NCBI RefSeq assembly: GCF_015482585.1
Contig: NZ_CP049742.1
Location: forward strand, 2,635,001-2,699,000
Direction: 5' to 3'
Source: Mangrovibacillus cuniculi
GTDB lineage: Bacteria; Bacillota; Bacilli; Bacillales; R1DC41
DNA: 64,000 nucleotides
Numbering within the stretch: the first letter of the stretch is position 1; the number at the start of each line of letters is the position of its first letter. Below are positions 1 to 64,000 of this stretch, piece by piece. A program made the translations under genes and the position numbers. The notes below the pieces were generated by a model that was not told the DNA's origin, made no database searches, and saw nothing but the letters and a program-made list of their open reading frames with translations.

Positions 1-720
1 CTCCTAATTGAAGACCTTGGACTCTTATTCTCTTCTACAGGTAAAAATACTGGACCTTCATGAGTTTAAGGAGCTCTTATTCTCTCCTACGCGTAAAATT
101 CCTTGTCCTTCGTGAGTTTAAGACGCTCTTATTCTCTTCTACGGGCAGAAATCCTCGTCCTTCATGAGTTTAAGACGCCCTTATTCTCTCCTACGGGCAG
201 AAATTCTCGTCCTTCATGAGTTTAAGACGCTCTTATTCTCTTCTACGGGCAGAAATCCTGGGTCTTCGTGAGTTTAAGGCGCTCTTATTCTCTTCTCAGC
301 TCTCAAAACTACACCCCAGATGTGTATTGAACGTCTCTATTCTCTTCTCAACTCTTCAAACTCCTTCCCAGATGTGTATAGAACGCCTCTATTCTCTCCT
401 CAACTATCCAAACTCCTTCCCAGATGTGTATAGAACGCCTCTATTCTCTCCTCAGCTCGCCAAACTCCTTCCCAGATGTGTATAGAACGCCTCTATTCTC
501 TCCTCAACTCTCCAAACCCCTCCCCAGATGAGTATAGAACGCCTCTATTCTCTCCTCAGCTCCCAAAACTCCTCCCCAGATGTGTATAGAACGCCTCTAT
601 TCTCTCCTCAGCTCCCAAAACTCCTCCCCAGATGTGTATAGAATCCCCCTATTCTCTCCTCAGCTCCCAAAACCCCTCCCTAGACGAGTTTTAAACAACC
701 ATATTCTCAAGTAATCCGAA
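1..720. repeat. 52-bp tandem repeat array, family 1
   Basis: An anchor TATTCTC recurs at 26, 78, 130, 182, 234, 286, 338, 390, 442, 494, 546, 598, 650 and 702, that is 14 times at exactly 52-bp steps with no indel. Units up to about 290 carry TGAGTTTAAG and an ACGGGCAGAAAT-type variable part. Units from about 290 to 690 carry CAGATGTGTATAGAAC instead, in the same phase. A short open frame across the array is low-complexity and follows the repeat, so I do not call a gene. The array may continue left of the window. Confidence 0.95.
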
Positions 721-897
721 AGATTTTCAAACACATATCCCCTCCAACCTAATCGTTCAGCTCTTCACACAATCATATAATTAGATTACTGTCACAACAA
801 AGTGATAACATAGAAGAAAATAGGTATTATATAACCCATTCAAAACGGGAAAGATAAGTGGGTGACGTTTTTTTGTGCAGAGTTAGCAAGTTTTCCT

Positions 898-951
898 TTG
901 ACAAAAAGATCGTTATATATAATAATAAATATCGAATTAGAATTATTATAA
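898..951 (+). promoter_or_regulatory. ahpC promoter with PerR-type operator
   Basis: TTGACA at 898-903 is a -35 candidate. TATAAT at 918-923 (short 14-nt spacing) or AATAAT at 921-926 (17-nt spacing) could be the -10. TTAGAATTATTATAA at 937-951 matches the Bacillus Per box TTATAATNATTATAA at all but one defined position and overlaps the expected transcription start, as expected for peroxide-inducible repression by PerR. The regulator assignment is inferred from the box and from known PerR control of ahpCF in Bacillus. Confidence 0.7.
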
Positions 952-973
952 TTAACTGAGGAGGAATTTCGAT

Positions 974-1537
974 ATGGCATTAATCGGAACTGAAGTAAAA
1001 CCTTTTGCAGCAAAAGCATTCCACAATGGAGATTTCATCGACGTAACAGAAGAAAATTTCAAAGGTAAGTGGAGCGTAGTTTGCTTCTATCCTGCAGATT
1101 TCACATTCGTATGTCCTACTGAGTTAGGTGACCTACAAGACCAATACGCTACTCTTAAAGATCTTGGCGTAGAAGTTTACTCTGTATCCACTGATACTCA
1201 TTTCACTCATAAAGCATGGCACGATCATTCAGAGACAATTAACAAAATTGAGTACATCATGATTGGTGACCCATCTCAAAAGATCTCTCGTAACTTCGAA
1301 GTACTAAATGAAGAAGATGGTCTTGCTGAGCGTGGTACGTTCATCATCGATCCAGATGGCGTTATCCAAACTGTTGAAATTAATGCTGGCGGTATCGGCC
1401 GTGATGCAAGCTCTCTAGTAAATAAAATTAAAGCAGCACAATATGTACGTAAAAACCCAGGTGAAGTTTGTCCAGCTAAATGGGAAGAGGGTTCTGAAAC
1501 ATTAACTCCAGGACTTGACCTAGTAGGTAAAATTTAA
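974..1537 (+). CDS. ahpC: Alkyl hydroperoxide reductase subunit C (2-Cys peroxiredoxin)
   Basis: A 187-residue cytosolic peroxidase that reduces H2O2, organic hydroperoxides and peroxynitrite; AhpF recycles it. The peroxidatic cysteine is C47 in FVCPTE and the resolving cysteine is C166 in EVCPAKW, with the usual C-terminal tail, so it is a full-length typical 2-Cys AhpC. GAGGAGGAA lies about 8 nt before the ATG. It is first in a two-gene operon with ahpF, 13 nt apart, behind a PerR-like box. Nothing looks unusual. Confidence 0.97.
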
Positions 1538-1550
1538 GGAGTCTGATTAA

Positions 1551-3080
1551 ATGTTATTAGATGCAAATATCAAAGCACAGCTAGAACAATATCTTCAGTT
1601 ATTAGAGAGTGATATTCTGCTTAAAGTTAGTGCCGGGGAAGATAAAGTATCTCATGACATGCTACGACTTGTAGACGAGTTAGCTACGATGTCTCCTCGC
1701 ATTAAAGTAGAAACAACTGAGTTAGAACGCACACCGAGCTTCAGTGTTAATCGTATTGGAGAAGATACAGGTGTAACATTTGCTGGAGTTCCACTAGGAC
1801 ATGAGTTTACGTCCTTAGTACTTGCACTACTTCAAGTAAGTGGTCGTGCGCCAAAAGTTGATGAAAAAGTTATTGAGCAAATTAAAAACATTAAAGGTGA
1901 CTATCACTTTGAGTCTTATATCAGCTTAAGCTGTCATAACTGCCCAGATGTGGTACAAGCTCTAAATGTAATGAGTGTTCTTAACGAAGGTATCACGCAT
2001 ACTATGATCGACGGTGCAGCTTATAAAGAAGAAGTAGAAAGCAAACAAATTATGGCGGTTCCAACTGTCTTCCTTAACGGAGAAGAATTTGGTGGCGGTC
2101 GTATGACGTTAGAAGAAATTTTAAACAAAATGGGTAGTGGCCCAGATGCAGCAGAGTTCGCTGATAAAGATCCATACGATGTACTTGTTGTTGGTGGCGG
2201 TCCTGCTGGTGCAAGTGCAGCTATATATGCTGCGCGTAAAGGTATTCGCACAGGGCTTATAGCCGAGCGCTTTGGTGGACAGGTTATGGACACGATGGGC
2301 ATCGAAAACTTTATCAGTGTTCCGAAAACAGAAGGTCCTAAACTTGTAGCAAGCTTAGAGGAACATGTAAAGGATTACGACATTGACGTAATGAATTTAC
2401 AACGTGCTCGCAGCTTAGAGAAAAAAGACCTTGTCGAAATCGAGCTAGAAAATGGCGCGATTCTAAAGAGTAAAACAGTTATTCTTTCTACAGGTGCTCG
2501 TTGGCGTAATGTTGGCGTTCCTGGGGAAAAAGAATTCAAGAACAAAGGTGTTGCTTACTGCCCTCACTGTGACGGTCCTTTATTTGAAGGAAAACGCGTT
2601 GCGGTAATTGGTGGAGGTAACTCTGGAGTAGAAGCTGCGATTGACTTAGCAGGTATCGTAAAGCATGTTACGGTTCTTGAGTTCAATGCTGAATTAAAAG
2701 CAGATGCTGTTTTACAAAAACGACTTCATAGTTTACCAAATGTAACTGTCGTGACGAATGCACAAACGCAAGAAATTACTGGTACAGATACAGTGAACGG
2801 TATTACGTATATGGATCGTGAAACAGAAGAAGTAAAACATGTAGAATTAGAAGGTGTATTTGTTCAAATCGGTCTTGTTCCGAATACAGAGTGGTTAGGC
2901 GAAGAGTTTGAACGCACTCGTATTGGTGAGCTTGTTGTCGATAAGCAAGGTGCAACATCTGTACCTGGCGTTTTCGCAGCAGGTGATTGTACAGACACAA
3001 TGTTTAAACAAATTATCATTTCAATGGGATCTGGTGCTACTGCAGCATTAGGCGCATTTGATTATTTGATTCGTAACTAA
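1551..3080 (+). CDS. ahpF: Alkyl hydroperoxide reductase subunit F
   Basis: A 509-residue NADH-dependent flavoprotein disulfide reductase that passes electrons to AhpC. The N-terminal tandem thioredoxin-fold domain (about 1-200) carries the C128-H-N-C131 redox pair. The FAD-binding GGGPAG lies at 215-220 and the NADH-binding GGGNSG at 354-359. The core redox pair is C337-P-H-C340, and a C-terminal GVFAAGDC flavin motif is present. Length and domain order match full AhpF rather than a short thioredoxin reductase. A hairpin terminator follows directly. Confidence 0.97.
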
Positions 3081-3081
3081 A

Positions 3082-3118
3082 GAAAAAACCCTTCCACCGT
3101 GAAGGGTTTTTTCTTTTT
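3082..3118. terminator. Bidirectional intrinsic terminator between ahpF and the receptor gene
   Basis: Stem AACCCTTC / GAAGGGTT with a short CACCGT-type loop, A-rich on the left and T-rich on the right, so it can stop transcription from both convergent genes. Confidence 0.85.
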
Positions 3119-3959
3119 AAAGTTTAGCAGCATATTGATTTAACTTTTTACTCATTTCTTCGATTTCGTTCATAAATGAAGCAACTTCTTCCGTAGACAT
3201 AGCTTGATGTGTTCCAACCGAAACTACTTGTTCTACAACTGTTTTAATCTCATCTATGGATTCCTGCATTTGAAGTAAGGTGTTACTAATTTTTTCTGTA
3301 GAAGCAAGTGTATCTTGCGAAAGCTTACGAATTTCTTTTGCCACAATATTAAATCCTCTACCCTTTTCTCCAGCATGAGCTGCTTCAATAGAGGCATTGA
3401 TTCCTAAAATGTTGGTTTTGTTTGCAATATTTTTGATGAATTGAATTACTTCATCTGTATTATTCATTGCTTCTACCGCTTGATTAGATTGTGCTAAGAG
3501 AGTTTGACTAACAGCTGCTAATCCTTCTGCTTTATTATGTATGGTGGTTACTCGTTGATTTGCTTGTGATAAAGACTGAAAAATTTGATCAGATATTTTT
3601 CGTAGTTCTCTCTCGTTTTGTTCTTGCATTTGGATTGCAATTGCGCCTATTACTGACCCATCTTCAACTATAGGGTAAGCAAGTCCCGTAAAAGAAACAC
3701 CAAAAAAGTGTTCTGGAACTTCTTCTTTTATAGCTTTATTATGACGAATACAGTCAGCTAACGGTTCCTGAGGGTCTATTTTCCTCCCTGGACTAGCTCC
3801 TATATTTATTTTCTTTCCCGGATAGTATGCAATCCACTCATTTCTATTTGCGATTCCAATTCCAATATCAGGAAGCATCGCATGAATGGTTGGGATTACT
3901 TGTACAAACATATCTAACTTACTTTGTAACGTAGTGTTAGTGGATCGAACTTCAATCAT
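3117..3959 (-). CDS. Soluble methyl-accepting chemotaxis-type receptor (YfmS-like)
   Basis: A 280-residue protein without a membrane segment. The N-terminal part (about 1-125) looks like a small sensor domain. The C-terminal part (about 130-280) is a short MCP signalling domain with the hairpin-tip region around NKTNILGINASIEAAHAGE. Size and layout resemble the soluble B. subtilis receptor YfmS. It probably signals to CheA/CheW or a related kinase; the ligand is unknown. The gene stands alone and ends on the terminator shared with ahpF. The start is the ATG with GAGGTTG about 7 nt upstream. Confidence 0.85.
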   Translation of the reverse strand: MIEVRSTNTTLQSKLDMFVQVIPTIHAMLPDIGIGIANRNEWIAYYPGKKINIGASPGRKIDPQEPLADCIRHNKAIKEEVPEHFFGVSFTGLAYPIVEDGSVIGAIAIQMQEQNERELRKISDQIFQSLSQANQRVTTIHNKAEGLAAVSQTLLAQSNQAVEAMNNTDEVIQFIKNIANKTNILGINASIEAAHAGEKGRGFNIVAKEIRKLSQDTLASTEKISNTLLQMQESIDEIKTVVEQVVSVGTHQAMSTEEVASFMNEIEEMSKKLNQYAAKL

Positions 3960-4051
3960 ACTTTCAACCTCGCTGAATTTTATATATATCTAGTACAATT
4001 TAACTATATAGGATAAATGGAGTATTGAAAAACTTGGTTGTGCAATTAATA

Positions 4052-4083
4052 GAAAAAAAGACTGCTTTTCAACAGTCTTTTCT
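4052..4083 (-). terminator. Terminator of degV
   Basis: On the minus strand the stem AAGACTGTTG / CAGTCTT is followed by a run of T, 8 nt beyond the degV stop. Confidence 0.85.
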
Positions 4084-4090
4084 CCAGTTC

Positions 4091-4954
4091 TTATTTCTCC
4101 ACGAAAAACATCGATATCGCACCTAAACCAACATGCGTTCCAACAGACACTCCCATTTGCATAATGTGTATATCGCCAGTAAAGTCTGTATCCATTAGTA
4201 ACTTAGCTTTCAAATTCTCCGCTACTTTAATATCAGACGTGTACCCAATGATAAGAAAATCTGTCACAGTAGTCTCGTTACGTTTAATGAATTCTTGCGT
4301 GTAATGTTTTAATACTCTTTTAAGTCCTCGTTCCTTCCCCACAATTGCCCCGCGTCCATCTTTCATAGACATAATCGGCTTTAACATTAGTACTTTTCCA
4401 ATCATGGCAGAAGTGTTCGTCAATCGACCACTCTTAATCAGATGATCTAAGTCATCAACAGATAAGAAGTGCTTCACTTTTTTCTTATATTGTTCGTTAA
4501 ATGCTATGATTTCTTCAAAAGAAGCTCCTTGTTCTCTCATCATGGCACTCTTTAATACTAACCATCCACTTCCATGACTCATACATTTCGAATCTACTAC
4601 GTGAATTTGCACAATCGAATCTGGAAACTCTTCATAGAAATAATCTTTCGCTAACACCGCAGACTGATAAGAACCACTAGTTCCACTAGACATGCAGATA
4701 CAAAGAATTTCTTGATGTCCTTCTTCTACTGCTTGTTTCATAATAGATACGTATTCTGCAGGACTAGGCATTCCAGTGGTTGGAAATTCAGGTAGCGCTT
4801 CCAAAAGTCCGTAAAACTCATCTGGTTGGATATCTATTCTATCTCTATATGTTTTTCCTTCAATGTTGATTGTTAGTGGAGCTAAGCTGATATTGTACTT
4901 TTCGAGTACTGCATCAGATAAATCACAAGTTGAATCAGCCATCAATTTAATCAT
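4091..4954 (-). CDS. DegV family fatty-acid-binding protein
   Basis: A 287-residue protein that reads as DegV from end to end. It starts with MIKLMADSTCDL, has the FPTTGMPSPAEY and SSGTSGSYQSA segments that form the fatty-acid-binding cleft, and the C-terminal GVSVGTHVGLGA motif. DegV/FakB proteins bind fatty acids and can present them to the kinase FakA for phosphorylation and entry into phospholipid synthesis. No fakA is visible here, so the role in this cell is inferred from the family. GGAGG lies 6 nt before the ATG. It is a single-gene unit with its own terminator. Confidence 0.93.
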   Translation of the reverse strand: MIKLMADSTCDLSDAVLEKYNISLAPLTINIEGKTYRDRIDIQPDEFYGLLEALPEFPTTGMPSPAEYVSIMKQAVEEGHQEILCICMSSGTSGSYQSAVLAKDYFYEEFPDSIVQIHVVDSKCMSHGSGWLVLKSAMMREQGASFEEIIAFNEQYKKKVKHFLSVDDLDHLIKSGRLTNTSAMIGKVLMLKPIMSMKDGRGAIVGKERGLKRVLKHYTQEFIKRNETTVTDFLIIGYTSDIKVAENLKAKLLMDTDFTGDIHIMQMGVSVGTHVGLGAISMFFVEK

Positions 4955-5002
4955 TAAAATCCTCCATGAGAACTATTGTATTTTTTATCCATTTAAAGAG
5001 CT

Positions 5003-5036
5003 AAAGGCCTATTCCCATCGTACATGGAAATAGGCT
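5003..5036. other. Isolated 11-bp inverted repeat in the degV-guaC intergenic region
   Basis: GCCTATT-c-CCAT and ATGG-a-AATAGGC pair around a CGTAC loop. No T-run follows on either strand, so it is not a standard terminator. It lies between the divergent degV and guaC promoters. Function unknown. Confidence 0.5.
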
Positions 5037-5131
5037 AATTGACTATGAAAAAAATAATGGAAGTTGGGATATTAATCGTAATTGTTACAACTTTTCTACT
5101 TCTACAGATAAAAATATTTGAACTTTCTACT

Positions 5132-5160
5132 TTGACACCAGTGATAATATCAAGTAAACT
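5132..5160 (+). promoter_or_regulatory. Sigma-A type promoter of guaC
   Basis: TTGACA at 5132-5137 and TAAACT at 5155-5160 with a 17-nt spacer, about 65 nt upstream of the guaC start. Confidence 0.75.
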
Positions 5161-5224
5161 ATCAAATGTACGAACAATTACAATTTAATTAACATAAAAT
5201 ATTCGGCTTTAGGAGTGTTTAGTG

Positions 5225-6208
5225 ATGGAGAACGTATTTGATTACGAAGATATTCAATTAATACCCGCAAAATGCATAGTAGAAAGTCGTTCAGAGTGTG
5301 ATACTTCTGTTACGTTTGGTAAACACACGTTTAAACTTCCTGTTGTACCAGCTAACATGCAAACAATCATTGATGAGAAGGTTGCCACATATCTTGCGGA
5401 GAATAAATACTTCTATATTATGCATCGATTCAATCCAGAGACTCGTGTATCATTTATCAAGGATATGCATGCAAAAGGATTAATTGCCTCTATTAGTGTA
5501 GGAGTAAAAGAAGAAGAATACGACTTTGTAGAAGAATTAGCGCAACTTGACTTAACACCAGAATACATTACGATTGATATTGCTCACGGACACTCTAATG
5601 CTGTCATTCGAATGATTCAGCATATAAAAACTCACTTACCAGAAAGCTTTGTCATCGCTGGAAATGTTGGAACGCCTGAAGCTGTTAGAGAATTGGAGCA
5701 TGCAGGTGCAGATGCAACAAAGGTAGGAATTGGACCTGGTAAGGTATGTATTACAAAAATTAAAACGGGATTTGGTACAGGTGGTTGGCAATTAGCAGCG
5801 CTTCGCTGGTGTGCGAAAGCAGCGACGAAACCAATAATTGCTGACGGTGGAATCCGTACACACGGAGATATCGCGAAATCTGTACGTTTCGGAGCTTCTA
5901 TGGTCATGATTGGTTCTTTATTTGCAGGTCACGAAGAGTCACCTGGAACAATCGTGGAACAAGATGGTAAATTGTTTAAAGAGTACTTTGGTTCTGCATC
6001 TGAGTTCCAAAAAGGCGAAAAAAAGAACGTAGAAGGAAAGAAAATGTTCGTACAGTACAAAGGTGCGCTTCAAGATACGCTGACAGAAATGGAGCAAGAT
6101 CTTCAATCTTCTATTTCTTATGCAGGTGGAACGAAGCTAGAGGCTATACGTACGGTGGATTATGTTGTGGTGAAGAATTCTATTTTTAATGGGGATAAAA
6201 CGTACTAA
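5225..6208 (+). CDS. guaC: GMP reductase
   Basis: A 327-residue enzyme that converts GMP to IMP with NADPH, releasing ammonia, in purine salvage. The sequence is near-identical in layout to B. subtilis GuaC. The catalytic cysteine is C175 in GPGKVCITK. The IMPDH/GMPR barrel motifs ITIDIAHGH and [12 protein letters not shown] are present, and no CBS domain is inserted. A GTG at 5222 is also possible, but the ATG at 5225 fits family N-termini ([12 protein letters not shown]) and sits 9 nt from AGGAG. Confidence 0.96.
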
Positions 6209-6218
6209 TTCTAAATAA

Positions 6219-6250
6219 GAAGGCATGATGTAAAATTCATGCCTTTTATA
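6219..6250. terminator. Terminator between convergent guaC and tyrS
   Basis: Stem AAGGCATGA / TTCATGCCTT followed by TTTATAATTT on the plus strand; A-rich on the other side, so it may work for both genes. Confidence 0.8.
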
Positions 6251-6254
6251 ATTT

Positions 6255-7469
6255 CTATTTCACTATTTTAAAAAATCGCTTCTTCCCAATCTGCAGCACA
6301 TCACCACAAATCATCACTCTCTGCATCTCATCTAGCTCAATTTTCTCTCCATTAATCGCGACACCGTTTTGTTTCACCAAGCGATGGAATTCACTTTTAC
6401 TATGAATAACTCCTTCTTTCATTAATAACGGTAAAATATCCACTAACAAATCCTTCTCTACCTCAAGCACTAAATCGGGAATATTATCAGGTATTTTACG
6501 TTGTTGAAAAGCAATTTGAAAAAACTTCTCCGCTTCCAACATAGCTTCTTCCCCGTGGTATAACGTTGTAATAATCCTCGCTAACTCTAGCTTAATATCC
6601 CTTGGATTCTCTCCATTTTCTAATTTTCTTTGGATCTTCTCCACACGATTTGGATGTTCATCTGTCGCTAACTCAAAGTACTTCATCACTAACGAATCTG
6701 GCACCTCCATCACCTTCTTAAACATCACTTCCGGCGCTTCCATTATGCCGATATAGTTACCAAGACTCTTACTCATCTTCTCTTTACCATCTAGCCCTTC
6801 TAAAAGTGGCATAAAAATAGCAATCTGCTTTTCCTGGTCGAAGTGCTTTTGTAACGTACGCCCCATTAAAATATTAAAGGTTTGGTCCGTACCCCCAAGT
6901 TCAATATCCGCTTGTAATTCGACAGAATCGTATGCTTGCATCAATGGGTAGAAAAACTCGTGAATGCCGATTGGTACTTGTGTTTCATAGCGTTTTTTAA
7001 AATCTTCTCTTTCTAAAATTCTTGCAACAGAAGTAGTTGCGGCTAACCTAATGACTTCTTCAAACGTTAAAGCAGACAACCACTCACTGTTAAATCGTAT
7101 CGTTGTCTTCTTAGGATCCAGCACGCGTTGGATTTGTTCAAAGTAAGTAGCAGCATTCGCTTTCACCACCTCATCACTCAACGCCACACGACCTTTCGCT
7201 TTCCCCGTTGGATCACCTATTCTTCCAGTAAAATCTCCAATAACGAAAATAGCTTCGTGCCCAAGGTCTTGCATTTGTTTTATTTTACGAAGAACGACTG
7301 CATGCCCTAAATGAATATCTGGTGCAGATGGATCTAATCCTAATTTAATTTTTAAAGGTCTTTGTTCTGCAAACGATTTTTCCAGTTTGTTGAGTAATTC
7401 CTGCTCCTCAATGATAGAGGATGACCCTTTTTTAATAATGGCTAACTGCTCTAATGGTTGAACTAACAT
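6255..7469 (-). CDS. tyrS: Tyrosyl-tRNA synthetase (TyrZ-type)
   Basis: A 404-residue class I synthetase that charges tRNA-Tyr. The HIGH-type motif is HLGH within DPSAPDIHLGH and the KMSKS loop is present as KEKMSKS. A C-terminal S4-like RNA-binding segment (about 340-404) follows. The N-terminal sequence resembles the second Bacillus tyrosyl-tRNA synthetase, TyrZ, more than TyrS, although the T-box leader is of the kind known for tyrS. It starts at the ATG behind AGGAGGG. Expression should rise when uncharged tRNA-Tyr accumulates. Confidence 0.93.
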   Translation of the reverse strand: MLVQPLEQLAIIKKGSSSIIEEQELLNKLEKSFAEQRPLKIKLGLDPSAPDIHLGHAVVLRKIKQMQDLGHEAIFVIGDFTGRIGDPTGKAKGRVALSDEVVKANAATYFEQIQRVLDPKKTTIRFNSEWLSALTFEEVIRLAATTSVARILEREDFKKRYETQVPIGIHEFFYPLMQAYDSVELQADIELGGTDQTFNILMGRTLQKHFDQEKQIAIFMPLLEGLDGKEKMSKSLGNYIGIMEAPEVMFKKVMEVPDSLVMKYFELATDEHPNRVEKIQRKLENGENPRDIKLELARIITTLYHGEEAMLEAEKFFQIAFQQRKIPDNIPDLVLEVEKDLLVDILPLLMKEGVIHSKSEFHRLVKQNGVAINGEKIELDEMQRVMICGDVLQIGKKRFFKIVK

Positions 7470-7561
7470 AGGAATGCCCTCCTTTAAATTTGGAAATGAA
7501 AATTGAGTTGAATCTAGCTACATTAATTTGACTACTCTGAGTTGTCTTATGGAATATGGAT

Positions 7562-7621
7562 ACTCATCTAAGTTCAAGCCACATCACGTGGCTAACGATG
7601 AGTTGTTACTGGTCACGTAAC
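7562..7621 (-). repeat. Dispersed post-terminator element, copy A
   Basis: ACTCATC (7562-7568) pairs with GATGAGT (7597-7603) and encloses GCCAC/GTGGC. GTTAC (7605-7609) pairs with GTAAC (7617-7621) around TGGTCAC. The GTAAC end abuts the U-tract of the T-box terminator, so this copy lies inside the tyrS leader between terminator and start codon. Similar sequences occur at 17777, 55765 and 62796. Confidence 0.85.
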
Positions 7622-7900
7622 AAAAAAACGCCCTTTAGGATATACCTAAAGGACGTTTTATGAACGTGTTACCACCTTTATTTGAGAACTACTCACGCAG
7701 CTCTCCTCCATAAGTACGGCCGAAGCGATACTTGTGCTTTGATGACGGACGCAACCCCGATGTAGCCTACTGTAAGTTCGGTACACAGCTCAGAGATGTA
7801 TTCACGCTAACTCCACATGGGCCTCTCAGCAACCGGCACCTTTCTGTTTGCTTCTGTTATCGCTACTGGTTCTCTTCATCGCTTTTAACGTATGAGAATA
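7622..7900 (-). promoter_or_regulatory. Tyrosine T-box leader of tyrS
   Basis: On the minus strand, the leader shows GAAGAGAACCAGTAG (AGUA-type motif of stem I), then GTGAATACATC with the tyrosine specifier TAC (7798-7800). The T-box sequence AAAGGTGGTAACACG lies at 7665-7679 and a strong terminator hairpin at 7622-7659 (CCTTTAGGTATATCCTAAAGG plus T-run). Uncharged tRNA-Tyr is expected to pair with both sites and favour the antiterminator. Element A separates the terminator from the gene. Confidence 0.93.
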
Positions 7901-7909
7901 TTGTTTCTT

Positions 7910-7937
7910 ATTATAAAGTGTTGGATGTAATTGTCAA
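7910..7937 (-). promoter_or_regulatory. Promoter of the tyrS T-box leader
   Basis: On the minus strand TTGACA (7932-7937) and TATAAT (7910-7915) are separated by 16 nt. The start of transcription would be near 7903, at the 5' end of the T-box. Confidence 0.85.
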
Positions 7938-7993
7938 GAAGATATTTTTACTTTATATAGTAATATGTACAACTAATAAATGTGCCATTCAAA

Positions 7994-8030
7994 ATAAAAA
8001 GGCAATGTTCGCTTTATCAACATTGCCTTC
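7994..8030 (-). terminator. Terminator of the SDR gene
   Basis: Minus-strand stem AAGGCAATGTT / AACATTGCCTT followed by TTTATTTTG. Confidence 0.85.
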
Positions 8031-8035
8031 TCCTA

Positions 8036-8755
8036 TTATGATGGATTCGTCGTCCACATACCAGCCATTTTCACAAAAACGCGAGGATGTAACTTTAACT
8101 GAGCAACCATTAATTCTGCCAAGTCTTCCGGTTGCATCATATTTTCTCCATCACCACTGATTAAATTTGCTTCTACTGCTAAATCAGTCGCCACCGTACT
8201 TGGTGTTAATGCGCTCACACGGATATTATGCTTTCTTACTTCTAACATTAGAGATTCCGTTAGACCAAGTACTGCAAACTTGGATGCACTATACGCACTT
8301 GTTACTGGTGCTCCTTTTTGACCCGCAGAAGAAGATACGTTAATAATATCTCCCGTTTTACGTTCAATCATCTCAGGAAGTACTGCTCTAGTAACGTTAT
8401 ACACTCCCATCAAGTTCACATCAATGATCTTTTGCCACTCTTCTGGAGAAAGATCTAAGAATCCACCGAATTTGGCAATACCAGCGTTGTTGATAAGGAT
8501 ATCAATTGGCCCAAGCTCTTGTTTTACTTGCCCCACGGCTTCTTGGATAGCTTCTAAATTTGTCACGTCTGCAACAGTTACAGTTGCCTTACCACCTAAC
8601 TTTTCTACTTCCGCTGCTACATTTTCTAGATTTTCACGAGTTGTACCAACTAGTCCTACATGAATACCTTCTTGCGCAAATGCTAGTGCTGTTGCACGTC
8701 CAATTCCACGTCCAGCTCCTGTAATCAGAGCTACCTTACCTTCTAACTTATTCAT
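8036..8755 (-). CDS. Short-chain dehydrogenase/reductase, YoxD-like
   Basis: A 239-residue NAD(P)-dependent oxidoreductase. The cofactor motif TGAGRGIG lies near 13-20, the NNAG motif near 88-91, and the catalytic Ser with YxxxK (YSASK) around 138-156. It resembles B. subtilis YoxD, often annotated as a 3-oxoacyl-ACP reductase homologue, but the substrate is not established. An upstream in-frame ATG at 8848 would add a non-homologous tail and run into the parS-like site. I chose 8755 because AGGAG precedes it and it gives the family N-terminus. Confidence 0.9.
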
Positions 8756-8831
8756 CGTATCACTCCTACACTTCTTGATTTTTGAAGTATAACAAAAAGT
8801 ATAGTGAAAACCTAAAATACAGCTTATAAAA

Positions 8832-8847
8832 TGTTCCACGTGTAACA
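8832..8847. other. parS-like ParB binding site, one mismatch
   Basis: TGTTCCACGTGTAACA differs at one base from the Bacillus parS consensus TGTTNCACGTGAAACA. It is intergenic, between the SDR and GNAT genes. Confidence 0.7.
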
Positions 8848-8855
8848 TTTTCCAA

Positions 8856-9326
8856 CTAACATTTTAATCCTTGCGACAACCGAATCATATCTCGACATTG
8901 AATCCCATTCTCAAAAATCTCCTCGTCATAATTCCTAACAAAGAAATCTTGATCGACTCCTATAATTCGAAAGCCACATTTTTGATAGAGCGCTAATTGA
9001 CCGATACTAGAATTCCCTGTACCAACTTCAATTGTTTTAAACCCTTTCATTCTCGCTCTCTCTACCGCATCTAACACTAACTGTTTTCCGATTCCCTTAC
9101 CATGATATTTCTCTACTACTGCAACATTAATTAATTCTACGTTTTCGTTAGAGGTTGGTAAAAGTACATATACACCTATGATTTCGGCTCCATCTTCTGC
9201 AACATAGCACTGACCTTTTTGAAGATACTCCTTCACTAACTCTTCCGAAGGATCAGCGAGTAACAACAAGTCTAGCGGAGGTGCTTCCATTTCATCTAAA
9301 CTTCTAATCTTCATCTTATTCTCCAT
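8856..9326 (-). CDS. GNAT acetyltransferase, YvbK-like
   Basis: A 156-residue Gcn5-related N-acetyltransferase. Acetyl-CoA-binding motif A reads [16 protein letters not shown] (about residues 68-83), followed by the [18 protein letters not shown] segment. The N-terminal [14 protein letters not shown] and the [10 protein letters not shown] end match B. subtilis YvbK closely. The acceptor is unknown. The start overlaps the end of the upstream oxidoreductase by 11 nt, so the two are probably co-transcribed. Confidence 0.88.
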
Positions 9327-10314
9327 TCAACTTCATTACCGACTCCATTCGCTCTCCTGCAGCAATGCCAGATAGCACAGCACTCTCTAATCTAGTACGT
9401 GTAGCTTGGTCGTCTGGTTTCAAAAATGCATCTCCAGCTAAAAGGATAGGGTTTTCTGAATTCGTCACTTCCACAAACGGTTCGCGTAAAAACTTTACCG
9501 CTTCTGCGTAACGCCATTTTTTCAGTTGAACAGACTCAAGATTTTCTAAATCTATTACATGTTGAACTGATTCCTTTATCTTTGCTAGACTGTGCTCATC
9601 CGACTCATCAAAATACTCTTTACTCCACTCATTCGTCATATACACACTAACCGTCACGGCTGCAGATACACCTTTCTTCTGGTGATCCACCACTCGTAAC
9701 ACTCCTTCAGGCAAGTCAGTATCTACGTGTCCTGATACAGGCAAATGCGAAGGAGACTTTACGTGAAATAACCCTACTAAGCATGGATAAAAGATAATAT
9801 CTTCTAGCTTACGCATCGCATCTAAACGCAAAGATACGTTCCCGCTTGTTAGAATCTCTGTTGTTTGTGGAGCTGGAGAAGTAATAATAACCCCACTAGC
9901 AGCAATGACATCTCCATTACTCGTTATAAGCTCATACCCAGCATCTGACTCCACAATTTTCTCCACTCTCGTGTTCAATTGAACAGGTACATTCTTCGCT
10001 ATCCTCTTCGCAAGCGCATTCATACCTTCTACACTTTTATAACGAGGATAATCCTCTCCAAACCAGTGCTCTACAACCCCTTCTTGCAACCATCCATCCA
10101 CCAATCGCTGAAACTCCCCTGTTCTCACTGTGAAAAATTGTGCTCCATGATCTGCTTTCCCCTCTGCAATTCTACGCGTGGCCATTCTTCCTCCAACACT
10201 TCTTCCCTTATCCACTACCAAAACATGGTCGTGGCCTTTCTCCTGCAATGTTTTCGCTGCCATTAAACCAGACATTCCAGCCCCGACAATCACAATTGGC
10301 GCACACTTGCTCAT
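9316..10314 (-). CDS. FAD-dependent oxidoreductase, renalase-like
   Basis: A 332-residue flavoprotein. The N-terminal Rossmann motif VGAGMSGLMAAKTL (about 9-22) is followed by the DKGRSVGGRMATRR segment typical of renalase-like and NAD(P)/FAD amine-oxidase-fold enzymes, and a C-terminal LLAGDAF FAD motif near 292. Bacterial renalase-like proteins oxidise anomeric forms of NAD(P)H; whether this one does is inference. It is first of a two-gene unit with the GNAT gene and divergent from the photolyase gene. Confidence 0.8.
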   Translation of the reverse strand: MSKCAPIVIVGAGMSGLMAAKTLQEKGHDHVLVVDKGRSVGGRMATRRIAEGKADHGAQFFTVRTGEFQRLVDGWLQEGVVEHWFGEDYPRYKSVEGMNALAKRIAKNVPVQLNTRVEKIVESDAGYELITSNGDVIAASGVIITSPAPQTTEILTSGNVSLRLDAMRKLEDIIFYPCLVGLFHVKSPSHLPVSGHVDTDLPEGVLRVVDHQKKGVSAAVTVSVYMTNEWSKEYFDESDEHSLAKIKESVQHVIDLENLESVQLKKWRYAEAVKFLREPFVEVTNSENPILLAGDAFLKPDDQATRTRLESAVLSGIAAGERMESVMKLNGE

Positions 10315-10417
10315 ACTCTCATCCCCTCTCTAAATTTACCAAACACCATAGTTATACATATCTTATACACCTATTGTACAATAGATAAAATTCATTTGAT
10401 AATCTGGAGTGATTAAC

Positions 10418-11911
10418 ATGATCAATGTCGTATGGTTCAAACGAGACATTCGAATCACGGATCATCAGCCATTGGTAGAAGCTAGTAAACTAGGTCCTGT
10501 TTTACCTATCTATGTAGCAGAACCTTCTATCTGGAAAGAAGCAGACTTATCTTCGCGTCACTTTCAATTTGTCTGGGAAAGTTTACTAGACTTATCAGAA
10601 AACCTATCTAAAACAGGGAGCAAGCTGTTCGTTGCTATCGCAGAAGTAGAGGAAGTTTTAGCCGCTATTTATGAAAAGCATGGACCTTTTCGATTGTTTG
10701 CACATGAAGAAAACGGCACACCGATTACATTCGCTCGAGATTTACGAGTGCATGAGTGGATGAAAGAACGAAGTCTCCCCTTTACCGAATTTCAACACTT
10801 TGGTGTGGTCCGTAAACTTAAGTCTCGTAATACATTTCAAGAGAAATGGGAAGATTTTATGTCTAGAAACATTCTGCCTGCACCAAAGAAGTTAGAACTG
10901 GTGAGGGATGTTCCTTCTAACCTTTCGTCTGACCTGCATTTACTCCGTGATTTTGTTGTGAAAGGTAGGCCCATTTTACAAGGTCAACGTGGCGGTGAAA
11001 GTAATGCTATCCAAGTGTTAAATAGTTTTCTAGATTATCGGTTTCAATCGTATAATGTGCACATTTCGAAACCATACTCATCTGCTGAATCTTGCAGTCG
11101 CTTGTCTTCCTATTTAGCTTGGGGAAACATCTCGATGCGGACAGTCGTGCACCAAACTAGACAGGCTTTAGAACAAACTACTAATTCTTTTCACAAAAAA
11201 CAGCTAACAGCATTTATATCTAGAATTCATTGGCACTGTCACTTTATCCAACGTCTCGAAAGTGATCCCGAAATTATGACAAAACCAATTAATGCTGCCT
11301 ATGATACCATTCGGACAAAGTGGGATGAGGAAGCATGCCAACGTTGGTTTTATGGTAAAACTGGTATCCCGCTTGTAGATGCAGCGATGCGTTGTTTACA
11401 TGAAACTGGGTGGGTTAACTTCCGGACAAGAGCCATGCTTGTTTCCTTTGTCTGCAATACGCTATTGTTAGATTGGAGACGACCTTCTATGGGCCTGGCT
11501 CAATTATTTTTAGATTACGAGCCAGGGATTCATTTTAGCCAAGTGCAGATGCAGGCTGGTACGACGGGTTTTAATACTATACGAGTTTATAATCCCATTA
11601 AGATGGGAAAAAATCATGATCCAAATGGTGCTTTTGTCCGTCGATTTGTGAAAGAGTTAGTAGATGTTCCCGATGAGTATATTCATGAACCATGGCTTTA
11701 TGAAGAATTTGATACGCTAGGATATCCGGAGCCGATGGTCGATATTGTGGAGGCTAATCGAAGAGCACGTGACGTACTGTATCGTGTTAAACGTTCTGAG
11801 GAAGCTAGAGAAATATCAAAGGAACAGCTAGACAAGCACGGTAGTCGGATGAGGCGAGAGAGCAGAAAGAAAAAGACAGAGAAGCCGGAACAACTGTCAT
11901 TTGACCTATAA
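10418..11911 (+). CDS. Photolyase/cryptochrome family flavoprotein
   Basis: A 497-residue protein with an N-terminal photolyase alpha/beta domain (MINVVWFKRDIRITDHQPL) and a C-terminal FAD-binding helical domain (GIPLVDAAMRCLHETGWVNFRTR, near 320). The usual NxGxWQW stretch is replaced by HFSQVQMQAGTTG, and the next segment reads RVYNPIKMGKNHDPNG. This places it in a divergent subfamily, so light-driven DNA repair is plausible but not proven. I prefer the ATG at 10418 (GGAG 8 nt upstream) over the GTG at 10409. The DUF429 gene follows after 5 to 11 nt. Confidence 0.88.
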   Translation: MINVVWFKRDIRITDHQPLVEASKLGPVLPIYVAEPSIWKEADLSSRHFQFVWESLLDLSENLSKTGSKLFVAIAEVEEVLAAIYEKHGPFRLFAHEENGTPITFARDLRVHEWMKERSLPFTEFQHFGVVRKLKSRNTFQEKWEDFMSRNILPAPKKLELVRDVPSNLSSDLHLLRDFVVKGRPILQGQRGGESNAIQVLNSFLDYRFQSYNVHISKPYSSAESCSRLSSYLAWGNISMRTVVHQTRQALEQTTNSFHKKQLTAFISRIHWHCHFIQRLESDPEIMTKPINAAYDTIRTKWDEEACQRWFYGKTGIPLVDAAMRCLHETGWVNFRTRAMLVSFVCNTLLLDWRRPSMGLAQLFLDYEPGIHFSQVQMQAGTTGFNTIRVYNPIKMGKNHDPNGAFVRRFVKELVDVPDEYIHEPWLYEEFDTLGYPEPMVDIVEANRRARDVLYRVKRSEEAREISKEQLDKHGSRMRRESRKKKTEKPEQLSFDL

Positions 11912-11922
11912 GTGGGGTGTGC

Positions 11923-12573
11923 ATGTTGAAGATTATTGGAATTGATTTGTCTGGACCGAGCAACTGGAAAGATACTGTGATGACTGTTTTTACCGCTAGT
12001 GATGAGATGTTACACCTCGATGAAATGATTGTAGGTGCATCTGACCAAATGGTGATGGATAAGTTGATGGATTTACGTCAGGAAGAACGGGTAACTATTG
12101 GAATTGATGCACCTCTTTCTTACCAGGATGGAGGCGGAGATCGCCCGCAAGATAAAGGTTTGCGGTGGTTCATGAAGGAGTATGGGTTAAACGGTAGTTC
12201 TGTGATGCCACCAACACTTACTCGTATGGCTTACTTGACGCTTCGAGGTATAGCGTTGACGCGACGAATTCAGATGGAAGAAGAATTAGAGCACTTCACC
12301 ATATTAGAGGTGCACCCCGGCGCAGCGATTGGTAGTCGAATACCAGATGTTTTGCATGCGTTGATGTATAAGAAAGACGAAGAATCACGTGTTGTGGTGG
12401 TGAAATGGATGCAGGCTCTTGGTCTAAATGGATTGCCCGAGAATTTGCATGCTGAAACACATACAGTGGATGCGTGTGCGGCGGCACTGGCTGCATGGTG
12501 TTATGAGGAGAGAACGTCGACGTGGATTTGGAATGATGTTAGTGAGGCTCATCCGTTTGTTTTGTGTTGTTGA
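11923..12573 (+). CDS. DUF429 family protein (predicted RNase H-fold)
   Basis: A 216-residue protein with the DUF429 signature IIGIDLSG at the N-terminus, GIDAPLSY near 67 and a C-terminal acidic segment TVDACAAALAAW. These three blocks are where an RNase H-like fold would carry its acidic residues, so the family is predicted to act on nucleic acid; I know of no firm function. It is downstream of, and probably co-transcribed with, the photolyase gene, which hints at a link to DNA damage. A GTG start at 11917 is also possible. Confidence 0.8.
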   Translation: MLKIIGIDLSGPSNWKDTVMTVFTASDEMLHLDEMIVGASDQMVMDKLMDLRQEERVTIGIDAPLSYQDGGGDRPQDKGLRWFMKEYGLNGSSVMPPTLTRMAYLTLRGIALTRRIQMEEELEHFTILEVHPGAAIGSRIPDVLHALMYKKDEESRVVVVKWMQALGLNGLPENLHAETHTVDACAAALAAWCYEERTSTWIWNDVSEAHPFVLCC

Positions 12574-12579
12574 TTTTAA

Positions 12580-12892
12580 CGTGTGCTCTGGAGGTATCTC
12601 TCTCCTTCTTGAACGCACGTTATCCATTTAACGTGTGCTCTAGAGGCATCTCTCTCCTTCTTGAACGCACGTTATCCATTTATCGTGTGCTCTAGAGGCA
12701 TCTCTCTCCTTTTTGAGCGCACGTTATCCATTTATCGTGTGCTCTAGAGGCATCTCTCTCCTTCTTGAGCGCACGTTATCCATTTATCGTGTGCTCTGGA
12801 GGTATCTCTCTCCTTCTTGAGCACACGTTATCCATTTATCGTGTGCTCTGGAGGTATCTCTCTCCTTCTTGAGCACACGTTATTCTTTTTTG
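12580..12892. repeat. 52-bp tandem array of hairpin-forming units, family 2
   Basis: Six units begin at 12580, 12632, 12684, 12736, 12788 and 12840, exactly 52 bp apart. In the last units CGTGTGCTC pairs with GAGCACACG, with an inner GGAG/CTCC. In the first ones the right arm is GAACGCACG or GAGCGCACG, giving G-U pairs and a mismatch. The array lies between two convergent genes. Confidence 0.95.
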
Positions 12893-12928
12893 TGTCCTCC
12901 ACCACTCTTTCTATCAAGGTGAAACGAT

Positions 12929-12958
12929 AAAAATACCTAGCGAACCACGCTAGGCATT
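12929..12958 (-). terminator. Terminator of the VOC/PhnB-like gene
   Basis: Minus-strand stem CCTAGCG / CGCTAGG followed by TATTTTTATC. Confidence 0.75.
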
Positions 12959-12965
12959 ATCACTC

Positions 12966-13376
12966 TTATGCATCTGTCACATTTACCATCCAATGAATAC
13001 CAAATTTGTCCGTTAATGAACCAAAAGTGTCTCCCCAGAACTGTTTCTCTAAAGGCATTGTCACCTCTCCGCCTTCTGCTAACTTCTGAAAGTACTCTGT
13101 TAACAACTCTAAATCAGATCCGTTAATAGATAAGGAAACATTGTTCCCGACTTTATGAGGAGGACTAAATTCCGGATGCGTATCACTAGCCATAAACGTC
13201 AACGTATCATTCTTTAAATTAGCATGAATAATCCTATTTTTTACACTCTCTGATGTATTTTCATACGCTTCTCCAAACGTCTGTAAAGATAGTTCACCAC
13301 CAAAAATTCCATGATAAAATTCCATGGCCTCTTTTGTTTGTCCATCAAAGTTTAAATACACGTTGATTATTGTCAT
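12966..13376 (-). CDS. PhnB-like VOC superfamily protein
   Basis: A 136-residue protein of the vicinal oxygen chelate (glyoxalase/PhnB-like) fold: an N-terminal NVYLNFDGQTKEAMEFY, a central ASDTHPEF segment and the C-terminal FWGDTFGSLTDKFGIHW typical of PhnB-like members. Such proteins often lack a known substrate and no partner gene helps here. It is a single-gene unit; a 14-bp perfect palindrome lies about 75 bp upstream. Confidence 0.85.
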   Translation of the reverse strand: MTIINVYLNFDGQTKEAMEFYHGIFGGELSLQTFGEAYENTSESVKNRIIHANLKNDTLTFMASDTHPEFSPPHKVGNNVSLSINGSDLELLTEYFQKLAEGGEVTMPLEKQFWGDTFGSLTDKFGIHWMVNVTDA

Positions 13377-13449
13377 AGTATTCCCTCCTAAAGATCATCT
13401 TTATTTACTTTCGACGGTACCATAAGATTTCCCTCTGTTCATTAGGAAC

Positions 13450-13463
13450 TTCTTCGCGAAGAA
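13450..13463. promoter_or_regulatory. Perfect 14-bp palindrome, possible operator
   Basis: TTCTTCGCGAAGAA lies between the VOC gene (minus) and the mpsC-like promoter (plus), 46 bp upstream of the latter's -35. Its size and place suit a dimeric repressor site. No regulator is assigned. Confidence 0.35.
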
Positions 13464-13508
13464 ATATAATAATTTACTTAAGATAATAGTCCAATCTCTA
13501 TATTACCG

Positions 13509-13538
13509 TTGACAACTTCCTGGGATCACACATATAAT
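13509..13538 (+). promoter_or_regulatory. Promoter of the mpsC-like leader
   Basis: TTGACA at 13509-13514 and TATAAT at 13533-13538 with an 18-nt spacer. Transcription would start near 13545 and leave a leader of about 208 nt. Confidence 0.85.
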
Positions 13539-13663
13539 GATTTCAACGTTAAAAGTCCGAAAGATCTATGGAAACAATTCGTTTTAAAACAACTTTAGCA
13601 TTATATTCTGGTATCAGGGTACAATGAAAAAGTTTATCAAACAGGATTGAGGCCAATGTAAAT

Positions 13664-13714
13664 CGGTATATTCTTTGTTTGGTTCCACTACCAATAGGAA
13701 TATACCGTTTTTTT
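13664..13714 (+). terminator. Terminator-like hairpin in the mpsC-like leader (possible attenuator)
   Basis: CGGTATATTC (13664-13673) pairs perfectly with GAATATACCG (13698-13707), followed by seven T. An inner TTGGT/ACCAA pairing extends the structure. It stands downstream of a strong promoter and 38 nt upstream of the coding start. TATATTC also occurs at about 13602-13608 and could compete for the 3' arm. No known riboswitch consensus is evident to me. Confidence 0.8.
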
Positions 13715-13752
13715 ATACTTAATAGATCTACTAAGAACTAAGAGGTGAACGT

Positions 13753-14106
13753 ATGTCTAAAGGTGAACTAGAAAATACACTGAGTAAAGCGTTAACTCAG
13801 TGGGAAAAAGAGTATTTAGGCAGAGGTTCTGTCTTAGTAAAAACAGATATTATCCGCAATATGATAGTTGTTTTGTTGAAAGGTATATTAACACCTGCCG
13901 AAAAAGAACTGACAGAAACAAAAGAAGGCATTTTATCCGTTAAGAAAATACGCGCAGATTTAGTAGAGACTGGATCTGAACACTTAAAAAACATAGTGTC
14001 AGAAATAACAGGTATTCAAGTGACAAGTTTTTTCACAGATATCAGCACTGTAACCGGCGAACGAATTATGGTGTTTATGTTGGAAAAACCGTTAGAAACA
14101 AAATAA
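13753..14106 (+). CDS. DUF2294 / MpsC-like protein
   Basis: A 117-residue soluble protein of the DUF2294 family, now linked to MpsC of the Staphylococcus MpsABC system. The N-terminal half has the GRGSVLVKTDIIRNMIVVLLKGILTPAE segment (in parts), the C-terminal half the TGIQVTSFFTDISTVTGERIMVFML segment (in parts). MpsAB are dissolved-inorganic-carbon transporters. Here the MpsC-like gene instead precedes an SbtA-type bicarbonate transporter, which suggests a shared regulatory or assembly role in carbon uptake. GAGGTGAACGT precedes the ATG. Family assignment is good; function is inference. Confidence 0.8.
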   Translation: MSKGELENTLSKALTQWEKEYLGRGSVLVKTDIIRNMIVVLLKGILTPAEKELTETKEGILSVKKIRADLVETGSEHLKNIVSEITGIQVTSFFTDISTVTGERIMVFMLEKPLETK

Positions 14107-14148
14107 TCTGGTAGATACTCAAAATGCTAAAATAGCAAGTTGAAGATA

Positions 14149-14191
14149 AACCGGAAATGAGCAAGCATTAGCTTGTTTATTTCCGGTTTTT
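14149..14191 (+). terminator. Strong intrinsic terminator between the mpsC-like gene and sbtA
   Basis: AACCGGAAAT (14149-14158) pairs with ATTTCCGGTT (14179-14188), with an inner CAAGC/GCTTG, followed by five T. It sits 24 nt upstream of the sbtA start, immediately before its ribosome binding site, so it would either reduce or gate sbtA expression. Confidence 0.85.
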
Positions 14192-14214
14192 CTGCTTTTA
14201 AAGGAGGAAAAATA

Positions 14215-15201
14215 ATGGATTTAGTTATTCAAAACTTACTATCACCCGCCGTACTATTTTTCGTACTTGGAATTATTGCCGCAATGGTGAAATCGGATTT
14301 ACAATTCCCTAAAGGACTAAGTGAATTTTTAAGTATATATTTATTAATTGCTATTGGTTTAAAAGGAGGTATCGAACTTTCCACGCATAGTTTGGCAGAT
14401 GTCACGCAGCCAGTGCTCGGCGTGTTGTTTTTAGGGTTCCTGGTACCTATTATCGTACTCATTATTTGCGAGAAGCTTGGTATCGATCTAAAGAACTCCG
14501 CAGCTATAGCTGCCAGTTATGGTTCTGTCAGTATTGTGACGTTCGGTGCTGGAATTACATTTTTAGAATCTAATAATATTTCATATGAAAGTTTTATGAA
14601 TACGCTAGTAGTTTTGATGGAGAGTCCAGCAATATTTATGGCCCTATTCTTACTAAAACGCCGCGAATTATCTAGCTCTTCTACTGCTCCACAATTAGGA
14701 ATAATTTCGAAGAATGGAGATTCATCGCTTATTCGAGAGAGCTTATTTGGAAAAAGTGTATTTTTATTAGTAGGAAGTTTACTAATTGGATGGGCGTTAG
14801 GAGAGAGTGCACTACCAACTGTGAAGCCCCTATTTATCGACCTCTATGGTAGCATCCTTGTTCTATTCTTACTAGGAATGGGAATAGTAACTGGTCAACG
14901 ATTACCAGACATTTTTGCTCATGGGGTAAAATTGATTGCTCTTGGTTTAGCTTTTCCAGTCGTGTTTGGATCACTCGGTGTAATAGTCGGCTCTGTTACC
15001 GGATTATCCGTTGGAGGTATGATGTTAATGGGAGTTTTAGCAGGTAGTGCATCTTATATTGCAGCACCAGCTGCTATCCGTTCTTCTGTTCCTGAAGCTA
15101 ATCCATCCATCTATCTAGGCCTAGCACTAGGTATTACTTTCCCGTTCAACTTGATTGTGGGAATCCCTTTGTATTATCAACTTTCCTTGTTACTGGGTTA
15201 G
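14215..15201 (+). CDS. SbtA-type sodium-dependent bicarbonate transporter
   Basis: A 328-residue polytopic membrane protein with about ten hydrophobic segments, matching the SbtA family (PF05982). LLSPAVLFFVLG is at the N-terminus, then SIYLLIAIGLKGGIEL, a hydrophilic middle loop (about 145-185), and GSASYIAAPAAIRSSVPEA in the second half. SbtA proteins import bicarbonate with Na+. No SbtB-like PII gene is next to it; the MpsC-like gene takes that place. An upstream in-frame start at 14173 lies inside the terminator, so I use the ATG behind AAGGAGG. Confidence 0.88.
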   Translation: MDLVIQNLLSPAVLFFVLGIIAAMVKSDLQFPKGLSEFLSIYLLIAIGLKGGIELSTHSLADVTQPVLGVLFLGFLVPIIVLIICEKLGIDLKNSAAIAASYGSVSIVTFGAGITFLESNNISYESFMNTLVVLMESPAIFMALFLLKRRELSSSSTAPQLGIISKNGDSSLIRESLFGKSVFLLVGSLLIGWALGESALPTVKPLFIDLYGSILVLFLLGMGIVTGQRLPDIFAHGVKLIALGLAFPVVFGSLGVIVGSVTGLSVGGMMLMGVLAGSASYIAAPAAIRSSVPEANPSIYLGLALGITFPFNLIVGIPLYYQLSLLLG

Positions 15202-15389
15202 AGAGAGGAATATAACATACAGAGATACTTTCAGACTTGCAATTGTTCTAGCGGAAGGCTCAGCAAGATGGTTCAAACCCAACAATTGGCGAAAAATCGC
15301 ATATTTTAAGATTCCTCCTCATAAGCATTTGTTGAATACTTAAAAAGGAGGAGATTCTTATCTCACAAGAACGAAAAAACGAAAACATT

Positions 15390-15629
15390 GTGAAGAATAC
15401 CGCCAATCAAGCGAACGAATTTGTCCACCATACGGTAGATAGTGCTAACAAAGTTGTGAAAACAATTTCTGGAGAAGGCGGATTAATTGGGAAAGCGGCA
15501 GATGTATCATCTAACGTATTAAAAAATACATCTAGTTTCGGAAACAATGTTATCGGAAAGACAGTAGACACTTCTTCTAAGATGGTAAAAGGTGCGACAA
15601 ATAAAGTATTTGGCGATAAGAAGAAATAA
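15390..15629 (+). CDS. Small amphipathic repeat protein, start codon uncertain
   Basis: At least 79 residues, with repeating blocks of the type V(V/L)K-T/N-xSxxG(G/N)xxIGKxxDxSSK. It has no cysteine and no membrane segment, and resembles the 11-residue repeats of LEA or apolipoprotein-like stress proteins. I do not recognise the family. The GTG at 15390 has no Shine-Dalgarno, whereas a perfect AGGAGG at 15346-15351 stands 8 nt before an in-frame ATC at 15360, which would give 89 residues. A long terminator follows. Confidence 0.6.
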   Translation: MKNTANQANEFVHHTVDSANKVVKTISGEGGLIGKAADVSSNVLKNTSSFGNNVIGKTVDTSSKMVKGATNKVFGDKKK

Positions 15630-15704
15630 GAAAAACCCTTGAATGAAATAGTGCACTAAAACATCTACCTTTTAGTGTGCTTTCTATTCAAGGGTTTCTT
15701 ATTT
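15630..15704 (+). terminator. Long hairpin terminator of the small repeat protein gene
   Basis: AAACCCTTGAAT at about 15634 pairs with ATTCAAGGGTTT, with an inner GCACTAAAA/TTTTAGTGTGC arm, followed by CTTATTTTG. Confidence 0.75.
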
Positions 15705-15842
15705 TGTAGAAATTAATTATCTCTTCTCAACCAAAATGAGTAATTGCTAGGTATGAAACCAAACAGTTCCATTCGAAAACCATCCTTCACCTATACCGCC
15801 CCAATAGATCACTGACATTTCTCCTAAAAGTGTTACATACTA

Positions 15843-16862
15843 TCATTTTTGAAGAACCAGTTGAATTTTCTCATAACCTTTCACCTTAAGCGATATCAAT
15901 TCCTCTTTACTCCACATACTTATTGGAAAAACTAAACTTATTTCTGTTTCGTTAGTTTTCTTTAACTGTTTTACCTGTGCTGAATCGGAAAGATATTTTT
16001 CTCCCATACCATCTATAATAGTAGTACTTAATATATCATTTTCGTCGTAGTTTGTTCCCTCTACCCGGTACGTCACAAGCATGGAACCGTTTGAGATAAC
16101 GGCGTTTACTACATCTACACCATCCACCGAATTCTTTGCAATGAAAGCTTGTTTTTCAGCTTTTGTTGCCGTTAAATCAAAAGACCAACTTCCATTAATA
16201 GAGACATAATCATTTTTTGTACTAAGGAAATGAATAGATTCAATCACTAACTTTCCACCATTTAAATTTGGAACTTCCTTACTAGTAGAATTCGCTAACA
16301 TAAGTAAGGAAGCACGATTATTCTTACTTTCTTGAAGCTGATACTCCACTCCAGAGGTAAATCCTGTCCCCACTTTAGGTTTTGTATCCGATACCAACGC
16401 GTCTATTTCTTCCCCTTTTTCGTTATATAAGCGAAACTCTAGAGACATATCGGTTACATTATTATCCTGCATATGATTAGAATCAATTGTAAAATCAAAA
16501 CCATAACGATAAGCGTCTATAAATAAATTTTCTAATGTAATAGTTGTGTTCTCTGACGTTTGAGTGTGCCCTACAAATAATATATCTCCATTCTTTTCGG
16601 CTAACTCAACCCCTTTATCACCTAATCCTATAAAAGCTTGGACCTTTGCCAACACTGTATCATTTGTCAGTATCAATCCAGAAACTAATGAAAAGGTTAC
16701 TACCGCTGCTGATAACGATTTGACCCATGGTGATTTTCTTCTTTTAATAGATTTCTTACGAATTTGCGTATACGTAGTGTCTAGAGCGTTTCTAATAGAG
16801 CTCGGTAACTCTGTTTCTTTATTCATGTCGACCTGCAACTTAGCATCTACATGGTCCCTCAT
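15843..16862 (-). CDS. Membrane-anchored DUF4179-type anti-sigma factor
   Basis: A 339-residue protein with a cytosolic N-terminal stretch (1-45), one hydrophobic segment (about 48-66, SLSAAVVTFSLVSGLIL) and a large extracytoplasmic domain. This layout is that of DUF4179 anti-sigma factors. The start overlaps the stop of the ECF sigma gene by 4 nt, the usual arrangement of a sigma factor with its membrane inhibitor. It should hold the sigma factor until an envelope signal is sensed; the signal is unknown. Confidence 0.85.
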   Translation of the reverse strand: MRDHVDAKLQVDMNKETELPSSIRNALDTTYTQIRKKSIKRRKSPWVKSLSAAVVTFSLVSGLILTNDTVLAKVQAFIGLGDKGVELAEKNGDILFVGHTQTSENTTITLENLFIDAYRYGFDFTIDSNHMQDNNVTDMSLEFRLYNEKGEEIDALVSDTKPKVGTGFTSGVEYQLQESKNNRASLLMLANSTSKEVPNLNGGKLVIESIHFLSTKNDYVSINGSWSFDLTATKAEKQAFIAKNSVDGVDVVNAVISNGSMLVTYRVEGTNYDENDILSTTIIDGMGEKYLSDSAQVKQLKKTNETEISLVFPISMWSKEELISLKVKGYEKIQLVLQK

Positions 16863-17377
16863 AGTAATGTAACCCCCTCGGCATAATAGTTATTTTTCAA
16901 TTTTTTCTTTGCCCTTGAAATCCGAGATTTAATTGTCCCTTCCGACTCTTGAAGAAGTTCACTGATTTCTTTTGTCGTTAATTCGTTGACATAATAAAGT
17001 GTTAAAACAATTCTATACATACTATCTAGACTACTAAGTGCATCATCTAATTCCATCGATAACGTATCTTGATAACCCAAACTGTTTAAAGTCTCTACAT
17101 CCAACGCCACAACTTGTTTATTCTTTTTCATGAAACGATAACAATTATTTAATAAAATTCTACAAATCCATGTATTAAAAAACTGCGGTTCTTTTAACGA
17201 ACTAATTTTTTCAAAAGCAGTTACTATGGTTTCCTGTAATAAGTCTGCTATATCATCATCCGAAATGTTTAACCTTTTTGCTGTTCGATACAACGTCAAT
17301 TCGTACTGACGAATTAGATCAATAAAGGCTTCCCCATCTCCACTTTGTGCTCTTCTCACTAAATGATTGTTGCTCAA
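16859..17377 (-). CDS. ECF-type RNA polymerase sigma factor
   Basis: A 172-residue sigma-70 family factor with region 2 (about 10-78, DDDIADLLQETIVTAFEKI) and region 4 (about 110-160, TTKEISELLQESEGTIKSRISRAKKKL) and no region 1 or 3. It starts at a TTG placed 6 nt from AGGAGGG. It is translationally coupled to its anti-sigma gene. Its target promoters cannot be read from the window. Confidence 0.92.
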   Translation of the reverse strand: MSNNHLVRRAQSGDGEAFIDLIRQYELTLYRTAKRLNISDDDIADLLQETIVTAFEKISSLKEPQFFNTWICRILLNNCYRFMKKNKQVVALDVETLNSLGYQDTLSMELDDALSSLDSMYRIVLTLYYVNELTTKEISELLQESEGTIKSRISRAKKKLKNNYYAEGVTLL

Positions 17378-17539
17378 TTTTCTCCCTCCTTTGCTTTACA
17401 TAATGTTAGAGGTTCCAACGATAAAAATAGTTGCATTCAAATATAAAAAAAACTGTAGTAAGTAAATACACTTCGTCAATTAGATAAAGTGTACACCTTA
17501 TTACAATTAATAGTCTTTAACTTTAAACTATTTATCTTT

Positions 17540-17768
17540 TCTCCATTGTTCAAAGAAAGCTGCTGCAAGAAAACCAAAAGCCCCCATAATATCCATACTG
17601 CACCTAAGGCAATTTCTTCATAAGAATTTCCTAGATGGTAAGGAAGAAAGAGAAAGAGTTTCTGCTCTCGCTTTAGTGTTGGTAGAAGGGATAGTTTTTC
17701 TTGATGCGCTTGATTTCCATGAGCAGATTGATAATGCATTGGTTGGACTAAAAAGTCTACGTGTATAA
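17540..17768 (+). pseudogene. Possible degraded gene remnant
   Basis: The plus strand ends in an open reading FLDGKEERERVSALALVL followed by VEGIVFLDALDFHEQIDNAL and a TAA at 17766-17768; it looks protein-like but has no start or ribosome binding site. The minus strand here also holds a membrane-like frame that seems to shift at the five-G run opposite 17581-17585. I do not recognise either. The stretch is best read as decayed sequence. Confidence 0.3.
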
Positions 17769-17776
17769 TTAATGAG

Positions 17777-17835
17777 ACTCATTTAAAAGCAGGTTACATC
17801 ACGTATTCAGCAATAAGTTTTACTGGTCACGTACC
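17777..17835 (-). repeat. Dispersed post-terminator element, copy B (degenerate)
   Basis: ACTCATT and AATAAGT arms with one mismatch, the conserved TTACATCACGT core, and TTTACTGGTCACGTACC at the end. The end lies directly beside the terminator U-tract (minus strand). Confidence 0.65.
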
Positions 17836-17840
17836 AAAAA

Positions 17841-17871
17841 AGGCTAAAAAGGGAATTCCTTTTTAGCCACG
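17841..17871 (-). terminator. Terminator of the minus-strand membrane protein gene
   Basis: Minus-strand stem GGCTAAAAAGG / CCTTTTTAGCC around AATT, followed by TTTTTT that runs into element B. Confidence 0.85.
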
Positions 17872-17908
17872 TTACATTAACTATTTCATTTTTTTATATA
17901 ATTTAGTA

Positions 17909-18273
17909 TCAGCTATCCATATATTCTTTTTTATAAGATTTTATTACTAAATAATATGCGAATAGAATAAAAGGACTGCCAAGTAGACCAATCATGCCGG
18001 TTAACATAATAGAAGCTGTTGCGATATCCGTAAAAGAAGAGAGTCCTGTATCAGCCTCTGACCCAAGTAGCCAATATAAAATTAACGCTGAAATCATCGT
18101 TCCTGAAACTATATAAATCCCATAGTGGAAAGATATTAGTTTTAAGAATGGGTATTTAGGTAGGTTAGTGGTTTTTCGAATGCTACTCTTAAATCTCCAA
18201 CTGATAAGAACAAATGCTAAGAGTGAGTATATGACGAAAAAGCTCCAATAAATAAGAAGAGAACTATTACCAA
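17909..18273 (-). pseudogene. Small membrane protein gene, probably frameshifted
   Basis: The downstream frame encodes about 120 residues with three to four hydrophobic segments (SLLIYWSFFVIYSLLAFVLI, FHYGIYIVSGTMISALILYW, IATASIMLTGMIGLLGSPF). It has no standard start codon. A perfect AGGAGG (opposite 18281-18286) is placed for a TTG at 18271-18273, which lies in a different frame that stops at 18217. A one-base shift between 18217 and 18273 would join the two. I do not recognise the family. A start at 18097 would keep only the C-terminal 62 residues. Confidence 0.55.
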
Positions 18274-18293
18274 ATGTAGCCCTCCTTTCTATT

Positions 18294-19160
18294 TTAATAG
18301 TCTAATGCATCTTCATATCCATTCACAAAATAAGTGACATTATCTAGCTCTTCATTTGTTAATTCTCTCTCATATTTATTCTCTAATGCTTTTGTTATCA
18401 TATCTTTTTTACCTTGATATTTTTCAACCAAATCACATAATGTTCTCAACAACGTTATTTCAGTTTTTATCACTTCTTTAGCTACTGGTTGCCAATGAGA
18501 TATAACATATGTCTCCGCATCAAACTCATCTAAATTGTTTAGTAATATTCTAGTTTTCTCTGAAGTGTATCTCCAATTAGGAGCATATAAGTTTGGAGCA
18601 ATAGAATCTGCTAAGAATACTAATTTATCTTCTTTAACATATACAACTAATCCATCAGGTGAATGGTCCCCACCTACTTGTTTTAACACGCATGTCACGC
18701 CACCTAAATCTAGAGTTAACTCGTTCTCAAACGTAATAGTCGGAAGAGATACATGTATGTTTCTATTACCTTTAAACTCTTCTTTAATTGCCTTCGCACA
18801 AAACTCTATCTCTTCTCCTGTTTTTACTCGCTCATCTAAAGAAGTATCATCCCATTTATAATGCACCATTTTTTCCATCTCGTTTTTCGTATCTTCAGTT
18901 GAGATAGACGGAATTTGGAATGCTGGGAGTCCCAATATATGATCCCAGTGCCAATGTGTCAGAACCAACATATCTGGTAGAGATTTACCCGCTTCCTTTA
19001 ACTTCTTCATAAATAACTCTGCATGTGCAACGGAATTGCCTGCATCAATTAGTAACGTATGCTTCTCTCCAGTAATCGTCATAAGGATGGGACGATCCGT
19101 TCGGGCAACAGGTGTTAAATAAGTAATACGATCTGATAGAGTAACTAATTTTTGTTCCAT
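18294..19160 (-). CDS. Metallo-beta-lactamase fold hydrolase
   Basis: A 288-residue MBL-fold protein. The metal motif reads THWHWDH (near 81-87), followed by an aspartate in LVFLADSIAP (near 190) and a histidine in VISHWQP (near 222). The family includes hydrolases of many esters and thioesters; the substrate is unknown. GGAGTG precedes the ATG. The 52-bp array at 19195-19470 lies just upstream, so its promoter must lie in or next to the repeats. Confidence 0.88.
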   Translation of the reverse strand: MEQKLVTLSDRITYLTPVARTDRPILMTITGEKHTLLIDAGNSVAHAELFMKKLKEAGKSLPDMLVLTHWHWDHILGLPAFQIPSISTEDTKNEMEKMVHYKWDDTSLDERVKTGEEIEFCAKAIKEEFKGNRNIHVSLPTITFENELTLDLGGVTCVLKQVGGDHSPDGLVVYVKEDKLVFLADSIAPNLYAPNWRYTSEKTRILLNNLDEFDAETYVISHWQPVAKEVIKTEITLLRTLCDLVEKYQGKKDMITKALENKYERELTNEELDNVTYFVNGYEDALDY

Positions 19161-19194
19161 GATTTCACTCCTGTTTTCTTAAATTGCTTATTTT

Positions 19195-19470
19195 AAGAAG
19201 TTAAAGGTACTCTTATTCTCTTCTAGATCCTAATTTCTTTGTGCTTCGTGAGTTTAAGACCCTCTTATTCTCTCCTAGACTCTAAATTCTTTACGCTTCG
19301 TGAGTTTAAGACCCTCTTATTCTCTCCTAGACTCTAAATTCTTCACGCTTCGTGAGTTTAAGACCCTCTTATTCTCTCCTAGACTCTAAATTCTTCACGC
19401 TTCGTGAGTTTAAGACCCTCTTATTCTCTCCTAGACTCTAAATTCTTTAACCTTCGTGAGTTTAAACCAT
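19195..19470. repeat. 52-bp tandem repeat array, family 1
   Basis: TATTCTC anchors at 19214, 19266, 19318, 19370 and 19422, exactly 52 bp apart, with conserved CGTGAGTTTAAGACCCTCT and a TAGACTCTAAATTCTT variable part. The core is the same as in the array at 1-720. The right edge touches the 3' end of the GrpB gene. Confidence 0.95.
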
Positions 19471-19977
19471 TCTATACCACTCTAATGCCTTTTTCTCTAT
19501 CTCTAAAACCAGATCATTCTTCCCATCTATGTAAGCAGCCATATCATAAGGAAAACGACTAGCTAATGTTTCTTTCAACTGTCCGTACCTTGCCGCCTCA
19601 TCTGGATGAACACGAAGAAAATCTCTGAAAGCTACATGTCGTTCAACGTCTGGACTTCCGTGCTGAAAAACGTGCACATGATGCGTTCGGTTACTCCCGC
19701 CTTTTTGAAAATAACGTCTTCCTTCTATTCCATTTTCTCCTTTTACTTCATACCCTAGCTCCTCCATATCCTTATTAAAAGAGTCGGCAATAGTTATGTT
19801 TTTCACTTCTATTAAAATATCAATTACAGGTTTAGCACTTAGCCCTAGGACTGCAGTGCTGCCGATATGATGTATGTTCAAAGCAACTGATCCAAAGATT
19901 TGCTGAAGACGTTCCCATTCTACTTTAAACATAGATGCCCACTTATCATTATATGGAGTAACCTCTACTTTTCTCAC
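19462..19977 (-). CDS. GrpB family protein (UPF0157)
   Basis: A 171-residue protein of the GrpB/UPF0157 family, distantly related to nucleotidyltransferases. Typical blocks are VTPYNDKWASMF at the start, HHIGSTAVLGLSAKPVIDI (about 36-54) and RTHHVHVFQHGS (about 97-108). Its biochemical role is unsettled. The start is a GTG with AAGGAAC upstream. Its 3' end abuts the 52-bp array. Confidence 0.88.
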   Translation of the reverse strand: MRKVEVTPYNDKWASMFKVEWERLQQIFGSVALNIHHIGSTAVLGLSAKPVIDILIEVKNITIADSFNKDMEELGYEVKGENGIEGRRYFQKGGSNRTHHVHVFQHGSPDVERHVAFRDFLRVHPDEAARYGQLKETLASRFPYDMAAYIDGKNDLVLEIEKKALEWYRMV

Positions 19978-20019
19978 TATTATCTTTGTTCCTTTCTCGC
20001 TAAATATTTAACTAATCCA

Positions 20020-21258
20020 TTACTTACCTTTAATAAGATTTTTTCTTCTATAAATACTTAAAACTAGGCCTATGAGAATCGAATTAATAACGGTTGGCCC
20101 AAACCCATAACTTATAAAAGGTAAGGACATAGAGATGTATGGAACTAATCCTAGCATCATAAGAATATTATAAACAAATTGACTAATTAAAATTGTTACT
20201 ATACCTGCCACTAGTAACTTACCAAATTCATCTTTGATATTTAGAGTTATGAAAGAAAGTCTAACTAGCAGTACGATAATACACAAAAGCAAGAACACCG
20301 AAACTACCCATCCAAAAAAATAAGTAATATTCACAAAAGCCATATCTGTATGCAGTTCCATAAAGTTCTCAGGCATTCTACTATTTCCAAACCATCCTGC
20401 ATTAGCCAGTAAATCCCTCAGATAAGTAGTTATATAGGTATCTCCATTTCTTTGAAAATCTAAAATTGTCTTAAATCTCTCTAGCTCGTAAGTATTAAAC
20501 GACATAGTAAAATATAGAAACATAGATAGTAAGAAAGTTAACATTAGGAATATTTTACTTTTCGTCTTAGTATTACTAATAATTAATAATACTGACCACA
20601 CGATACAAAATAGTACTAAAGGAACAAAATCCATATTTAGTATAAATAAAGAAATAGTGAGCAGGAAAAGCAGGAAAGTATATATATTATTTATTGTTTT
20701 CTTTACAAAATAACTAGCCCAAAATAATATAAATAATGGCATAACTGTTAGAGCATTAATTAAAACTCCGCCTATAAGTAGATAGCCTCTACCGTTTATT
20801 GTTACGTTCGGTAAAAATATTACCCATAGCATAAGAATACAAGCTACTAAAAAAACTAACCATTTCCATTTATATAAAATCCGATAATCGAAAAGTGTTA
20901 TACCTATAACAGTAGCAATCCCGAGAACAGTAATAATAATTCTTTTCGTTAAGAAATCACCAGGTGCATGAATAACAGGAAGTATACCCATTACGATAAT
21001 AACGAAAAAGACTCCAAACAATTTCCAATCAAACAAAGGCCGATAAAGATTTTTGAACTTAATCCCTAGTTCTGAAGCATCCCCCATCTGCTTAATGGCT
21101 AATTTCTCTGCTTCTATTTCCTTTAGACCTTTTTCCGTAAGAGACTGTTTAGTTGAGTTAATATGTTGATCTAACTCTTTACAAACAGCTTCTCTCACTT
21201 CTTTTGACATAATATTTTGTAGCACTTCAGAAAAGAAGTGTTCCTTAAGGTAGCTCAT
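20020..21258 (-). CDS. FtsW/RodA/SpoVE-like (SEDS) membrane protein with N-terminal prefix domain
   Basis: A 412-residue protein. Residues about 1-75 are a soluble, charged three-helix segment (EVREAVCKELDQHINSTKQ) of the kind found before membrane domains in PadR-linked proteins. About ten hydrophobic segments follow. The C-terminal part, LMMLGLVPYISMSLPFISYG with GPTVINSILIGLVLSI, is the end of SEDS proteins. SEDS members polymerise peptidoglycan, but the catalytic loop here is divergent, so activity is uncertain. It is the last gene of a sigma-PadR-SEDS operon. An ATG at 21282 would overlap padR. Confidence 0.8.
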   Translation of the reverse strand: MSYLKEHFFSEVLQNIMSKEVREAVCKELDQHINSTKQSLTEKGLKEIEAEKLAIKQMGDASELGIKFKNLYRPLFDWKLFGVFFVIIVMGILPVIHAPGDFLTKRIIITVLGIATVIGITLFDYRILYKWKWLVFLVACILMLWVIFLPNVTINGRGYLLIGGVLINALTVMPLFILFWASYFVKKTINNIYTFLLFLLTISLFILNMDFVPLVLFCIVWSVLLIISNTKTKSKIFLMLTFLLSMFLYFTMSFNTYELERFKTILDFQRNGDTYITTYLRDLLANAGWFGNSRMPENFMELHTDMAFVNITYFFGWVVSVFLLLCIIVLLVRLSFITLNIKDEFGKLLVAGIVTILISQFVYNILMMLGLVPYISMSLPFISYGFGPTVINSILIGLVLSIYRRKNLIKGK

Positions 21259-21262
21259 CTCT

Positions 21263-21664
21263 TCATCTCTCCCAAATTTCATGAAGTTTGGTTGCTTCTT
21301 TTACTTGTTTACTTTCCAATGCATGTAATTGTTTTCTGCCATTCTTAGTTATTTGATACTCTTTAACATCATCTATCCAACCCGATTGTAAATAACCTTC
21401 TTGCTCTAACTCATGAAGCTTAATAAATAAGGTACCTTCATTATATTCATAATTTTTAATACCTCTGGCACGTAACAATGTTAGTACTTCTGTTCCGCTT
21501 CTAGGTCTCTCTAATAATTGAAATAAAGACAATAGTAGATTTCTTTTAGATGTTACAGCTTTCTTCTCTAAGCGTTGTTTTATTATTTGTTTATCATCAT
21601 TCGAAAAAGTAAGATCTGGCACGTTATGTAAAGAGTTTTTTAGTTTCTTTAATTGTTCTTCCAT
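21263..21664 (-). CDS. PadR-family transcriptional regulator
   Basis: A 133-residue protein with a winged helix of PadR type: ERPRSGTEVLTLLRARGIKN, then YNEGTLFIKLHELEQEGYL and the wing YQITKNGRKQL. About 35 residues precede the domain. Such regulators usually repress a neighbouring membrane protein gene. It sits 2 nt after the ECF sigma gene and 4 nt before the SEDS gene. Confidence 0.9.
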   Translation of the reverse strand: MEEQLKKLKNSLHNVPDLTFSNDDKQIIKQRLEKKAVTSKRNLLLSLFQLLERPRSGTEVLTLLRARGIKNYEYNEGTLFIKLHELEQEGYLQSGWIDDVKEYQITKNGRKQLHALESKQVKEATKLHEIWER

Positions 21665-21666
21665 AT

Positions 21667-22200
21667 CTAATCCTCCAGTCGTTGCCGTAAAAGCTCCTTG
21701 GCTCTTCTTAATCTAGTTTTCACAGTATTAGTGTTGATGTTAAGTAAGGCTGCTATCTCTTTAAGTGTACTTTCTTCAAAGTAAAATAAATATATTACCT
21801 CTCTGTACAACTCTGGTAAATGTAAAACTTCTTTTAGTAACTGTGACTCTTCTTCTAATTTTATTACCTGCTGTTCTGTATTCTCACCCAGTGACAAAGA
21901 CTCTTCTAGATTGTCTTCTGTTGTAATGACATTGCGATAATTCCAGCTCCGCACATAATCTTTGCAATGATTAATGGCTATTCTCCAAAGCCAGGTTTTT
22001 AAAGAAGATTTTTGTTGAAATTGATCTATGCGTTGATATGTCTTGATAAATATTTCTTGCGTTAGATCTTTAGCTATTTCTACATCTTTTACGTACGAGT
22101 AGGCAAGATTTAAAATAGCTTGTCCGTGTTCGTCCATTAAATGATCCAACAAAGCGTCTGGATCATGTTCTATTAAATTAACCAATACTATTTCCTCCAT
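21667..22200 (-). CDS. ECF-type RNA polymerase sigma factor
   Basis: A 177-residue factor with region 2 (about 25-90, VEIAKDLTQEIFIKTYQRI) and region 4 (about 125-172, STLKEIAALLNINTNTVKTR). It starts at an ATG 9 nt from GAGGAG. No membrane anti-sigma gene follows; padR and a SEDS gene do. The sigma factor may therefore be controlled in an unusual way, for example by the membrane protein's soluble prefix domain. Confidence 0.92.
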   Translation of the reverse strand: MEEIVLVNLIEHDPDALLDHLMDEHGQAILNLAYSYVKDVEIAKDLTQEIFIKTYQRIDQFQQKSSLKTWLWRIAINHCKDYVRSWNYRNVITTEDNLEESLSLGENTEQQVIKLEEESQLLKEVLHLPELYREVIYLFYFEESTLKEIAALLNINTNTVKTRLRRAKELLRQRLED

Positions 22201-22393
22201 AGCTATCTGCTCCTCTCTAGTTACTTTGACGATGCTAGATAGAAAAGGTTTGGATTTTTATACTAATAATTTTGCAACTAACTTTAACATAGATATTTGG
22301 CAGATTCTCAAAGCATGGTGTAGACCTTTTCTTAGTAAGTGTACAGAAGAAAATTAACATTAATTAGATTCACTTCTTGGAGTTCATTGTTAA

Positions 22394-22570
22394 TAGAAAA
22401 AATTAAGTCGTACTTAATAAACTTCACCAATTTAAAAAGTTAACTGTAGGTCATGAAACAGATGATAAATTTAGTGGACAGCCTTTTGACAGCGGGAAGT
22501 TGATCTATGTGATGTGTTTTTAGAACAAACTTGGGGGACTCGTGAAATTTGGAAGATGACTAACGTGTAG
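22394..22570 (+). pseudogene. Possible gene remnant with a frameshift
   Basis: Two plus-strand pieces look protein-coding but lie in different frames: HETDDKFSGQPFDSGKLIYV, then VFLEQTWGTREIWKMTNV with TAG at 22568-22570. There is no start or ribosome binding site. The stretch from 22201 to 22638 is otherwise without a gene. A hairpin with a T-run on this strand follows at 22601. Confidence 0.35.
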
Positions 22571-22600
22571 AAATAGGAAGATTTAGTTACAGGGATTTAG

Positions 22601-22645
22601 CCAATAAGAGGACGTTTCTGCAACAGTGCATCGTCCTCTTATTTT
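22601..22645 (+). terminator. Intrinsic terminator reading on the plus strand
   Basis: AATAAGAGGACG pairs with CGTCCTCTTATT, followed by TTTGATT. It overlaps the 3' end of hepT. The plus-strand orientation fits the remnant at 22394-22570. Confidence 0.7.
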
Positions 22646-23064
22646 TGATTAATATCTGAATTTACCTGCAGTGCTTGTTTTACATATAACTTGAAATCTG
22701 ATAAATGTTTTTCTATGATTGCTTGAACAATTTCTAAATTTATATCTTGATAATCATGAACAGCAATATTTCTGAACCCAACCATAGATTTCATCATAAA
22801 TGAAACTTCTTCTGTGATATAATTATTTTTCGCTAAAAACTCAAAAGCGTCACGACTATTTTGGGGGATTCCTAATTTATTCTGCGCAACCATGTGCATA
22901 GCAATATCGATACTTGCTTCACAGGCTCTTTGAATATTTAAAAGAATAGCATCCTGTTTTGTAAAGTTCTCTAAATTCTTAGGGTTATGTTCATATTCTT
23001 CGTTTATTCTTCTTAAACATCGTTCTATTGTACTCGCTTTATTTAAAATCACATCACTCTTCAT
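22639..23064 (-). CDS. hepT: HepT-type HEPN toxin (DUF86)
   Basis: A 141-residue all-alpha HEPN protein. The RX4HXY motif is intact (R98, H103, Y105 in FRNIAVHDY), which marks HepT RNases and substrates of MntA. It overlaps the mntA stop by 11 nt, the conserved order of this type VII toxin-antitoxin system. The antitoxin AMPylates the tyrosine in known cases. Confidence 0.9.
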   Translation of the reverse strand: MKSDVILNKASTIERCLRRINEEYEHNPKNLENFTKQDAILLNIQRACEASIDIAMHMVAQNKLGIPQNSRDAFEFLAKNNYITEEVSFMMKSMVGFRNIAVHDYQDINLEIVQAIIEKHLSDFKLYVKQALQVNSDINQK

Positions 23065-23473
23065 AGATATATCCTCTCTCTAAAGATTCTTTAATAATAA
23101 TATTTCTTTCCTCATTTAACCGAGCATATTTTTTTAGTGCTAACATCTCAAATAACTCTTTTTTATTTTCATCTCCACAATACAGTAACTTTCCTTTCAT
23201 TATGATCTGTACCTGAAATACAGTAGACGCCTGATGTAAATCTACTAAATCAACATCTTTATTCAGCAATGACGCTATCTCTTGTGAAAGGATAAAACGG
23301 TCATAGTTATGTAGCTTTTTTTCACTTAAAAAAGCTACATCGTAGTCACTTTCTTCATGAGTGTATCCGGAGACTTGAGAACCAAAAATATAGATAAGTG
23401 AAGGTGACAACTTCTTCAACAAGGTATCCCTTATGACTTGAAATGCTGCATCTTTCTCCACTTTCATCTTCAT
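23054..23473 (-). CDS. mntA: MntA-type nucleotidyltransferase antitoxin
   Basis: A 139-residue minimal nucleotidyltransferase. The GSX10DXD motif is intact (G31, S32, D43, D45). It is the antitoxin partner of HepT and in characterised pairs adds AMP groups to the toxin's tyrosine. It is first in the two-gene operon. Confidence 0.9.
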   Translation of the reverse strand: MKMKVEKDAAFQVIRDTLLKKLSPSLIYIFGSQVSGYTHEESDYDVAFLSEKKLHNYDRFILSQEIASLLNKDVDLVDLHQASTVFQVQIIMKGKLLYCGDENKKELFEMLALKKYARLNEERNIIIKESLERGYIYEE

Positions 23474-23598
23474 CCTTTCACAACATATAATTTCAATTAA
23501 ATCTTATGTGACTATTATACGTTATTAAGACTATATATATAAGTTTGATTACTCTTTATACCTTAAAGCCCCATGTGGCAATTAATTTAACAAAGAAA

Positions 23599-23646
23599 CA
23601 GATAACAACCTAAAAAGTAATAGTTTAGGTGTTATCTATTTTTTCT
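23599..23646. terminator. Hairpin terminator downstream of the cupin gene
   Basis: GATAACAACCTAAA pairs with TTTAGGTGTTATC, with TATTTTTTC on the plus-strand side and a weaker T-run on the minus side. Confidence 0.6.
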
Positions 23647-23709
23647 GTATACATTTAATTATTAGTACTCTATTGTTAAATCCCTAACTGCTCAAACTTG
23701 TTATTACCA

Positions 23710-24225
23710 TTATTCTTCAGCAGCCATGGCATCAGCTTTGGTTACATGTACGGTTCCTGGTGGATGATTAGGTGGAGCGTAGATAGAATATAGTTTAAGG
23801 GGGACATTCCCGACATTCGTCAGGTTATGCCAATATCCAGCTGGAATATAGATAGCATAATCATCCGCCACTGGTTGTTGAAAGGTAAGATTATTCTTAT
23901 CTTTCCCCATTTGAACAATCCCTTGCCCTTGTTCTATTCGAAGAAATTGATCTAAATCTGGATGTCTTTCTAGTCCTATGTCACCGTAAACCGGGATGCT
24001 CATCAGTGTTGTTTGAAGGTATTGACCAGTCCAGATAGCTGTACGGTACGTGTTGTTTTGCAAGGTTGCTTGGTTGATGTCTAATACAAAAGGCTGTTTT
24101 CCATAATCTTGTGCTCTTGCATATTGGTAATTTTGTGGAATTGTATTGAAATGACTGTAGTTTCTATAGTTCTGGTCCGTGTAATAATGTGGATGGACTT
24201 GATATGGATATTGATTTCGATACAT
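23710..24225 (-). CDS. Cupin-domain protein
   Basis: A 171-residue protein. The first 45 residues are rich in Tyr, Gln, Asn and His. A cupin barrel follows, with ERHPDLDQFLRIEQGQG (first motif) and YIPAGYWHNLTNVG (second motif) holding the metal-binding His and Glu. A Tyr-rich leader of this kind is seen in spore-surface proteins, but that is only a suggestion. It is a single-gene unit. Confidence 0.75.
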   Translation of the reverse strand: MYRNQYPYQVHPHYYTDQNYRNYSHFNTIPQNYQYARAQDYGKQPFVLDINQATLQNNTYRTAIWTGQYLQTTLMSIPVYGDIGLERHPDLDQFLRIEQGQGIVQMGKDKNNLTFQQPVADDYAIYIPAGYWHNLTNVGNVPLKLYSIYAPPNHPPGTVHVTKADAMAAEE

Positions 24226-24330
24226 ATTCTCAATCCTTTCCTTGTCGATATATGTATCGTATGTTGGAGCCTAGGAATGTGGGAATGAAATTCAAAGATA
24301 ATCAGTTGAAGTAACTTATTTACGACTAAA

Positions 24331-24368
24331 AGTAAAAATACTTTACACATAGTAAAAAATACTTTACA
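24331..24368. promoter_or_regulatory. Pair of palindromic boxes upstream of the XRE regulator
   Basis: AGTAAAAATACTTTACA (24331) and AGTAAAAAATACTTTACA (24351) are two copies of an AGTA-Nx-TACT palindrome spaced by 20 bp. They lie just upstream of a Cro-type regulator gene, as expected of an autoregulatory operator. Confidence 0.5.
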
Positions 24369-24405
24369 TTAAAGGGGTAATAACCAGTAATTGGAGGTTT
24401 TTCTT

Positions 24406-24639
24406 TTGGCCCTAATAGAACAAGGAAATCTACAGAATAAGCTAACTGTTTTACGTGCTGAAAAGAAATGGTCACAGAAACATGTAGCAAAATTGCTTGG
24501 AGTTAGTAGACAAACAATCGTTTCTCTAGAAAACAATCGTTATAGTCCATCATTAAAACTTGCTTTTGAAATTGCGCTCTTATTTGAAGTTGATATTAAT
24601 GAGGTTTTTCACTATGAGAAAAAGGAGAATACAAAATGA
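24406..24639 (+). CDS. XRE/Cro-type HTH regulator
   Basis: A 77-residue protein that is almost entirely an HTH_3 domain: WSQKHVAKLLGVSRQTIVSL then NRYSPSLKLAFEIALLF and FEVDINEVFHY. It starts at a TTG 8 nt from GGAGG; an upstream TTG at 24391 overlaps that site. The next gene overlaps by 4 nt. This compact type typically sits with small membrane proteins of DUF2178/DUF3796 style and represses its own operon. Confidence 0.85.
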   Translation: MALIEQGNLQNKLTVLRAEKKWSQKHVAKLLGVSRQTIVSLENNRYSPSLKLAFEIALLFEVDINEVFHYEKKENTK

Positions 24640-24926
24640 TTTTATTATTTATAATTCTTGTTCCTCTATTTCTTTATTATTTCTTTAAAACACTGAAATT
24701 TACTTATAGCTTGGAAGGAAAGGATGAACGAGGTCAGCAAATCCAGAATATCTCCTTTAAATACTCCATCCCTATTCTTCCTATTGGATGGTTATTATTA
24801 GACTCTTATCATAAATATATTTCAGATCTATCGTTAGAATTTTTCCGCGATACTGTTTGGATATTAATTATTTTAATGTTTATTATACAAGGAGCAATAA
24901 TTACAAACTTACGAAAAAAACTATAA
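24636..24926 (+). CDS. Small membrane protein in the XRE operon
   Basis: A 96-residue protein with three hydrophobic segments (1-20, 46-57, 72-90) and a KDERGQQI motif between the first two, reminiscent of DUF2178/DUF3796-like proteins whose DER motif follows the first helix. The start overlaps the XRE gene (ATGA). No function is known. Confidence 0.65.
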   Translation: MILLFIILVPLFLYYFFKTLKFTYSLEGKDERGQQIQNISFKYSIPILPIGWLLLDSYHKYISDLSLEFFRDTVWILIILMFIIQGAIITNLRKKL

Positions 24927-24941
24927 TTCCAGAGGCTCAAA

Positions 24942-25291
24942 GTGAAAAACTGTACTATTGGAATAGGCATATTAATGTGCCTTATAGGAACTTTTTATTA
25001 CTAAATGATAATCTTATAGTGCCAAGTGTAATAATGATTGTAGCTGGTATCTCATCCATCGTTTCAGATTTTGTTTTCCCTCCCAATGAACCTGCTGATG
25101 AAAGAAGCTTTCAGATTAACAGCAGAAGTGGACATACTGCATATTTATGTAGTCTAGTTTCTATCATTTTCACCATTTTGCTTTATCAGTATAATGTTAT
25201 CATTGAACTACTCTATGTTCTTCTTTTTATTTTAGTAATACATATACTTTCTTTCCCAATTGCATTAAGAGTTCATAATAATATTAATTAA
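24942..25291 (+). pseudogene. Small membrane protein gene with a frameshift in a T run
   Basis: A GTG at 24942 behind AGAGG opens a frame (KNCTIGIGILMCLIGTFYY) that stops at once after a five-T run at 24992-24996. One extra T would join it to a frame open to 25291, with LIVPSVIMIVAGISSIVSDF and two more hydrophobic segments. The PADERSFQI motif after the first helix pair matches the KDER motif of the gene before it, so the two are probably related paralogues. Confidence 0.6.
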
Positions 25292-25297
25292 TATTAA

Positions 25298-25330
25298 TAA
25301 AAAAAGGTATAAGATTATGATCTTATACCT
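25298..25330 (-). terminator. Terminator of the phosphotransferase gene
   Basis: Minus-strand stem AGGTATAAGATCA / TGATCTTATACCT type repeat followed by TTTTTTTATT. Confidence 0.8.
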
Positions 25331-25342
25331 CTAAACTGAAAC

Positions 25343-26137
25343 TTACACCCAGTCGCCCCCAAACTCCTGAATGAATGCTATATCCTTCTGATAATGCTCA
25401 TAATGCCCTTCATCCACCATCTTTTGGAACGCCACATCACCCTCACTAGCTTTTCTCTTCATGAAGTGACATAAGGCTTCTAAACGTAAGATAATCATAT
25501 CTAAATAACCTTTCTCTAAACCGTTTAACCCATATGCCTTAAAGAATAACTTGACTCTCTCTTTCTTTTCCGCAGCACCACTTTCTGGATTATATCTTAT
25601 TTCTTCCCCTGTTTCTGTATGATAATGCCTACTCAAAGGTACACATGTATAAAGCGTATACGCAATATCCCATATTCTTGGCCCAGGAGCTGCAAGATCA
25701 AAATCAATAATCCCCACTGGTTGCTCTTTATTAAAAATAATATTGTATATCGCAAAATCATTATGACAAATGACTTCTGTATTATTGGGTGTTAAATCAT
25801 AAGCACTCCAACCCTCTGTTACAGGAAAATCACTTACTGCATCGTGGTATGATTTAAGCATTTTTGCTATGCCTGCCAAAACACTTTCCGACCACATGTA
25901 TGGTTTTAGAGGATAATTACCAGCCTCTCCTTCAATATAAGATAACTGTTCTCTTCCTTGCTTATCTACACCTATAAACCTTGGAGCATGAGAAAACCCT
26001 TTGTTCTCAAGGTGCTTCAACAACAAATGAATTCTAGCACTCTCTGGTTTACTATCACGTAAGACAGTATTTCCGTTTCTATATACGTTCGAGACGTTCC
26101 CGCCTGATAACTTTTCTTCTACAAATTCTTTACTCAT
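25343..26137 (-). CDS. APH/choline-kinase-like phosphotransferase
   Basis: A 264-residue kinase-fold protein of the aminoglycoside phosphotransferase family. The catalytic loop reads VICHNDFAIYNIIF (H-N-D at about 140-142), and the metal-binding aspartate is in VGIIDFDLAAPGPRIWDIAY. The substrate is not known. The start at 26137 follows AGGAGG; an earlier in-frame start at 26329 would add an unrelated N-terminus. Between 26138 and 26531 I see no gene, only a weak inverted repeat near 26290 and a parS site. Confidence 0.85.
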   Translation of the reverse strand: MSKEFVEEKLSGGNVSNVYRNGNTVLRDSKPESARIHLLLKHLENKGFSHAPRFIGVDKQGREQLSYIEGEAGNYPLKPYMWSESVLAGIAKMLKSYHDAVSDFPVTEGWSAYDLTPNNTEVICHNDFAIYNIIFNKEQPVGIIDFDLAAPGPRIWDIAYTLYTCVPLSRHYHTETGEEIRYNPESGAAEKKERVKLFFKAYGLNGLEKGYLDMIILRLEALCHFMKRKASEGDVAFQKMVDEGHYEHYQKDIAFIQEFGGDWV

Positions 26138-26444
26138 TGATTTTCCTCCTAGTATGAGGACTCTAGCATGTGCCAATAGAGATGTATTTTTACCCAAAAT
26201 AAAAACAGGTACACAAAGGTAACTGTTTGACGATGGGGATAATATTGTCCACACCATGTGTCCCTTGAATGATTTTAGAAAGACAAATAAACGTCCTATT
26301 GTAATAGGTTCGTTTTTGTCAGTATCCAATTACTAATCATTACAAGTTAGTCCACATAGATAGTGTCGATTCCCCTTCCCATACATCTCTTAAGTAAATT
26401 TTACCATATAGCGTAGTAGCTGCAACAGATGTAAAAGTAAAAAT

Positions 26445-26460
26445 TGTTCCACGTGAAACA
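26445..26460. other. parS site, exact consensus match
   Basis: TGTTCCACGTGAAACA fits the Bacillus parS consensus TGTTNCACGTGAAACA at every position. It is intergenic, about 70 bp upstream of the histidine kinase gene. Confidence 0.9.
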
Positions 26461-26531
26461 TTTTACCTAGCTGTTTTACAATTATAATAAGCAGAGGTTC
26501 AATATGGTTAAATTTACGATATAATACAACC

Positions 26532-27832
26532 ATGAAAAACAAATTAAAACCAATTCTCATCCTATCTATTATTCTATTTCTATGCTTTACAGGGATAAAC
26601 ATCTATATGGCTTATGTTAATATCAAAAATACTGTTGAAGAATCTATTGGAGAACGAACCCTTTCTGCGGCTACATCTATTGCAGAATCTTTCGATATAG
26701 ATACATATCAACGATTTTTATTAGATAAAGATCAAGATGAAAACTATTGGAAAATACGCAATGACTTGCGTGATGCTAACGATAAAATAGGTGCTCTTTT
26801 CGTATACACGTTAGAGATTGATAATCCAGAAGTATCTCATGTCATGATAGCAGGATTGCCCGAGGATACAGACATGGAGTATTACACTGGCATGGTTTGT
26901 ACTGTTCCGCCAGATAAAGTAAAACTAGCATATGAAGGGAAGAAATACATAACAAACTCCATCTATGATCCTAATTATGATGTGAATTATATATCTGTTG
27001 GAGCACCTATAACGGACCAATCTGGACAAATCATTGGCTATCTAGGAATCGATGTTAGTATTGATACTCTAAATGAAACAAAATCAGAGGTGCTTCAAAA
27101 CAGCCTAGCAATTTTCGGATTTAACGGGCTTTTTGTACTCATAGTCGTCCTATCTTTTCTCTTCTTACAAAGGTGGTACCAAAGAACCGTAGAAAGTGAA
27201 GTTGCAGCAACAGAAGATACATATCAGTCTGAAATTAAAGGTTTAATTGCTTCTGTGTACTCTGTTCGACATGATTTTAGTAACCACGTTCAGGTTTTAC
27301 ATGGGTTATTAAAAATCGGTCGGTATGAACAAGCCTTAGAGTATGCAACATCCCTATCTAGTGAAGTTAAATCTATTGATTCTCTTCAGTTAGATGTACA
27401 GCATCCTGGACTTTCTGTTTTACTTCAAACGAAAAAATTATCTGCACAAAACTATCAAGTGGATATGCAATTAAATGTTTCAGATAGTAAATTTGAAGGA
27501 ATTAAAACCATCGATTTAATTAAGATTTTGTCTAATTTAATTGATAACGCGATGGAGGCAACATTAGAATTACCAGAAGATAATAGATGTGTGCGTATAT
27601 CTTGTTATTCAAAAGAAGAAAAATACTTCTTCTCTGTTATGAATACAGGTAGTAAGATCAAGGACACGACACGAATCTTTATTCAAGGATTTTCAACCAA
27701 AGAAAGAAAAGGAAAAGAGCGTGGCCAAGGTTTGTTTATTGTAAAGGAAATTGTTCATCAATATGGGGGACCATTACGGTTACATCTTCTGATGCGGAAA
27801 CTGTGTTCCAAGTGATCTTTCCAAATAAGTAG
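26532..27832 (+). pseudogene. Sensor histidine kinase gene, frameshift near the 3' end
   Basis: A membrane kinase with one N-terminal helix (7-29), an extracytoplasmic sensor domain (about 30-190), a second helix (about 193-212), a DHp-like SVRHDFSNHVQVLHGLLK with the phospho-acceptor His, and a GHKL ATPase domain (NLIDNAMEA; GQGLFIVKEIV). The frame as written stops at 27815 after a non-family tail. One extra G in the run 27765-27769 restores a family-like end (TVTSSDAETVFQVIFPNK) with stop at 27830-27832. No response regulator gene is adjacent. TATAAT at 26520-26525 ends 6 nt before the ATG and no ribosome binding site is visible. Confidence 0.75.
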
Positions 27833-27833
27833 A

Positions 27834-27874
27834 AAAACCTCGTTAGCTATAAAATTTGCTAACGAGGTTTTTAC
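27834..27874. terminator. Bidirectional terminator after the kinase gene
   Basis: AAAACCTCGTTAGC pairs with GCTAACGAGGTTTTT around TATAAAATTT. It serves both convergent genes. Confidence 0.85.
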
Positions 27875-27878
27875 ATCT

Positions 27879-28082
27879 TTAGTTTAATTCTAAAAATCCT
27901 TTAATTAGGATGCCAACACCTATGAAGAAAAAGATAGGTAACAAAACAATAAATAACGATCCAGCCGCAAATCCGCTTCCTTCGCTAACTCCATAAAGGA
28001 TCCCTATCCCCCATGAGGCTAATGGAGCGATAAGAAACATAGTGATGAGTCCCCAGATGATATACATTTTCTTTTTTGTCAT
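27879..28082 (-). CDS. Small two-helix membrane protein
   Basis: 67 residues with two hydrophobic segments (7-29 and 41-64) joined by a short Gly/Ser loop. An AGGACA-type ribosome binding site precedes the ATG and a terminator follows. I do not recognise the family. Confidence 0.6.
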   Translation of the reverse strand: MTKKKMYIIWGLITMFLIAPLASWGIGILYGVSEGSGFAAGSLFIVLLPIFFFIGVGILIKGFLELN

Positions 28083-28260
28083 CTCTTGTCCTCCTAGAAT
28101 AGTTTGATTAATAGCAAATTACTCTGTACCTATTTCTATTCATACTCTTACATTTATTTCATATTCTCTAATAATTTTACTATTCCTTTATCCATTAATA
28201 AATACTAACAATCGTGTATACTTTGGAGAAAAGGATGGAGACAAATTCTTAAGTACTCGT

Positions 28261-28293
28261 AAAAAAAAGAGGTGCTTCAATAGACACCTCTCT
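28261..28293 (-). terminator. Terminator of the radical SAM gene
   Basis: Minus-strand stem AGAGGTGTCT / AGCACCTCT around ATTGA, followed by eight T. Confidence 0.85.
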
Positions 28294-28294
28294 C

Positions 28295-29173
28295 CTACTT
28301 CCCAAACCTCTTACGATACCCACACTTACGACAAAGCTCCTCAACCGCTTCCCTTCTAGAAAAGCCATCGACCAAGTTTTTCGCGCGGTCCATTTCGATA
28401 ATATCAGTAAAAGAGTCTTGATTAATATTTCCAAGATTAATGACACCTTCCCCGTCTAAACAACATGGAATCACTGTACCATTAGCTAAAATACCAGCTT
28501 GATTTCGTAAACCATAACAGAAACCTTTACCATCATCCTCTTCTTCATGAAGCGCTGGCCATTGGAATTCGTAATCTTGGTTAATATAAATTCGTTCCGC
28601 TAGTTTAATTCCCTTTCCAGGACTAACCCGTTCTTCAATTCTATAATCTAAATCGAACTCTCTCTCAATGATAGAAAGCAACTCTCTATTTCTTTCTTTT
28701 TCTAAATTAGTTTTATTATCTTCTGTTAAATTCCATAAACGTAACGAAACGATAAGTTCTGAATCCGCTGTAGCTTCTTTAATAAAAGAAAGAATACTAC
28801 GCACATACCCTTCTTTATCCTTTGAACCAATATGTCCATCGAAACTATGAAGCGAAAAGTTCATCTGTCTTAGCGCGGGTTTGTTTAATAGCTTTTCTCT
28901 TTTTTTATTAATTAACGTACCATTGGTCGTAATATTAACTTTAAATCCTTTTTCATGACTAATGTCTAACAAATCACCAATCTTAGGGTGAAGTAATGGT
29001 TCCCCTTTTACATGCAGATAGATATAATCTGTGTGGGGCTTAATTTGGTCTAATCGTTTAGTGAAATCTTCTATAGAAATAAACTGTTTCTGGCGTTCGG
29101 TCGGTGGACAAAAGGTACAGGCAAGATTACATACGCTTGTAATCTCTAAATAGAACTTCTTAAATTTTCTCAA
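28295..29173 (-). CDS. Radical SAM/SPASM protein
   Basis: A 292-residue enzyme. CNLACTFC (15-22) is the CX3CX2C motif that binds the SAM-cleaving [4Fe-4S] cluster. A C-terminal SPASM-type region has cysteines in KGFCYGLR, VIPCCLDGEG and EELCRKCGYRKR, which would bind a second cluster. The GEPLLHPK motif is of the MoaA/PqqE kind. SPASM enzymes often modify peptides, yet no precursor peptide gene is evident next to it, so the substrate is unknown. Confidence 0.85.
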   Translation of the reverse strand: MRKFKKFYLEITSVCNLACTFCPPTERQKQFISIEDFTKRLDQIKPHTDYIYLHVKGEPLLHPKIGDLLDISHEKGFKVNITTNGTLINKKREKLLNKPALRQMNFSLHSFDGHIGSKDKEGYVRSILSFIKEATADSELIVSLRLWNLTEDNKTNLEKERNRELLSIIEREFDLDYRIEERVSPGKGIKLAERIYINQDYEFQWPALHEEEDDGKGFCYGLRNQAGILANGTVIPCCLDGEGVINLGNINQDSFTDIIEMDRAKNLVDGFSRREAVEELCRKCGYRKRFGK

Positions 29174-29288
29174 GGTTGACTCCTCACTTCTTTTACTACT
29201 TGTGACTGAATTAATGCTTCTTCTATTAGAGCATAATTTGACGGGAATGGGAATATGGAGGTTGTAGGGATTGCAAGAGATAGGTTGT

Positions 29289-29317
29289 AACTAAAAAGAG
29301 AAACCTCTCTTTTAAAA
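29289..29317 (-). terminator. Hairpin terminator after the 53-residue protein gene
   Basis: Minus-strand AAAAGAGAGG / TCTCTTTTT stem-loop with T-run. Confidence 0.5.
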
Positions 29318-29324
29318 TTTCCCT

Positions 29325-29486
29325 TTACCTTTCATTTGCGATCCTATGCGGAGGAAAAACTAAGTAGCTTAGTAGAAGCCCCTTACATAAATAATTGATA
29401 AAACCACTGTGAACAAAATAATCGATGAACGCAAAACATAATAAATAAGCCGTTACATATGTTACAGCTCTGACATACTTATTCAT
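29325..29486 (-). CDS. Small membrane protein, 53 residues
   Basis: Starts MNKYVRAVTYVTAYLLCFAF and has two hydrophobic stretches (about 5-22 and 31-44). GGTGGAG precedes the ATG at a good distance and a hairpin with a T-run (29289-29317) follows. No family is recognised. It occupies an otherwise gene-free 460-bp gap. Confidence 0.55.
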   Translation of the reverse strand: MNKYVRAVTYVTAYLLCFAFIDYFVHSGFINYLCKGLLLSYLVFPPHRIANER

Positions 29487-29640
29487 CTTTCTCCACCTTT
29501 CATAACATTGCCTTTTTAAATAACTAGATTATCTAAGTATTCTAGATATTATTCTATCTCTATTATTATCTATTTTGTATAATAAAGGAAGATAAATCCA
29601 AAGCATGCTGTATGTACCTTATAAAAAGGAGCCTTTTTTT

Positions 29641-30021
29641 ATGACGATTTCTATTAGTAAAGTTGGCCAGATTGGTATACCCGTGAAGAATGTTGATCGT
29701 GCTATAAGTTTTTATCATGAAACTCTTGGACTTTCTCTTTTGTTTCAAACAGATACGATGGCCTTTTTAGAAAGCAATGGACTTCGAATTCTTTTATCTC
29801 TTCCAGAAAAAGAAGAATATGCTACAGCGAGCTCTGTCGTTTATTTTCAAGTAGATGATATAGAAGATACGTATGACCAACTAGCAAAAAAGAAAGTTGT
29901 ATTCCGTGGTGAGCCACATGTGGTGTCAAAGATGGGGAATGTAGAAACGTGGATGGTGTTTTTCTACGATACAGAAGGAAATACTCATGCGTTTATAAGT
30001 GAAGTAGAGGGAAACAGTTAA
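29641..30021 (+). CDS. VOC family (glyoxalase-like) protein
   Basis: A 126-residue two-motif VOC protein: GQIGIPVKNVDRAISFYHET at the start and FYDTEGNTHAFISEVEG at the end, which carry the usual metal-ligand positions. The start at 29641 follows AGGAG; an upstream frame start at 29605 adds an unlikely tail. It is followed by a second VOC gene 43 nt downstream. Confidence 0.85.
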   Translation: MTISISKVGQIGIPVKNVDRAISFYHETLGLSLLFQTDTMAFLESNGLRILLSLPEKEEYATASSVVYFQVDDIEDTYDQLAKKKVVFRGEPHVVSKMGNVETWMVFFYDTEGNTHAFISEVEGNS

Positions 30022-30064
30022 AAAAGGGAGAAATTAAAAGTTCCAAGAAAAAAGGAGGAATAGT

Positions 30065-30481
30065 ATGTTCAGAGTAGGTAGCATTTTCATCCCTGTAACA
30101 AACTTAGAAAAAGCCATTAATTGGTACGAAACTAATTTAAATATAAAGCTCATTGATCGCTGGGAAGGTGGAGCGGGTTTCTACTTATCAACTGGCCCTA
30201 CCCAACTAGCGCTGGTACAAGTAAAAAATCAACAAGCAACTGAATTCGAAACAATTCTAGGTCAATCAAATGGTTATTTTAACTTTCTTGTGGAAGACAT
30301 TGAAGCTGCTTATATACACCTTACCAATGCGGGAGTAAAAGCTACTGACATAAAGGATTTCGGAGGCATGAAGTTTTTTGACTTCTTTGACTTAGATGGC
30401 AATCCATTTTGTGTCGTTAACGAAGTAGAAGGATCTCCATATCATACAGAAAATATACGTAGAATGCAGGAGAATAGGTAA
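30065..30481 (+). CDS. VOC family (glyoxalase-like) protein
   Basis: A 138-residue VOC protein with VGSIFIPVTNLEKAINWYET at the start and FFDFFDLDGNPFCVVNEVEG near 107. It is a paralogue-type neighbour of the previous gene, sharing the EVEG end of the fold, and is probably in the same operon. An AAGGAGG ribosome binding site is present. The substrate is unknown. Confidence 0.85.
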   Translation: MFRVGSIFIPVTNLEKAINWYETNLNIKLIDRWEGGAGFYLSTGPTQLALVQVKNQQATEFETILGQSNGYFNFLVEDIEAAYIHLTNAGVKATDIKDFGGMKFFDFFDLDGNPFCVVNEVEGSPYHTENIRRMQENR

Positions 30482-30601
30482 CTAGTAGCACTATTTATAA
30501 TGTTCAAAAGAACAAACACCGCTCTATTAAAAATATAGTACATGTTTCTACATTTAATTGGTAAAACTACCTACTACTTGATACAGTATTGGAGTTTTAC
30601 T

Positions 30602-31090
30602 ATGAATTTATCTATAACATTCTTTGTTATTCTCATTCTTTCTATCCTTTTGTTTTTTACCTTTTTTTCCATGAGAAGATGGTTTAAACCAATTGAAATT
30701 TTTCTCTTATTCCTATTTACGTCTTATCTTTGTCAACATTTGTTTTATACCTTATCCTCACCGTATGACCGTTTGAGAGTAGTAGAAGACCATCTTCCAT
30801 TTTGGACAGTACGTCTGCAATATGGTGTTGTTTTTGCAATCACATTATTATGGTTAATGGTTATTTATCGTTTGAATTGGACGTTGTTTCGAAAACTAAC
30901 AGCAACCTTTGCTTGGATTCTTTTTTGGGTTATTGTAGAAAAAACATTCTTAATTCTAGGGGTGTTAGAATCTCAAAGTATTAGCTGGTACCCCTCTCTT
31001 GATATGTTTTTTTCCATGCTAGTCATACTTCTCACCTTATTTTTCACAAACTTACTTCAACAAGTGCTAAGGAAGGAGCGGATTATATGA
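30602..31090 (+). CDS. Polytopic membrane protein, CBO0543-like
   Basis: About 162 residues with five hydrophobic segments, aromatic-rich, similar in style to the CBO0543 family of small Firmicutes membrane proteins. GGAG stands 9 nt before the ATG at 30602; an earlier frame start at 30542 lacks a ribosome binding site. The stop overlaps the next start (ATGA), so the two are co-translated. No function is known. Confidence 0.65.
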   Translation: MNLSITFFVILILSILLFFTFFSMRRWFKPIEIFLLFLFTSYLCQHLFYTLSSPYDRLRVVEDHLPFWTVRLQYGVVFAITLLWLMVIYRLNWTLFRKLTATFAWILFWVIVEKTFLILGVLESQSISWYPSLDMFFSMLVILLTLFFTNLLQQVLRKERII

Positions 31091-31662
31091 GCGGATTTCT
31101 TCAAAAATCTAATGACATTTTCCAACCTATCCTTCCAAAGCAGTTTGATGAAAACGAATACTTTACTTTGGCCATATCTGTGCTAGTAATAGTCTGTATT
31201 ACGGTGCTACAAAAAAAGAAAAAAGTGTTTTTAACAACAGAGATTATTGCAATTCTACTTTTAAACCTTCTTTACACGACGTTAGGTGACTACTTCTTAG
31301 CTATGAAGCCATATGATTTTTATGATACCGTCGATCATAATAGTGGTGAAATAATGGATATATTATTGCAAAACATTGTCTATCCTTTCACCCTTCTTAT
31401 CTTAATGTACTTCTACGCAAGGTATAAGCTAAACTCTTTTATGTACATTATCTTTGGAGCAATGCTTCTTTGTATTTTAGAATGGATATCTGTAAAGTTT
31501 TTTAACTTATTTACCTATAAATAATGGAAATTATGGTACTCTCTCCTATTTTATCTCCCTGTCATGGCGTTTAATATTTTGTTTTTCCTTCAATTTCGTC
31601 AATATGTCCAAAAAAAGATCCGTTCAAATTCTCAAACTGAATCGGTTGATACAACTAGATGA
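31087..31662 (+). pseudogene. CBO0543-like membrane protein gene with an in-frame stop
   Basis: The first 145 codons encode four hydrophobic segments and stop at TAA 31522-31524. In the same frame the sequence goes on as WKLWYSLLFYLPVMAFNILF plus a basic tail to TGA 31660-31662, followed by a terminator. The continuation looks like the last helix of the protein, so the TAA appears to be a nonsense mutation. A functional truncated form cannot be ruled out. Confidence 0.65.
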
Positions 31663-31700
31663 GGGCATGGAAACTTTTACTCCATACCCTCGTTTTTACC
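31660..31700 (+). terminator. Terminator of the CBO0543-like operon
   Basis: GAGGGCATGG pairs with CCATACCCTC around AAACTTTTACT, followed by GTTTTTACC. It begins at the second stop of the broken gene, which supports the longer original frame. Confidence 0.85.
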
Positions 31701-31708
31701 TGCTCTGG

Positions 31709-32602
31709 TTAATGAATCCTTTTATAGCCTACTATTCTAGGGTTCCAGTACGTATTATCTATGGATGATACGGTGATTCCAGCAGAAGAACTAGCATGGA
31801 TAAATTGGCGATTCCCTAAATAAATCCCCATGTGAGAAAGGCCCGTTCTGTACGTATTTTTAAAGAAGATAATATCTCCTACTTGCGGAGTTCCTACTTC
31901 TTTTCCAGTAGCATAAAAACTTTCTGTTGTTAATCTTTTCACATCATAACCTGCTTGACTAAACGCATAGAAAACAAATCCACTACAATCGAAACCTACA
32001 GGCGTACTACCACCCCATTTATACGGAATGCCAGTTTGGGCACTTGCGATATCTACTACTTTACTAATTGTAGGACCAGTTATCTTTAATTCTTGCCCTA
32101 CAAATATCAAATCAGATGTTAGGCGGTTCCACAGACGTAACTGTTCTACCGTGACTCCTACTCGCTTCGCAATAACAGACAAAGAATCACCAGAAACTAC
32201 TCGATAAAGCTCACCAGTAATGGTAGCAGGTGTATTTTTCATCGTCGTGGTTGCATTTAGTGATAGTTGTTGACCAGGGTATAGCATATCAGAAGTTAAA
32301 TGATTCCACTCTTTTAATTGGGCAACCGTTACACCATATTGATTTGCAATTTTCCAAAGAAAATCTCCTGATTGCACAATATGTATGCTGTCTGGTACTG
32401 TTAACCTTTGACCAACGATAATCATGTCACTTGTTAAATTGTTTGACGACTTAATATCTTTCACAGTAGTACCGTACTTCTGTGACAGAAGAAAGAGACT
32501 TTCATTCGGTTGCACGATGTGTTCTGCCGCTTCTACAGATGGGATACCGATAGGACTTGCAAGAATGGTAAAGAAGGATAATGCTGCAATAGTCTTTTTC
32601 AT
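31709..32602 (-). CDS. Secreted LysM-NlpC/P60 peptidoglycan endopeptidase
   Basis: A 297-residue cell-wall hydrolase. It has a signal peptide (1-25, ending VEAAE), three LysM repeats (about 26-70, 73-117, 132-175), and an NlpC/P60 domain with Cys in GFDCSGFV (near 207), His in SHMGIY (near 257) and His in FIHASS (near 269). It resembles B. subtilis LytF/CwlS-type D,L-endopeptidases that cut the stem peptide. Its leader carries a small hairpin (32627-32650) just before the ribosome binding site. Confidence 0.93.
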   Translation of the reverse strand: MKKTIAALSFFTILASPIGIPSVEAAEHIVQPNESLFLLSQKYGTTVKDIKSSNNLTSDMIIVGQRLTVPDSIHIVQSGDFLWKIANQYGVTVAQLKEWNHLTSDMLYPGQQLSLNATTTMKNTPATITGELYRVVSGDSLSVIAKRVGVTVEQLRLWNRLTSDLIFVGQELKITGPTISKVVDIASAQTGIPYKWGGSTPVGFDCSGFVFYAFSQAGYDVKRLTTESFYATGKEVGTPQVGDIIFFKNTYRTGLSHMGIYLGNRQFIHASSSAGITVSSIDNTYWNPRIVGYKRIH

Positions 32603-32746
32603 AGATGTCGCTCCTTCAAGAGATAGAATAGTAGTTTGTGACTACTATTTCTATCGGTGCGGTTGGGCGACAGTGAAGCAAATAGCATAGTGTAATATTT
32701 ACCATTACTGATACTTATTCATTTGTTATTTATTTCTGAGAACTAT

Positions 32747-32787
32747 AAAAGGGAATTACCAAATGAAAGTGGTAGTTCCCTTTTTGT
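32747..32787 (-). terminator. Terminator of the dihydrouridine synthase gene
   Basis: Minus-strand AAAGGGAACTACCA / TGGTAATTCCCTTT stem followed by a short T-run; A-rich on the far side. Confidence 0.75.
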
Positions 32788-32796
32788 AAACATATC

Positions 32797-33768
32797 TTAC
32801 TCCACAGGATTCTCTTGTTCAAAGCTATCTAACAAATCACGAACTTCATTCGTAGACTTCGTGTTCATTAACTGGTTTCGTAACTCCCCAGCTCCACGGA
32901 ATCCTTTCACGTAGATTTTGAAAAAACGATGAAGCTTCGTAATGGAACGTGGAATCATCTCTGAATAATGATCTTGAAGATCGAGTTGCAATCTCAACAA
33001 GTCTAGGTACTCTTTCGGACTGTGTTCTTTTGGCTCCTTTTCAAACGCAAATGGATTCTTAAAAATACCTCGTCCAATCATGACACCGTCAATTCCATAT
33101 TTCTCAGCAAGTTCAAGACCCACCTGGCGATCTGCAATATCACCATTTATCGTTATCAGCGTATCCGGTGCTATTTGGTCACGTAATGTTTTAATTTCCG
33201 GGATCAGCTCCCAGTGTGCATCGACTTCACTCATTTCTTTTCTCGTACGTAAATGAATAGAGAGGTTTGCAATATCTTGCTCTAGGATATGCTTTAACCA
33301 CGTTTTCCATTCTTCTACTTCCGTGAACCCAAGACGTGTTTTCACACTAACAGGTAATCCTCCTGTTTTAGCCGCTTGAATTAAATCTGCAGCAACATCT
33401 GGGCGTAAAATAAGTCCGCTTCCTTTTCCTCTTGATGCCACATTCGGCACTGGACAGCCCATATTAATATCAATCCCTTTAAAGCCCATCTCCGCCATAC
33501 CTACACTCATTTGACGGAAGTATTCAGGATTATCTCCCCAAATATGAGCGACCATAGGCTGTTCGTCTTCTGTAAAAAGTAAACGACCACGTACACTATT
33601 AATACCATCTGGATGACAATAGCTATCAGAGTTCGTAAATTCCGTAAAAAACACATCTGGACGCCCAGCTTTACTAACTACGTGACGAAACACAACATCT
33701 GTTACGTCTTCCATAGGTGCTAGCACAAAAAATGGTCGTGGTAGATCACGCCAAAAATTTTCTTTCAT
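32797..33768 (-). CDS. tRNA-dihydrouridine synthase (YfjN-type)
   Basis: A 323-residue FMN enzyme that reduces uridine to dihydrouridine in tRNA with NADPH. The barrel starts with [16 protein letters not shown]. The active-site Cys lies in [11 protein letters not shown] (near 105), and FMN-phosphate residues are in [10 protein letters not shown] (near 234-243). It is much closer to B. subtilis YfjN than to YacF/DusB. Single-gene unit. Confidence 0.92.
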
Positions 33769-33971
33769 GACAAACTCAAATCCTCTCGTTGTAATGACAA
33801 ATCTATATAATGAACAAAATAGTAAAAAGACTAATAATACACATCTATCACTTATATCATGTTTTGTTACTTGATATCAAATGCAAGTTTACTTAGGCAT
33901 CTTTAAAATGTAAATATAAATTGTGATAACAATTTAACCCAGTTATTTTTAAAAAATCGATACAAAAAATG

Positions 33972-34397
33972 CTACACCGTATATCGGTTATGCCAACTCT
34001 CGGGAAAGATCAACTTATTTGCATAAGCAAATCTTATCAACTGGCCATGATGTTGTACTTCATGTTCTAACAAATCAATAAGAAAGTTTATATTAATTTC
34101 AACGTCTATATGTTTCTCTAAAAATAGCCCTATATTAGCATTTGACTCTGTTAATTTATTAACCACTAATTCTTTTTCAGTAGAATCCGTTAAACTACAT
34201 CGGAACTTACTCCACTGACCCTCTTTTAACGCTTCTAAGTAACTCTCTCTTGCTCCTATAATACAATATGCTTGTTCTCCAATTGTATTAGAAGGTACAT
34301 TAGGTATTTTAAGTCTAAGATCGACATCTTCTAAATTTTGATAGAATTCATTTGTTAATTCCATCGCTTGTATCACTCTTTGTTTTATAATATTCAT
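33972..34397 (-). CDS. DinB-like four-helix protein
   Basis: A 141-residue helical protein. LLEHEVQHHGQLIRF near 109-123 is the C-terminal His motif of DinB/YfiT metal-binding proteins. Such proteins often act as thiol-dependent transferases, but the substrate is unknown. It follows a small membrane protein gene after 19 nt, on the same strand. Confidence 0.75.
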   Translation of the reverse strand: MNIIKQRVIQAMELTNEFYQNLEDVDLRLKIPNVPSNTIGEQAYCIIGARESYLEALKEGQWSKFRCSLTDSTEKELVVNKLTESNANIGLFLEKHIDVEININFLIDLLEHEVQHHGQLIRFAYANKLIFPESWHNRYTV

Positions 34398-34416
34398 ACT
34401 TTACTCCTTCTAATTT

Positions 34417-34653
34417 TCACATCTTACCTTCCTTAATCCATGTCCAAATTCGATAACTACCAAATATAGAAACGATTAAGCGTAATAGCATCATTATAAC
34501 CCATATTGATAGACTATTAATTTCCTCTGATTCATTTGAATCAATAAAGACATAGGAAGATATAAGAGTAAATATTAAGTAACACATAACATTTGGTACA
34601 ATCCAACTAAATCTTAATATATTATTCTTCCAATTGACCCTCCTAACTATCAT
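34417..34653 (-). CDS. Small two-helix membrane protein
   Basis: 78 residues with hydrophobic segments at about 13-35 and 48-69. It sits upstream of the DinB-like gene and is probably co-transcribed. No family is recognised. Confidence 0.55.
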   Translation of the reverse strand: MIVRRVNWKNNILRFSWIVPNVMCYLIFTLISSYVFIDSNESEEINSLSIWVIMMLLRLIVSIFGSYRIWTWIKEGKM

Positions 34654-34814
34654 AACGCTTCCTTATGAGGGATAATTTCATTTACTAATGACCTTATAAA
34701 ATTTAGTTCACTTTCTACATTTCAATAAACAATTAAAGGATTACGAAAAACTTTATCGAACTAATAATATTGTTACTACGATGACTACTTAAACTTAGAA
34801 AGGCAGTGATACAT

Positions 34815-36407
34815 ATGCAAACACTACAAGAATTCTTACATGATTTAAATAACCAAATGCACGTTTTATATAAAGAGGGATCCGTAGCTAGTTGGATGGT
34901 GCAAACAACTGGAGATCCTGAGTGGGCAGATAAGGTAAGTGAAGCTGATACAAAATATAGTCTCTTATTCTCTTCTAAAGAAACCTACGAGAAAACAAAA
35001 CAGTTCTTCAGAACAGAAAGCTTAACAGAAGTGGAAAAACGACAGTTACAGCTTCTTCTTCATGAAATGGAAGCCAACCAACTACCGGAAGAAATAATTG
35101 CTGATTTAGCCAAGCGCTCTTCTGAACTAAATTTACTATTTAATACGTATACACCTGAAGTAGATGGAAAGAAATATTCTGCTAACGAGATTCGTTCCAT
35201 TCTTGTAAACAGTGATGACCAGGAACTACGTAAGAAAGTTTGGTTTGCTAGTAAAGAAGTAGGAAAAGTCGTAGAGAAAGGCTTAATCGAGCTTGTGAAG
35301 AAGCGTAATGAAGCTGCACAGCTTCTTGGTTATGATAACCATCATCAAATGGGATTTGCTTTACAAGAACTTGACCGTGATGAAGTATTTGCTATTTTTA
35401 ATGATCTTATTACTCAATCAGACGAAGCGTATCGCCTGATGAAAAAAGAGCTAGACGAACGTTTAGCAACTAAATTTGGTATCACCGCTGAAGAAATTCG
35501 TCCTTGGCATTACGTTGATCCCTTTTTCCAAGAAGCACCACCATCAGATGCTACGAACTTAGATCCTTTTTATAAAGGGAAAGACATTTTACAAATCACT
35601 ACAGATACGTTTAATTCTATGGGAATCGAAATTGATGACCTATATGCAAATAGTGATTTATTCCCTAGAGAAAAGAAAAATCCAACTGCCTTTTGTACAG
35701 ATTATGATCGTGAAGGGGACGTTCGAGTTCTATGTAACTTAACGGAAGATGCGTATTGGATGGAAACAAACTTACATGAATTTGGTCACGCTGCTTATTT
35801 TAAGTATGTAGATTCTACGCTTCCATTTGGACTGCGTACCGTTAGCCATACTTTAACGACAGAAGCTATTGCCATGTTATTTGGAAAAATGGGAAAAGAC
35901 CCTCGTTGGTTGCGCCGCTTCTTGCAAGTAGAAGAAGCAACAGTAGATACACTTACACCAGAGTTAGAAAAGTATCAACAACTGCAAATGCTTATCTCTG
36001 CTCGTTGGATTATCACATTTGTGTTTTTTGAAAAAGAACTGTACGAAAATCCAGATCAAGATTTAAATGCTCTTTGGTGGAAAACCGTTAATGAAATCCA
36101 ACTGGTAACTCCTCCTGAAAATACGGACAATCCAGATTGGGCTGCAAAAATCCATTTCACTTTAGCACCTGTATACTATCAAAACTATCTGTTAGGTGAA
36201 CTAATGGCTGCTCAACTTCTACGTCATGTGGAAACAAAGATTTCTCCTGACTTTTTCACGAAAGAAACAGGAGACATGCTAATCAATGATTTCTTTAAGC
36301 CCGCTGCTCTTTATGACTGGAACGAGAAAATTAGCCGTGTGACAGGTGAAAAGTTAAATCCTAGTCACTTTGTGGATGTTTATTGTAAGTCTCAAGTAAA
36401 GAGTTAA
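34815..36407 (+). CDS. Gluzincin metallopeptidase of the M2/M3 type
   Basis: A 530-residue, mostly helical, cytosolic peptidase without a signal peptide. The zinc motif HEFGH is in METNLHEFGHAAYF (near 319-323), with a downstream glutamate in TEAIAMLFGKMG. The build is that of oligopeptidase-type M3 or ACE-type M2 enzymes that trim short peptides; I cannot choose between the two families by eye. The ATG at 34815 is favoured over a GTG at 34806. A terminator shared with tcyP follows. Confidence 0.82.
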   Translation: MQTLQEFLHDLNNQMHVLYKEGSVASWMVQTTGDPEWADKVSEADTKYSLLFSSKETYEKTKQFFRTESLTEVEKRQLQLLLHEMEANQLPEEIIADLAKRSSELNLLFNTYTPEVDGKKYSANEIRSILVNSDDQELRKKVWFASKEVGKVVEKGLIELVKKRNEAAQLLGYDNHHQMGFALQELDRDEVFAIFNDLITQSDEAYRLMKKELDERLATKFGITAEEIRPWHYVDPFFQEAPPSDATNLDPFYKGKDILQITTDTFNSMGIEIDDLYANSDLFPREKKNPTAFCTDYDREGDVRVLCNLTEDAYWMETNLHEFGHAAYFKYVDSTLPFGLRTVSHTLTTEAIAMLFGKMGKDPRWLRRFLQVEEATVDTLTPELEKYQQLQMLISARWIITFVFFEKELYENPDQDLNALWWKTVNEIQLVTPPENTDNPDWAAKIHFTLAPVYYQNYLLGELMAAQLLRHVETKISPDFFTKETGDMLINDFFKPAALYDWNEKISRVTGEKLNPSHFVDVYCKSQVKS

Positions 36408-36416
36408 GAGGTACAA

Positions 36417-36459
36417 AAAAGAACGAAGCCAGCAGTTAATCGGCTCCGTTCTTTTTTAT
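36417..36459. terminator. Bidirectional terminator between the peptidase gene and tcyP
   Basis: AAAAAAGAACGRAGCC-type stem pairing with CGGCTCCGTTCTTTTTT. Confidence 0.85.
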
Positions 36460-36461
36460 GA

Positions 36462-37856
36462 TTAAAGAGCAATATCTTTCTCCACTGCCTTAGGATCATT
36501 AAATCGCTCGATATTTAACTTGCGTAAGAAGCGTGAAGTTAATGTTCCAGAAGTCATCGCTCCATTTACGTTCACTGCTGTACGCCCCATATCAATTAAT
36601 GGCTCCACAGAGATTAAAAGCCCTGCAAGAGCAACTGGTAAGTTCATAGAAGATAGAACAATCAATGCTGCAAATGTTGCTCCTCCCCCTACTCCAGCTA
36701 CACCAAATGAGCTAATAGCAACAATTAGAACAAGTTGTAGCAAGAATCCTGGACTTAACGGATCGATTCCTACAGACGGTGCAATCATGACAGCTAACAT
36801 AGCTGGATAAATACCTGCACATCCATTTTGACCTATTGTAGCCCCGAATGATGCACTCATATTAGCTGTTCCTTCATCGACACCAAGGCTGTTCTTTTGA
36901 GCAGAGATATTTAACGGTAGTGTTCCCGCACTAGAACGTGATGTGAAAGCAAAACCTAAAACAGGAATTACTTTACGAAGGTATGTTAATGGATTTAAAC
37001 CAGCAAATGAAATGAGTAATAAATGAATGACAAGCATTACTGCTAATGCCACATAAGACGCTAAGACAAACTTACCTAATTCTAAAATACCAGCTACATT
37101 TGTCTTGGCTACTGTTGTCGCCATTAGCCCTAGGATTCCATAAGGTGTTAAACGAAGTACCAGTGTTACTACACGCATGACAACCGTATAGATTGCATTA
37201 ACCCCTTTTACGAAAATCTCTGCTTGTTCCGGTTGCTTACGTCTTACTCCTAATACAGCTATACCAATAATCGCAGAAAGTATAACTACTGCAATAGTAG
37301 ATGTCGCTCTAGCTCCCGTCATGTCCAAGAATGGGTTCGCTGGAAAGAACTCTAAAATTTTCGCAGGAGTAGACATACCTTCTACTTGCGTTAACGTTTC
37401 TTCTAAGTACAATCCACGACTTTCTTCCGCTTGACCAACTTGAATTTGATCAGCATTCAAATCAAAAAGAAAAGCACTTCCAATTCCCACAACTGCTGCG
37501 ATAGCAGTCGTCCCTACTAAAATACCAATAATAGAGAATGACATTTTACCAAGTTGAGACGTTTTCTCTAAGTTAATAATCGATTGAATAATAGATACCA
37601 TAATTAGAGGAATAACAATCATCATCAAGAGCTTTACATATCCACGACCTACAATGTTATACCATTCTGATGTTTGACTAACTACTGCAGAATCAGATCC
37701 AAAAGCTATTTGAAGATATGTTCCTAGTAATATACCGAATCCTAACCCTGTGAACACACGTTTACTAAACGAAACGTGTTTTTGTTGCATACGAATAAGT
37801 ACATAAATAAGTCCAAGTAACAGGGCTATATTGAGTAAAACAAATCCCATGTCCAA
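36462..37856 (-). CDS. tcyP: L-cystine symporter (TcyP-type)
   Basis: A 464-residue sodium/dicarboxylate-symporter-fold membrane protein. Sequence and length match B. subtilis TcyP. Key substrate-loop blocks are FTSRSSAGTLPLNI (near 306) and GATIGQNGCAGIYPAM (near 340). It imports cystine for sulfur supply. It starts at a TTG 8 nt from AGGAGG. In B. subtilis the gene is under CymR; I cannot confirm a CymR site here. The downstream neighbour msrA also deals with sulfur redox. Confidence 0.92.
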   Translation of the reverse strand: MDMGFVLLNIALLLGLIYVLIRMQQKHVSFSKRVFTGLGFGILLGTYLQIAFGSDSAVVSQTSEWYNIVGRGYVKLLMMIVIPLIMVSIIQSIINLEKTSQLGKMSFSIIGILVGTTAIAAVVGIGSAFLFDLNADQIQVGQAEESRGLYLEETLTQVEGMSTPAKILEFFPANPFLDMTGARATSTIAVVILSAIIGIAVLGVRRKQPEQAEIFVKGVNAIYTVVMRVVTLVLRLTPYGILGLMATTVAKTNVAGILELGKFVLASYVALAVMLVIHLLLISFAGLNPLTYLRKVIPVLGFAFTSRSSAGTLPLNISAQKNSLGVDEGTANMSASFGATIGQNGCAGIYPAMLAVMIAPSVGIDPLSPGFLLQLVLIVAISSFGVAGVGGGATFAALIVLSSMNLPVALAGLLISVEPLIDMGRTAVNVNGAMTSGTLTSRFLRKLNIERFNDPKAVEKDIAL

Positions 37857-38060
37857 AACAAAAACCTCCTTTTATTTGTTAAAGTAATAAAACAGATAGA
37901 GATAGTCGGTTTTAAGTTACAGGTAACTCCTAAATTTGTCAACAAATTGTTCTTGTAGCGTAAATAAACTTTTTATCATACGGATTTATGCGTAGATGGA
38001 GTCTGTAAATGTATACTAATGCGTGGCTTGACTCATGCTTAAGAATTTTGACAGATTATC

Positions 38061-38113
38061 GAAATAAAAAAGACCTATTATGTGAATCGCTGGTATTCAA
38101 CGAATTCACATCT
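38061..38113 (-). terminator. Terminator of msrA
   Basis: Minus-strand GGACC..ATGTGAAT pairs with ATTCACAT..GGTC, followed by TTTTTTATT. Confidence 0.7.
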
Positions 38114-38126
38114 TGGTCCTAACAAG

Positions 38127-38609
38127 TTATTGCTTATATTTGTTTAGTAATTCGTTCGGTATATGACAATAATCATTCGGACATTTACTTAATCTATCTT
38201 GATGTTCCTCTGCACTTCTTACATAATTAGTAAGAGGAAGTGTTTCTACTACGATACGGCCGGCATCTGGTCTCTTATCTATAAAAACCCTAGCCTCTTG
38301 TATATGTGAGAGATTCTCACTGTACACACCAGTACGATATTTTTTTCCCACATCTATTCCTTGTTTATTTACGCTGTAAGGATCAATAATCTCGAAATAG
38401 TACTCCATCAGCTTTTTTACAGATAATACAGCTGGATCAAATGTAGTTTTTACACATTCCGCATACCCATCATATTCCCCTTCTAGCGTGTTACTAGTAC
38501 CGTTTGCTCTGCCTGCTTCTGTCGATGTGACACCAGGTAATGTTTTGATGAATGCTTGTACTCCCCAGAGGCACCCTCCTGCAAGGTAAATTACTTCCAT
38601 TTTGTTCAT
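38127..38609 (-). CDS. msrA: Peptide methionine sulfoxide reductase A
   Basis: A 160-residue enzyme that reduces methionine-S-sulfoxide. The active-site motif reads GGCLWG (residues 11-16) where most family members have GGCFWG; the catalytic Cys is kept. The EYDGYAECVKTTFDP block and the AEEHQDRL segment are typical. Cysteines near the C-terminus (KCPNDYC) could act in recycling. No MsrB domain is fused. Confidence 0.9.
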   Translation of the reverse strand: MNKMEVIYLAGGCLWGVQAFIKTLPGVTSTEAGRANGTSNTLEGEYDGYAECVKTTFDPAVLSVKKLMEYYFEIIDPYSVNKQGIDVGKKYRTGVYSENLSHIQEARVFIDKRPDAGRIVVETLPLTNYVRSAEEHQDRLSKCPNDYCHIPNELLNKYKQ

Positions 38610-38848
38610 CTCCTATTTTAGATAGATAAAGTAACATGAACTCTTTTTTGCTTTTCTTCATTGTAATATATGGTGATGAAGTTTTGGGTACGAGTCACCA
38701 TTTTCTACTACTGCTATCTAAAACTTATGAAAAAAACAATATATCTATCACTTTTCAAGTATAATGAAGCATAGTCGAATCATGCATACGATACTGGTGA
38801 TAGAGAATCCTATACATAGGACGAAAAAACAAGTAAAGAGGTAAAAAA

Positions 38849-40294
38849 ATGACGAAAACAAGTTTTACAGATTACCCTGTAAGCCCTGAGATAAAAAAAG
38901 CATTAGCTGTTTTAAAATATGAAACTCCAACAGAGGTCCAAAGTAAAGTCATCCCAGCAGCAATAGAAAACCAAGACCTTGTTGTAAAAGCGCAAACAGG
39001 AAGTGGTAAAACGGCTGCCTTTGGTATCCCTGTTTCCGACATGGTGGAATGGGAAGAGAAAAAACCACAAGCTTTAATCCTTACCCCAACAAGAGAACTT
39101 GCTGTTCAAGTACGGGAAGATATTACAAACATCGGTAGATTTAAACGTATTAAAGCAGTAGCAGTCTATGGTAAAGAACCATTTTCTAAACAAAAGGAAG
39201 AATTGAAACAAAAAACACACATAGTCGTTGGTACGCCAGGGCGTGTCATGGATCACATTGAGCGTGGTACGTTAGAACTGGATCAAATAAAGTATCTAAT
39301 CATTGATGAGGCTGATGAGATGCTTAACAGAGGATTTATTGATGAAGTAGAAGCAATTATAAACGAATTGCCTTCTGATCGAGTAACAATGGTCTTTTCA
39401 GCCACGTTACCGAAAGATGTAGAAAATCTTTGTCATAAGTATATGAAAAATCCAACTCAAATTGAGATCGAAGCAACTGGCGTGACAGCCGATACAATCG
39501 AACATTCTTTAATGGAAGTAAAAGAGGATGAAAAAATTTCTCTTCTTAAAGACATTACGGTTGTAGAAAATCCAGACAGTTGTATGATTTTCTGTCGTAC
39601 GAAAGAAAATGTTGATCTTGTTTACAACGAACTGAATAAAGCTGGATATCCTTGCGAGCGCCTACATGGTGGACTAGAACAAGAAGATCGTTTCTCCGTG
39701 ATGGAAGGCTTTAAACTAGGAAAATTCCGTTATCTTGTGGCTACTGATGTCGCGGCGAGAGGTATCGATATTGATAATGTAACACTTGTCATCAACTATG
39801 ATGTTCCGATGGAAAAAGAGAGCTATGTGCACAGAACAGGAAGAACAGGTCGTGCAGGAAAGACCGGAAGAGCGGTTACTTTTGCAACCCCATATGAAGG
39901 AAAGTTCGTAAAAGCAATTGAAAGATACGTCGATTTTGAACTACCTGTTGTAGAGGCGCCAAAACAGCAAGAAGTCACTCGTAATAAAGCAGCTTTTGAA
40001 GAGAAACTTTCTAGCAAGCGTGTGGTCAGAAACAACAAAACAGCACGAATCAATCAAGATATTATGAAACTTCACTTTACAGGCGGGAAAAAGAAGAAAA
40101 TCCGTGCCGTTGATTTTGTTGGAACAATTGCGAAGATTCCTGGAGTGACAGCAGAAGATATCGGTATTATCTCTATCCATGATCAAATGTCTTATGTAGA
40201 TATTTTGAATGGGAAAGGTTCGCTAGTTCTACAGGCATTAGATGGTGCTACGATTAAAGGAAAGAAATTGAAAGTAAGTAAGGCGATTAAATAA
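38849..40294 (+). CDS. dbpA: DEAD-box RNA helicase DbpA/YxiN
   Basis: A 481-residue ATP-dependent RNA helicase. Visible motifs are AQTGSGKT (I), PTRELA (Ia), DEAD (II), SATL (III) and HRTGRTGR (VI). The C-terminal ~75 residues, after a [12 protein letters not shown] start, form the RRM-like domain by which DbpA/YxiN binds hairpin 92 of 23S rRNA, so its role is late 50S assembly. It is a single-gene unit with a bidirectional terminator. Confidence 0.93.
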
Positions 40295-40305
40295 GAATTA
40301 GAAGT

Positions 40306-40344
40306 AAAAACTCCCTCATTCAAAAATACGAGGGAGTTTTTGTT
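40306..40344. terminator. Bidirectional terminator after dbpA
   Basis: AAAAACTCCCTC pairs with GAGGGAGTTTTTG around ATTCAAAAATAC. Confidence 0.85.
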
Positions 40345-40359
40345 TACATTTAATTTAGA

Positions 40360-41037
40360 TTATTTCTTTTTTCTTCGATATAAGTCCATTGACTTATACC
40401 CCTGTTCTAATATGCTCTCCATGTCTGACAAACGTTTTTCCTGTGTCTCTTTTCGTTTAGCACTGTACACGTATCTAGCCCAGTCTTTTTGATAACCAGG
40501 TGTAAGACTTTCGTATAATTCTGAAATGTTTTCCTTATCTTTTATGTAAGCTTTTATCAGTTCTATATGTTCAATATAGTCATCGACACATTGGCTGCTT
40601 TTAGTACTCTTTGCCTTTTGCGCTTTTTGGGGAATGGCTTTCATACCGATAATAGTAAAAACATCGTTTAAACTAATCATTCGTGAAAACTTTAAATTAC
40701 TTCCGTGCACATAGCCATCGCTAGTGTAAGTATCTTCTGTATAAATACTGTCTCGCTCTATGTATTGATCATACTTTGGATTGTTTTTCTTAGGATATGC
40801 AATAAACAAGTAACCGTTGTCCTTTAACAACTGTTTTTTTAAAACCTCTTGTAATACCTTTGAAAATTCATTTAAATCAAAGATAAATGCACAAATAAAG
40901 TCATACTTTTCTTTCTTTACTTCGACGTCAAATTCAACTTCATCGAAATCTTCTACATCTTGTGGTTTATATAATATTAATTTATTTTCATATTTATTAA
41001 CATTTAATTTCTCTATTACACTCTTACTTGAGTTCAT
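40360..41037 (-). CDS. YdeI/OmpD-associated (OmdA-type) domain protein
   Basis: A 225-residue protein. The C-terminal third, YESLTPGYQKDWARYVYSAK with the following ETQEKRLSDMESILEQG, matches the YdeI/OmdA family (PF13376). The N-terminal part is acidic and resembles a DUF3052-like domain. Function is not established. The 220 bp upstream (41038-41258) are AT-rich and show no further gene. Confidence 0.7.
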   Translation of the reverse strand: MNSSKSVIEKLNVNKYENKLILYKPQDVEDFDEVEFDVEVKKEKYDFICAFIFDLNEFSKVLQEVLKKQLLKDNGYLFIAYPKKNNPKYDQYIERDSIYTEDTYTSDGYVHGSNLKFSRMISLNDVFTIIGMKAIPQKAQKAKSTKSSQCVDDYIEHIELIKAYIKDKENISELYESLTPGYQKDWARYVYSAKRKETQEKRLSDMESILEQGYKSMDLYRRKKK

Positions 41038-41258
41038 AATTTGTTCCCAACTTTCATTTTTGTATACTCCACATTAAACTAAATTTTAAATTAGTTTTAA
41101 TATATTAATAAAATAAACTAGGACATTAACCTTATTCATTAAAATAATTCCACACAACATGGGGTTTATCCTTCAAATTTACTTAGAATTTTATGGACAA
41201 CCTATAATGTAATAGTAAAAAACTAAAGATATAAAAATGAATTAACAAAAGTAATATT

Positions 41259-41738
41259 TTATTTATGATAAGGCTCATTCCTATTAATTCGGTACCCACG
41301 ATAGATCTGCTCCACCAAAACAAGTTTCATCAACTGATGAGGAAACGTCATTTTTGAGAAAGAAATTGTATCATTCGCACGCTTCATCACCTCATCACTC
41401 AATCCAAGCGAACCACCAATAACAAATGCTACTTTACTCTTTCCATACGTCCCCAACTTATCCAGTTCTCTGGCAAATTCTTCTGACGTTCGCTGCTTTG
41501 CATTAATTGCTAACGCAATGACATGTACATCCTGGCCAATCTTTGCTAAAATACGTTCTCCTTCCTTTTGCTTAACCTGCATCATCTCTGCATCACTAAG
41601 ATTTTCAGGTGCTTTTTCATCAGGAACTTCTATCTCATCTATTTTACAATACACTGATAAACGTTTTGTATATTCCGCGATTCCCTGCTTTAAATACTTT
41701 TCTTTTAACTTTCCAACCGTAATAATTGAGATATTCAC
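41259..41738 (-). CDS. rlmH: 23S rRNA pseudouridine-1915 N3-methyltransferase RlmH
   Basis: A 159-residue SPOUT methyltransferase that modifies pseudouridine 1915 in helix 69 of 23S rRNA. The knot region [16 protein letters not shown] (SAM site) and the C-terminal [18 protein letters not shown] are intact. I start it at the GTG at 41738, 6 nt from AGGAGG, which gives the family length; a frame open to 41792 would run into the DnaA-box-like cluster. It is downstream of htrA, as in other Bacillus. Confidence 0.95.
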
Positions 41739-41763
41739 AGGTATTCCTCCTTTTACAAACAAG

Positions 41764-42086
41764 TTACCCACAGAAGTTGTCCACATATCCACAAAACAAG
41801 TCTGTATATTGTGTAAGAATATATGTTCTCCACCATATATATTCTATCCAAAAAGTTATAAACACCCTGTGGATAAATTGATTGTAATCTTGTTAGTATT
41901 TTCTGACCATTGAAAACGCTGTCGTATCAACGTTTTTTCCGTAGTTTTTAACCAATATACAGTATATCACATATAAAGTTATCAACAGGACATTTACTCA
42001 CAACAAAAAAAGCGACCACGTTTTGGCCGCTTTTTTCCTGTTTTGTGGATAAGTTTTCGTGAGTTATTCTCTAACTTTTATCCACA
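41764..42086. other. Cluster of DnaA-box-like sequences
   Basis: Three exact TTATCCACA boxes: 41868-41876 (minus), 42044-42052 (minus) and 42078-42086 (plus). One-mismatch forms are TTACCCACA (41764), TTGTCCACA (41777), ATATCCACA (41785), TTATAAACA (41856) and TTATCAACA (41979). The cluster fills the htrA-rlmH gap. The gap also has AT-rich stretches. It is not next to dnaA in the window, so it may be a DnaA-titrating or regulatory cluster. Confidence 0.7.
42005..42037. terminator. Bidirectional terminator downstream of htrA
   Basis: AAAAAAGCGACCA pairs with TGGCCGCTTTTTT around CGTTT. It lies between DnaA-box-like sites, between htrA and rlmH. Confidence 0.75.
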
Positions 42087-42090
42087 TACC

Positions 42091-43329
42091 TTATAATTGA
42101 GACTCATCTGTTAACTTTATCGTCTGTGTTTGCTTCTCACCACCACGATAGAAGGTTACCTCTAACGCATCGCCTACTTTTTTCTTTTCATACAAATGCT
42201 TTCGAAGATCAATTACCGTATCTATTTTCTCTCCATCTAACTCCACAATGACATCCATCTCACGAAGTCCACCTAATTCAGCTGGAGAATTTGGTACAAC
42301 TTGTTGAACCATTACACCTGTTTTTACGTCTTTCGGTAACTTTAACGTCTCTGTTTGATGATACTCAGATACCATCGAAACATCTTGAATTGCAACACCA
42401 ATAGAAGGACGTTTTACTTCACCAAATTGTTCTAAATCAGAGATTATTGGTTCAGCGTAATTAATAGGGATCGCAAGACCAATACCTTCAACAGCGGATT
42501 GTGCTATTTTCATCGAGTTAATTCCAATAACTTGACCAGCCATGTTTACAAGCGCTCCCCCTGAGTTACCAGGGTTAATTGCAGCATCCGTTTGAATAAC
42601 ATCTGCTTGCCAATCTTGCACACCATCTTGGTTAATATCAATTGGGATTGTACGTTCTAGACCAGATATTATTCCTTGCGTAACGGAACCAGAGAACTGC
42701 AAGCCTAACGGGTTACCAATTGCAATTACTGGTTCACCTGTTTTAAGAGATTCTGCATCACCAAACTCAGCTACTTGCTTCACTTGAGAAGCATCCATTT
42801 CTAGAACTGCTAAATCTGTCCATGGATCTTCCCCGACAGCTTTTGCCTGTACTTTCGTTCCATCACTTAATGAAACTTCAATGGCATCTGCTCCTTGAAT
42901 AACATGATAATTCGTTACGACGAAAGCTTTCCCGCCTTCTTTTTTATAAATGACACCAGAACCTGTTCCCGCTTCCTGTTGCATATTATTATTCCAGAAA
43001 CCTGAGCCAGATTGAATACTAGTAACACCGACTACTGCTTTTTCAGCTTTTTGCACAGCTTCCGTAACATCTGTATTTACGTCAAAGGAAACACGTTCCC
43101 CTTGAATGGCATTACGGTCTGGCGCTGACTCTTCCTCTGTTACACTACCTTGTAAATCCATATCATACGGTAAAATGCCCATATTTGATAACTGTGGAAC
43201 CGAAATTAATACCAGAAAGCCACCAAGTATTGCACCCGTTAAACTAGCTAATATGGTGCCTCCACGGTTCCCTTTTTGTTTTCTATTTTGTCGTTGTGGA
43301 TCCTGCATGTGATCATCATAGTATCCCAT
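42091..43329 (-). CDS. htrA: HtrA-type serine protease (S1C), membrane-anchored
   Basis: A 412-residue protease of the cell surface. A basic N-terminal tail is followed by one membrane helix (about 24-45). The trypsin-like domain has the triad H142 (TNYHVIQG), D172 (WTDLAVLE) and S256 (GNSGGA). A PDZ domain occupies about 300-405. It degrades or chaperones misfolded secreted proteins. It follows walJ on the same strand but is separated by the divergent nucleotidyltransferase gene. Confidence 0.94.
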   Translation of the reverse strand: MGYYDDHMQDPQRQNRKQKGNRGGTILASLTGAILGGFLVLISVPQLSNMGILPYDMDLQGSVTEEESAPDRNAIQGERVSFDVNTDVTEAVQKAEKAVVGVTSIQSGSGFWNNNMQQEAGTGSGVIYKKEGGKAFVVTNYHVIQGADAIEVSLSDGTKVQAKAVGEDPWTDLAVLEMDASQVKQVAEFGDAESLKTGEPVIAIGNPLGLQFSGSVTQGIISGLERTIPIDINQDGVQDWQADVIQTDAAINPGNSGGALVNMAGQVIGINSMKIAQSAVEGIGLAIPINYAEPIISDLEQFGEVKRPSIGVAIQDVSMVSEYHQTETLKLPKDVKTGVMVQQVVPNSPAELGGLREMDVIVELDGEKIDTVIDLRKHLYEKKKVGDALEVTFYRGGEKQTQTIKLTDESQL

Positions 43330-43513
43330 TGCAAAACCATCCTTTCCTCAATTTCACTAATCATTAGTTTGGCTTATGTAGTTTTATCTTACCCACCAAA
43401 TATGAAAATTTCATGAAAAGAAACTTAAGAATACAGAAAGTTATCTGAAAAATTCCCTTTACTTGGAGGATACCCGAAACTACACTAAAGAAAACATACT
43501 AGGAGGAATAAAC

Positions 43514-44224
43514 ATGGAAAGGAAACCCGCACTGGAAACAGCGCAGAAACTCATTCAAGAAGTAGCTCCAACTTGTTTAGCTGCAGTATTAGCTGGATCC
43601 GTATCACGTGGACAAGCAACAGCAACTTCCGACTTAGATATTATCATCATCGACAAACATACTACTGAGGCTACACGCAAGTCTTTTCTTTATGAAGGTT
43701 GGCCAGTCGAATTATTTATTCACAACAAAACTACCTACAAAACTTACTTTGAATCTGACGCCAAACGAGCAAGACCAACGCTTCAAAGAATGATTGCAGA
43801 GGGAACTCCTTTAGTAGATCATCCTTTCTTACAACTAGTAAAAGAAGAAGCATCACTACAACTGATGCAAGGTCCAGAAGTATGGGACGAACACACTATT
43901 CGTCTAAAAAGATACTTCCTCACAGATGCACTGGATGATTTCATTGGATGTACTAACCGAGCAGAAGGTATCTGTATAGCAAACTCTATAGCAGATCAAC
44001 TTCATGAGTTTATTCTACGGACTAATAAACAATGGATTGGCTCTTCTAAGTGGATTTTTCGCTCCCTTAAACACTTTAATGAGGAGCTAGCATGGCAATA
44101 CATAGCAGCGTTAGAAGCATATTATCAAGAAGATCAAAAAGAACCTTTACTACACTTAGTAGACGAAGTACTAACACCACATGGGGGGAGACTATTCGAG
44201 GGGTTTCAATTGCCACCTAGATAA
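43514..44224 (+). CDS. Nucleotidyltransferase-domain protein
   Basis: A 236-residue protein. The active site reads GSVSRGQATATSDLDIII (about 27-44), the GS-X-DXD pattern of pol-beta-type nucleotidyltransferases. The C-terminal half is helical and may bind the acceptor, as in kanamycin-type or lincosamide nucleotidyltransferases. No partner is adjacent and the substrate is unknown. It interrupts the minus-strand wal-htrA order. AGGAGG precedes the ATG at 43514. Confidence 0.8.
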   Translation: MERKPALETAQKLIQEVAPTCLAAVLAGSVSRGQATATSDLDIIIIDKHTTEATRKSFLYEGWPVELFIHNKTTYKTYFESDAKRARPTLQRMIAEGTPLVDHPFLQLVKEEASLQLMQGPEVWDEHTIRLKRYFLTDALDDFIGCTNRAEGICIANSIADQLHEFILRTNKQWIGSSKWIFRSLKHFNEELAWQYIAALEAYYQEDQKEPLLHLVDEVLTPHGGRLFEGFQLPPR

Positions 44225-44286
44225 AAAAGGCTTCTATTAATAGGATTCAGATCCTGTAAATAGCTAAGAGCTTTTATCATTCATAT

Positions 44287-44325
44287 GAAAAAAGTAGATC
44301 AGGGAATTCATCCTTGATCTACTTC
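44287..44325 (-). terminator. Terminator of walJ
   Basis: Minus-strand AAGTAGATCAAGGA / CCCTGATCTACTT stem followed by TTTTCATATG. Confidence 0.85.
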
Positions 44326-44334
44326 TCATATATA

Positions 44335-45144
44335 TTACACCAATACCGCTCCAAGTGAACGAAGTGGAGTTGGCTCATACGGATCCGTATCTACTAACTC
44401 ATACTGCTCATCTACAGGTGACCCAACACTTTCTAACGTCTGCTTCACCGTCATTCGCGCTAAGTCCTTCATATTGTTATCTAAACTCAAGTGAGCAAGA
44501 TAAATATGCTTTGTACGGTCTCCAATGACATCATGCATCGCTAATGCAGCATCCTCATTAGAAACGTGCCCTACATCGCTTAATATACGACGTTTAACGG
44601 ACCAAGGATATTTCCCCATTCTTAGCATCCCAACATCATGATTACTCTCAAATACATACGCATCAGCATTTGCAATCGTACCTTTCATACGGTCACTGAC
44701 ATACCCAGTGTCCGTGATAACCACAAGCTTCTCTTCTCCTTGATGGAACACATAGAACATTGGCTCTGCAGCATCATGAGAAACGCCAAAACTCTCAATA
44801 GATAATCCCCCAAAATGCTTCGTTGTTTCCATATCAAAGGTAAACTTCTGATCACTTTGCACCTCTCCAATCAATGGAGTCATCGCTTGCCACGTTTTCT
44901 CGTTTGCGTAGATAGGCAACTTATACTTACGAGCCATTACGCCGAGTCCTTTAATATGATCGCTGTGTTCATGTGTTACCAGAATCCCAGATAAATCACT
45001 AGCTTTTCGATCCACTTTTGCCAATAACTCGTCCATTTTCTTACCGCTTAAACCCGCATCGATTAAAAAGGAAATTTCTCCATTTTCCACATATATCGCA
45101 TTACCTGTACTACCACTAGCCAGCACACTAAACTTAATAGACAT
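44335..45144 (-). CDS. walJ: WalJ/YycJ metallo-beta-lactamase fold exonuclease
   Basis: A 269-residue MBL-fold protein with the metal motif THEHSDH (near 57-63) and a second His in SFGVSHDA. WalJ/YycJ has been reported to have 5'-3' DNA exonuclease activity and to influence the cell cycle and mismatch repair. It ends the wal operon. The preferred start (45144) is the second ATG, 9 nt from the AAGGAG; the first ATG (45150) is also possible. Confidence 0.92.
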
Positions 45145-45165
45145 GCACATATTCTCCTTCCCTTA

Positions 45166-45200
45166 TAAGAAAAAAGAAAAGGTCGCTCCTCATGCGACCT
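45166..45200 (-). terminator. Intrinsic terminator inside the wal operon, between walI and walJ
   Basis: Minus-strand AGGTCGC / GCGACCT around ATGAGGA, followed by TTTCTTTTTTC. It may lower walJ relative to the genes before it. Confidence 0.75.
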
Positions 45201-45207
45201 CTTCATC

Positions 45208-45996
45208 CTATTTTTCTTCTGGCGTGACTTCAATGACTTGTCCTTCATTATAAGCATTAACCAAGTAATTATTTCTCTCTTTATCTCGTTCTACAACGAA
45301 ATTCCACGTAGGTGTTAGTACTTGTGACTCGGTTAACTGAACGTACGTGTGATAACCTAACTCCGCACCAATAATCTTACTTTGAGGAGGCAACTTACGA
45401 CTTTTATATAAACTTTCCAATGCTTGCATCGGTTGAAGAATTTCTTTTTCACCTTTTGCTACCTCTTGAAAGTTTTCTAACTTTGTCTGACGATATGAGA
45501 TAATCTCTCCCTGATCATTCAACGTAAAAACAATTTGAGCGTTCTTATTTTGGTAAATCGTTCGTCCATCAACTACCTGGTTATACACTACTCGATTTCC
45601 CTCAATATCATACTCCCAATATTTATACTCTGAAAGGTAAAGAATCTGATTTGCTAATACATCTTGAAGCTTAGACAGATCCTCTACTAGAATTGGTTCA
45701 TCAAACACAGACTCTAGTGTAGTCTCTTCTCTAATAGTTGCTTTTTGTCCAGCTAATTGACTAACATCTTCTTCAGTAAAAGATCGCGTCTTAGCACTTA
45801 CAATACTGTCCGTTTCAGGTGCAGTAGGTAAATTACTAAAGGTAATTCCCTCGGCTTTTAAGTTATCCTCAAAAGTGGGATCTGTAAAAACCTTTAACTG
45901 GTTCGCTGAGAGTTTATTCATGTATTGCGTCAAAAGGAAGATGTTTAGAATAAGGAAGACAATAATAAAGATTGATTTGGTTTTACTCCAATCCAA
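45208..45996 (-). CDS. walI: WalI/YycI regulator of WalK
   Basis: A 262-residue protein with a short cytosolic tail, one helix (about 7-25, IFIIVFLILNIFLLTQY) and an extracytoplasmic YycI domain. With WalH it forms a membrane complex that restrains the WalK kinase. Its start overlaps the 3' end of walH by 14 nt. Confidence 0.93.
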   Translation of the reverse strand: MDWSKTKSIFIIVFLILNIFLLTQYMNKLSANQLKVFTDPTFEDNLKAEGITFSNLPTAPETDSIVSAKTRSFTEEDVSQLAGQKATIREETTLESVFDEPILVEDLSKLQDVLANQILYLSEYKYWEYDIEGNRVVYNQVVDGRTIYQNKNAQIVFTLNDQGEIISYRQTKLENFQEVAKGEKEILQPMQALESLYKSRKLPPQSKIIGAELGYHTYVQLTESQVLTPTWNFVVERDKERNNYLVNAYNEGQVIEVTPEEK

Positions 45997-47314
45997 CGTT
46001 TATCTCTCCTTCCCTATCATCTTTAATCGACGCTCGTAACCATGTTCCATTATAAAGGTAGTACCAATTTGGCTCAAGGTTAAATATTGTCTCTTGACCA
46101 TTGTTCTCTTCAGTTAAACGGTAGCCAATGGTGACATCTGAAACATCTGAAAGCATGATATCATCACGCTTACGTATCCATGTCTCAAATTCATACCCAC
46201 TTGGTAGTTCAACACTAATTTCTTCTGTTGGTAACTGTAAACCCATGGTGTACAATGGCCGTTCATAACGATAAATCTGATCTTTACCCCAAGCAAGTTC
46301 CATCACTGATCTAGTAACATCGCCGAATACTGGATAACCTTGAATATACAAACGGAAACGCACTAACTGCTGGTAAGCATCCACTCGCTCATAGTAAAAC
46401 GTATCGGACCAACCACTATGTGTATTAATATAATCAAAACTTTTTTTCAATAAGTTGGGAGATGCAGTATACTGTTCTGGTTCTTGAGCAGGATTAACAT
46501 ATGTCAAAGCTTGTTGTCTTCTTTGAACTTTCATTAAGTTAAAACTATCTGTATACTCTTCCCCTGTAGCTGTCATGTTACTTTGAACAATACTAGGTTC
46601 TGAAAATAGTGCTCGTTTAAACAGTTCTGGACTTAGTTCCTGAGGTACATATCGAAATTTTTCTATTTCTACCGCTTCTTGAGGCAAATAAATGGTCTCA
46701 TATACACTAGGTTTCAAAGGATAGGACAATGTCCATTTCTCTTGCTGGTTTCCTAATGAAGCCATAAATTCTTCTAAATCTCGTCCTCTTATACTGCAAC
46801 CATATACTCTACGTTCTTCTGTGTTGACGAAATAAATCATTCCAGAATCAGAGTTCGTAAATTCTTCTTCAATCACAATCCGATCAAATGTTGCCACTGG
46901 AATATCTTTATCCTCGAATGTTATAAAGGTTCGAAATAAATCAAACGGAATTTGATCTGGATAAATCAACGCCACTTTCCCTTGTTCATTTAATAAATCG
47001 TCTAAGCCAGCATCTGTATACACTTTAGGGTCCCGAAGATTATACAACTGCCACGATTTCATCACGTCTGACGTACTCTTAACATCGTCTACATCATATA
47101 AAGAATAGTGGCTACCATCCGTATGATAATACAATTTTATTGGACTAATTACGTTAGACAACTCATCTTTTCTTGCGATAGTAACTTCATTGACGCTTTG
47201 ATCATCTAGTAATTCATAATCCGGCTGATACGTCCAAATGCTATAGGTTAAAATAATACTAGATATAATTAAAATAGTTAGTAAAAACGATTTTATATGC
47301 TCATAATTCATCAT
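45983..47314 (-). CDS. walH: WalH/YycH regulator of WalK
   Basis: A 443-residue protein with one N-terminal helix (about 9-26) and a large extracytoplasmic YycH domain. It acts with WalI as a negative regulator of WalK. I use the ATG at 47314, which overlaps the walK stop as ATGA; a GTG at 47320 is possible. Confidence 0.93.
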   Translation of the reverse strand: MMNYEHIKSFLLTILIISSIILTYSIWTYQPDYELLDDQSVNEVTIARKDELSNVISPIKLYYHTDGSHYSLYDVDDVKSTSDVMKSWQLYNLRDPKVYTDAGLDDLLNEQGKVALIYPDQIPFDLFRTFITFEDKDIPVATFDRIVIEEEFTNSDSGMIYFVNTEERRVYGCSIRGRDLEEFMASLGNQQEKWTLSYPLKPSVYETIYLPQEAVEIEKFRYVPQELSPELFKRALFSEPSIVQSNMTATGEEYTDSFNLMKVQRRQQALTYVNPAQEPEQYTASPNLLKKSFDYINTHSGWSDTFYYERVDAYQQLVRFRLYIQGYPVFGDVTRSVMELAWGKDQIYRYERPLYTMGLQLPTEEISVELPSGYEFETWIRKRDDIMLSDVSDVTIGYRLTEENNGQETIFNLEPNWYYLYNGTWLRASIKDDREGEINVGLE

Positions 47315-49137
47315 GTCCACTCATCCTCTTGTGCAGGATCGTATGGCAACGTGAAGTAAATAGTAGTACCTTTTCCTTCCTCACTTTCTGCCCATATTCT
47401 ACCGCCATGCGCTTCTACCATTTCCCGTGCAATGGCTAAACCTAGACCAGTTCCTCCAAGTTGGCGTGTACGAGCTTTATCTACGCGATAAAAACGCTCA
47501 AAGATTTTCTCGACTTTATCTCTTGGAATACCCATACCTTCATCTTTCACACTAATAAGTAAAAACTCATCCTTATAGCTAGTTGTAAACGTTACTTGTC
47601 CACCTTCAGGAGAGTATTTTAAAGCGTTAGAGATAATATTATCAAGCACCTGTGTAATCTTATCTTGATCTATTTCCACAAATACAGCTTCCTCAATTAA
47701 CAAGCGTTTAAACGATACATTTTGTGATTTAGATAAGTCAAAACGGTCAATTACTCTATTAAATAAAGAAGTAAAGTTGATCCAATCTGTATTCATTCGG
47801 TAATCTTTACTATCCATTTTGGATAACTGTAACAAGTCGTTAACTAAACGAATCATACGCTCTGTTTCTTCTTGCGTAACCTCTAGGAAACGTGGAGCAA
47901 TTTCATCATCTTGCCATGCGCCCTCTGCCAAGGCCTCTAAGTAAGAACGCATTGTTGTTAAAGGTGTACGCAACTCATGAGAAACGTTTGCAACAAATTC
48001 TCTACGTTCAATATCGATTTTTTCTTGCTCCGTAACATCATGTAAAACGGCGATTACACCATTTACAAAACCTGTTTCCTTTTGAATCACAGAAAAGTTT
48101 GCACGTAGCATATATGGTTGATTTTGTGTACTGTAATCCAGTATTAATGAATCATTCTGTTCCATAATATTTTCAAACGTATACGTATCTTGAATCTCTA
48201 ATAAGTCTACAAGAGGCTGAGACATAACTGTTTCACGTGAAACATTCAAAAGTTTTGCAGCAGGCTCGTTAATGAGGATAATTCGTCCTTTGCGGTCCGT
48301 GGCGATTACACCATCTGTCATATAGGCTAATACAGAAGATAATTTACGACGTTCTCCTTCTGTCATCGCTTGTGCTTCTTGGAGTCGTTTCGTTAAATTA
48401 TTAAACGTAATAGCAAGCTGTCCAATTTCATCATATCCATAAACTCGAACTTTTCTTGAGAAGTTTCCTTTTGCCATAGCTAATGCCTGTTTACGCATAT
48501 CAGATATAGGTCTAGTAATCGTTTGTGCTAATAAAATACCTAATAGTGCTGTAATCAATAAAGCTATCGCCGTTCCGTTAAAGAAGATCTTATTAATATC
48601 TTTCAACTGAGAGAACACGGTTTCAAGATTACCCATGACAAGGATAACCCCTTCCACTTCCCCTAAAGTAGTAATAGGAGAAGCCCGTATCCAAAGACGA
48701 TCCCCTGTTTCAGGATCGATTACTACTTCTTCAAAATCTTCATTAAAGACCATGGAGCGTTTCACAATTGCTTCAGGGGAACTCTGACCCACTTTATCTC
48801 GTCGATTAGGATCAGATGTTCCAATGATGCGAAAATCGGAATTAATGACACGAACTTCTTTAATATCAGAAGCTACAAAGTCATCTAGTATTTTAGTGAT
48901 ATCCTGCTCTAGTGGCACCGCTTCACTATCTGAGCGATCTTTTACTAACTCTTCTCTTAAGTAATACTCTAACAAATTAACTCTTTGTCTTACAGATTCT
49001 TCAAAGTTCTCTACAAATTCTTGCTCTAATTTCCCTACGAAATACACACCAATAATTTGCATCGCAATAAGGATTAATAGCATGTAAATCAATACAAACT
49101 TTAAATGTATTGAACGAGTAAAACCAACTTTCTTCAT
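47311..49137 (-). CDS. walK: WalK essential cell-wall sensor histidine kinase
   Basis: A 608-residue kinase. Helices lie at about 13-33 and 183-205 and frame the extracytoplasmic PDC-like domain. HAMP (about 206-258), PAS (about 262-330), and HisKA with phospho-acceptor H387 in VSHELRTP follow. The HATPase has N and G boxes. It controls peptidoglycan hydrolase genes through WalR and responds to lipid II and peptide fragments in relatives. A parS site is embedded at codons near 298-303 (NVSRET). Confidence 0.96.
   Translation of the reverse strand: MKKVGFTRSIHLKFVLIYMLLILIAMQIIGVYFVGKLEQEFVENFEESVRQRVNLLEYYLREELVKDRSDSEAVPLEQDITKILDDFVASDIKEVRVINSDFRIIGTSDPNRRDKVGQSSPEAIVKRSMVFNEDFEEVVIDPETGDRLWIRASPITTLGEVEGVILVMGNLETVFSQLKDINKIFFNGTAIALLITALLGILLAQTITRPISDMRKQALAMAKGNFSRKVRVYGYDEIGQLAITFNNLTKRLQEAQAMTEGERRKLSSVLAYMTDGVIATDRKGRIILINEPAAKLLNVSRETVMSQPLVDLLEIQDTYTFENIMEQNDSLILDYSTQNQPYMLRANFSVIQKETGFVNGVIAVLHDVTEQEKIDIERREFVANVSHELRTPLTTMRSYLEALAEGAWQDDEIAPRFLEVTQEETERMIRLVNDLLQLSKMDSKDYRMNTDWINFTSLFNRVIDRFDLSKSQNVSFKRLLIEEAVFVEIDQDKITQVLDNIISNALKYSPEGGQVTFTTSYKDEFLLISVKDEGMGIPRDKVEKIFERFYRVDKARTRQLGGTGLGLAIAREMVEAHGGRIWAESEEGKGTTIYFTLPYDPAQEDEWT
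48229..48244. other. parS site inside walK, exact palindrome
   Basis: TGTTTCACGTGAAACA is a perfect 16-bp palindrome matching the Bacillus parS consensus. It is embedded in the coding sequence at NVSRET. Confidence 0.92.
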
Positions 49138-49141
49138 TTCT

Positions 49142-49852
49142 TTAATCCTGTTCAGGGTTACGTAAGTAGTAACCTACTCCACGACGAGTCACAATCCAAA
49201 CAGGATGAGACGGGTTATCTTCAATTTTTTCGCGTAAACGACGAACCGTTACGTCTACCGTACGAACATCTCCGTAATAATCATATCCCCATACCGTTTG
49301 AAGTAGGTGTTCACGAGTCATTACTTGTCCAATATGTTTAGCTAAGTAATGCAATAATTCAAATTCACGGTGAGTTAATTCAATTGTTTCGCCACGCTTT
49401 TGGACAACATAAGCGTCTGGTTTAATTACTAAGGCTCCCACTTCGATTTCTGGATTCTCTAGTTCCTCTTCTGTGGCAGGAACCGTTTGATGGCGACGAA
49501 TATTTGCTTTTACACGTGCAACTAATTCTCTTGTGCTAAAGGGTTTTGTTACATAATCGTCTGCTCCAAGCTCCAAACCTAGTACCTTGTCGATTTCAGA
49601 GTCTTTTGCCGTTAACATAATAATAGGCATTTCATATTTTTTTCGGATCTCACGGCAAACTTCCATGCCGTCTCTACCAGGTAACATAATATCTAATAAC
49701 ATCAGGTCCGGCTTAATTTCTTCTGCCATCTTAATAGCTGTGTCTCCATCATATGCACAATGAACGGTATAACCTTCTTTTTTCAAATTAAACTCTAATA
49801 TATCTGCAATCGGCTTTTCATCATCTACGACTAAAATCGTTTTATCTAACAT
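49142..49852 (-). CDS. walR: WalR essential response regulator
   Basis: A 236-residue OmpR-family regulator. The receiver domain has phospho-acceptor D54 (LLLDIMLP), with acidic D10/D11 and the K in VTKPFS. The winged helix contains [20 protein letters not shown]. Together with WalK it governs cell-wall metabolism. Start at ATG 49852, 7 nt from AGAAGGGG, one residue longer than in B. subtilis. The 3' neighbour walK is 4 nt away. Confidence 0.97.
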
Positions 49853-49965
49853 TTTTCGCACCCCTTCTGGCAACTATTTATATAGTTAGCCTATCCTATC
49901 TTTAATTTATCATGTTCATTTCAATAAATCATCTAACATCTAATTAGGTTCTATTTTTCCCAAAT

Positions 49966-50004
49966 AGAAAAGGTTGATGAAAAGTTCTCCTTCTCATCAA
50001 CCTA
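49966..50004 (-). terminator. Terminator of the M23 endopeptidase gene
   Basis: Minus-strand AGGTTGATGAGAAG / CTTTTCATCAACCT stem followed by TTTCTATTT. It isolates the gene from the walR promoter. Confidence 0.85.
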
Positions 50005-50009
50005 ACACG

Positions 50010-51461
50010 TTACAGCTTACTTAGTGGGTCTATTAACTTACCGTTCTTCTCTACTTCAAGGTGTAAATGAACACCTGTTGAATGACCAGTAGAACCCATA
50101 ACCCCAAGTTTTCCTCCTGCTTCAACTGTTTGACCAACTGAAACAGAAATAGATTCTAGATGAGCGTATGTTGTACGGTAACCATTATTATGGTCTACCA
50201 CTACCTTGTTACCATACCCACCATCATAACCTGCATAAACCACTTTGCCGTTATCAACAGATTTAATTGTACGCTCGCTTGGACGCGCAATATCAATTCC
50301 TTTATGCATACGGCCCCAGCGCATTCCCATTTTACTAGAAACGTATCCTCCTACTGCTGGCCAGACAAACTCTCCTGTTCCACGTGAAGGAATTACTTTA
50401 GTACCTTTTTCCACGATATATTTTACAGGCTCAGAAACAACTTTTTCTGTAATAACATCTTTACTTACCTGTTTACCGTTAGTAGATGTGACACGATACG
50501 TCAATTCACTCTTACCGTCTTTCCCTTCTTGCTTCACACGAGTCTCACCTTTAGGTAATTGATCGTTTTCTACTACTTGTTTTTCAAATGCAATAGTCTC
50601 TGTTGTGAAAACTTCTTTCTCTACTAATACTTCTGCAATTGGTTTTAAGACGGTAACATTAAGATCATCACCAATTTGTAAAAATCCATCTTCTGATAAA
50701 GAAGGATTTAATTCTAGTAGTTCTTTTGTAGATAAATTATGTTTGCTGGCAATTTTCCCTAGAACGTCGCCATCTTGAATAGTATATTTACGTTCTTCTA
50801 AAGTTCCCTTTTGTATAAGCTCTACTGCCTCTTCTACAGATAGTACTTTAGCCACTTCAACCGTCTCTTCACCTTCCATAACATCTGTGGAAAGACGAAC
50901 ATCTGTCATACGTGTTTGATCTTTTTCTAAAGCGGGTAAAGATTCAGTAGATTCTTTACGTTTTTCTACCAAAGCAAGTTCTTCTTCTGTTACCTGTGTT
51001 AATTTTAACTCTTTTATCAACTCGTCTGCAGCTTCTTGATCTTTCACATAGACTTGAGGTGCATCAGCATCACCAAACATCATGGAAATAGAAGGAACCT
51101 GTACTTCAAACTCATCCTTAATATAGGTTAAAACTTCTTGCTCTTCCGTTGATTTACGGAAAACTTGTTCAGGAATTAGACTTACTTGATCTTTTACTTC
51201 AATACTTAAATCACCAAGACGTTTTTCTGCGTCATCAATCTTTGCTTGCACTGCTTGTTTAACTAAGTCAGCTTCTGCTGTAATACCTACATGATTTCCG
51301 TTCATATACACATGATATACTGTGCGCAGATTCTCTTTTCCTTCATTCGCTCCTGCAGTTGGTACAATCACAGATGATAAGAAAAGAGCAGCTACTACAG
51401 TTTTCTTTATAGTTGATGTTAAACGTATATTACTTGTATTTAGTAAAGACCGCTTGCTCAT
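50010..51461 (-). CDS. Secreted LysM-G5-M23 peptidoglycan endopeptidase
   Basis: A 483-residue cell-wall hydrolase. It has a signal peptide (about 1-38, ending PTAGAN), an N-terminal ~180-residue region of unknown role, a LysM (around 228-272, YTIQDGDVLGKIASKHNLST), a G5 domain (about 275-360), and an M23 domain with the zinc residues in MHKGID and HLHLE. It should cut peptide cross-links. It starts at the ATG behind AGGAGG; an upstream start at 51500 is unlikely. A WalR-type box stands about 296 nt upstream. Confidence 0.93.
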   Translation of the reverse strand: MSKRSLLNTSNIRLTSTIKKTVVAALFLSSVIVPTAGANEGKENLRTVYHVYMNGNHVGITAEADLVKQAVQAKIDDAEKRLGDLSIEVKDQVSLIPEQVFRKSTEEQEVLTYIKDEFEVQVPSISMMFGDADAPQVYVKDQEAADELIKELKLTQVTEEELALVEKRKESTESLPALEKDQTRMTDVRLSTDVMEGEETVEVAKVLSVEEAVELIQKGTLEERKYTIQDGDVLGKIASKHNLSTKELLELNPSLSEDGFLQIGDDLNVTVLKPIAEVLVEKEVFTTETIAFEKQVVENDQLPKGETRVKQEGKDGKSELTYRVTSTNGKQVSKDVITEKVVSEPVKYIVEKGTKVIPSRGTGEFVWPAVGGYVSSKMGMRWGRMHKGIDIARPSERTIKSVDNGKVVYAGYDGGYGNKVVVDHNNGYRTTYAHLESISVSVGQTVEAGGKLGVMGSTGHSTGVHLHLEVEKNGKLIDPLSKL

Positions 51462-51716
51462 GCTTTGCTTTCCTCCTGTAACGTTTCCTAGTAAAAACAA
51501 TTTATATTAATCTAGTACTTAAGTTTTATTTACATTTTTCTACTAAACTAACATAGCATATTTTAAGTAAGAGTACGGCAATTTCCCTGATCTGTAACAT
51601 AACTGTATAGTTTCTGGAATATCTGTTTTCTACTGTTTTCTACATTAAAACACTTTGTTTTCTACATTTAGTAAAGGTAAGCGACAAATCTCTACAATAT
51701 ATAGTGTTTAATACGA

Positions 51717-51753
51717 AAAAGTCCTCCTACATTCGACATGAGGAGGACTTTTG
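51717..51753. terminator. Bidirectional hairpin upstream of the M23 gene
   Basis: AAAAGTCCTCCT pairs with AGGAGGACTTTT around ACATTCGACATG-type loop. It backs up the tRNA terminator and insulates the M23 promoter region. Confidence 0.75.
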
Positions 51754-51756
51754 TAA

Positions 51757-51773
51757 TGTTACAGGTTTGTAAC
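51757..51773. promoter_or_regulatory. WalR-type binding box
   Basis: TGTTAC-AGGTT-TGTAAC fits the WalR consensus TGTWAH-N5-TGTWAH on both strands. It is embedded in a perfect 10-bp inverted repeat GTAATGTTAC/GTAACATTAC. A second, weaker site TGTAAC-ATAAC-TGTATA (51593-51609) lies nearer the M23 gene. Confidence 0.55.
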
Positions 51774-51814
51774 ATTACTTTTGTTATAGAGACAATAGGT
51801 AAATAGTAACAAAA

Positions 51815-51856
51815 GAAAAAGCACTACGAGAGCAAAGTCATCGCAGCACTTTTTTG
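51815..51856 (-). terminator. Terminator of the tRNA cluster
   Basis: Minus-strand AGTGCTGCGA pairs with TCGTAGTGCT (three G-U pairs), followed by TTTTTCTTTT, 4 nt beyond tRNA-Phe. Confidence 0.75.
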
Positions 51857-51859
51857 TGA

Positions 51860-51932
51860 TGGCTCAGGACGGAATCGAACCGCCGACACAAGGATTTTCA
51901 GTCCTTTGCTCTACCAACTGAGCTACTGAGCC
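51860..51932 (-). tRNA. tRNA-Phe (GAA)
   Basis: 73 nt with a complete cloverleaf. GGCTCAG / CTGAGCC acceptor arms, anticodon GAA, GTTCGATTC T-loop. CCA is not encoded. Last of a three-tRNA cluster. Confidence 0.98.
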
Positions 51933-51946
51933 TAAAGGTAAAATGG

Positions 51947-52019
51947 CGGTCCCGACGGGAATCGAACCCGCGATCTCCTGCGTGACAGGCAGGCATGTTA
52001 ACCGCTACACCACGGGACC
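51947..52019 (-). tRNA. tRNA-Asp (GTC)
   Basis: 73 nt. GGTCCCG / CGGGACC acceptor arms, anticodon GTC, GTTCGATTC T-loop. Second of the cluster. CCA is not encoded. Confidence 0.98.
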
Positions 52020-52091
52020 TAAGTTACTTTATTATGTAGGCATATTATTACAAGAATCGTAAGAGACACTCAGTCATGCCTCCTACGATGA

Positions 52092-52163
52092 TGACCCGTA
52101 CGGGATTCGAACCCGTGTTACCGCCGTGAAAGGGCGGTGTCTTAACCGCTTGACCAACGGGCC
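52092..52163 (-). tRNA. tRNA-Glu (TTC)
   Basis: 72 nt. GGCCCGT / ACGGGTC acceptor arms, anticodon TTC in CTTTCAC, GTTCGAATC T-loop. First of the cluster, about 30 nt from the predicted promoter. CCA is not encoded. Confidence 0.98.
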
Positions 52164-52191
52164 GTATTTCTTTCGTAACAACGAGTTTTAT

Positions 52192-52219
52192 ATTATCATA
52201 GAAAAGTTTCAAAAAGCAA
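52192..52219 (-). promoter_or_regulatory. Promoter of the tRNA cluster
   Basis: Minus-strand TTGCTT (52214-52219) and an extended -10 TATGATAAT (core GATAAT 52192-52197) with a 16-nt spacer. Confidence 0.65.
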
Positions 52220-52339
52220 CACAATTCGTCAAATTTCTTCAAATAATATTTACGAACTTTACAAATCGTTTATATTCCTTTATCTCTATTAACTTATTCC
52301 TACATACTTGAACTTACTTTATATCCTTTGACTTTATCG

Positions 52340-52680
52340 TATGCTTTTCCACTGATATACCTAAACACATTTTTTCCTTTCTACTATACCGCTGGCGCTT
52401 CCACTGATATACCTAAACACGTTCTTCCCCTGTCTTCTATACCACGGGCGCTTCCACTGATATACCTAAACACGTTCTTCCCCTGTCTTCTATACCACGG
52501 GCGCTTCCACTGATATACCTAAACACGTTCTTCCCCTGTCTTCTATACCACGGGCGCTTCCCCTGATATACCTAAACACGTTCTTCCCCTGTCTTCTATA
52601 CCGCTGGCGCTTCCCCTGATATACCTAAACACGTTCTTCCCCTGTCTTCTATACCGCTGGCGCTTCCCCAGATTTATATT
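52340..52680. repeat. 52/53-bp tandem array, family 3
   Basis: CTGATATACC starts at 52352, 52404, 52457, 52510, 52563, 52616 and a partial copy at 52669: one 52-bp step, then 53-bp steps. The core is TAAACACGTTCTTCCCCTG. Units alternate between TACCACGGGCGC and TACCGCTGGCGC. It lies between purA and the tRNA promoter. Confidence 0.95.
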
Positions 52681-52705
52681 ACTTAAGAATTTATAATTAG
52701 CATAC

Positions 52706-52737
52706 AAAAAAAGAGAACCACGAGGGTCCTCTTTCTA
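52706..52737 (-). terminator. Terminator of purA
   Basis: Minus-strand AGAGGACC / GGTTCTCT around CTCGT, followed by TTTTTTTG. Confidence 0.85.
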
Positions 52738-52752
52738 TCTCTTTTTAAAGAA

Positions 52753-54039
52753 TTATCTCCAAACGCTCTTCACAACGTTTGTTTGTGCACGGTCAGGTCC
52801 TACAGAGAAAATAGACACAGGAATACCCGTTAATTGAGAGATTCTCTCTAGATAATGACGTGCATTTTCAGGAAGCTCGTTTAAAGAACGACAACCCGTA
52901 ATATCTTCTGTCCAACCTGGAAGCTCTTCGTAGACTGGTTCACACTTCGCTAGTGTACGTAAGTTTGCAGGGAACTCTTCTATCACTTCGTCACCAATCT
53001 TGTATGCAGTACAGATCTTTAACTTTTCGATACCTGTTAATACATCAATAGAGTTAAGAGATAGATCAGTAATACCACTTACGCGACGTGCATGACGAAC
53101 AACAACTGAATCGAACCAACCAACTCGGCGTGGACGACCAGTAGTTGTACCATATTCACGACCAACTTCACGAATCTGATCTCCAATCTCATTAACTAGT
53201 TCTGTAGGGAAAGGACCATCACCAACACGAGTAGTGTAAGCCTTAGAAACACCAACAACGTGATTAATCTTTGAAGGACCAACACCAGAACCTATTGTTA
53301 CTCCACCAGCTACTGGATTAGAAGATGTAACAAATGGATACGTACCTTGATCGATATCTAGCATGACACCTTGTGCTCCTTCAAACAATACTCGACGACC
53401 ATCGTCTAATGCATCATTTAACACAACACTTGTATCCACTACATACTTCTTAATCTGTTGGCCATATTCATAGTATTCGTCTAGAATCTCTTCCATTGTA
53501 AAACCAGTTGTCTCATAGAATCGCTCTAATAAACGATTTTTCTCTTGTAAGTTATGAGCAAGCTTCTCTTCAAACGCTTCACGATCTAAAAGGTCTGCAA
53601 TACGAATACCAACACGTGCAGCTTTATCCATGTACGCAGGTCCGATACCTTTTTTCGTTGTACCAATCTTATTTGCACCTTTTCGCTCTTCTTCTACTTC
53701 ATCCAGCTTTAAGTGGTAAGGAAGAATTACGTGTGCACGATTACTGATACGTAAATTATCTGTCGTCACGTTACGCTCATGTAAATATGCTAATTCTTTT
53801 ACTAATGCTTTCGGATCTACTACCATTCCGTTACCGATAACAGAAACTTTTTCTTTATAAAAAATACCTGATGGAATCAAGTGAAGCTTATACGTTTCTC
53901 CATCAAATTTAATTGTATGTCCAGCGTTATTTCCACCTTGATAGCGAGCAATTACTTCCGCATGTTCAGATAAAAAGTCTGTAATTTTGCCTTTCCCTTC
54001 ATCGCCCCATTGCGTTCCAACTACTACTACTGAAGTCAT
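52753..54039 (-). CDS. purA: Adenylosuccinate synthetase
   Basis: A 428-residue enzyme that joins IMP and aspartate with GTP, the first step from IMP to AMP. Visible motifs are WGDEGKGK (P-loop region, 11-18), [18 protein letters not shown] and TTTGRPRR. The start at 54039 follows GGAGGT; a longer frame to 54087 runs through the promoter. It follows dnaB on the same strand but has its own promoter and PurR-like boxes. Confidence 0.97.
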
Positions 54040-54091
54040 CAGAATACCTCCGCCTCTCTTGAAATTAAGAGATTTCTTTTCAAACATGATT

Positions 54092-54170
54092 AGTTTACCA
54101 TTAAAAATGGAAACTAGTCAACTCAAACACGAACATTACAAAGTTATTTCACACAATACGTTCGATAATT
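54092..54170 (-). promoter_or_regulatory. purA promoter with inverted PurBox-like motifs
   Basis: Minus-strand TTGACT (54116-54121) and TAAACT (54092-54097), spacer 18. Upstream, CGAAC motifs face each other (54130-54134 and 54160-54164) with AT-rich flanks, like the paired PurBoxes of PurR in Bacillus. Regulation by purine supply is inferred. Confidence 0.65.
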
Positions 54171-54178
54171 TAACAATA

Positions 54179-54215
54179 AAAAAAGAACTGTCTATTGGAA
54201 AGACAGCTCTTCGTT
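54179..54215 (-). terminator. Terminator of dnaB
   Basis: Minus-strand AGAGCTGTCTTT / AGACAGTTCT stem followed by TTTTTTTATTG. Confidence 0.8.
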
Positions 54216-54225
54216 TCGACTTATG

Positions 54226-55590
54226 CTATGCTCCAGGCGGCGCACCCATATCATCAAATCGTCGTTCTATATTCACGAACTTATTATACTCTTTTACGAA
54301 TGCTAATTCGACTGTACCTACTGGACCATTACGTTGCTTGGCAATAATAATCTCAATAATATTTTTACTCTCTGTTTCTTTATCATAATAATCATCACGA
54401 TATAAGAAAGCTATAACATCGGCATCCTGCTCAATGGAACCTGATTCACGAATATCGGACATCATTGGTCGCTTATCTTGACGTGATTCTACTCCACGAG
54501 ATAGCTGAGAAAGGGCAATAACGGGAACTTGTAGCTCACGTGCTAATGCTTTTAAGGAACGAGAGATTTCTGATACCTCTTGTTGACGGTTATCAGAAGA
54601 TCGTCCACTCCCTAAAATAAGCTGCAAGTAGTCAATCATAATCATTCCAAGTCCATGTTCTTGTTTTAAACGACGACACTTAGAACGAATATCCGTTATA
54701 CGAATACCTGGAGAGTCGTCAATAAAAATACCTGTATTGGATAAACTCCCCATAGCCATCGTTAATTTACGCCAATCTTCATCCGTTAACTGTCCTGTAC
54801 GCAATGCTTGGGCATTAATATTTCCTTCCGCACAGAGCATACGCATTACTAGCTGTTCAGCACCCATCTCGAGACTAAAGATAGCTACATTCTCTCCAGT
54901 GCGCTGTGCAACATTCTGAGCGATATTTAAGGCGAATGCTGTTTTACCTACTGAAGGACGAGCAGCTACGATTACAAGGTCATTTCGCTGGAATCCTGCA
55001 GTAATACGATCTAACTCAACAAATCCAGTCTCAAGTCCTGTAACATCGCCTTTTCGATTATGAAGAACTTCAATGTTATCGTATGTGCGAACGAGCACAT
55101 CTTTAATATCATGGAAAGCGCCACCTTTCTTTCGTTGTGCAACTTCCATAATGTTTTTTTCCGCTTCCGCTAAGAGAGCTTCTACCTCTCCTTCGCGCTG
55201 ATAACCATCTTGGACAATCGAAGTAGCGGTTCGAATAAGACGTCTTAGTAAAGATTTTTCTCCTACAATCTTTGCATAGTACTCTACATTAGCAGCAGTC
55301 GGAACGGATCCTGCTAGATCATTTAAGTACGAAACGCCACCAACATCTTCAATCTCATTATTGTTTAATAACTCTTCCGTAACAGTTAAAACGTCTACTG
55401 CTTTCCCTTTATCATTTAATGCCAACATGACATTAAATATTTTTTGATGACTAACTCGGTAAAAATCGTCAGGTATTAGTAACTCAGAAGCTACTGTTAA
55501 TGCAGAAGGTTCTAAAAAGATTGCACCGATTACTGCTTGTTCGGCTTCTATATTTTGAGGAGGCATACGGTCGTTCATCATTTCATCCAT
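54226..55590 (-). CDS. dnaB: Replicative DNA helicase (DnaB; DnaC in B. subtilis)
   Basis: A 454-residue hexameric 5'-3' helicase at the fork, the same length as the B. subtilis enzyme. The N-terminal domain begins MPPQNIEAEQAVIGAI and the RecA-like domain has Walker A ARPSVGKTAF (near 210) and Walker B MIMIDYLQLI. No intein is present. The start at the ATG 55590, 8 nt from AAGGGAG, is chosen over a GTG at 55599. A hairpin element (copy C) lies 175 bp upstream. Confidence 0.97.
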   Translation of the reverse strand: MDEMMNDRMPPQNIEAEQAVIGAIFLEPSALTVASELLIPDDFYRVSHQKIFNVMLALNDKGKAVDVLTVTEELLNNNEIEDVGGVSYLNDLAGSVPTAANVEYYAKIVGEKSLLRRLIRTATSIVQDGYQREGEVEALLAEAEKNIMEVAQRKKGGAFHDIKDVLVRTYDNIEVLHNRKGDVTGLETGFVELDRITAGFQRNDLVIVAARPSVGKTAFALNIAQNVAQRTGENVAIFSLEMGAEQLVMRMLCAEGNINAQALRTGQLTDEDWRKLTMAMGSLSNTGIFIDDSPGIRITDIRSKCRRLKQEHGLGMIMIDYLQLILGSGRSSDNRQQEVSEISRSLKALARELQVPVIALSQLSRGVESRQDKRPMMSDIRESGSIEQDADVIAFLYRDDYYDKETESKNIIEIIIAKQRNGPVGTVELAFVKEYNKFVNIERRFDDMGAPPGA

Positions 55591-55764
55591 GGAATTCACT
55601 CCCTTGCTGTTTAAAGTAGTGTCATACTTGCTATCGAAATTACTTTCGAATGAACTTTAAAAGATACATAGCTAACACCAGGTAACCCACTGATAACTAC
55701 CTTGCGTAACTGAAGTTAGACTGTTTTTAGTAAATCAACAACTATTGTGCACGTCTCAAAGGAA

Positions 55765-55824
55765 ACTCATCTAAGAGCAAGCCACATCACGTGGCTAACG
55801 ACGAGTTGTTTCCGGTCACGTAAC
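55765..55824 (-). repeat. Dispersed post-terminator element, copy C
   Basis: Starts ACTCATCTAAG, contains GCCACATCACGTGGCTAACG as in copy A, then GACGAGTTG and CCGGTCACGTAAC. It differs from copy A at only a few places. It follows the rplI terminator, reading on the minus strand. Confidence 0.85.
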
Positions 55825-55852
55825 AAAAGATGCCCCTGAAAACAGGGGCATC
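55825..55852 (-). terminator. Terminator of rplI
   Basis: Minus-strand GATGCCCCTG / CAGGGGCATC around TTTT, followed by TTTTG that joins element C. Confidence 0.85.
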
Positions 55853-55864
55853 AGGGCGTCTGTA

Positions 55865-56311
55865 TTATTGCTCTTTTACATGCACACTTAACGTTGCTGT
55901 CACTTCTGTGTGAAGTTTCACTGGTACCTTTGTCACACCAAGCGTACGAATCGCATCGTCTAAATCAATCTTACGCTTATCGATTTTTATTTTGTTTACC
56001 TTTTGCAGTTGTTCAGCAATTTGCTTACTTGTAATAGATCCGAATAAGCGGCCACCTTCACCAGACTTTGCTGTCAGTTGAACAGTTAATGCCTCTAATG
56101 TTTCTTTTAACTTTTTCGCATCTTCTAACTCTTCTGCAGCTACTTTTTTCTCTTTATTTTTCTGGCCTTCGAGTTTAGACATGTTAGCTGATGTTGCTTC
56201 CACTGCCTTATTATGTTTCAGTAAGAAGTTATGTGCGTAACCGTCTGATACGTTTTTTACTTCACCTTTTTTACCTTGCCCTTTTACATCCTGTAAGAAA
56301 ATTACCTTCAT
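55865..56311 (-). CDS. rplI: 50S ribosomal protein L9
   Basis: A 148-residue protein with the N-terminal L9 domain ([19 protein letters not shown] with NFLL), a long central helix (about 41-75) and the C-terminal rRNA-binding domain ([13 protein letters not shown]). It overlaps the gdpP stop by 4 nt (ATGA). Last gene of the yybS-gdpP-rplI unit. Confidence 0.97.
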
Positions 56312-58281
56312 TCTTCGGTTCCTCCTTCTATATACTCACTTATTACAGTACGAAGTCGTTCTTCCGCTTCGTCAATTGTTATATCTGTTAATTGTGTTGC
56401 TGCATTTGTTAAATGTCCGCCACCTTCTAAGCTTTCCATAATTAATTGAACATTAACATCTCCTAATGAACGAGCGCTAATTCCAATCATATTTTCTGCT
56501 CGGCGTGACACGACGAAAGAAGCTATTACCCCATCCATCGTTAACAAAGTATCTGCAGCTTGTGCAATAATTACTGGATCATGTATTTTTTCATCTGAAC
56601 CTTTCGCAACGGCAATTCCATCATAAATAAATTCTACCGTTTCTATGATTCGCGCTCGTTGAATGTATGTCTCTACATCTTCTTTTAAGAACTTTTGCAC
56701 GAGTACTGTATCCGCGCCCTGCGCCCTTAAATAAGAAGCTGCATCAAACGTACGTGACCCTGTTCGCAAGGAAAAGCTTTTTGTATCAACAATAATTCCA
56801 GCTAATAAGGCAGTTGCCTCGAGCATGCTAATCTTATCTGTTTTCGGCTGATACTCTAATAATTCTGTTACCAATTCTGCCGTTGAAGACGCATACGGCT
56901 CCATGTAAACAAGTAAAGGATTCTTAATGAATTCTTCCCCACGACGGTGGTGGTCAATAACAACTATTCTATCTACCTTATTTACCAGTTTTTCCTCTAT
57001 AACAAGGGATGGTTTATGTGTATCGACTACTACTAATAAGGTATCTTCCGTTGCTAGCTCTAAAGCCTCTTCCGGCGTAATAATTTGGTCGTATAGATCT
57101 GGATAATTCTCAACCTCTTTGATCAATCTTCTTACTCCAGTATCTATATCGGTGAAGTTTAACACAACATACCCTTCTACGCCATTCATTTCCGCCATCT
57201 TTCGAACCCCTATAGAAGCTCCTATTGCATCCATATCAGGGTGTTTATGCCCCATTACGATTACTTTATCACTCTCTGCAATTAACTCTTTTAATGCATG
57301 AGAAATGACGCGAGCTCTCACTCGTGTACGCTTTTCCATCGGATTCGTTTTACCACCATAGAACTTTACTTTACCATTAGGAAGCTTTAGCGCTACTTGA
57401 TCTCCACCACGCCCTAATGCTAAATCTAGGCTAGACTGAGCAAACGCTCCTAGCTCAGGTAAACTGGACACCCCTGTGCCCACTCCAATACTTAAGGTTA
57501 GAGGGACACTTTGCTTAGAGGTTAACTCTCTTACTTCATCCAAGATAGAGAATTTCTCTTTTTCTAAAACATGTAAAATACGTTCATTAAAGACTGCGAT
57601 GAAACGCTCAGAGGAAACCCTTTTTAGGAACACTCCCGTTTCTTTTGCCCACTTATTCAATGTAGAGGTCACCATACTGTTAAGTGTACTACGTGTTTGA
57701 TCATCCATCGCTTGCGTTAATTCATCATAGTTATCTAAGAAAATAATGGAGATGACTGTTCGTTCATCTTCATACTTACGTTCAATTTCAGTTTTCTCCG
57801 TCACATCAAAAAAGTATAATAGCTTTTCTTCTAATCGTAGTATGACGTTAAACTTTTTATCATTGATAGTAATAACATCAGATTGAACATCCTGTTTAAT
57901 CAGAGGAATTAAAGATTCTCCTACATCATACAGGGATCTCCCTACTACACTGTCTTCATTAAAGGCAGCAGCCATGTATGGATTTGTCCACTCTACAAAG
58001 AAATCATCGTTTATTAGCATAATTCCCACCGGAAGTTCCATTAGCGCTTCTTCGCCAACTTTTTTAACTCGATAAGATAAGGTATTAATATGCTCTTCTA
58101 CATCTAAAAACGTCTTTTGTTCTAAGTAGAATACGGCATAAAATAATGCCCCATTAATTAGCACACTAATTAAACTAAGCCACCAGTTATAAGTGAATAA
58201 TAAAATACTAATAAGAACAGAGACGGAAATTAACCCATATAGCGGATAACGTATCATTCGCCTTGTAATAAAATACGGCAT
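56308..58281 (-). CDS. gdpP: Cyclic-di-AMP phosphodiesterase GdpP
   Basis: A 657-residue membrane enzyme. Two helices (about 12-50) precede a PAS domain (about 75-150), a degenerate GGDEF domain (about 170-300) and a DHH/DHHA1 domain with [11 protein letters not shown] and [11 protein letters not shown]. It degrades c-di-AMP to pApA and so affects potassium, cell wall and beta-lactam tolerance. It overlaps rplI by 4 nt and follows yybS, as in B. subtilis (yybT). Confidence 0.95.
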
Positions 58282-58309
58282 GTCATCAGCTCCTATTGTT
58301 TACTTTGCC

Positions 58310-59254
58310 TTACTTCTTCTGTGCAGTTAATCGTTGCCTCAGTTGTAATCCTAAATCCATTATACCGAAGAATACAACGATTTGAACTAGTGGGAAAAAG
58401 ATAACGGTAAAGAAAGAAATTAAAATTGGCAATGCCTTAGGCCATTTTTTCCACTGTGCTAAAAAGAAGAGGAAAGTGATACCTTGTACAAAGAGCAATA
58501 CTCGTAACATAAACTGCAAGTTAGCCAATGCAGTATCTAAATATGTTCCAGATTCCACAGGTCCAAATAACAGAAGTAATAAAACAATTAAATAGTACCA
58601 AATGATAGACCTTGGTAACGAAATAGATGCAAGTGACGGTGCTTTTGGCACAGGAAGCCCTTTACGTTTTCCAAATACAAAAGCAATTAGTATCATTAAA
58701 AATCCAGCTACAGCTGAAGTTAAAGCTAAAGCACTAGGAATTAGCGTCTGAATTACTTGTGGGATTTGTTCCACTTGCTCTTCTAAACCTTGTCTCGTTT
58801 CCTCATCTAGGTTCTCAAATGTAGCCATACTGTCTTCTACTGATTGCTCTACAGCTGTTATTAACTCTTGGAAAACATTAATATTAGCCACTACAGAGAT
58901 CAATGCATAAGACAAGACAAAAGAGACCAAAAAGCTCATGCTAACCGCCATGAAAGTAGTTAAATATGGCCACTTCTGTTTTAAAGAGGTACCTATGATA
59001 TATCCAGCTATCATGGTTATAGCAACGATAGGAATTACTCCTATACTACCTATGACAATAGAAAGTAAAGAAGTAAGTAATATGTATACTAGGATAGGCT
59101 TCCGTTCATGCTTATAAACAAAAAACATTACGGGAACAGGCAATAAAAACATGGTTACTAGCGCTAAATAAGGGACAAATGCCGTAAAAGTAATCCCAGC
59201 TATGTATAAAGCACCTAAGAGTAAACCTGTTCGCCAAAGTTGGTTATTTTCCAC
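58310..59254 (-). CDS. YybS family membrane protein
   Basis: A 314-residue polytopic membrane protein of the YybS (DUF2232) family, with about eight hydrophobic segments and a soluble loop around 135-165 rich in acidic residues. It is the usual partner of gdpP. The start is a GTG with AAAGGA upstream. Function is unknown; transporter-like folds have been proposed for DUF2232. Confidence 0.85.
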   Translation of the reverse strand: MENNQLWRTGLLLGALYIAGITFTAFVPYLALVTMFLLPVPVMFFVYKHERKPILVYILLTSLLSIVIGSIGVIPIVAITMIAGYIIGTSLKQKWPYLTTFMAVSMSFLVSFVLSYALISVVANINVFQELITAVEQSVEDSMATFENLDEETRQGLEEQVEQIPQVIQTLIPSALALTSAVAGFLMILIAFVFGKRKGLPVPKAPSLASISLPRSIIWYYLIVLLLLLFGPVESGTYLDTALANLQFMLRVLLFVQGITFLFFLAQWKKWPKALPILISFFTVIFFPLVQIVVFFGIMDLGLQLRQRLTAQKK

Positions 59255-59289
59255 AACCTCATTCCTTTCAATAGACAGACTCTTTCACT

Positions 59290-59318
59290 ATTCTATCGAT
59301 GATTGAAACGAGAATCAA
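59290..59318 (-). promoter_or_regulatory. Promoter of the yybS-gdpP-rplI operon
   Basis: Minus-strand TTGATT (59313-59318) and TAGAAT (59290-59295) with a 17-nt spacer. Confidence 0.7.
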
Positions 59319-59371
59319 GAATAGGGGTACTTTGAGAGGGGATAGAAGTAATAACGCTGACTAAACAAACG

Positions 59372-59405
59372 AAAACCCCCTATTACAAGGTAATAGGGGG
59401 TTTTC
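59372..59405. terminator. Terminator of the rpsF-ssb-rpsR operon
   Basis: AAAACCCCCTATTAC pairs with GTAATAGGGGGTTTT around a four-base loop; strong on both strands. Confidence 0.9.
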
Positions 59406-59414
59406 CCGTCTAGC

Positions 59415-59651
59415 TTACTCTCCAGTTACGAATGGAAGTAATGCCATTTGACGAGAGCGTTTGATAGCGATAGTCAACATACGTTGATATTTCGCGTTCG
59501 TTCCTGTCACACGACGAGGAAGGATTTTTCCACGCTCAGAGATGAACTTTTTCAGTAGATCGATATCTTTATAATCGATGCTTGTAATACCGTTAGCTGT
59601 GAAATAACACACTTTACGGCGCTTACGACCACCACGACGTCCTCCTGCCAT
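59415..59651 (-). CDS. rpsR: 30S ribosomal protein S18
   Basis: A 78-residue basic protein that binds 16S rRNA with S6. [16 protein letters not shown] and [16 protein letters not shown] are the family core. The start at 59651 (MAGGRRGG) is behind GGAGG; a frame open to 59669 adds six residues not seen in the family. Only one Cys is present, so it is not the four-Cys zinc form. Confidence 0.96.
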
Positions 59652-59693
59652 TATATTCGCCTCCTTCATTTTTTATTTTTCAAGGTTACTGTA

Positions 59694-60206
59694 TTAGAAT
59701 GGTAAATCGTCATCTGAAATGTCGATAGGTTTACCGTCATTAGAGAATGGATCTTCATCTACACGAGTAAAGCCTTGGTTACGTTGTTGATTCTGATTAC
59801 CAAATGGGCTCGATCCTTGACCCTGTTGTTGACCACCATTATATCCGAAGTCTTGTCCACCACGGTTAGAGCTACCACTATTCGCAGAGCGAGGCTCCAA
59901 GAATTGAACGCTTTCTGCTACTACTTCCGTAATAAAGACACGTTTACCATCTTGTCCATCGAAACTACGAGTTTGAATACGGCCATCAACTCCAGCTAAA
60001 CTACCTTTGCTAAGGAAGTTAGCAACGTTCTCTGCCGGTTTACGCCAGACAACACAGTTAATGAAGTCCGCTTCACGGTCTCCGTTTTGACTTGTAAAAG
60101 GACGGTTACACGCTAAAGTAAATGTTGCTACAGCAACTCCACTAGGTGTATAACGAAGTTCAGGGTCTTTCGTTAATCGACCGACCAATACGACACGGTT
60201 CATCAT
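59694..60206 (-). CDS. ssb: Single-stranded DNA-binding protein
   Basis: A 170-residue SsbA-type protein. The OB-fold (about 1-108) starts [21 protein letters not shown] flexible Gly/Gln-rich linker (about 110-155) follows and the C-terminal tip DISDDDLPF recruits replication and repair proteins. The ATG at 60206 is 9 nt from AGGAG. It lies between rpsF and rpsR, as in B. subtilis. Confidence 0.97.
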
Positions 60207-60256
60207 CAGAATCAACTCCTTTTATCTGCTATAAGCAGTATTGGAAAATCTATTGA

Positions 60257-60547
60257 TTATTTTGCTTCTTCACGGATTACGATTTGACGGATCACATCTT
60301 CAGAGATCTTAGCAAGACGCTCGAATTCTCTAACAGCATCAGCTGGAGCGTTTGTTTTGATGATGTGGTAGAAACCATCGCGGAAATCATTGATTTCATA
60401 CGCTAAACGGCGTTTACCCCACTCTTTAGACTCGATGATCTCACCGCCGAAAGAAGTGATAACGTTATCGAAACGCTCAACTAGCGCTTTCTTCGCCTCA
60501 TCTTCAATGTTTGGACGGATAATGTACATAACTTCGTACTTTGTCAT
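60257..60547 (-). CDS. rpsF: 30S ribosomal protein S6
   Basis: A 96-residue S6. [18 protein letters not shown] at the start and [16 protein letters not shown] in the centre are typical. It pairs with S18 on the 30S platform. First gene of the rpsF-ssb-rpsR operon, behind AGGAGGTGA and a structured leader. Confidence 0.97.
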
Positions 60548-60661
60548 CTTTGTGTCACCTCCTTATGGACTATGCGGCTCTTCTTATTTTAAGAGGAGCA
60601 AGGAGCAATGCGTTCATTACTCACAAGTTAGAATTATAGCATATAACCTGTTAAGAATCAA
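60548..60661 (-). promoter_or_regulatory. Promoter and leader of rpsF (possible S6:S18 autoregulatory leader)
   Basis: TATAAT (60633-60638) and TTGATT (60656-60661), minus strand, 17-nt spacer. The leader has a hairpin GCTCCTCTTA/TAAGAAGAGC followed by CGCATAGTCC. The S6:S18 complex is known to bind rpsF leaders in many bacteria; whether the exact motif is here needs a covariance search. Confidence 0.55.
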
Positions 60662-60734
60662 AGGGTTTCTGGAGAATTCTCCTAAACAGTGGATTGATAT
60701 TACTCTTTAATAAAAATATTAGTCGATGAAGGTT

Positions 60735-60840
60735 CTAAGATTGGTTTATTCTCTTCTTTAGATACTTTTCTTGGTGATTCATGAGTTTTAGGCACTTTAT
60801 TCTCTTCTCAGCTCCATTTCCCTCGTCCCAGATGAGTATA
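60735..60840. repeat. Short relic of the family-1 52-bp repeat
   Basis: Two degenerate units: TATTCTCTTCT anchors at 60747 and 60798 (51 bp apart), with ATGAGTTTTAGGCAC and CCAGATGAGTATAAA. It combines features of both halves of the array at 1-720. Confidence 0.8.
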
Positions 60841-60844
60841 AAAA

Positions 60845-60880
60845 TAAAAAAACCGCCTAAGGGTTCCACCCCAGACAGTC
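60845..60880 (-). terminator. Terminator of the glycosyltransferase gene
   Basis: Minus-strand ACTGTCTGGGG pairs with CCTTAGGCGGT (several G-U pairs), followed by TTTTTTATTTT. Confidence 0.7.
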
Positions 60881-60887
60881 GCCATCC

Positions 60888-62036
60888 TCATGCATGCCTT
60901 AACATCGGCTGCTTAAACAATACTTCCTCATATTCACTTAAAAGCTGATCAAAAATGGCATCCCAAGATTGCATTTTGGCAAAGGCTCTCGATTCTAAAG
61001 ACCATTCTCTCTGTTTCGATGGATTATCCATAAAGTTCTCCAGCTCTCCAATAAAAGACTCTGCATTTCTTGCTTCACAAATGGCACCCGTCTTATGGTG
61101 CTGAACAATCCCTGCTACTCCACCTGAATTCGCTACAAATGATGGTGTTCCACAGGCTAATGCTTCCAAGACTACATTTCCGAACGTCTCCGTTGGTGAA
61201 GGGAAAACAAATGCATCTGCTCCAGCGTAAGCACCAGCTAATTCTTCTCCACTCATGTACCCAGTTAGCGTCACATTTGTACGATCACTCATAGATTGCT
61301 TAAACTCATCATAACTTGGTCCGTTCCCCACAATCACCCAATGTACATCTTTTTGTTTATCTAAAGGAAAACGCTTGATAATATTCTCTAGAGTCTCTAA
61401 GTCTTTCTCTGGAGCAATTCTTCCTACGTAAGTGAAGACGTACTTTTCATGAATAGAGTATTGCTCTCTAATCGCATTCTTTAATGCATGTTGCGGGTGG
61501 AAAAAGGTATGCTCTACACCCCGTGACCATATCGATAAGTTCTCAAACCCCTTGTCATCTAAATGATTTTTTGTTTCTTCAGATGGAACAAAAATTCTTT
61601 CAAACGGTGCATGAAACCATTTCATATATCTCCATAACAGCGGTGATAACCATGTTAATTTATAGTATTCTAAGTAATGATCAAAATGCGTATGATAAGA
61701 ACCTACTAGCGGAATCCCTAATTTTTTTGCTGCATGTGCCCCGTAAAGTCCCATGGTTAAAGGTGTTGCCACATGGATAATGTCTGGTCGAAATGAACGT
61801 AATCGTTGCTGTATTTTGGCTGGATTTGCAATGGCCGTGCGACATTCTGGATAAAACACAAAAGGTATACTTGTAAACTGATGTGTATTTGGATAAACAG
61901 GAGCTTCTTCCATTTCAGGGACGAACAATTCTACTTGTATCCCACGTTTTCCCATATGATCCACAAATCTTTTTAAGGTCCTCGCAACACCATTTACTTG
62001 CGGAAAGTACGTATCGGTAAATAAAGCAACTCGCAT
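60888..62036 (-). CDS. GT4 family glycosyltransferase
   Basis: A 382-residue GT-B enzyme. The N-terminal MRVALFTDTYFPQVNGVA is the acceptor-side domain; the C-terminal half has the nucleotide-sugar site VGRIAPEKD and the E-x7-E element in FPSPTETFGNVVLEALACG. It resembles bacterial lipid or mannosyl transferases of the MgtA kind. It is downstream of a PAP2 phosphatase gene by 21 nt, which suggests a lipid-linked sugar substrate. The start is the ATG at 62036. Confidence 0.85.
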   Translation of the reverse strand: MRVALFTDTYFPQVNGVARTLKRFVDHMGKRGIQVELFVPEMEEAPVYPNTHQFTSIPFVFYPECRTAIANPAKIQQRLRSFRPDIIHVATPLTMGLYGAHAAKKLGIPLVGSYHTHFDHYLEYYKLTWLSPLLWRYMKWFHAPFERIFVPSEETKNHLDDKGFENLSIWSRGVEHTFFHPQHALKNAIREQYSIHEKYVFTYVGRIAPEKDLETLENIIKRFPLDKQKDVHWVIVGNGPSYDEFKQSMSDRTNVTLTGYMSGEELAGAYAGADAFVFPSPTETFGNVVLEALACGTPSFVANSGGVAGIVQHHKTGAICEARNAESFIGELENFMDNPSKQREWSLESRAFAKMQSWDAIFDQLLSEYEEVLFKQPMLRHA

Positions 62037-62057
62037 ATCGACCACTCCTCCAGTTTT

Positions 62058-62576
62058 TTATATCAAAGCAAACACGAACATAGCTGTGATAGTACCCAAA
62101 GAAGAACCTACAACAATATCAGTTGGATAATGCACTCCTAGCACTACTCGTGAAAAAGCAACTAGACCTGCAAGAGGTAACAAAATAAATGTCACATTAG
62201 GCATTGCTAACATATATGGGATTACGACAGAAAAAATGGCTGTCGAATGTCCTGATGGGAAAGAATGATCTTTAAATAAGTGCCCGTGAGGCGTAACATT
62301 TGGTAGTGACAAATAAGGGCGAATTCTTTTAACTAACCTTTTTATTAACACAACAATAATATGACTAATTGTGAGAGCAACAGCTGCTACAATGGCAACT
62401 CTTCGTAGTTCAAACTGAGGAAACAGGATAAAAAACAACTGTATTCCAATAGTCAGTGTCGCTCCACCAAGATGCGTAATCCATTTGAAAAATTGAATAA
62501 ATGCTGGTTGAGATTGATTACATAGATAAAACCAAGTCTCATCATGCTTTGTAATCCATTCTCTTGCCCTGTCCAT
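62058..62576 (-). CDS. PAP2 family membrane phosphatase
   Basis: A 172-residue integral membrane protein with about five helices. The three catalytic blocks are KRLVKRIRPYL (about 75-85), FPSGHSTA (about 106-113) and SRVVLGVHYPTD (about 142-153). Such enzymes hydrolyse phosphatidate, phosphatidylglycerophosphate or undecaprenyl pyrophosphate. It is probably co-transcribed with the glycosyltransferase. Confidence 0.9.
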   Translation of the reverse strand: MDRAREWITKHDETWFYLCNQSQPAFIQFFKWITHLGGATLTIGIQLFFILFPQFELRRVAIVAAVALTISHIIVVLIKRLVKRIRPYLSLPNVTPHGHLFKDHSFPSGHSTAIFSVVIPYMLAMPNVTFILLPLAGLVAFSRVVLGVHYPTDIVVGSSLGTITAMFVFALI

Positions 62577-62795
62577 GTCAGAAATCCCCTTTCTGTTAAT
62601 CCTAGCTCAAGTCTATCGACTGATTGTTATTACTACATAAACTAGGTGTAAAGAATTTCTAAACAATGTAAGTGGTTTACTAAGTAATTGTTAAAATTTT
62701 ATGACAAATACAGAAAGATAGACAAAGCTGCATATAGATGTCACTTTAAGGAATGTCATAAACTTCATAACGCAAGGGCGAATCCTATAGGAATA

Positions 62796-62838
62796 AGCCT
62801 TTTTGGGGCTAACGATGAGTTGTTACTGGTCACATAAC
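62796..62838 (-). repeat. Dispersed post-terminator element, copy D (partial)
   Basis: AAGCC..GGGGCTAACGATGAGTTG then TTACTGGTCACATAAC: the right two thirds match copy A; the left third is replaced by unrelated sequence. It follows the ychF terminator on the minus strand. The rest of 62577-62795 shows no gene. Confidence 0.75.
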
Positions 62839-62842
62839 ATAC

Positions 62843-62873
62843 GAAAAAGGCCACCTATTAAATAGGTGGCCTT
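62843..62873 (-). terminator. Terminator of ychF
   Basis: Minus-strand AGGCCACCTATT / AATAGGTGGCCT stem followed by TTTTTCG. Confidence 0.85.
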
Positions 62874-62878
62874 AACTA

Positions 62879-63979
62879 TTAAACGTTAAAGCGGAAGTGA
62901 ATCACATCTCCGTCTTTTACGATATATTCTTTTCCTTCTAAACGTACTTTACCAGCTTCTTTTGCAGCAGACATTGTTCCACCCGCTACTAAATCTTCAT
63001 AAGAAACCGTTTCGGCACGGATAAATCCACGTTCAAAATCAGTATGAATAATTCCAGCACACTCAGGTGCTTTCATACCATGGCGGAACGTCCACGCACG
63101 AACTTCTTGCACACCAGCAGTGAAGTAAGTAGCTAGGCCAAGAAGAGAGTAAGCAGCACGGATCAATTGATCTAACCCAGACTCTTCAATACCAAGCTCT
63201 GATAAGAACATTGCTTTTTCTTCATCATCTAACTCAGCAATTTCTGATTCAATTTTCGCACAAACAACGATTACTTCTGCGCCTTCATTAGAAGCAAAGT
63301 CACGTACTCTTTGTACTAATTCGTTATCAGAAGAATCCGCAACTTCATCTTCCCCTACGTTTGCAACGTAAAGTACGGGTTTCGCTGTTAAAAGGTGTAG
63401 ACCTTTTGCAATACGAGCTTGCTCATCAGAAAACTCTACTGTACGAGCTGGTCTTTCTTCTTCTAAAGCAGCTTTAATTTTCACTAACACTTCTTCTTCT
63501 GCCATTGCAGCTTTATCTTTTTGCTTTGCCATTTTTGCGACACGAGCAAGGCGCTTGTCTACTGATTCAAGGTCAGCAAGAATTAACTCTAGGTTAATCG
63601 TTTCGATATCAGCGATTGGATCTACTGTACCAGCAACATGCGTGATGTTTTCATCTACGAAACAACGAACTACTTGGCAAATAGCATCTACTTCACGAAT
63701 ATGAGCCAAGAATTTGTTACCTAGACCTTCCCCTTTACTAGCACCTTTTACAATACCAGCAATATCTGTAAACTCAAAAGTAGTTGGAACTGTTTTTTTC
63801 GGTTGAATTAATTCTGTTAGCTTTTGAAGACGCTCATCTGGAACCTCTACGATTCCTACGTTTGGATCAATTGTACAGAAAGGATAGTTAGCAGATTCTG
63901 CACCTGCTTTTGTTATTGCATTGAATAGCGTTGATTTACCAACGTTCGGTAAACCTACAATACCAGCTGTTAATGCCAT
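62879..63979 (-). CDS. ychF: Redox-regulated ATPase YchF (EngD, Obg family)
   Basis: A 366-residue OBG-type P-loop protein. The G1 motif is GLPNVGKST (8-16) and G3 is DIAGIVKGASKGEG. The G4 position reads NVGE instead of NKxD, which explains the ATP preference of YchF. A coiled coil (about 130-180) and a C-terminal TGS domain (about 280-366) follow. It starts at 63979, behind GAGGAG; 63988 is also open. It is known in B. subtilis as yyaF, upstream of rpsF. Confidence 0.96.
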   Translation of the reverse strand: MALTAGIVGLPNVGKSTLFNAITKAGAESANYPFCTIDPNVGIVEVPDERLQKLTELIQPKKTVPTTFEFTDIAGIVKGASKGEGLGNKFLAHIREVDAICQVVRCFVDENITHVAGTVDPIADIETINLELILADLESVDKRLARVAKMAKQKDKAAMAEEEVLVKIKAALEEERPARTVEFSDEQARIAKGLHLLTAKPVLYVANVGEDEVADSSDNELVQRVRDFASNEGAEVIVVCAKIESEIAELDDEEKAMFLSELGIEESGLDQLIRAAYSLLGLATYFTAGVQEVRAWTFRHGMKAPECAGIIHTDFERGFIRAETVSYEDLVAGGTMSAAKEAGKVRLEGKEYIVKDGDVIHFRFNV

Positions 63980-64000
63980 TATGGTCACTCCTCAAAATTA

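Follow-up and report, generated by a model that had tools for sequence, protein, structure and literature searches.

The mpsC–sbtA locus and its genome

The window analysed in the present study is a stretch of 64,000 nt from Mangrovibacillus cuniculi (contig NZ_CP049742.1, positions 2,635,001 to 2,699,000), and the locus of interest consists of two co-directional genes, an mpsC homologue and an sbtA-type transporter gene, each preceded by an RNA element and a terminator (Table 1). Of the 14 promoter-like sites in the region, only this promoter exceeds a 9/12 match, and most homologous loci have one at the corresponding place before the first RNA element, R1. The leader between promoter and mpsC is 208 nt long and includes terminator 1, a perfect 10-bp stem (13664–13673/13698–13707) with a T tract to 13714, 38 nt before the mpsC ATG. 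The stem of terminator 2 (14148–14189) lies about 24 nt before the sbtA ATG. This layout had been described in an initial annotation made from the sequence, and its positions and distances are borne out. Terminator-like sites are enriched in the region (10, versus 3.0 ± 1.6 in shuffled sequences), and folding compared with shuffles gave z-scores of −3.6 for the leader and −6.2 for the mpsC–sbtA intergenic spacer. Elsewhere in the window there is a T-box leader (7646–7888, minus strand, 113.6 bits), as well as tandem arrays at 22–684, 12575–12883, 19210–19465 and 52347–52667, with differing units and a common period of 52–53 bp; the units at 12575–12883 carry inverted repeats (CGTGTGCTC...GAGCACACG).

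Table 1. Features of the mpsC–sbtA locus (window coordinates).
Feature	Position	Strand	Basis
Sigma-A type promoter, TTGACA-18-TATAAT	13509–13538	+	12/12 consensus match
RNA element R1: P1a (CCGA/UCGG), NAG/AAA loop, upper core, terminator	13552–13714	+	R1 model match and covariation; no Rfam 15 match
R3, core hairpin of R1: CUUUAGC ... GAAAAAG, AG/AA internal loop	13590–13635	+	R3 model, 43.2 bits
Terminator 1; 5' arm overlaps 3' strand of P1a	13664–13714	+	Sequence; predicted mutual exclusion
mpsC (DUF2294, YbcI type), 117 aa	13753–14106	+	PF10057, 130.8 bits, E 2.9e-38
RNA element R2: GG/CC closing pairs, NAG/AAA loop, P1b, upper hairpin	14109–14155	+	R2 model match and covariation
Terminator 2; 5' arm overlaps 3' end of R2	14148–14194	+	19-pair stem, T-rich tail; predicted exclusion
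sbtA-type Na+/bicarbonate transporter gene, 328 aa (uptake inferred)	14215–15201	+	PF05982, 367 bits, E 8e-110

The MpsC match spans profile positions 2–111 of 111 and is to be compared with a curated cut-off of 23 bits, while that of SbtA exceeds its curated cut-off over 306 of 308 profile positions, and the protein also matches the solved SbtA structure 7cye by sequence (E 7.6e-27). As a control, PF10057 also gives a match in B. subtilis, where the gene is ybcI. The genome (3.15 Mb, of a Bacillales-type order, and the sole member of its family among those compared) contains a single gene of the SbtA family and two of the MpsC family. The second of the latter (L002, G000:C1:2940964–2941290) has a divergent TrkA-type gene about 0.5 kb away, and the models of the RNA elements found no match there. 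MpsB/DabA (PF10070) was not found anywhere in the genome, rather than being merely absent from the neighbourhood, and therefore the locus is not an MpsABC system. Since no alpha- or beta-carbonic anhydrase was found in the genome either, SbtA is the only candidate for the supply of dissolved inorganic carbon (DIC) that was found, in a search that left out gamma-class carbonic anhydrases and other transporters. No SbtB/PII protein is encoded beside sbtA within the window. The earlier description of DUF2294 next to SbtA, without MpsAB and without SbtB, thus stands, and the reading of the two genes as a bicarbonate-uptake pair is supported; bicarbonate transport, conditional read-through and RNA binding by MpsC have not been shown.

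Pairing of mpsC and sbtA across Bacilli

An SbtA relative is present in 80 of 397 genomes of the order, and 80 named sbtA loci were taken from genome contigs for a neighbourhood survey. In about 73 non-redundant Bacilli loci, mostly from Bacillales and Paenibacillaceae and having an SbtA of more than about 50% identity, mpsC is directly upstream of sbtA on the same strand, which rules out a locus-specific oddity. At 22 more distant SbtA loci (below 50% identity and outside this group; L091, L092, L094–L113) it was never adjacent. The pair is old. Three loci lack mpsC (L017, L039 and L073), one has a relic of its end (L072) and one only its first codons (L289), yet R1 and R2 are both kept in all five. 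Four genomes with mpsC missing or relic beside the RNAs were checked, and each encodes MpsC elsewhere.

Two conserved RNA elements

Among homologues, sequence and structure are conserved in both spacers, which contain previously undescribed RNA elements. The R1 consensus reads CCGA-NAG-AU ... CUUUAGCA ... UGAAAAAG ... AU-AAA-UCGG, and that of R2 reads GG-NAG-AUCUUUAA ... UUAAAGAU-AAA-CC, each followed by a terminator. Covariance models built from homologues, including the window's own copies in training, matched the window at 13554–13674 (R1, 82.7 bits, E 6e-14) and 14109–14155 (R2, 48.3 bits, E 7e-12), with no further credible site elsewhere in it. In alignments that had not been fitted to structure, 94.4% of R2 cells were paired and 116 had changed on both sides, versus 27 in shuffles (covariation score 0.497 vs 0.197); the corresponding values for R1 were 87.8%, 106 vs 32, and 0.338 vs 0.180. 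Sliding the partner by 1–3 columns destroyed the signal in both elements, and structure-fitted alignments with many new sites agree on the covariation. These tests were not corrected for descent, although the slid-partner control does retain relatedness. The core of R1 contains invariant UUAGC and GAAAA parts, and in the R3 hairpin 12 of the 16 pairs show changes on both sides.

What R1 and R2 have in common is the NAG/AAA internal loop, which adjoins the 5' arm of the terminator and sits in a helix that excludes the terminator. The third base of the loop is G in 106/106 copies of R2 and 63/68 of R1, with mostly AAA on the opposite side, and where a locus has both elements, their loops tend to be of the same type (Fisher p 1e-4, uncorrected for descent). 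A terminator follows 99 of 106 R2 and 59 of 79 R1 copies. The initial annotation would have been refuted by a pairing confined to this strain or by a leader that is not conserved; neither is the case, and the present analysis goes beyond it in finding that each hairpin includes a conserved antiterminator module, the loop of which is common to both, and that the same RNAs occur before mpsAB.

In their aptamer-like core, covarying helices and terminator expression platform the elements resemble the riboswitch and leader families of Rfam 15, but searches of the window and 27 homologous loci gave no match over R1 or R2, at gathering scores or at relaxed E-values, and a known Rfam leader is thereby ruled out. 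A leader peptide was also considered, in the ATGAAAAAG-like stretch of R1, and rejected: 62 copies reach a stop after 3–41 codons, most of them within 13, and a Shine–Dalgarno-like sequence lies upstream in only two copies. No paper describing R1 or R2 was found among open PMC papers.

Distribution and regulon

Of the 397 genomes of the order, 83 have a model match for R1 and 108 for R2, which also has matches in other orders of the class. E-values were per genome, and R2 matches weaker than about 1e-4 (e.g., L198, L201, L203, L212, L308 and L310), which have unrelated genes downstream, were treated as chance. For sites away from sbtA, sequences were retrieved and the proteins named by Pfam. 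The first recognised downstream gene at 126 sites was mpsA (56), mpsC (30), sbtA (25), DUF6671 (5), isocitrate dehydrogenase (4), beta-carbonic anhydrase (3) or a distant sbtA (1), with none at two. Put differently, 124 of the 126 have mpsA(B), mpsC, sbtA, beta-carbonic anhydrase, DUF6671 or isocitrate dehydrogenase as the next recognised gene. The exceptions are L185, where two identical 499-aa transposase-like ORFs on the opposite strand (L185:3527–6915) lie between R1+R2 and sbtA–sbtB, and L297, where R2 follows mpsC and mpsAB is divergent. Because the reference list was drawn from the same loci, this tally serves to describe the regulon and cannot count as independent evidence for it; what does stand independently is that the leaders of mpsAB and sbtA–sbtB were found by models whose training set consisted of sbtA loci alone, nearly all of them mpsC–sbtA. 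As the RNAs also precede mpsAB, MpsAB belongs to the same regulon.

Six architectures were seen: (a) R1–mpsC–R2–sbtA, as in the window; (b) R1–mpsC–R2–mpsAB; (c) R1 or its core, with R2 within 1–91 nt, then mpsAB(–CA)–mpsC; (d) R1+R2 before DUF6671–DUF6407–isocitrate dehydrogenase or DUF6671–IlvD; (e) R1+R2 before a distant sbtA and sbtB; and (f) R2+R2 before mpsAB. R1 lacks its own terminator in several tandem leaders, and where the rest of R1 has faded its core (R3) persists just upstream of R2. With the R3 model, searched in 43 loci, all 22 matches at E < 0.003 were on the strand of the target operon and in its leader. A variant of R2 without a terminator was found at L039 (L039:3915–3990), the 3' part of which seems to pair with the sbtA ribosome-binding site, so that control there may have moved to translation.

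Genes for DUF6671, with or without DUF6407, occur in the regulon or beside sbtA and carbonic anhydrase at L178, L184, L189, L224 and L287, and both families are candidates for new inorganic-carbon functions. Leaders of the R1/R2 type also precede isocitrate dehydrogenase (L184, L189, L196, L197, L202 and L205) and the dihydroxy-acid dehydratase IlvD (L178 and L224).

The MpsC of the window belongs to the same Pfam family as that of the Staphylococcus aureus MpsAB/DAB system, the mpsAB genes of which are among the main targets of the RNAs, but the genome studied here has no MpsB/DabA. In S. aureus, mpsC is located after mpsAB, and it has been stated that the two are not adjacent outside staphylococci (PMC6689103); contrary to this, many Bacilli loci (among L174–L233) have mpsC adjacent to mpsAB. 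Compared with cyanobacterial SbtA–SbtB, the transporter is an SbtA homologue and distant sbtA–sbtB pairs also lie behind R1+R2 (L223), but no SbtB is found next to the sbtA of the window, and control by RNA attenuators is proposed instead.

A proposed attenuation switch

Some bases belong to both P1a and the terminator. The median probability of P1a, as calculated with ViennaRNA, is 0.96–0.97 before the 3' arm of the terminator is present and about 0 in the full element, where the terminator is favoured by a median of 6.4 kcal/mol (57 R1 copies) and 4.9 kcal/mol (100 R2 copies). The predicted default is therefore termination, and a binder that holds P1a would give read-through. It can be asserted with little reservation that R1 and R2 are conserved elements which attenuate the transcription of inorganic-carbon genes. 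The fuller reading, to which we assign a probability of roughly 0.5, is that they control a DIC supply regulon and that MpsC is most likely the factor holding P1a. According to this model, the emerging RNA would first fold an antiterminator closed by P1a (CCGA/UCGG in R1, GG/CC in R2) around the NAG/AAA loop, and once the 3' arm of the terminator has been made the terminator would win, ending transcription prematurely, unless P1a is held. MpsC, encoded between the two attenuators, would bind the loop when DIC is scarce, which is when read-through is expected for DIC uptake genes, and polymerase could then pass into mpsC and on into sbtA or mpsAB. It is inferred that MpsC binds, that DIC is the signal and that its scarcity switches the genes on, and there are no expression data.

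Comparable arrangements are known. The E. coli bgl operon and LicT/SacY-type systems have the order terminator, regulator gene, terminator, transporter gene, and a short hairpin with internal loops (RAT) overlaps the 5' arm of the terminator and must be stabilised for read-through. The two-terminator layout around a regulator gene followed by a transporter gene is met by the locus described here, but MpsC has no match to the CAT or PRD domains, its binding to an antiterminator is an inference, the hairpins differ in sequence and loops, and the regulon is one of inorganic carbon and not of beta-glucosides or sugars. In the Bacillus pyr operon, attenuators lie before pyrR and between pyrR and a transporter gene, with a related RNA motif at each. 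The placement of R1 and R2 is alike, but protein and RNA are different, and PyrR promotes termination whereas a P1a binder would prevent it.

A candidate trans-acting factor and rival readings

It could be argued that the hairpins are ordinary constitutive or spacer terminators without a regulatory role, given that strong intrinsic terminators are present and intergenic terminators are common. This is scarcely credible when the conserved, covarying antiterminator modules reach well beyond the terminators, R1 lies between a promoter and the first gene, R2 occurs in tandem leaders directly before genes with no gene upstream, and the association with DIC genes is strict. A regulatory protein other than MpsC, binding the NAG/AAA loop, or processive-antitermination factors recruited by R1, would reduce mpsC to one regulon member among others; mpsC is indeed a target gene like the rest, and in many mpsAB leaders the R1 core, which adjoins the promoter, remains separate from the terminator. 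No other protein, however, showed so consistent a link to the RNAs as MpsC did, and the placing of a regulator between two attenuators would be left unexplained, so this possibility is considered improbable.

A more serious contender, if still an unlikely one, is that R1 and R2 form a riboswitch class in which the RNA itself binds bicarbonate/CO2 or a metabolite that signals carbon shortage, MpsC having another role; as closure of P1a excludes the terminator, such binding would switch the genes on. The usual criterion, a conserved and covarying aptamer-like domain coupled to an expression platform, is met to the extent that comparative data can establish it, direct ligand binding being only inferred. 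The covarying core of R1, with its invariant UUAGC and GAAAA parts, is kept upstream of R2 where the outer part of R1 is gone, and is missing from R2; in appearance it is closer to an aptamer than to a simple binding site for a protein; the tandem R1+R2 and R2+R2 leaders with one common terminator recall tandem aptamers, and both RNAs persist where mpsC has been lost. Yet the sign is awkward for bicarbonate, since binding should turn uptake on while bicarbonate should turn it off; MpsC is found in every genome with a strong RNA; and no bicarbonate-sensing RNA was found in the literature (open PMC papers).

MpsC is held to be the likeliest trans-acting factor because of the bglG/pyrR-like layout, the loop common to both RNAs, and an MpsC match in 107 of 107 genomes with a strong R1 or R2, versus 182 of 290 others (Fisher p 3e-18, inflated by common descent; the score in one of the 107, G053, is only a weaker one). 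S. aureus needs mpsC for neither transport nor growth, and its mpsA mRNA is 1.7–2.5 fold lower in 5% CO2 (PMC6689103), a pattern more in keeping with a regulator than with a subunit of the pump. Against MpsC, the RNAs survive without an adjacent intact mpsC at five loci, many genomes with MpsC have neither RNA, and no likeness to a known RNA-binding protein was found by sequence or fold. PF10057 was the sole Pfam match even at E 10, and the best PDB match by sequence was no better than E 0.11. The AlphaFold2 model has a mean pLDDT of 90, but as no Foldseek match reached E 0.001 and no VIA-align match reached Z 8, nothing on function was concluded from the fold. It is the mpsC-less loci, the RNA-less genomes with MpsC, the lack of a fold clue and the aptamer-like core that hold MpsC as the binder to about even odds and keep direct sensing by the RNA in play as the lesser prospect.

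Significance

Heterotrophic bacteria require bicarbonate for carboxylations. MpsAB matters for growth of S. aureus in air and for its virulence (PMC6689103), and no account of the CO2 response of these genes in Bacilli was found among open PMC papers. It may tentatively be suggested, with the odds somewhat against it, that R1 and R2 are the first RNAs to sense the inorganic-carbon state (bicarbonate/CO2 itself or something that directly reflects it), either unaided or together with MpsC, which would then represent a new family of RNA-binding antiterminators, and that they set inorganic-carbon supply across Bacilli. The elements represent a widespread RNA-based control whose regulon is defined and for which MpsC, a protein of unknown function, is a candidate regulator, and their leaders provide a route to new inorganic-carbon genes such as those for DUF6671 and DUF6407. 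They look like on/off switches of transcription and could account for the way in which such bacteria detect low CO2 and react to it, and the sensing of CO2 or bicarbonate in these organisms becomes directly testable.
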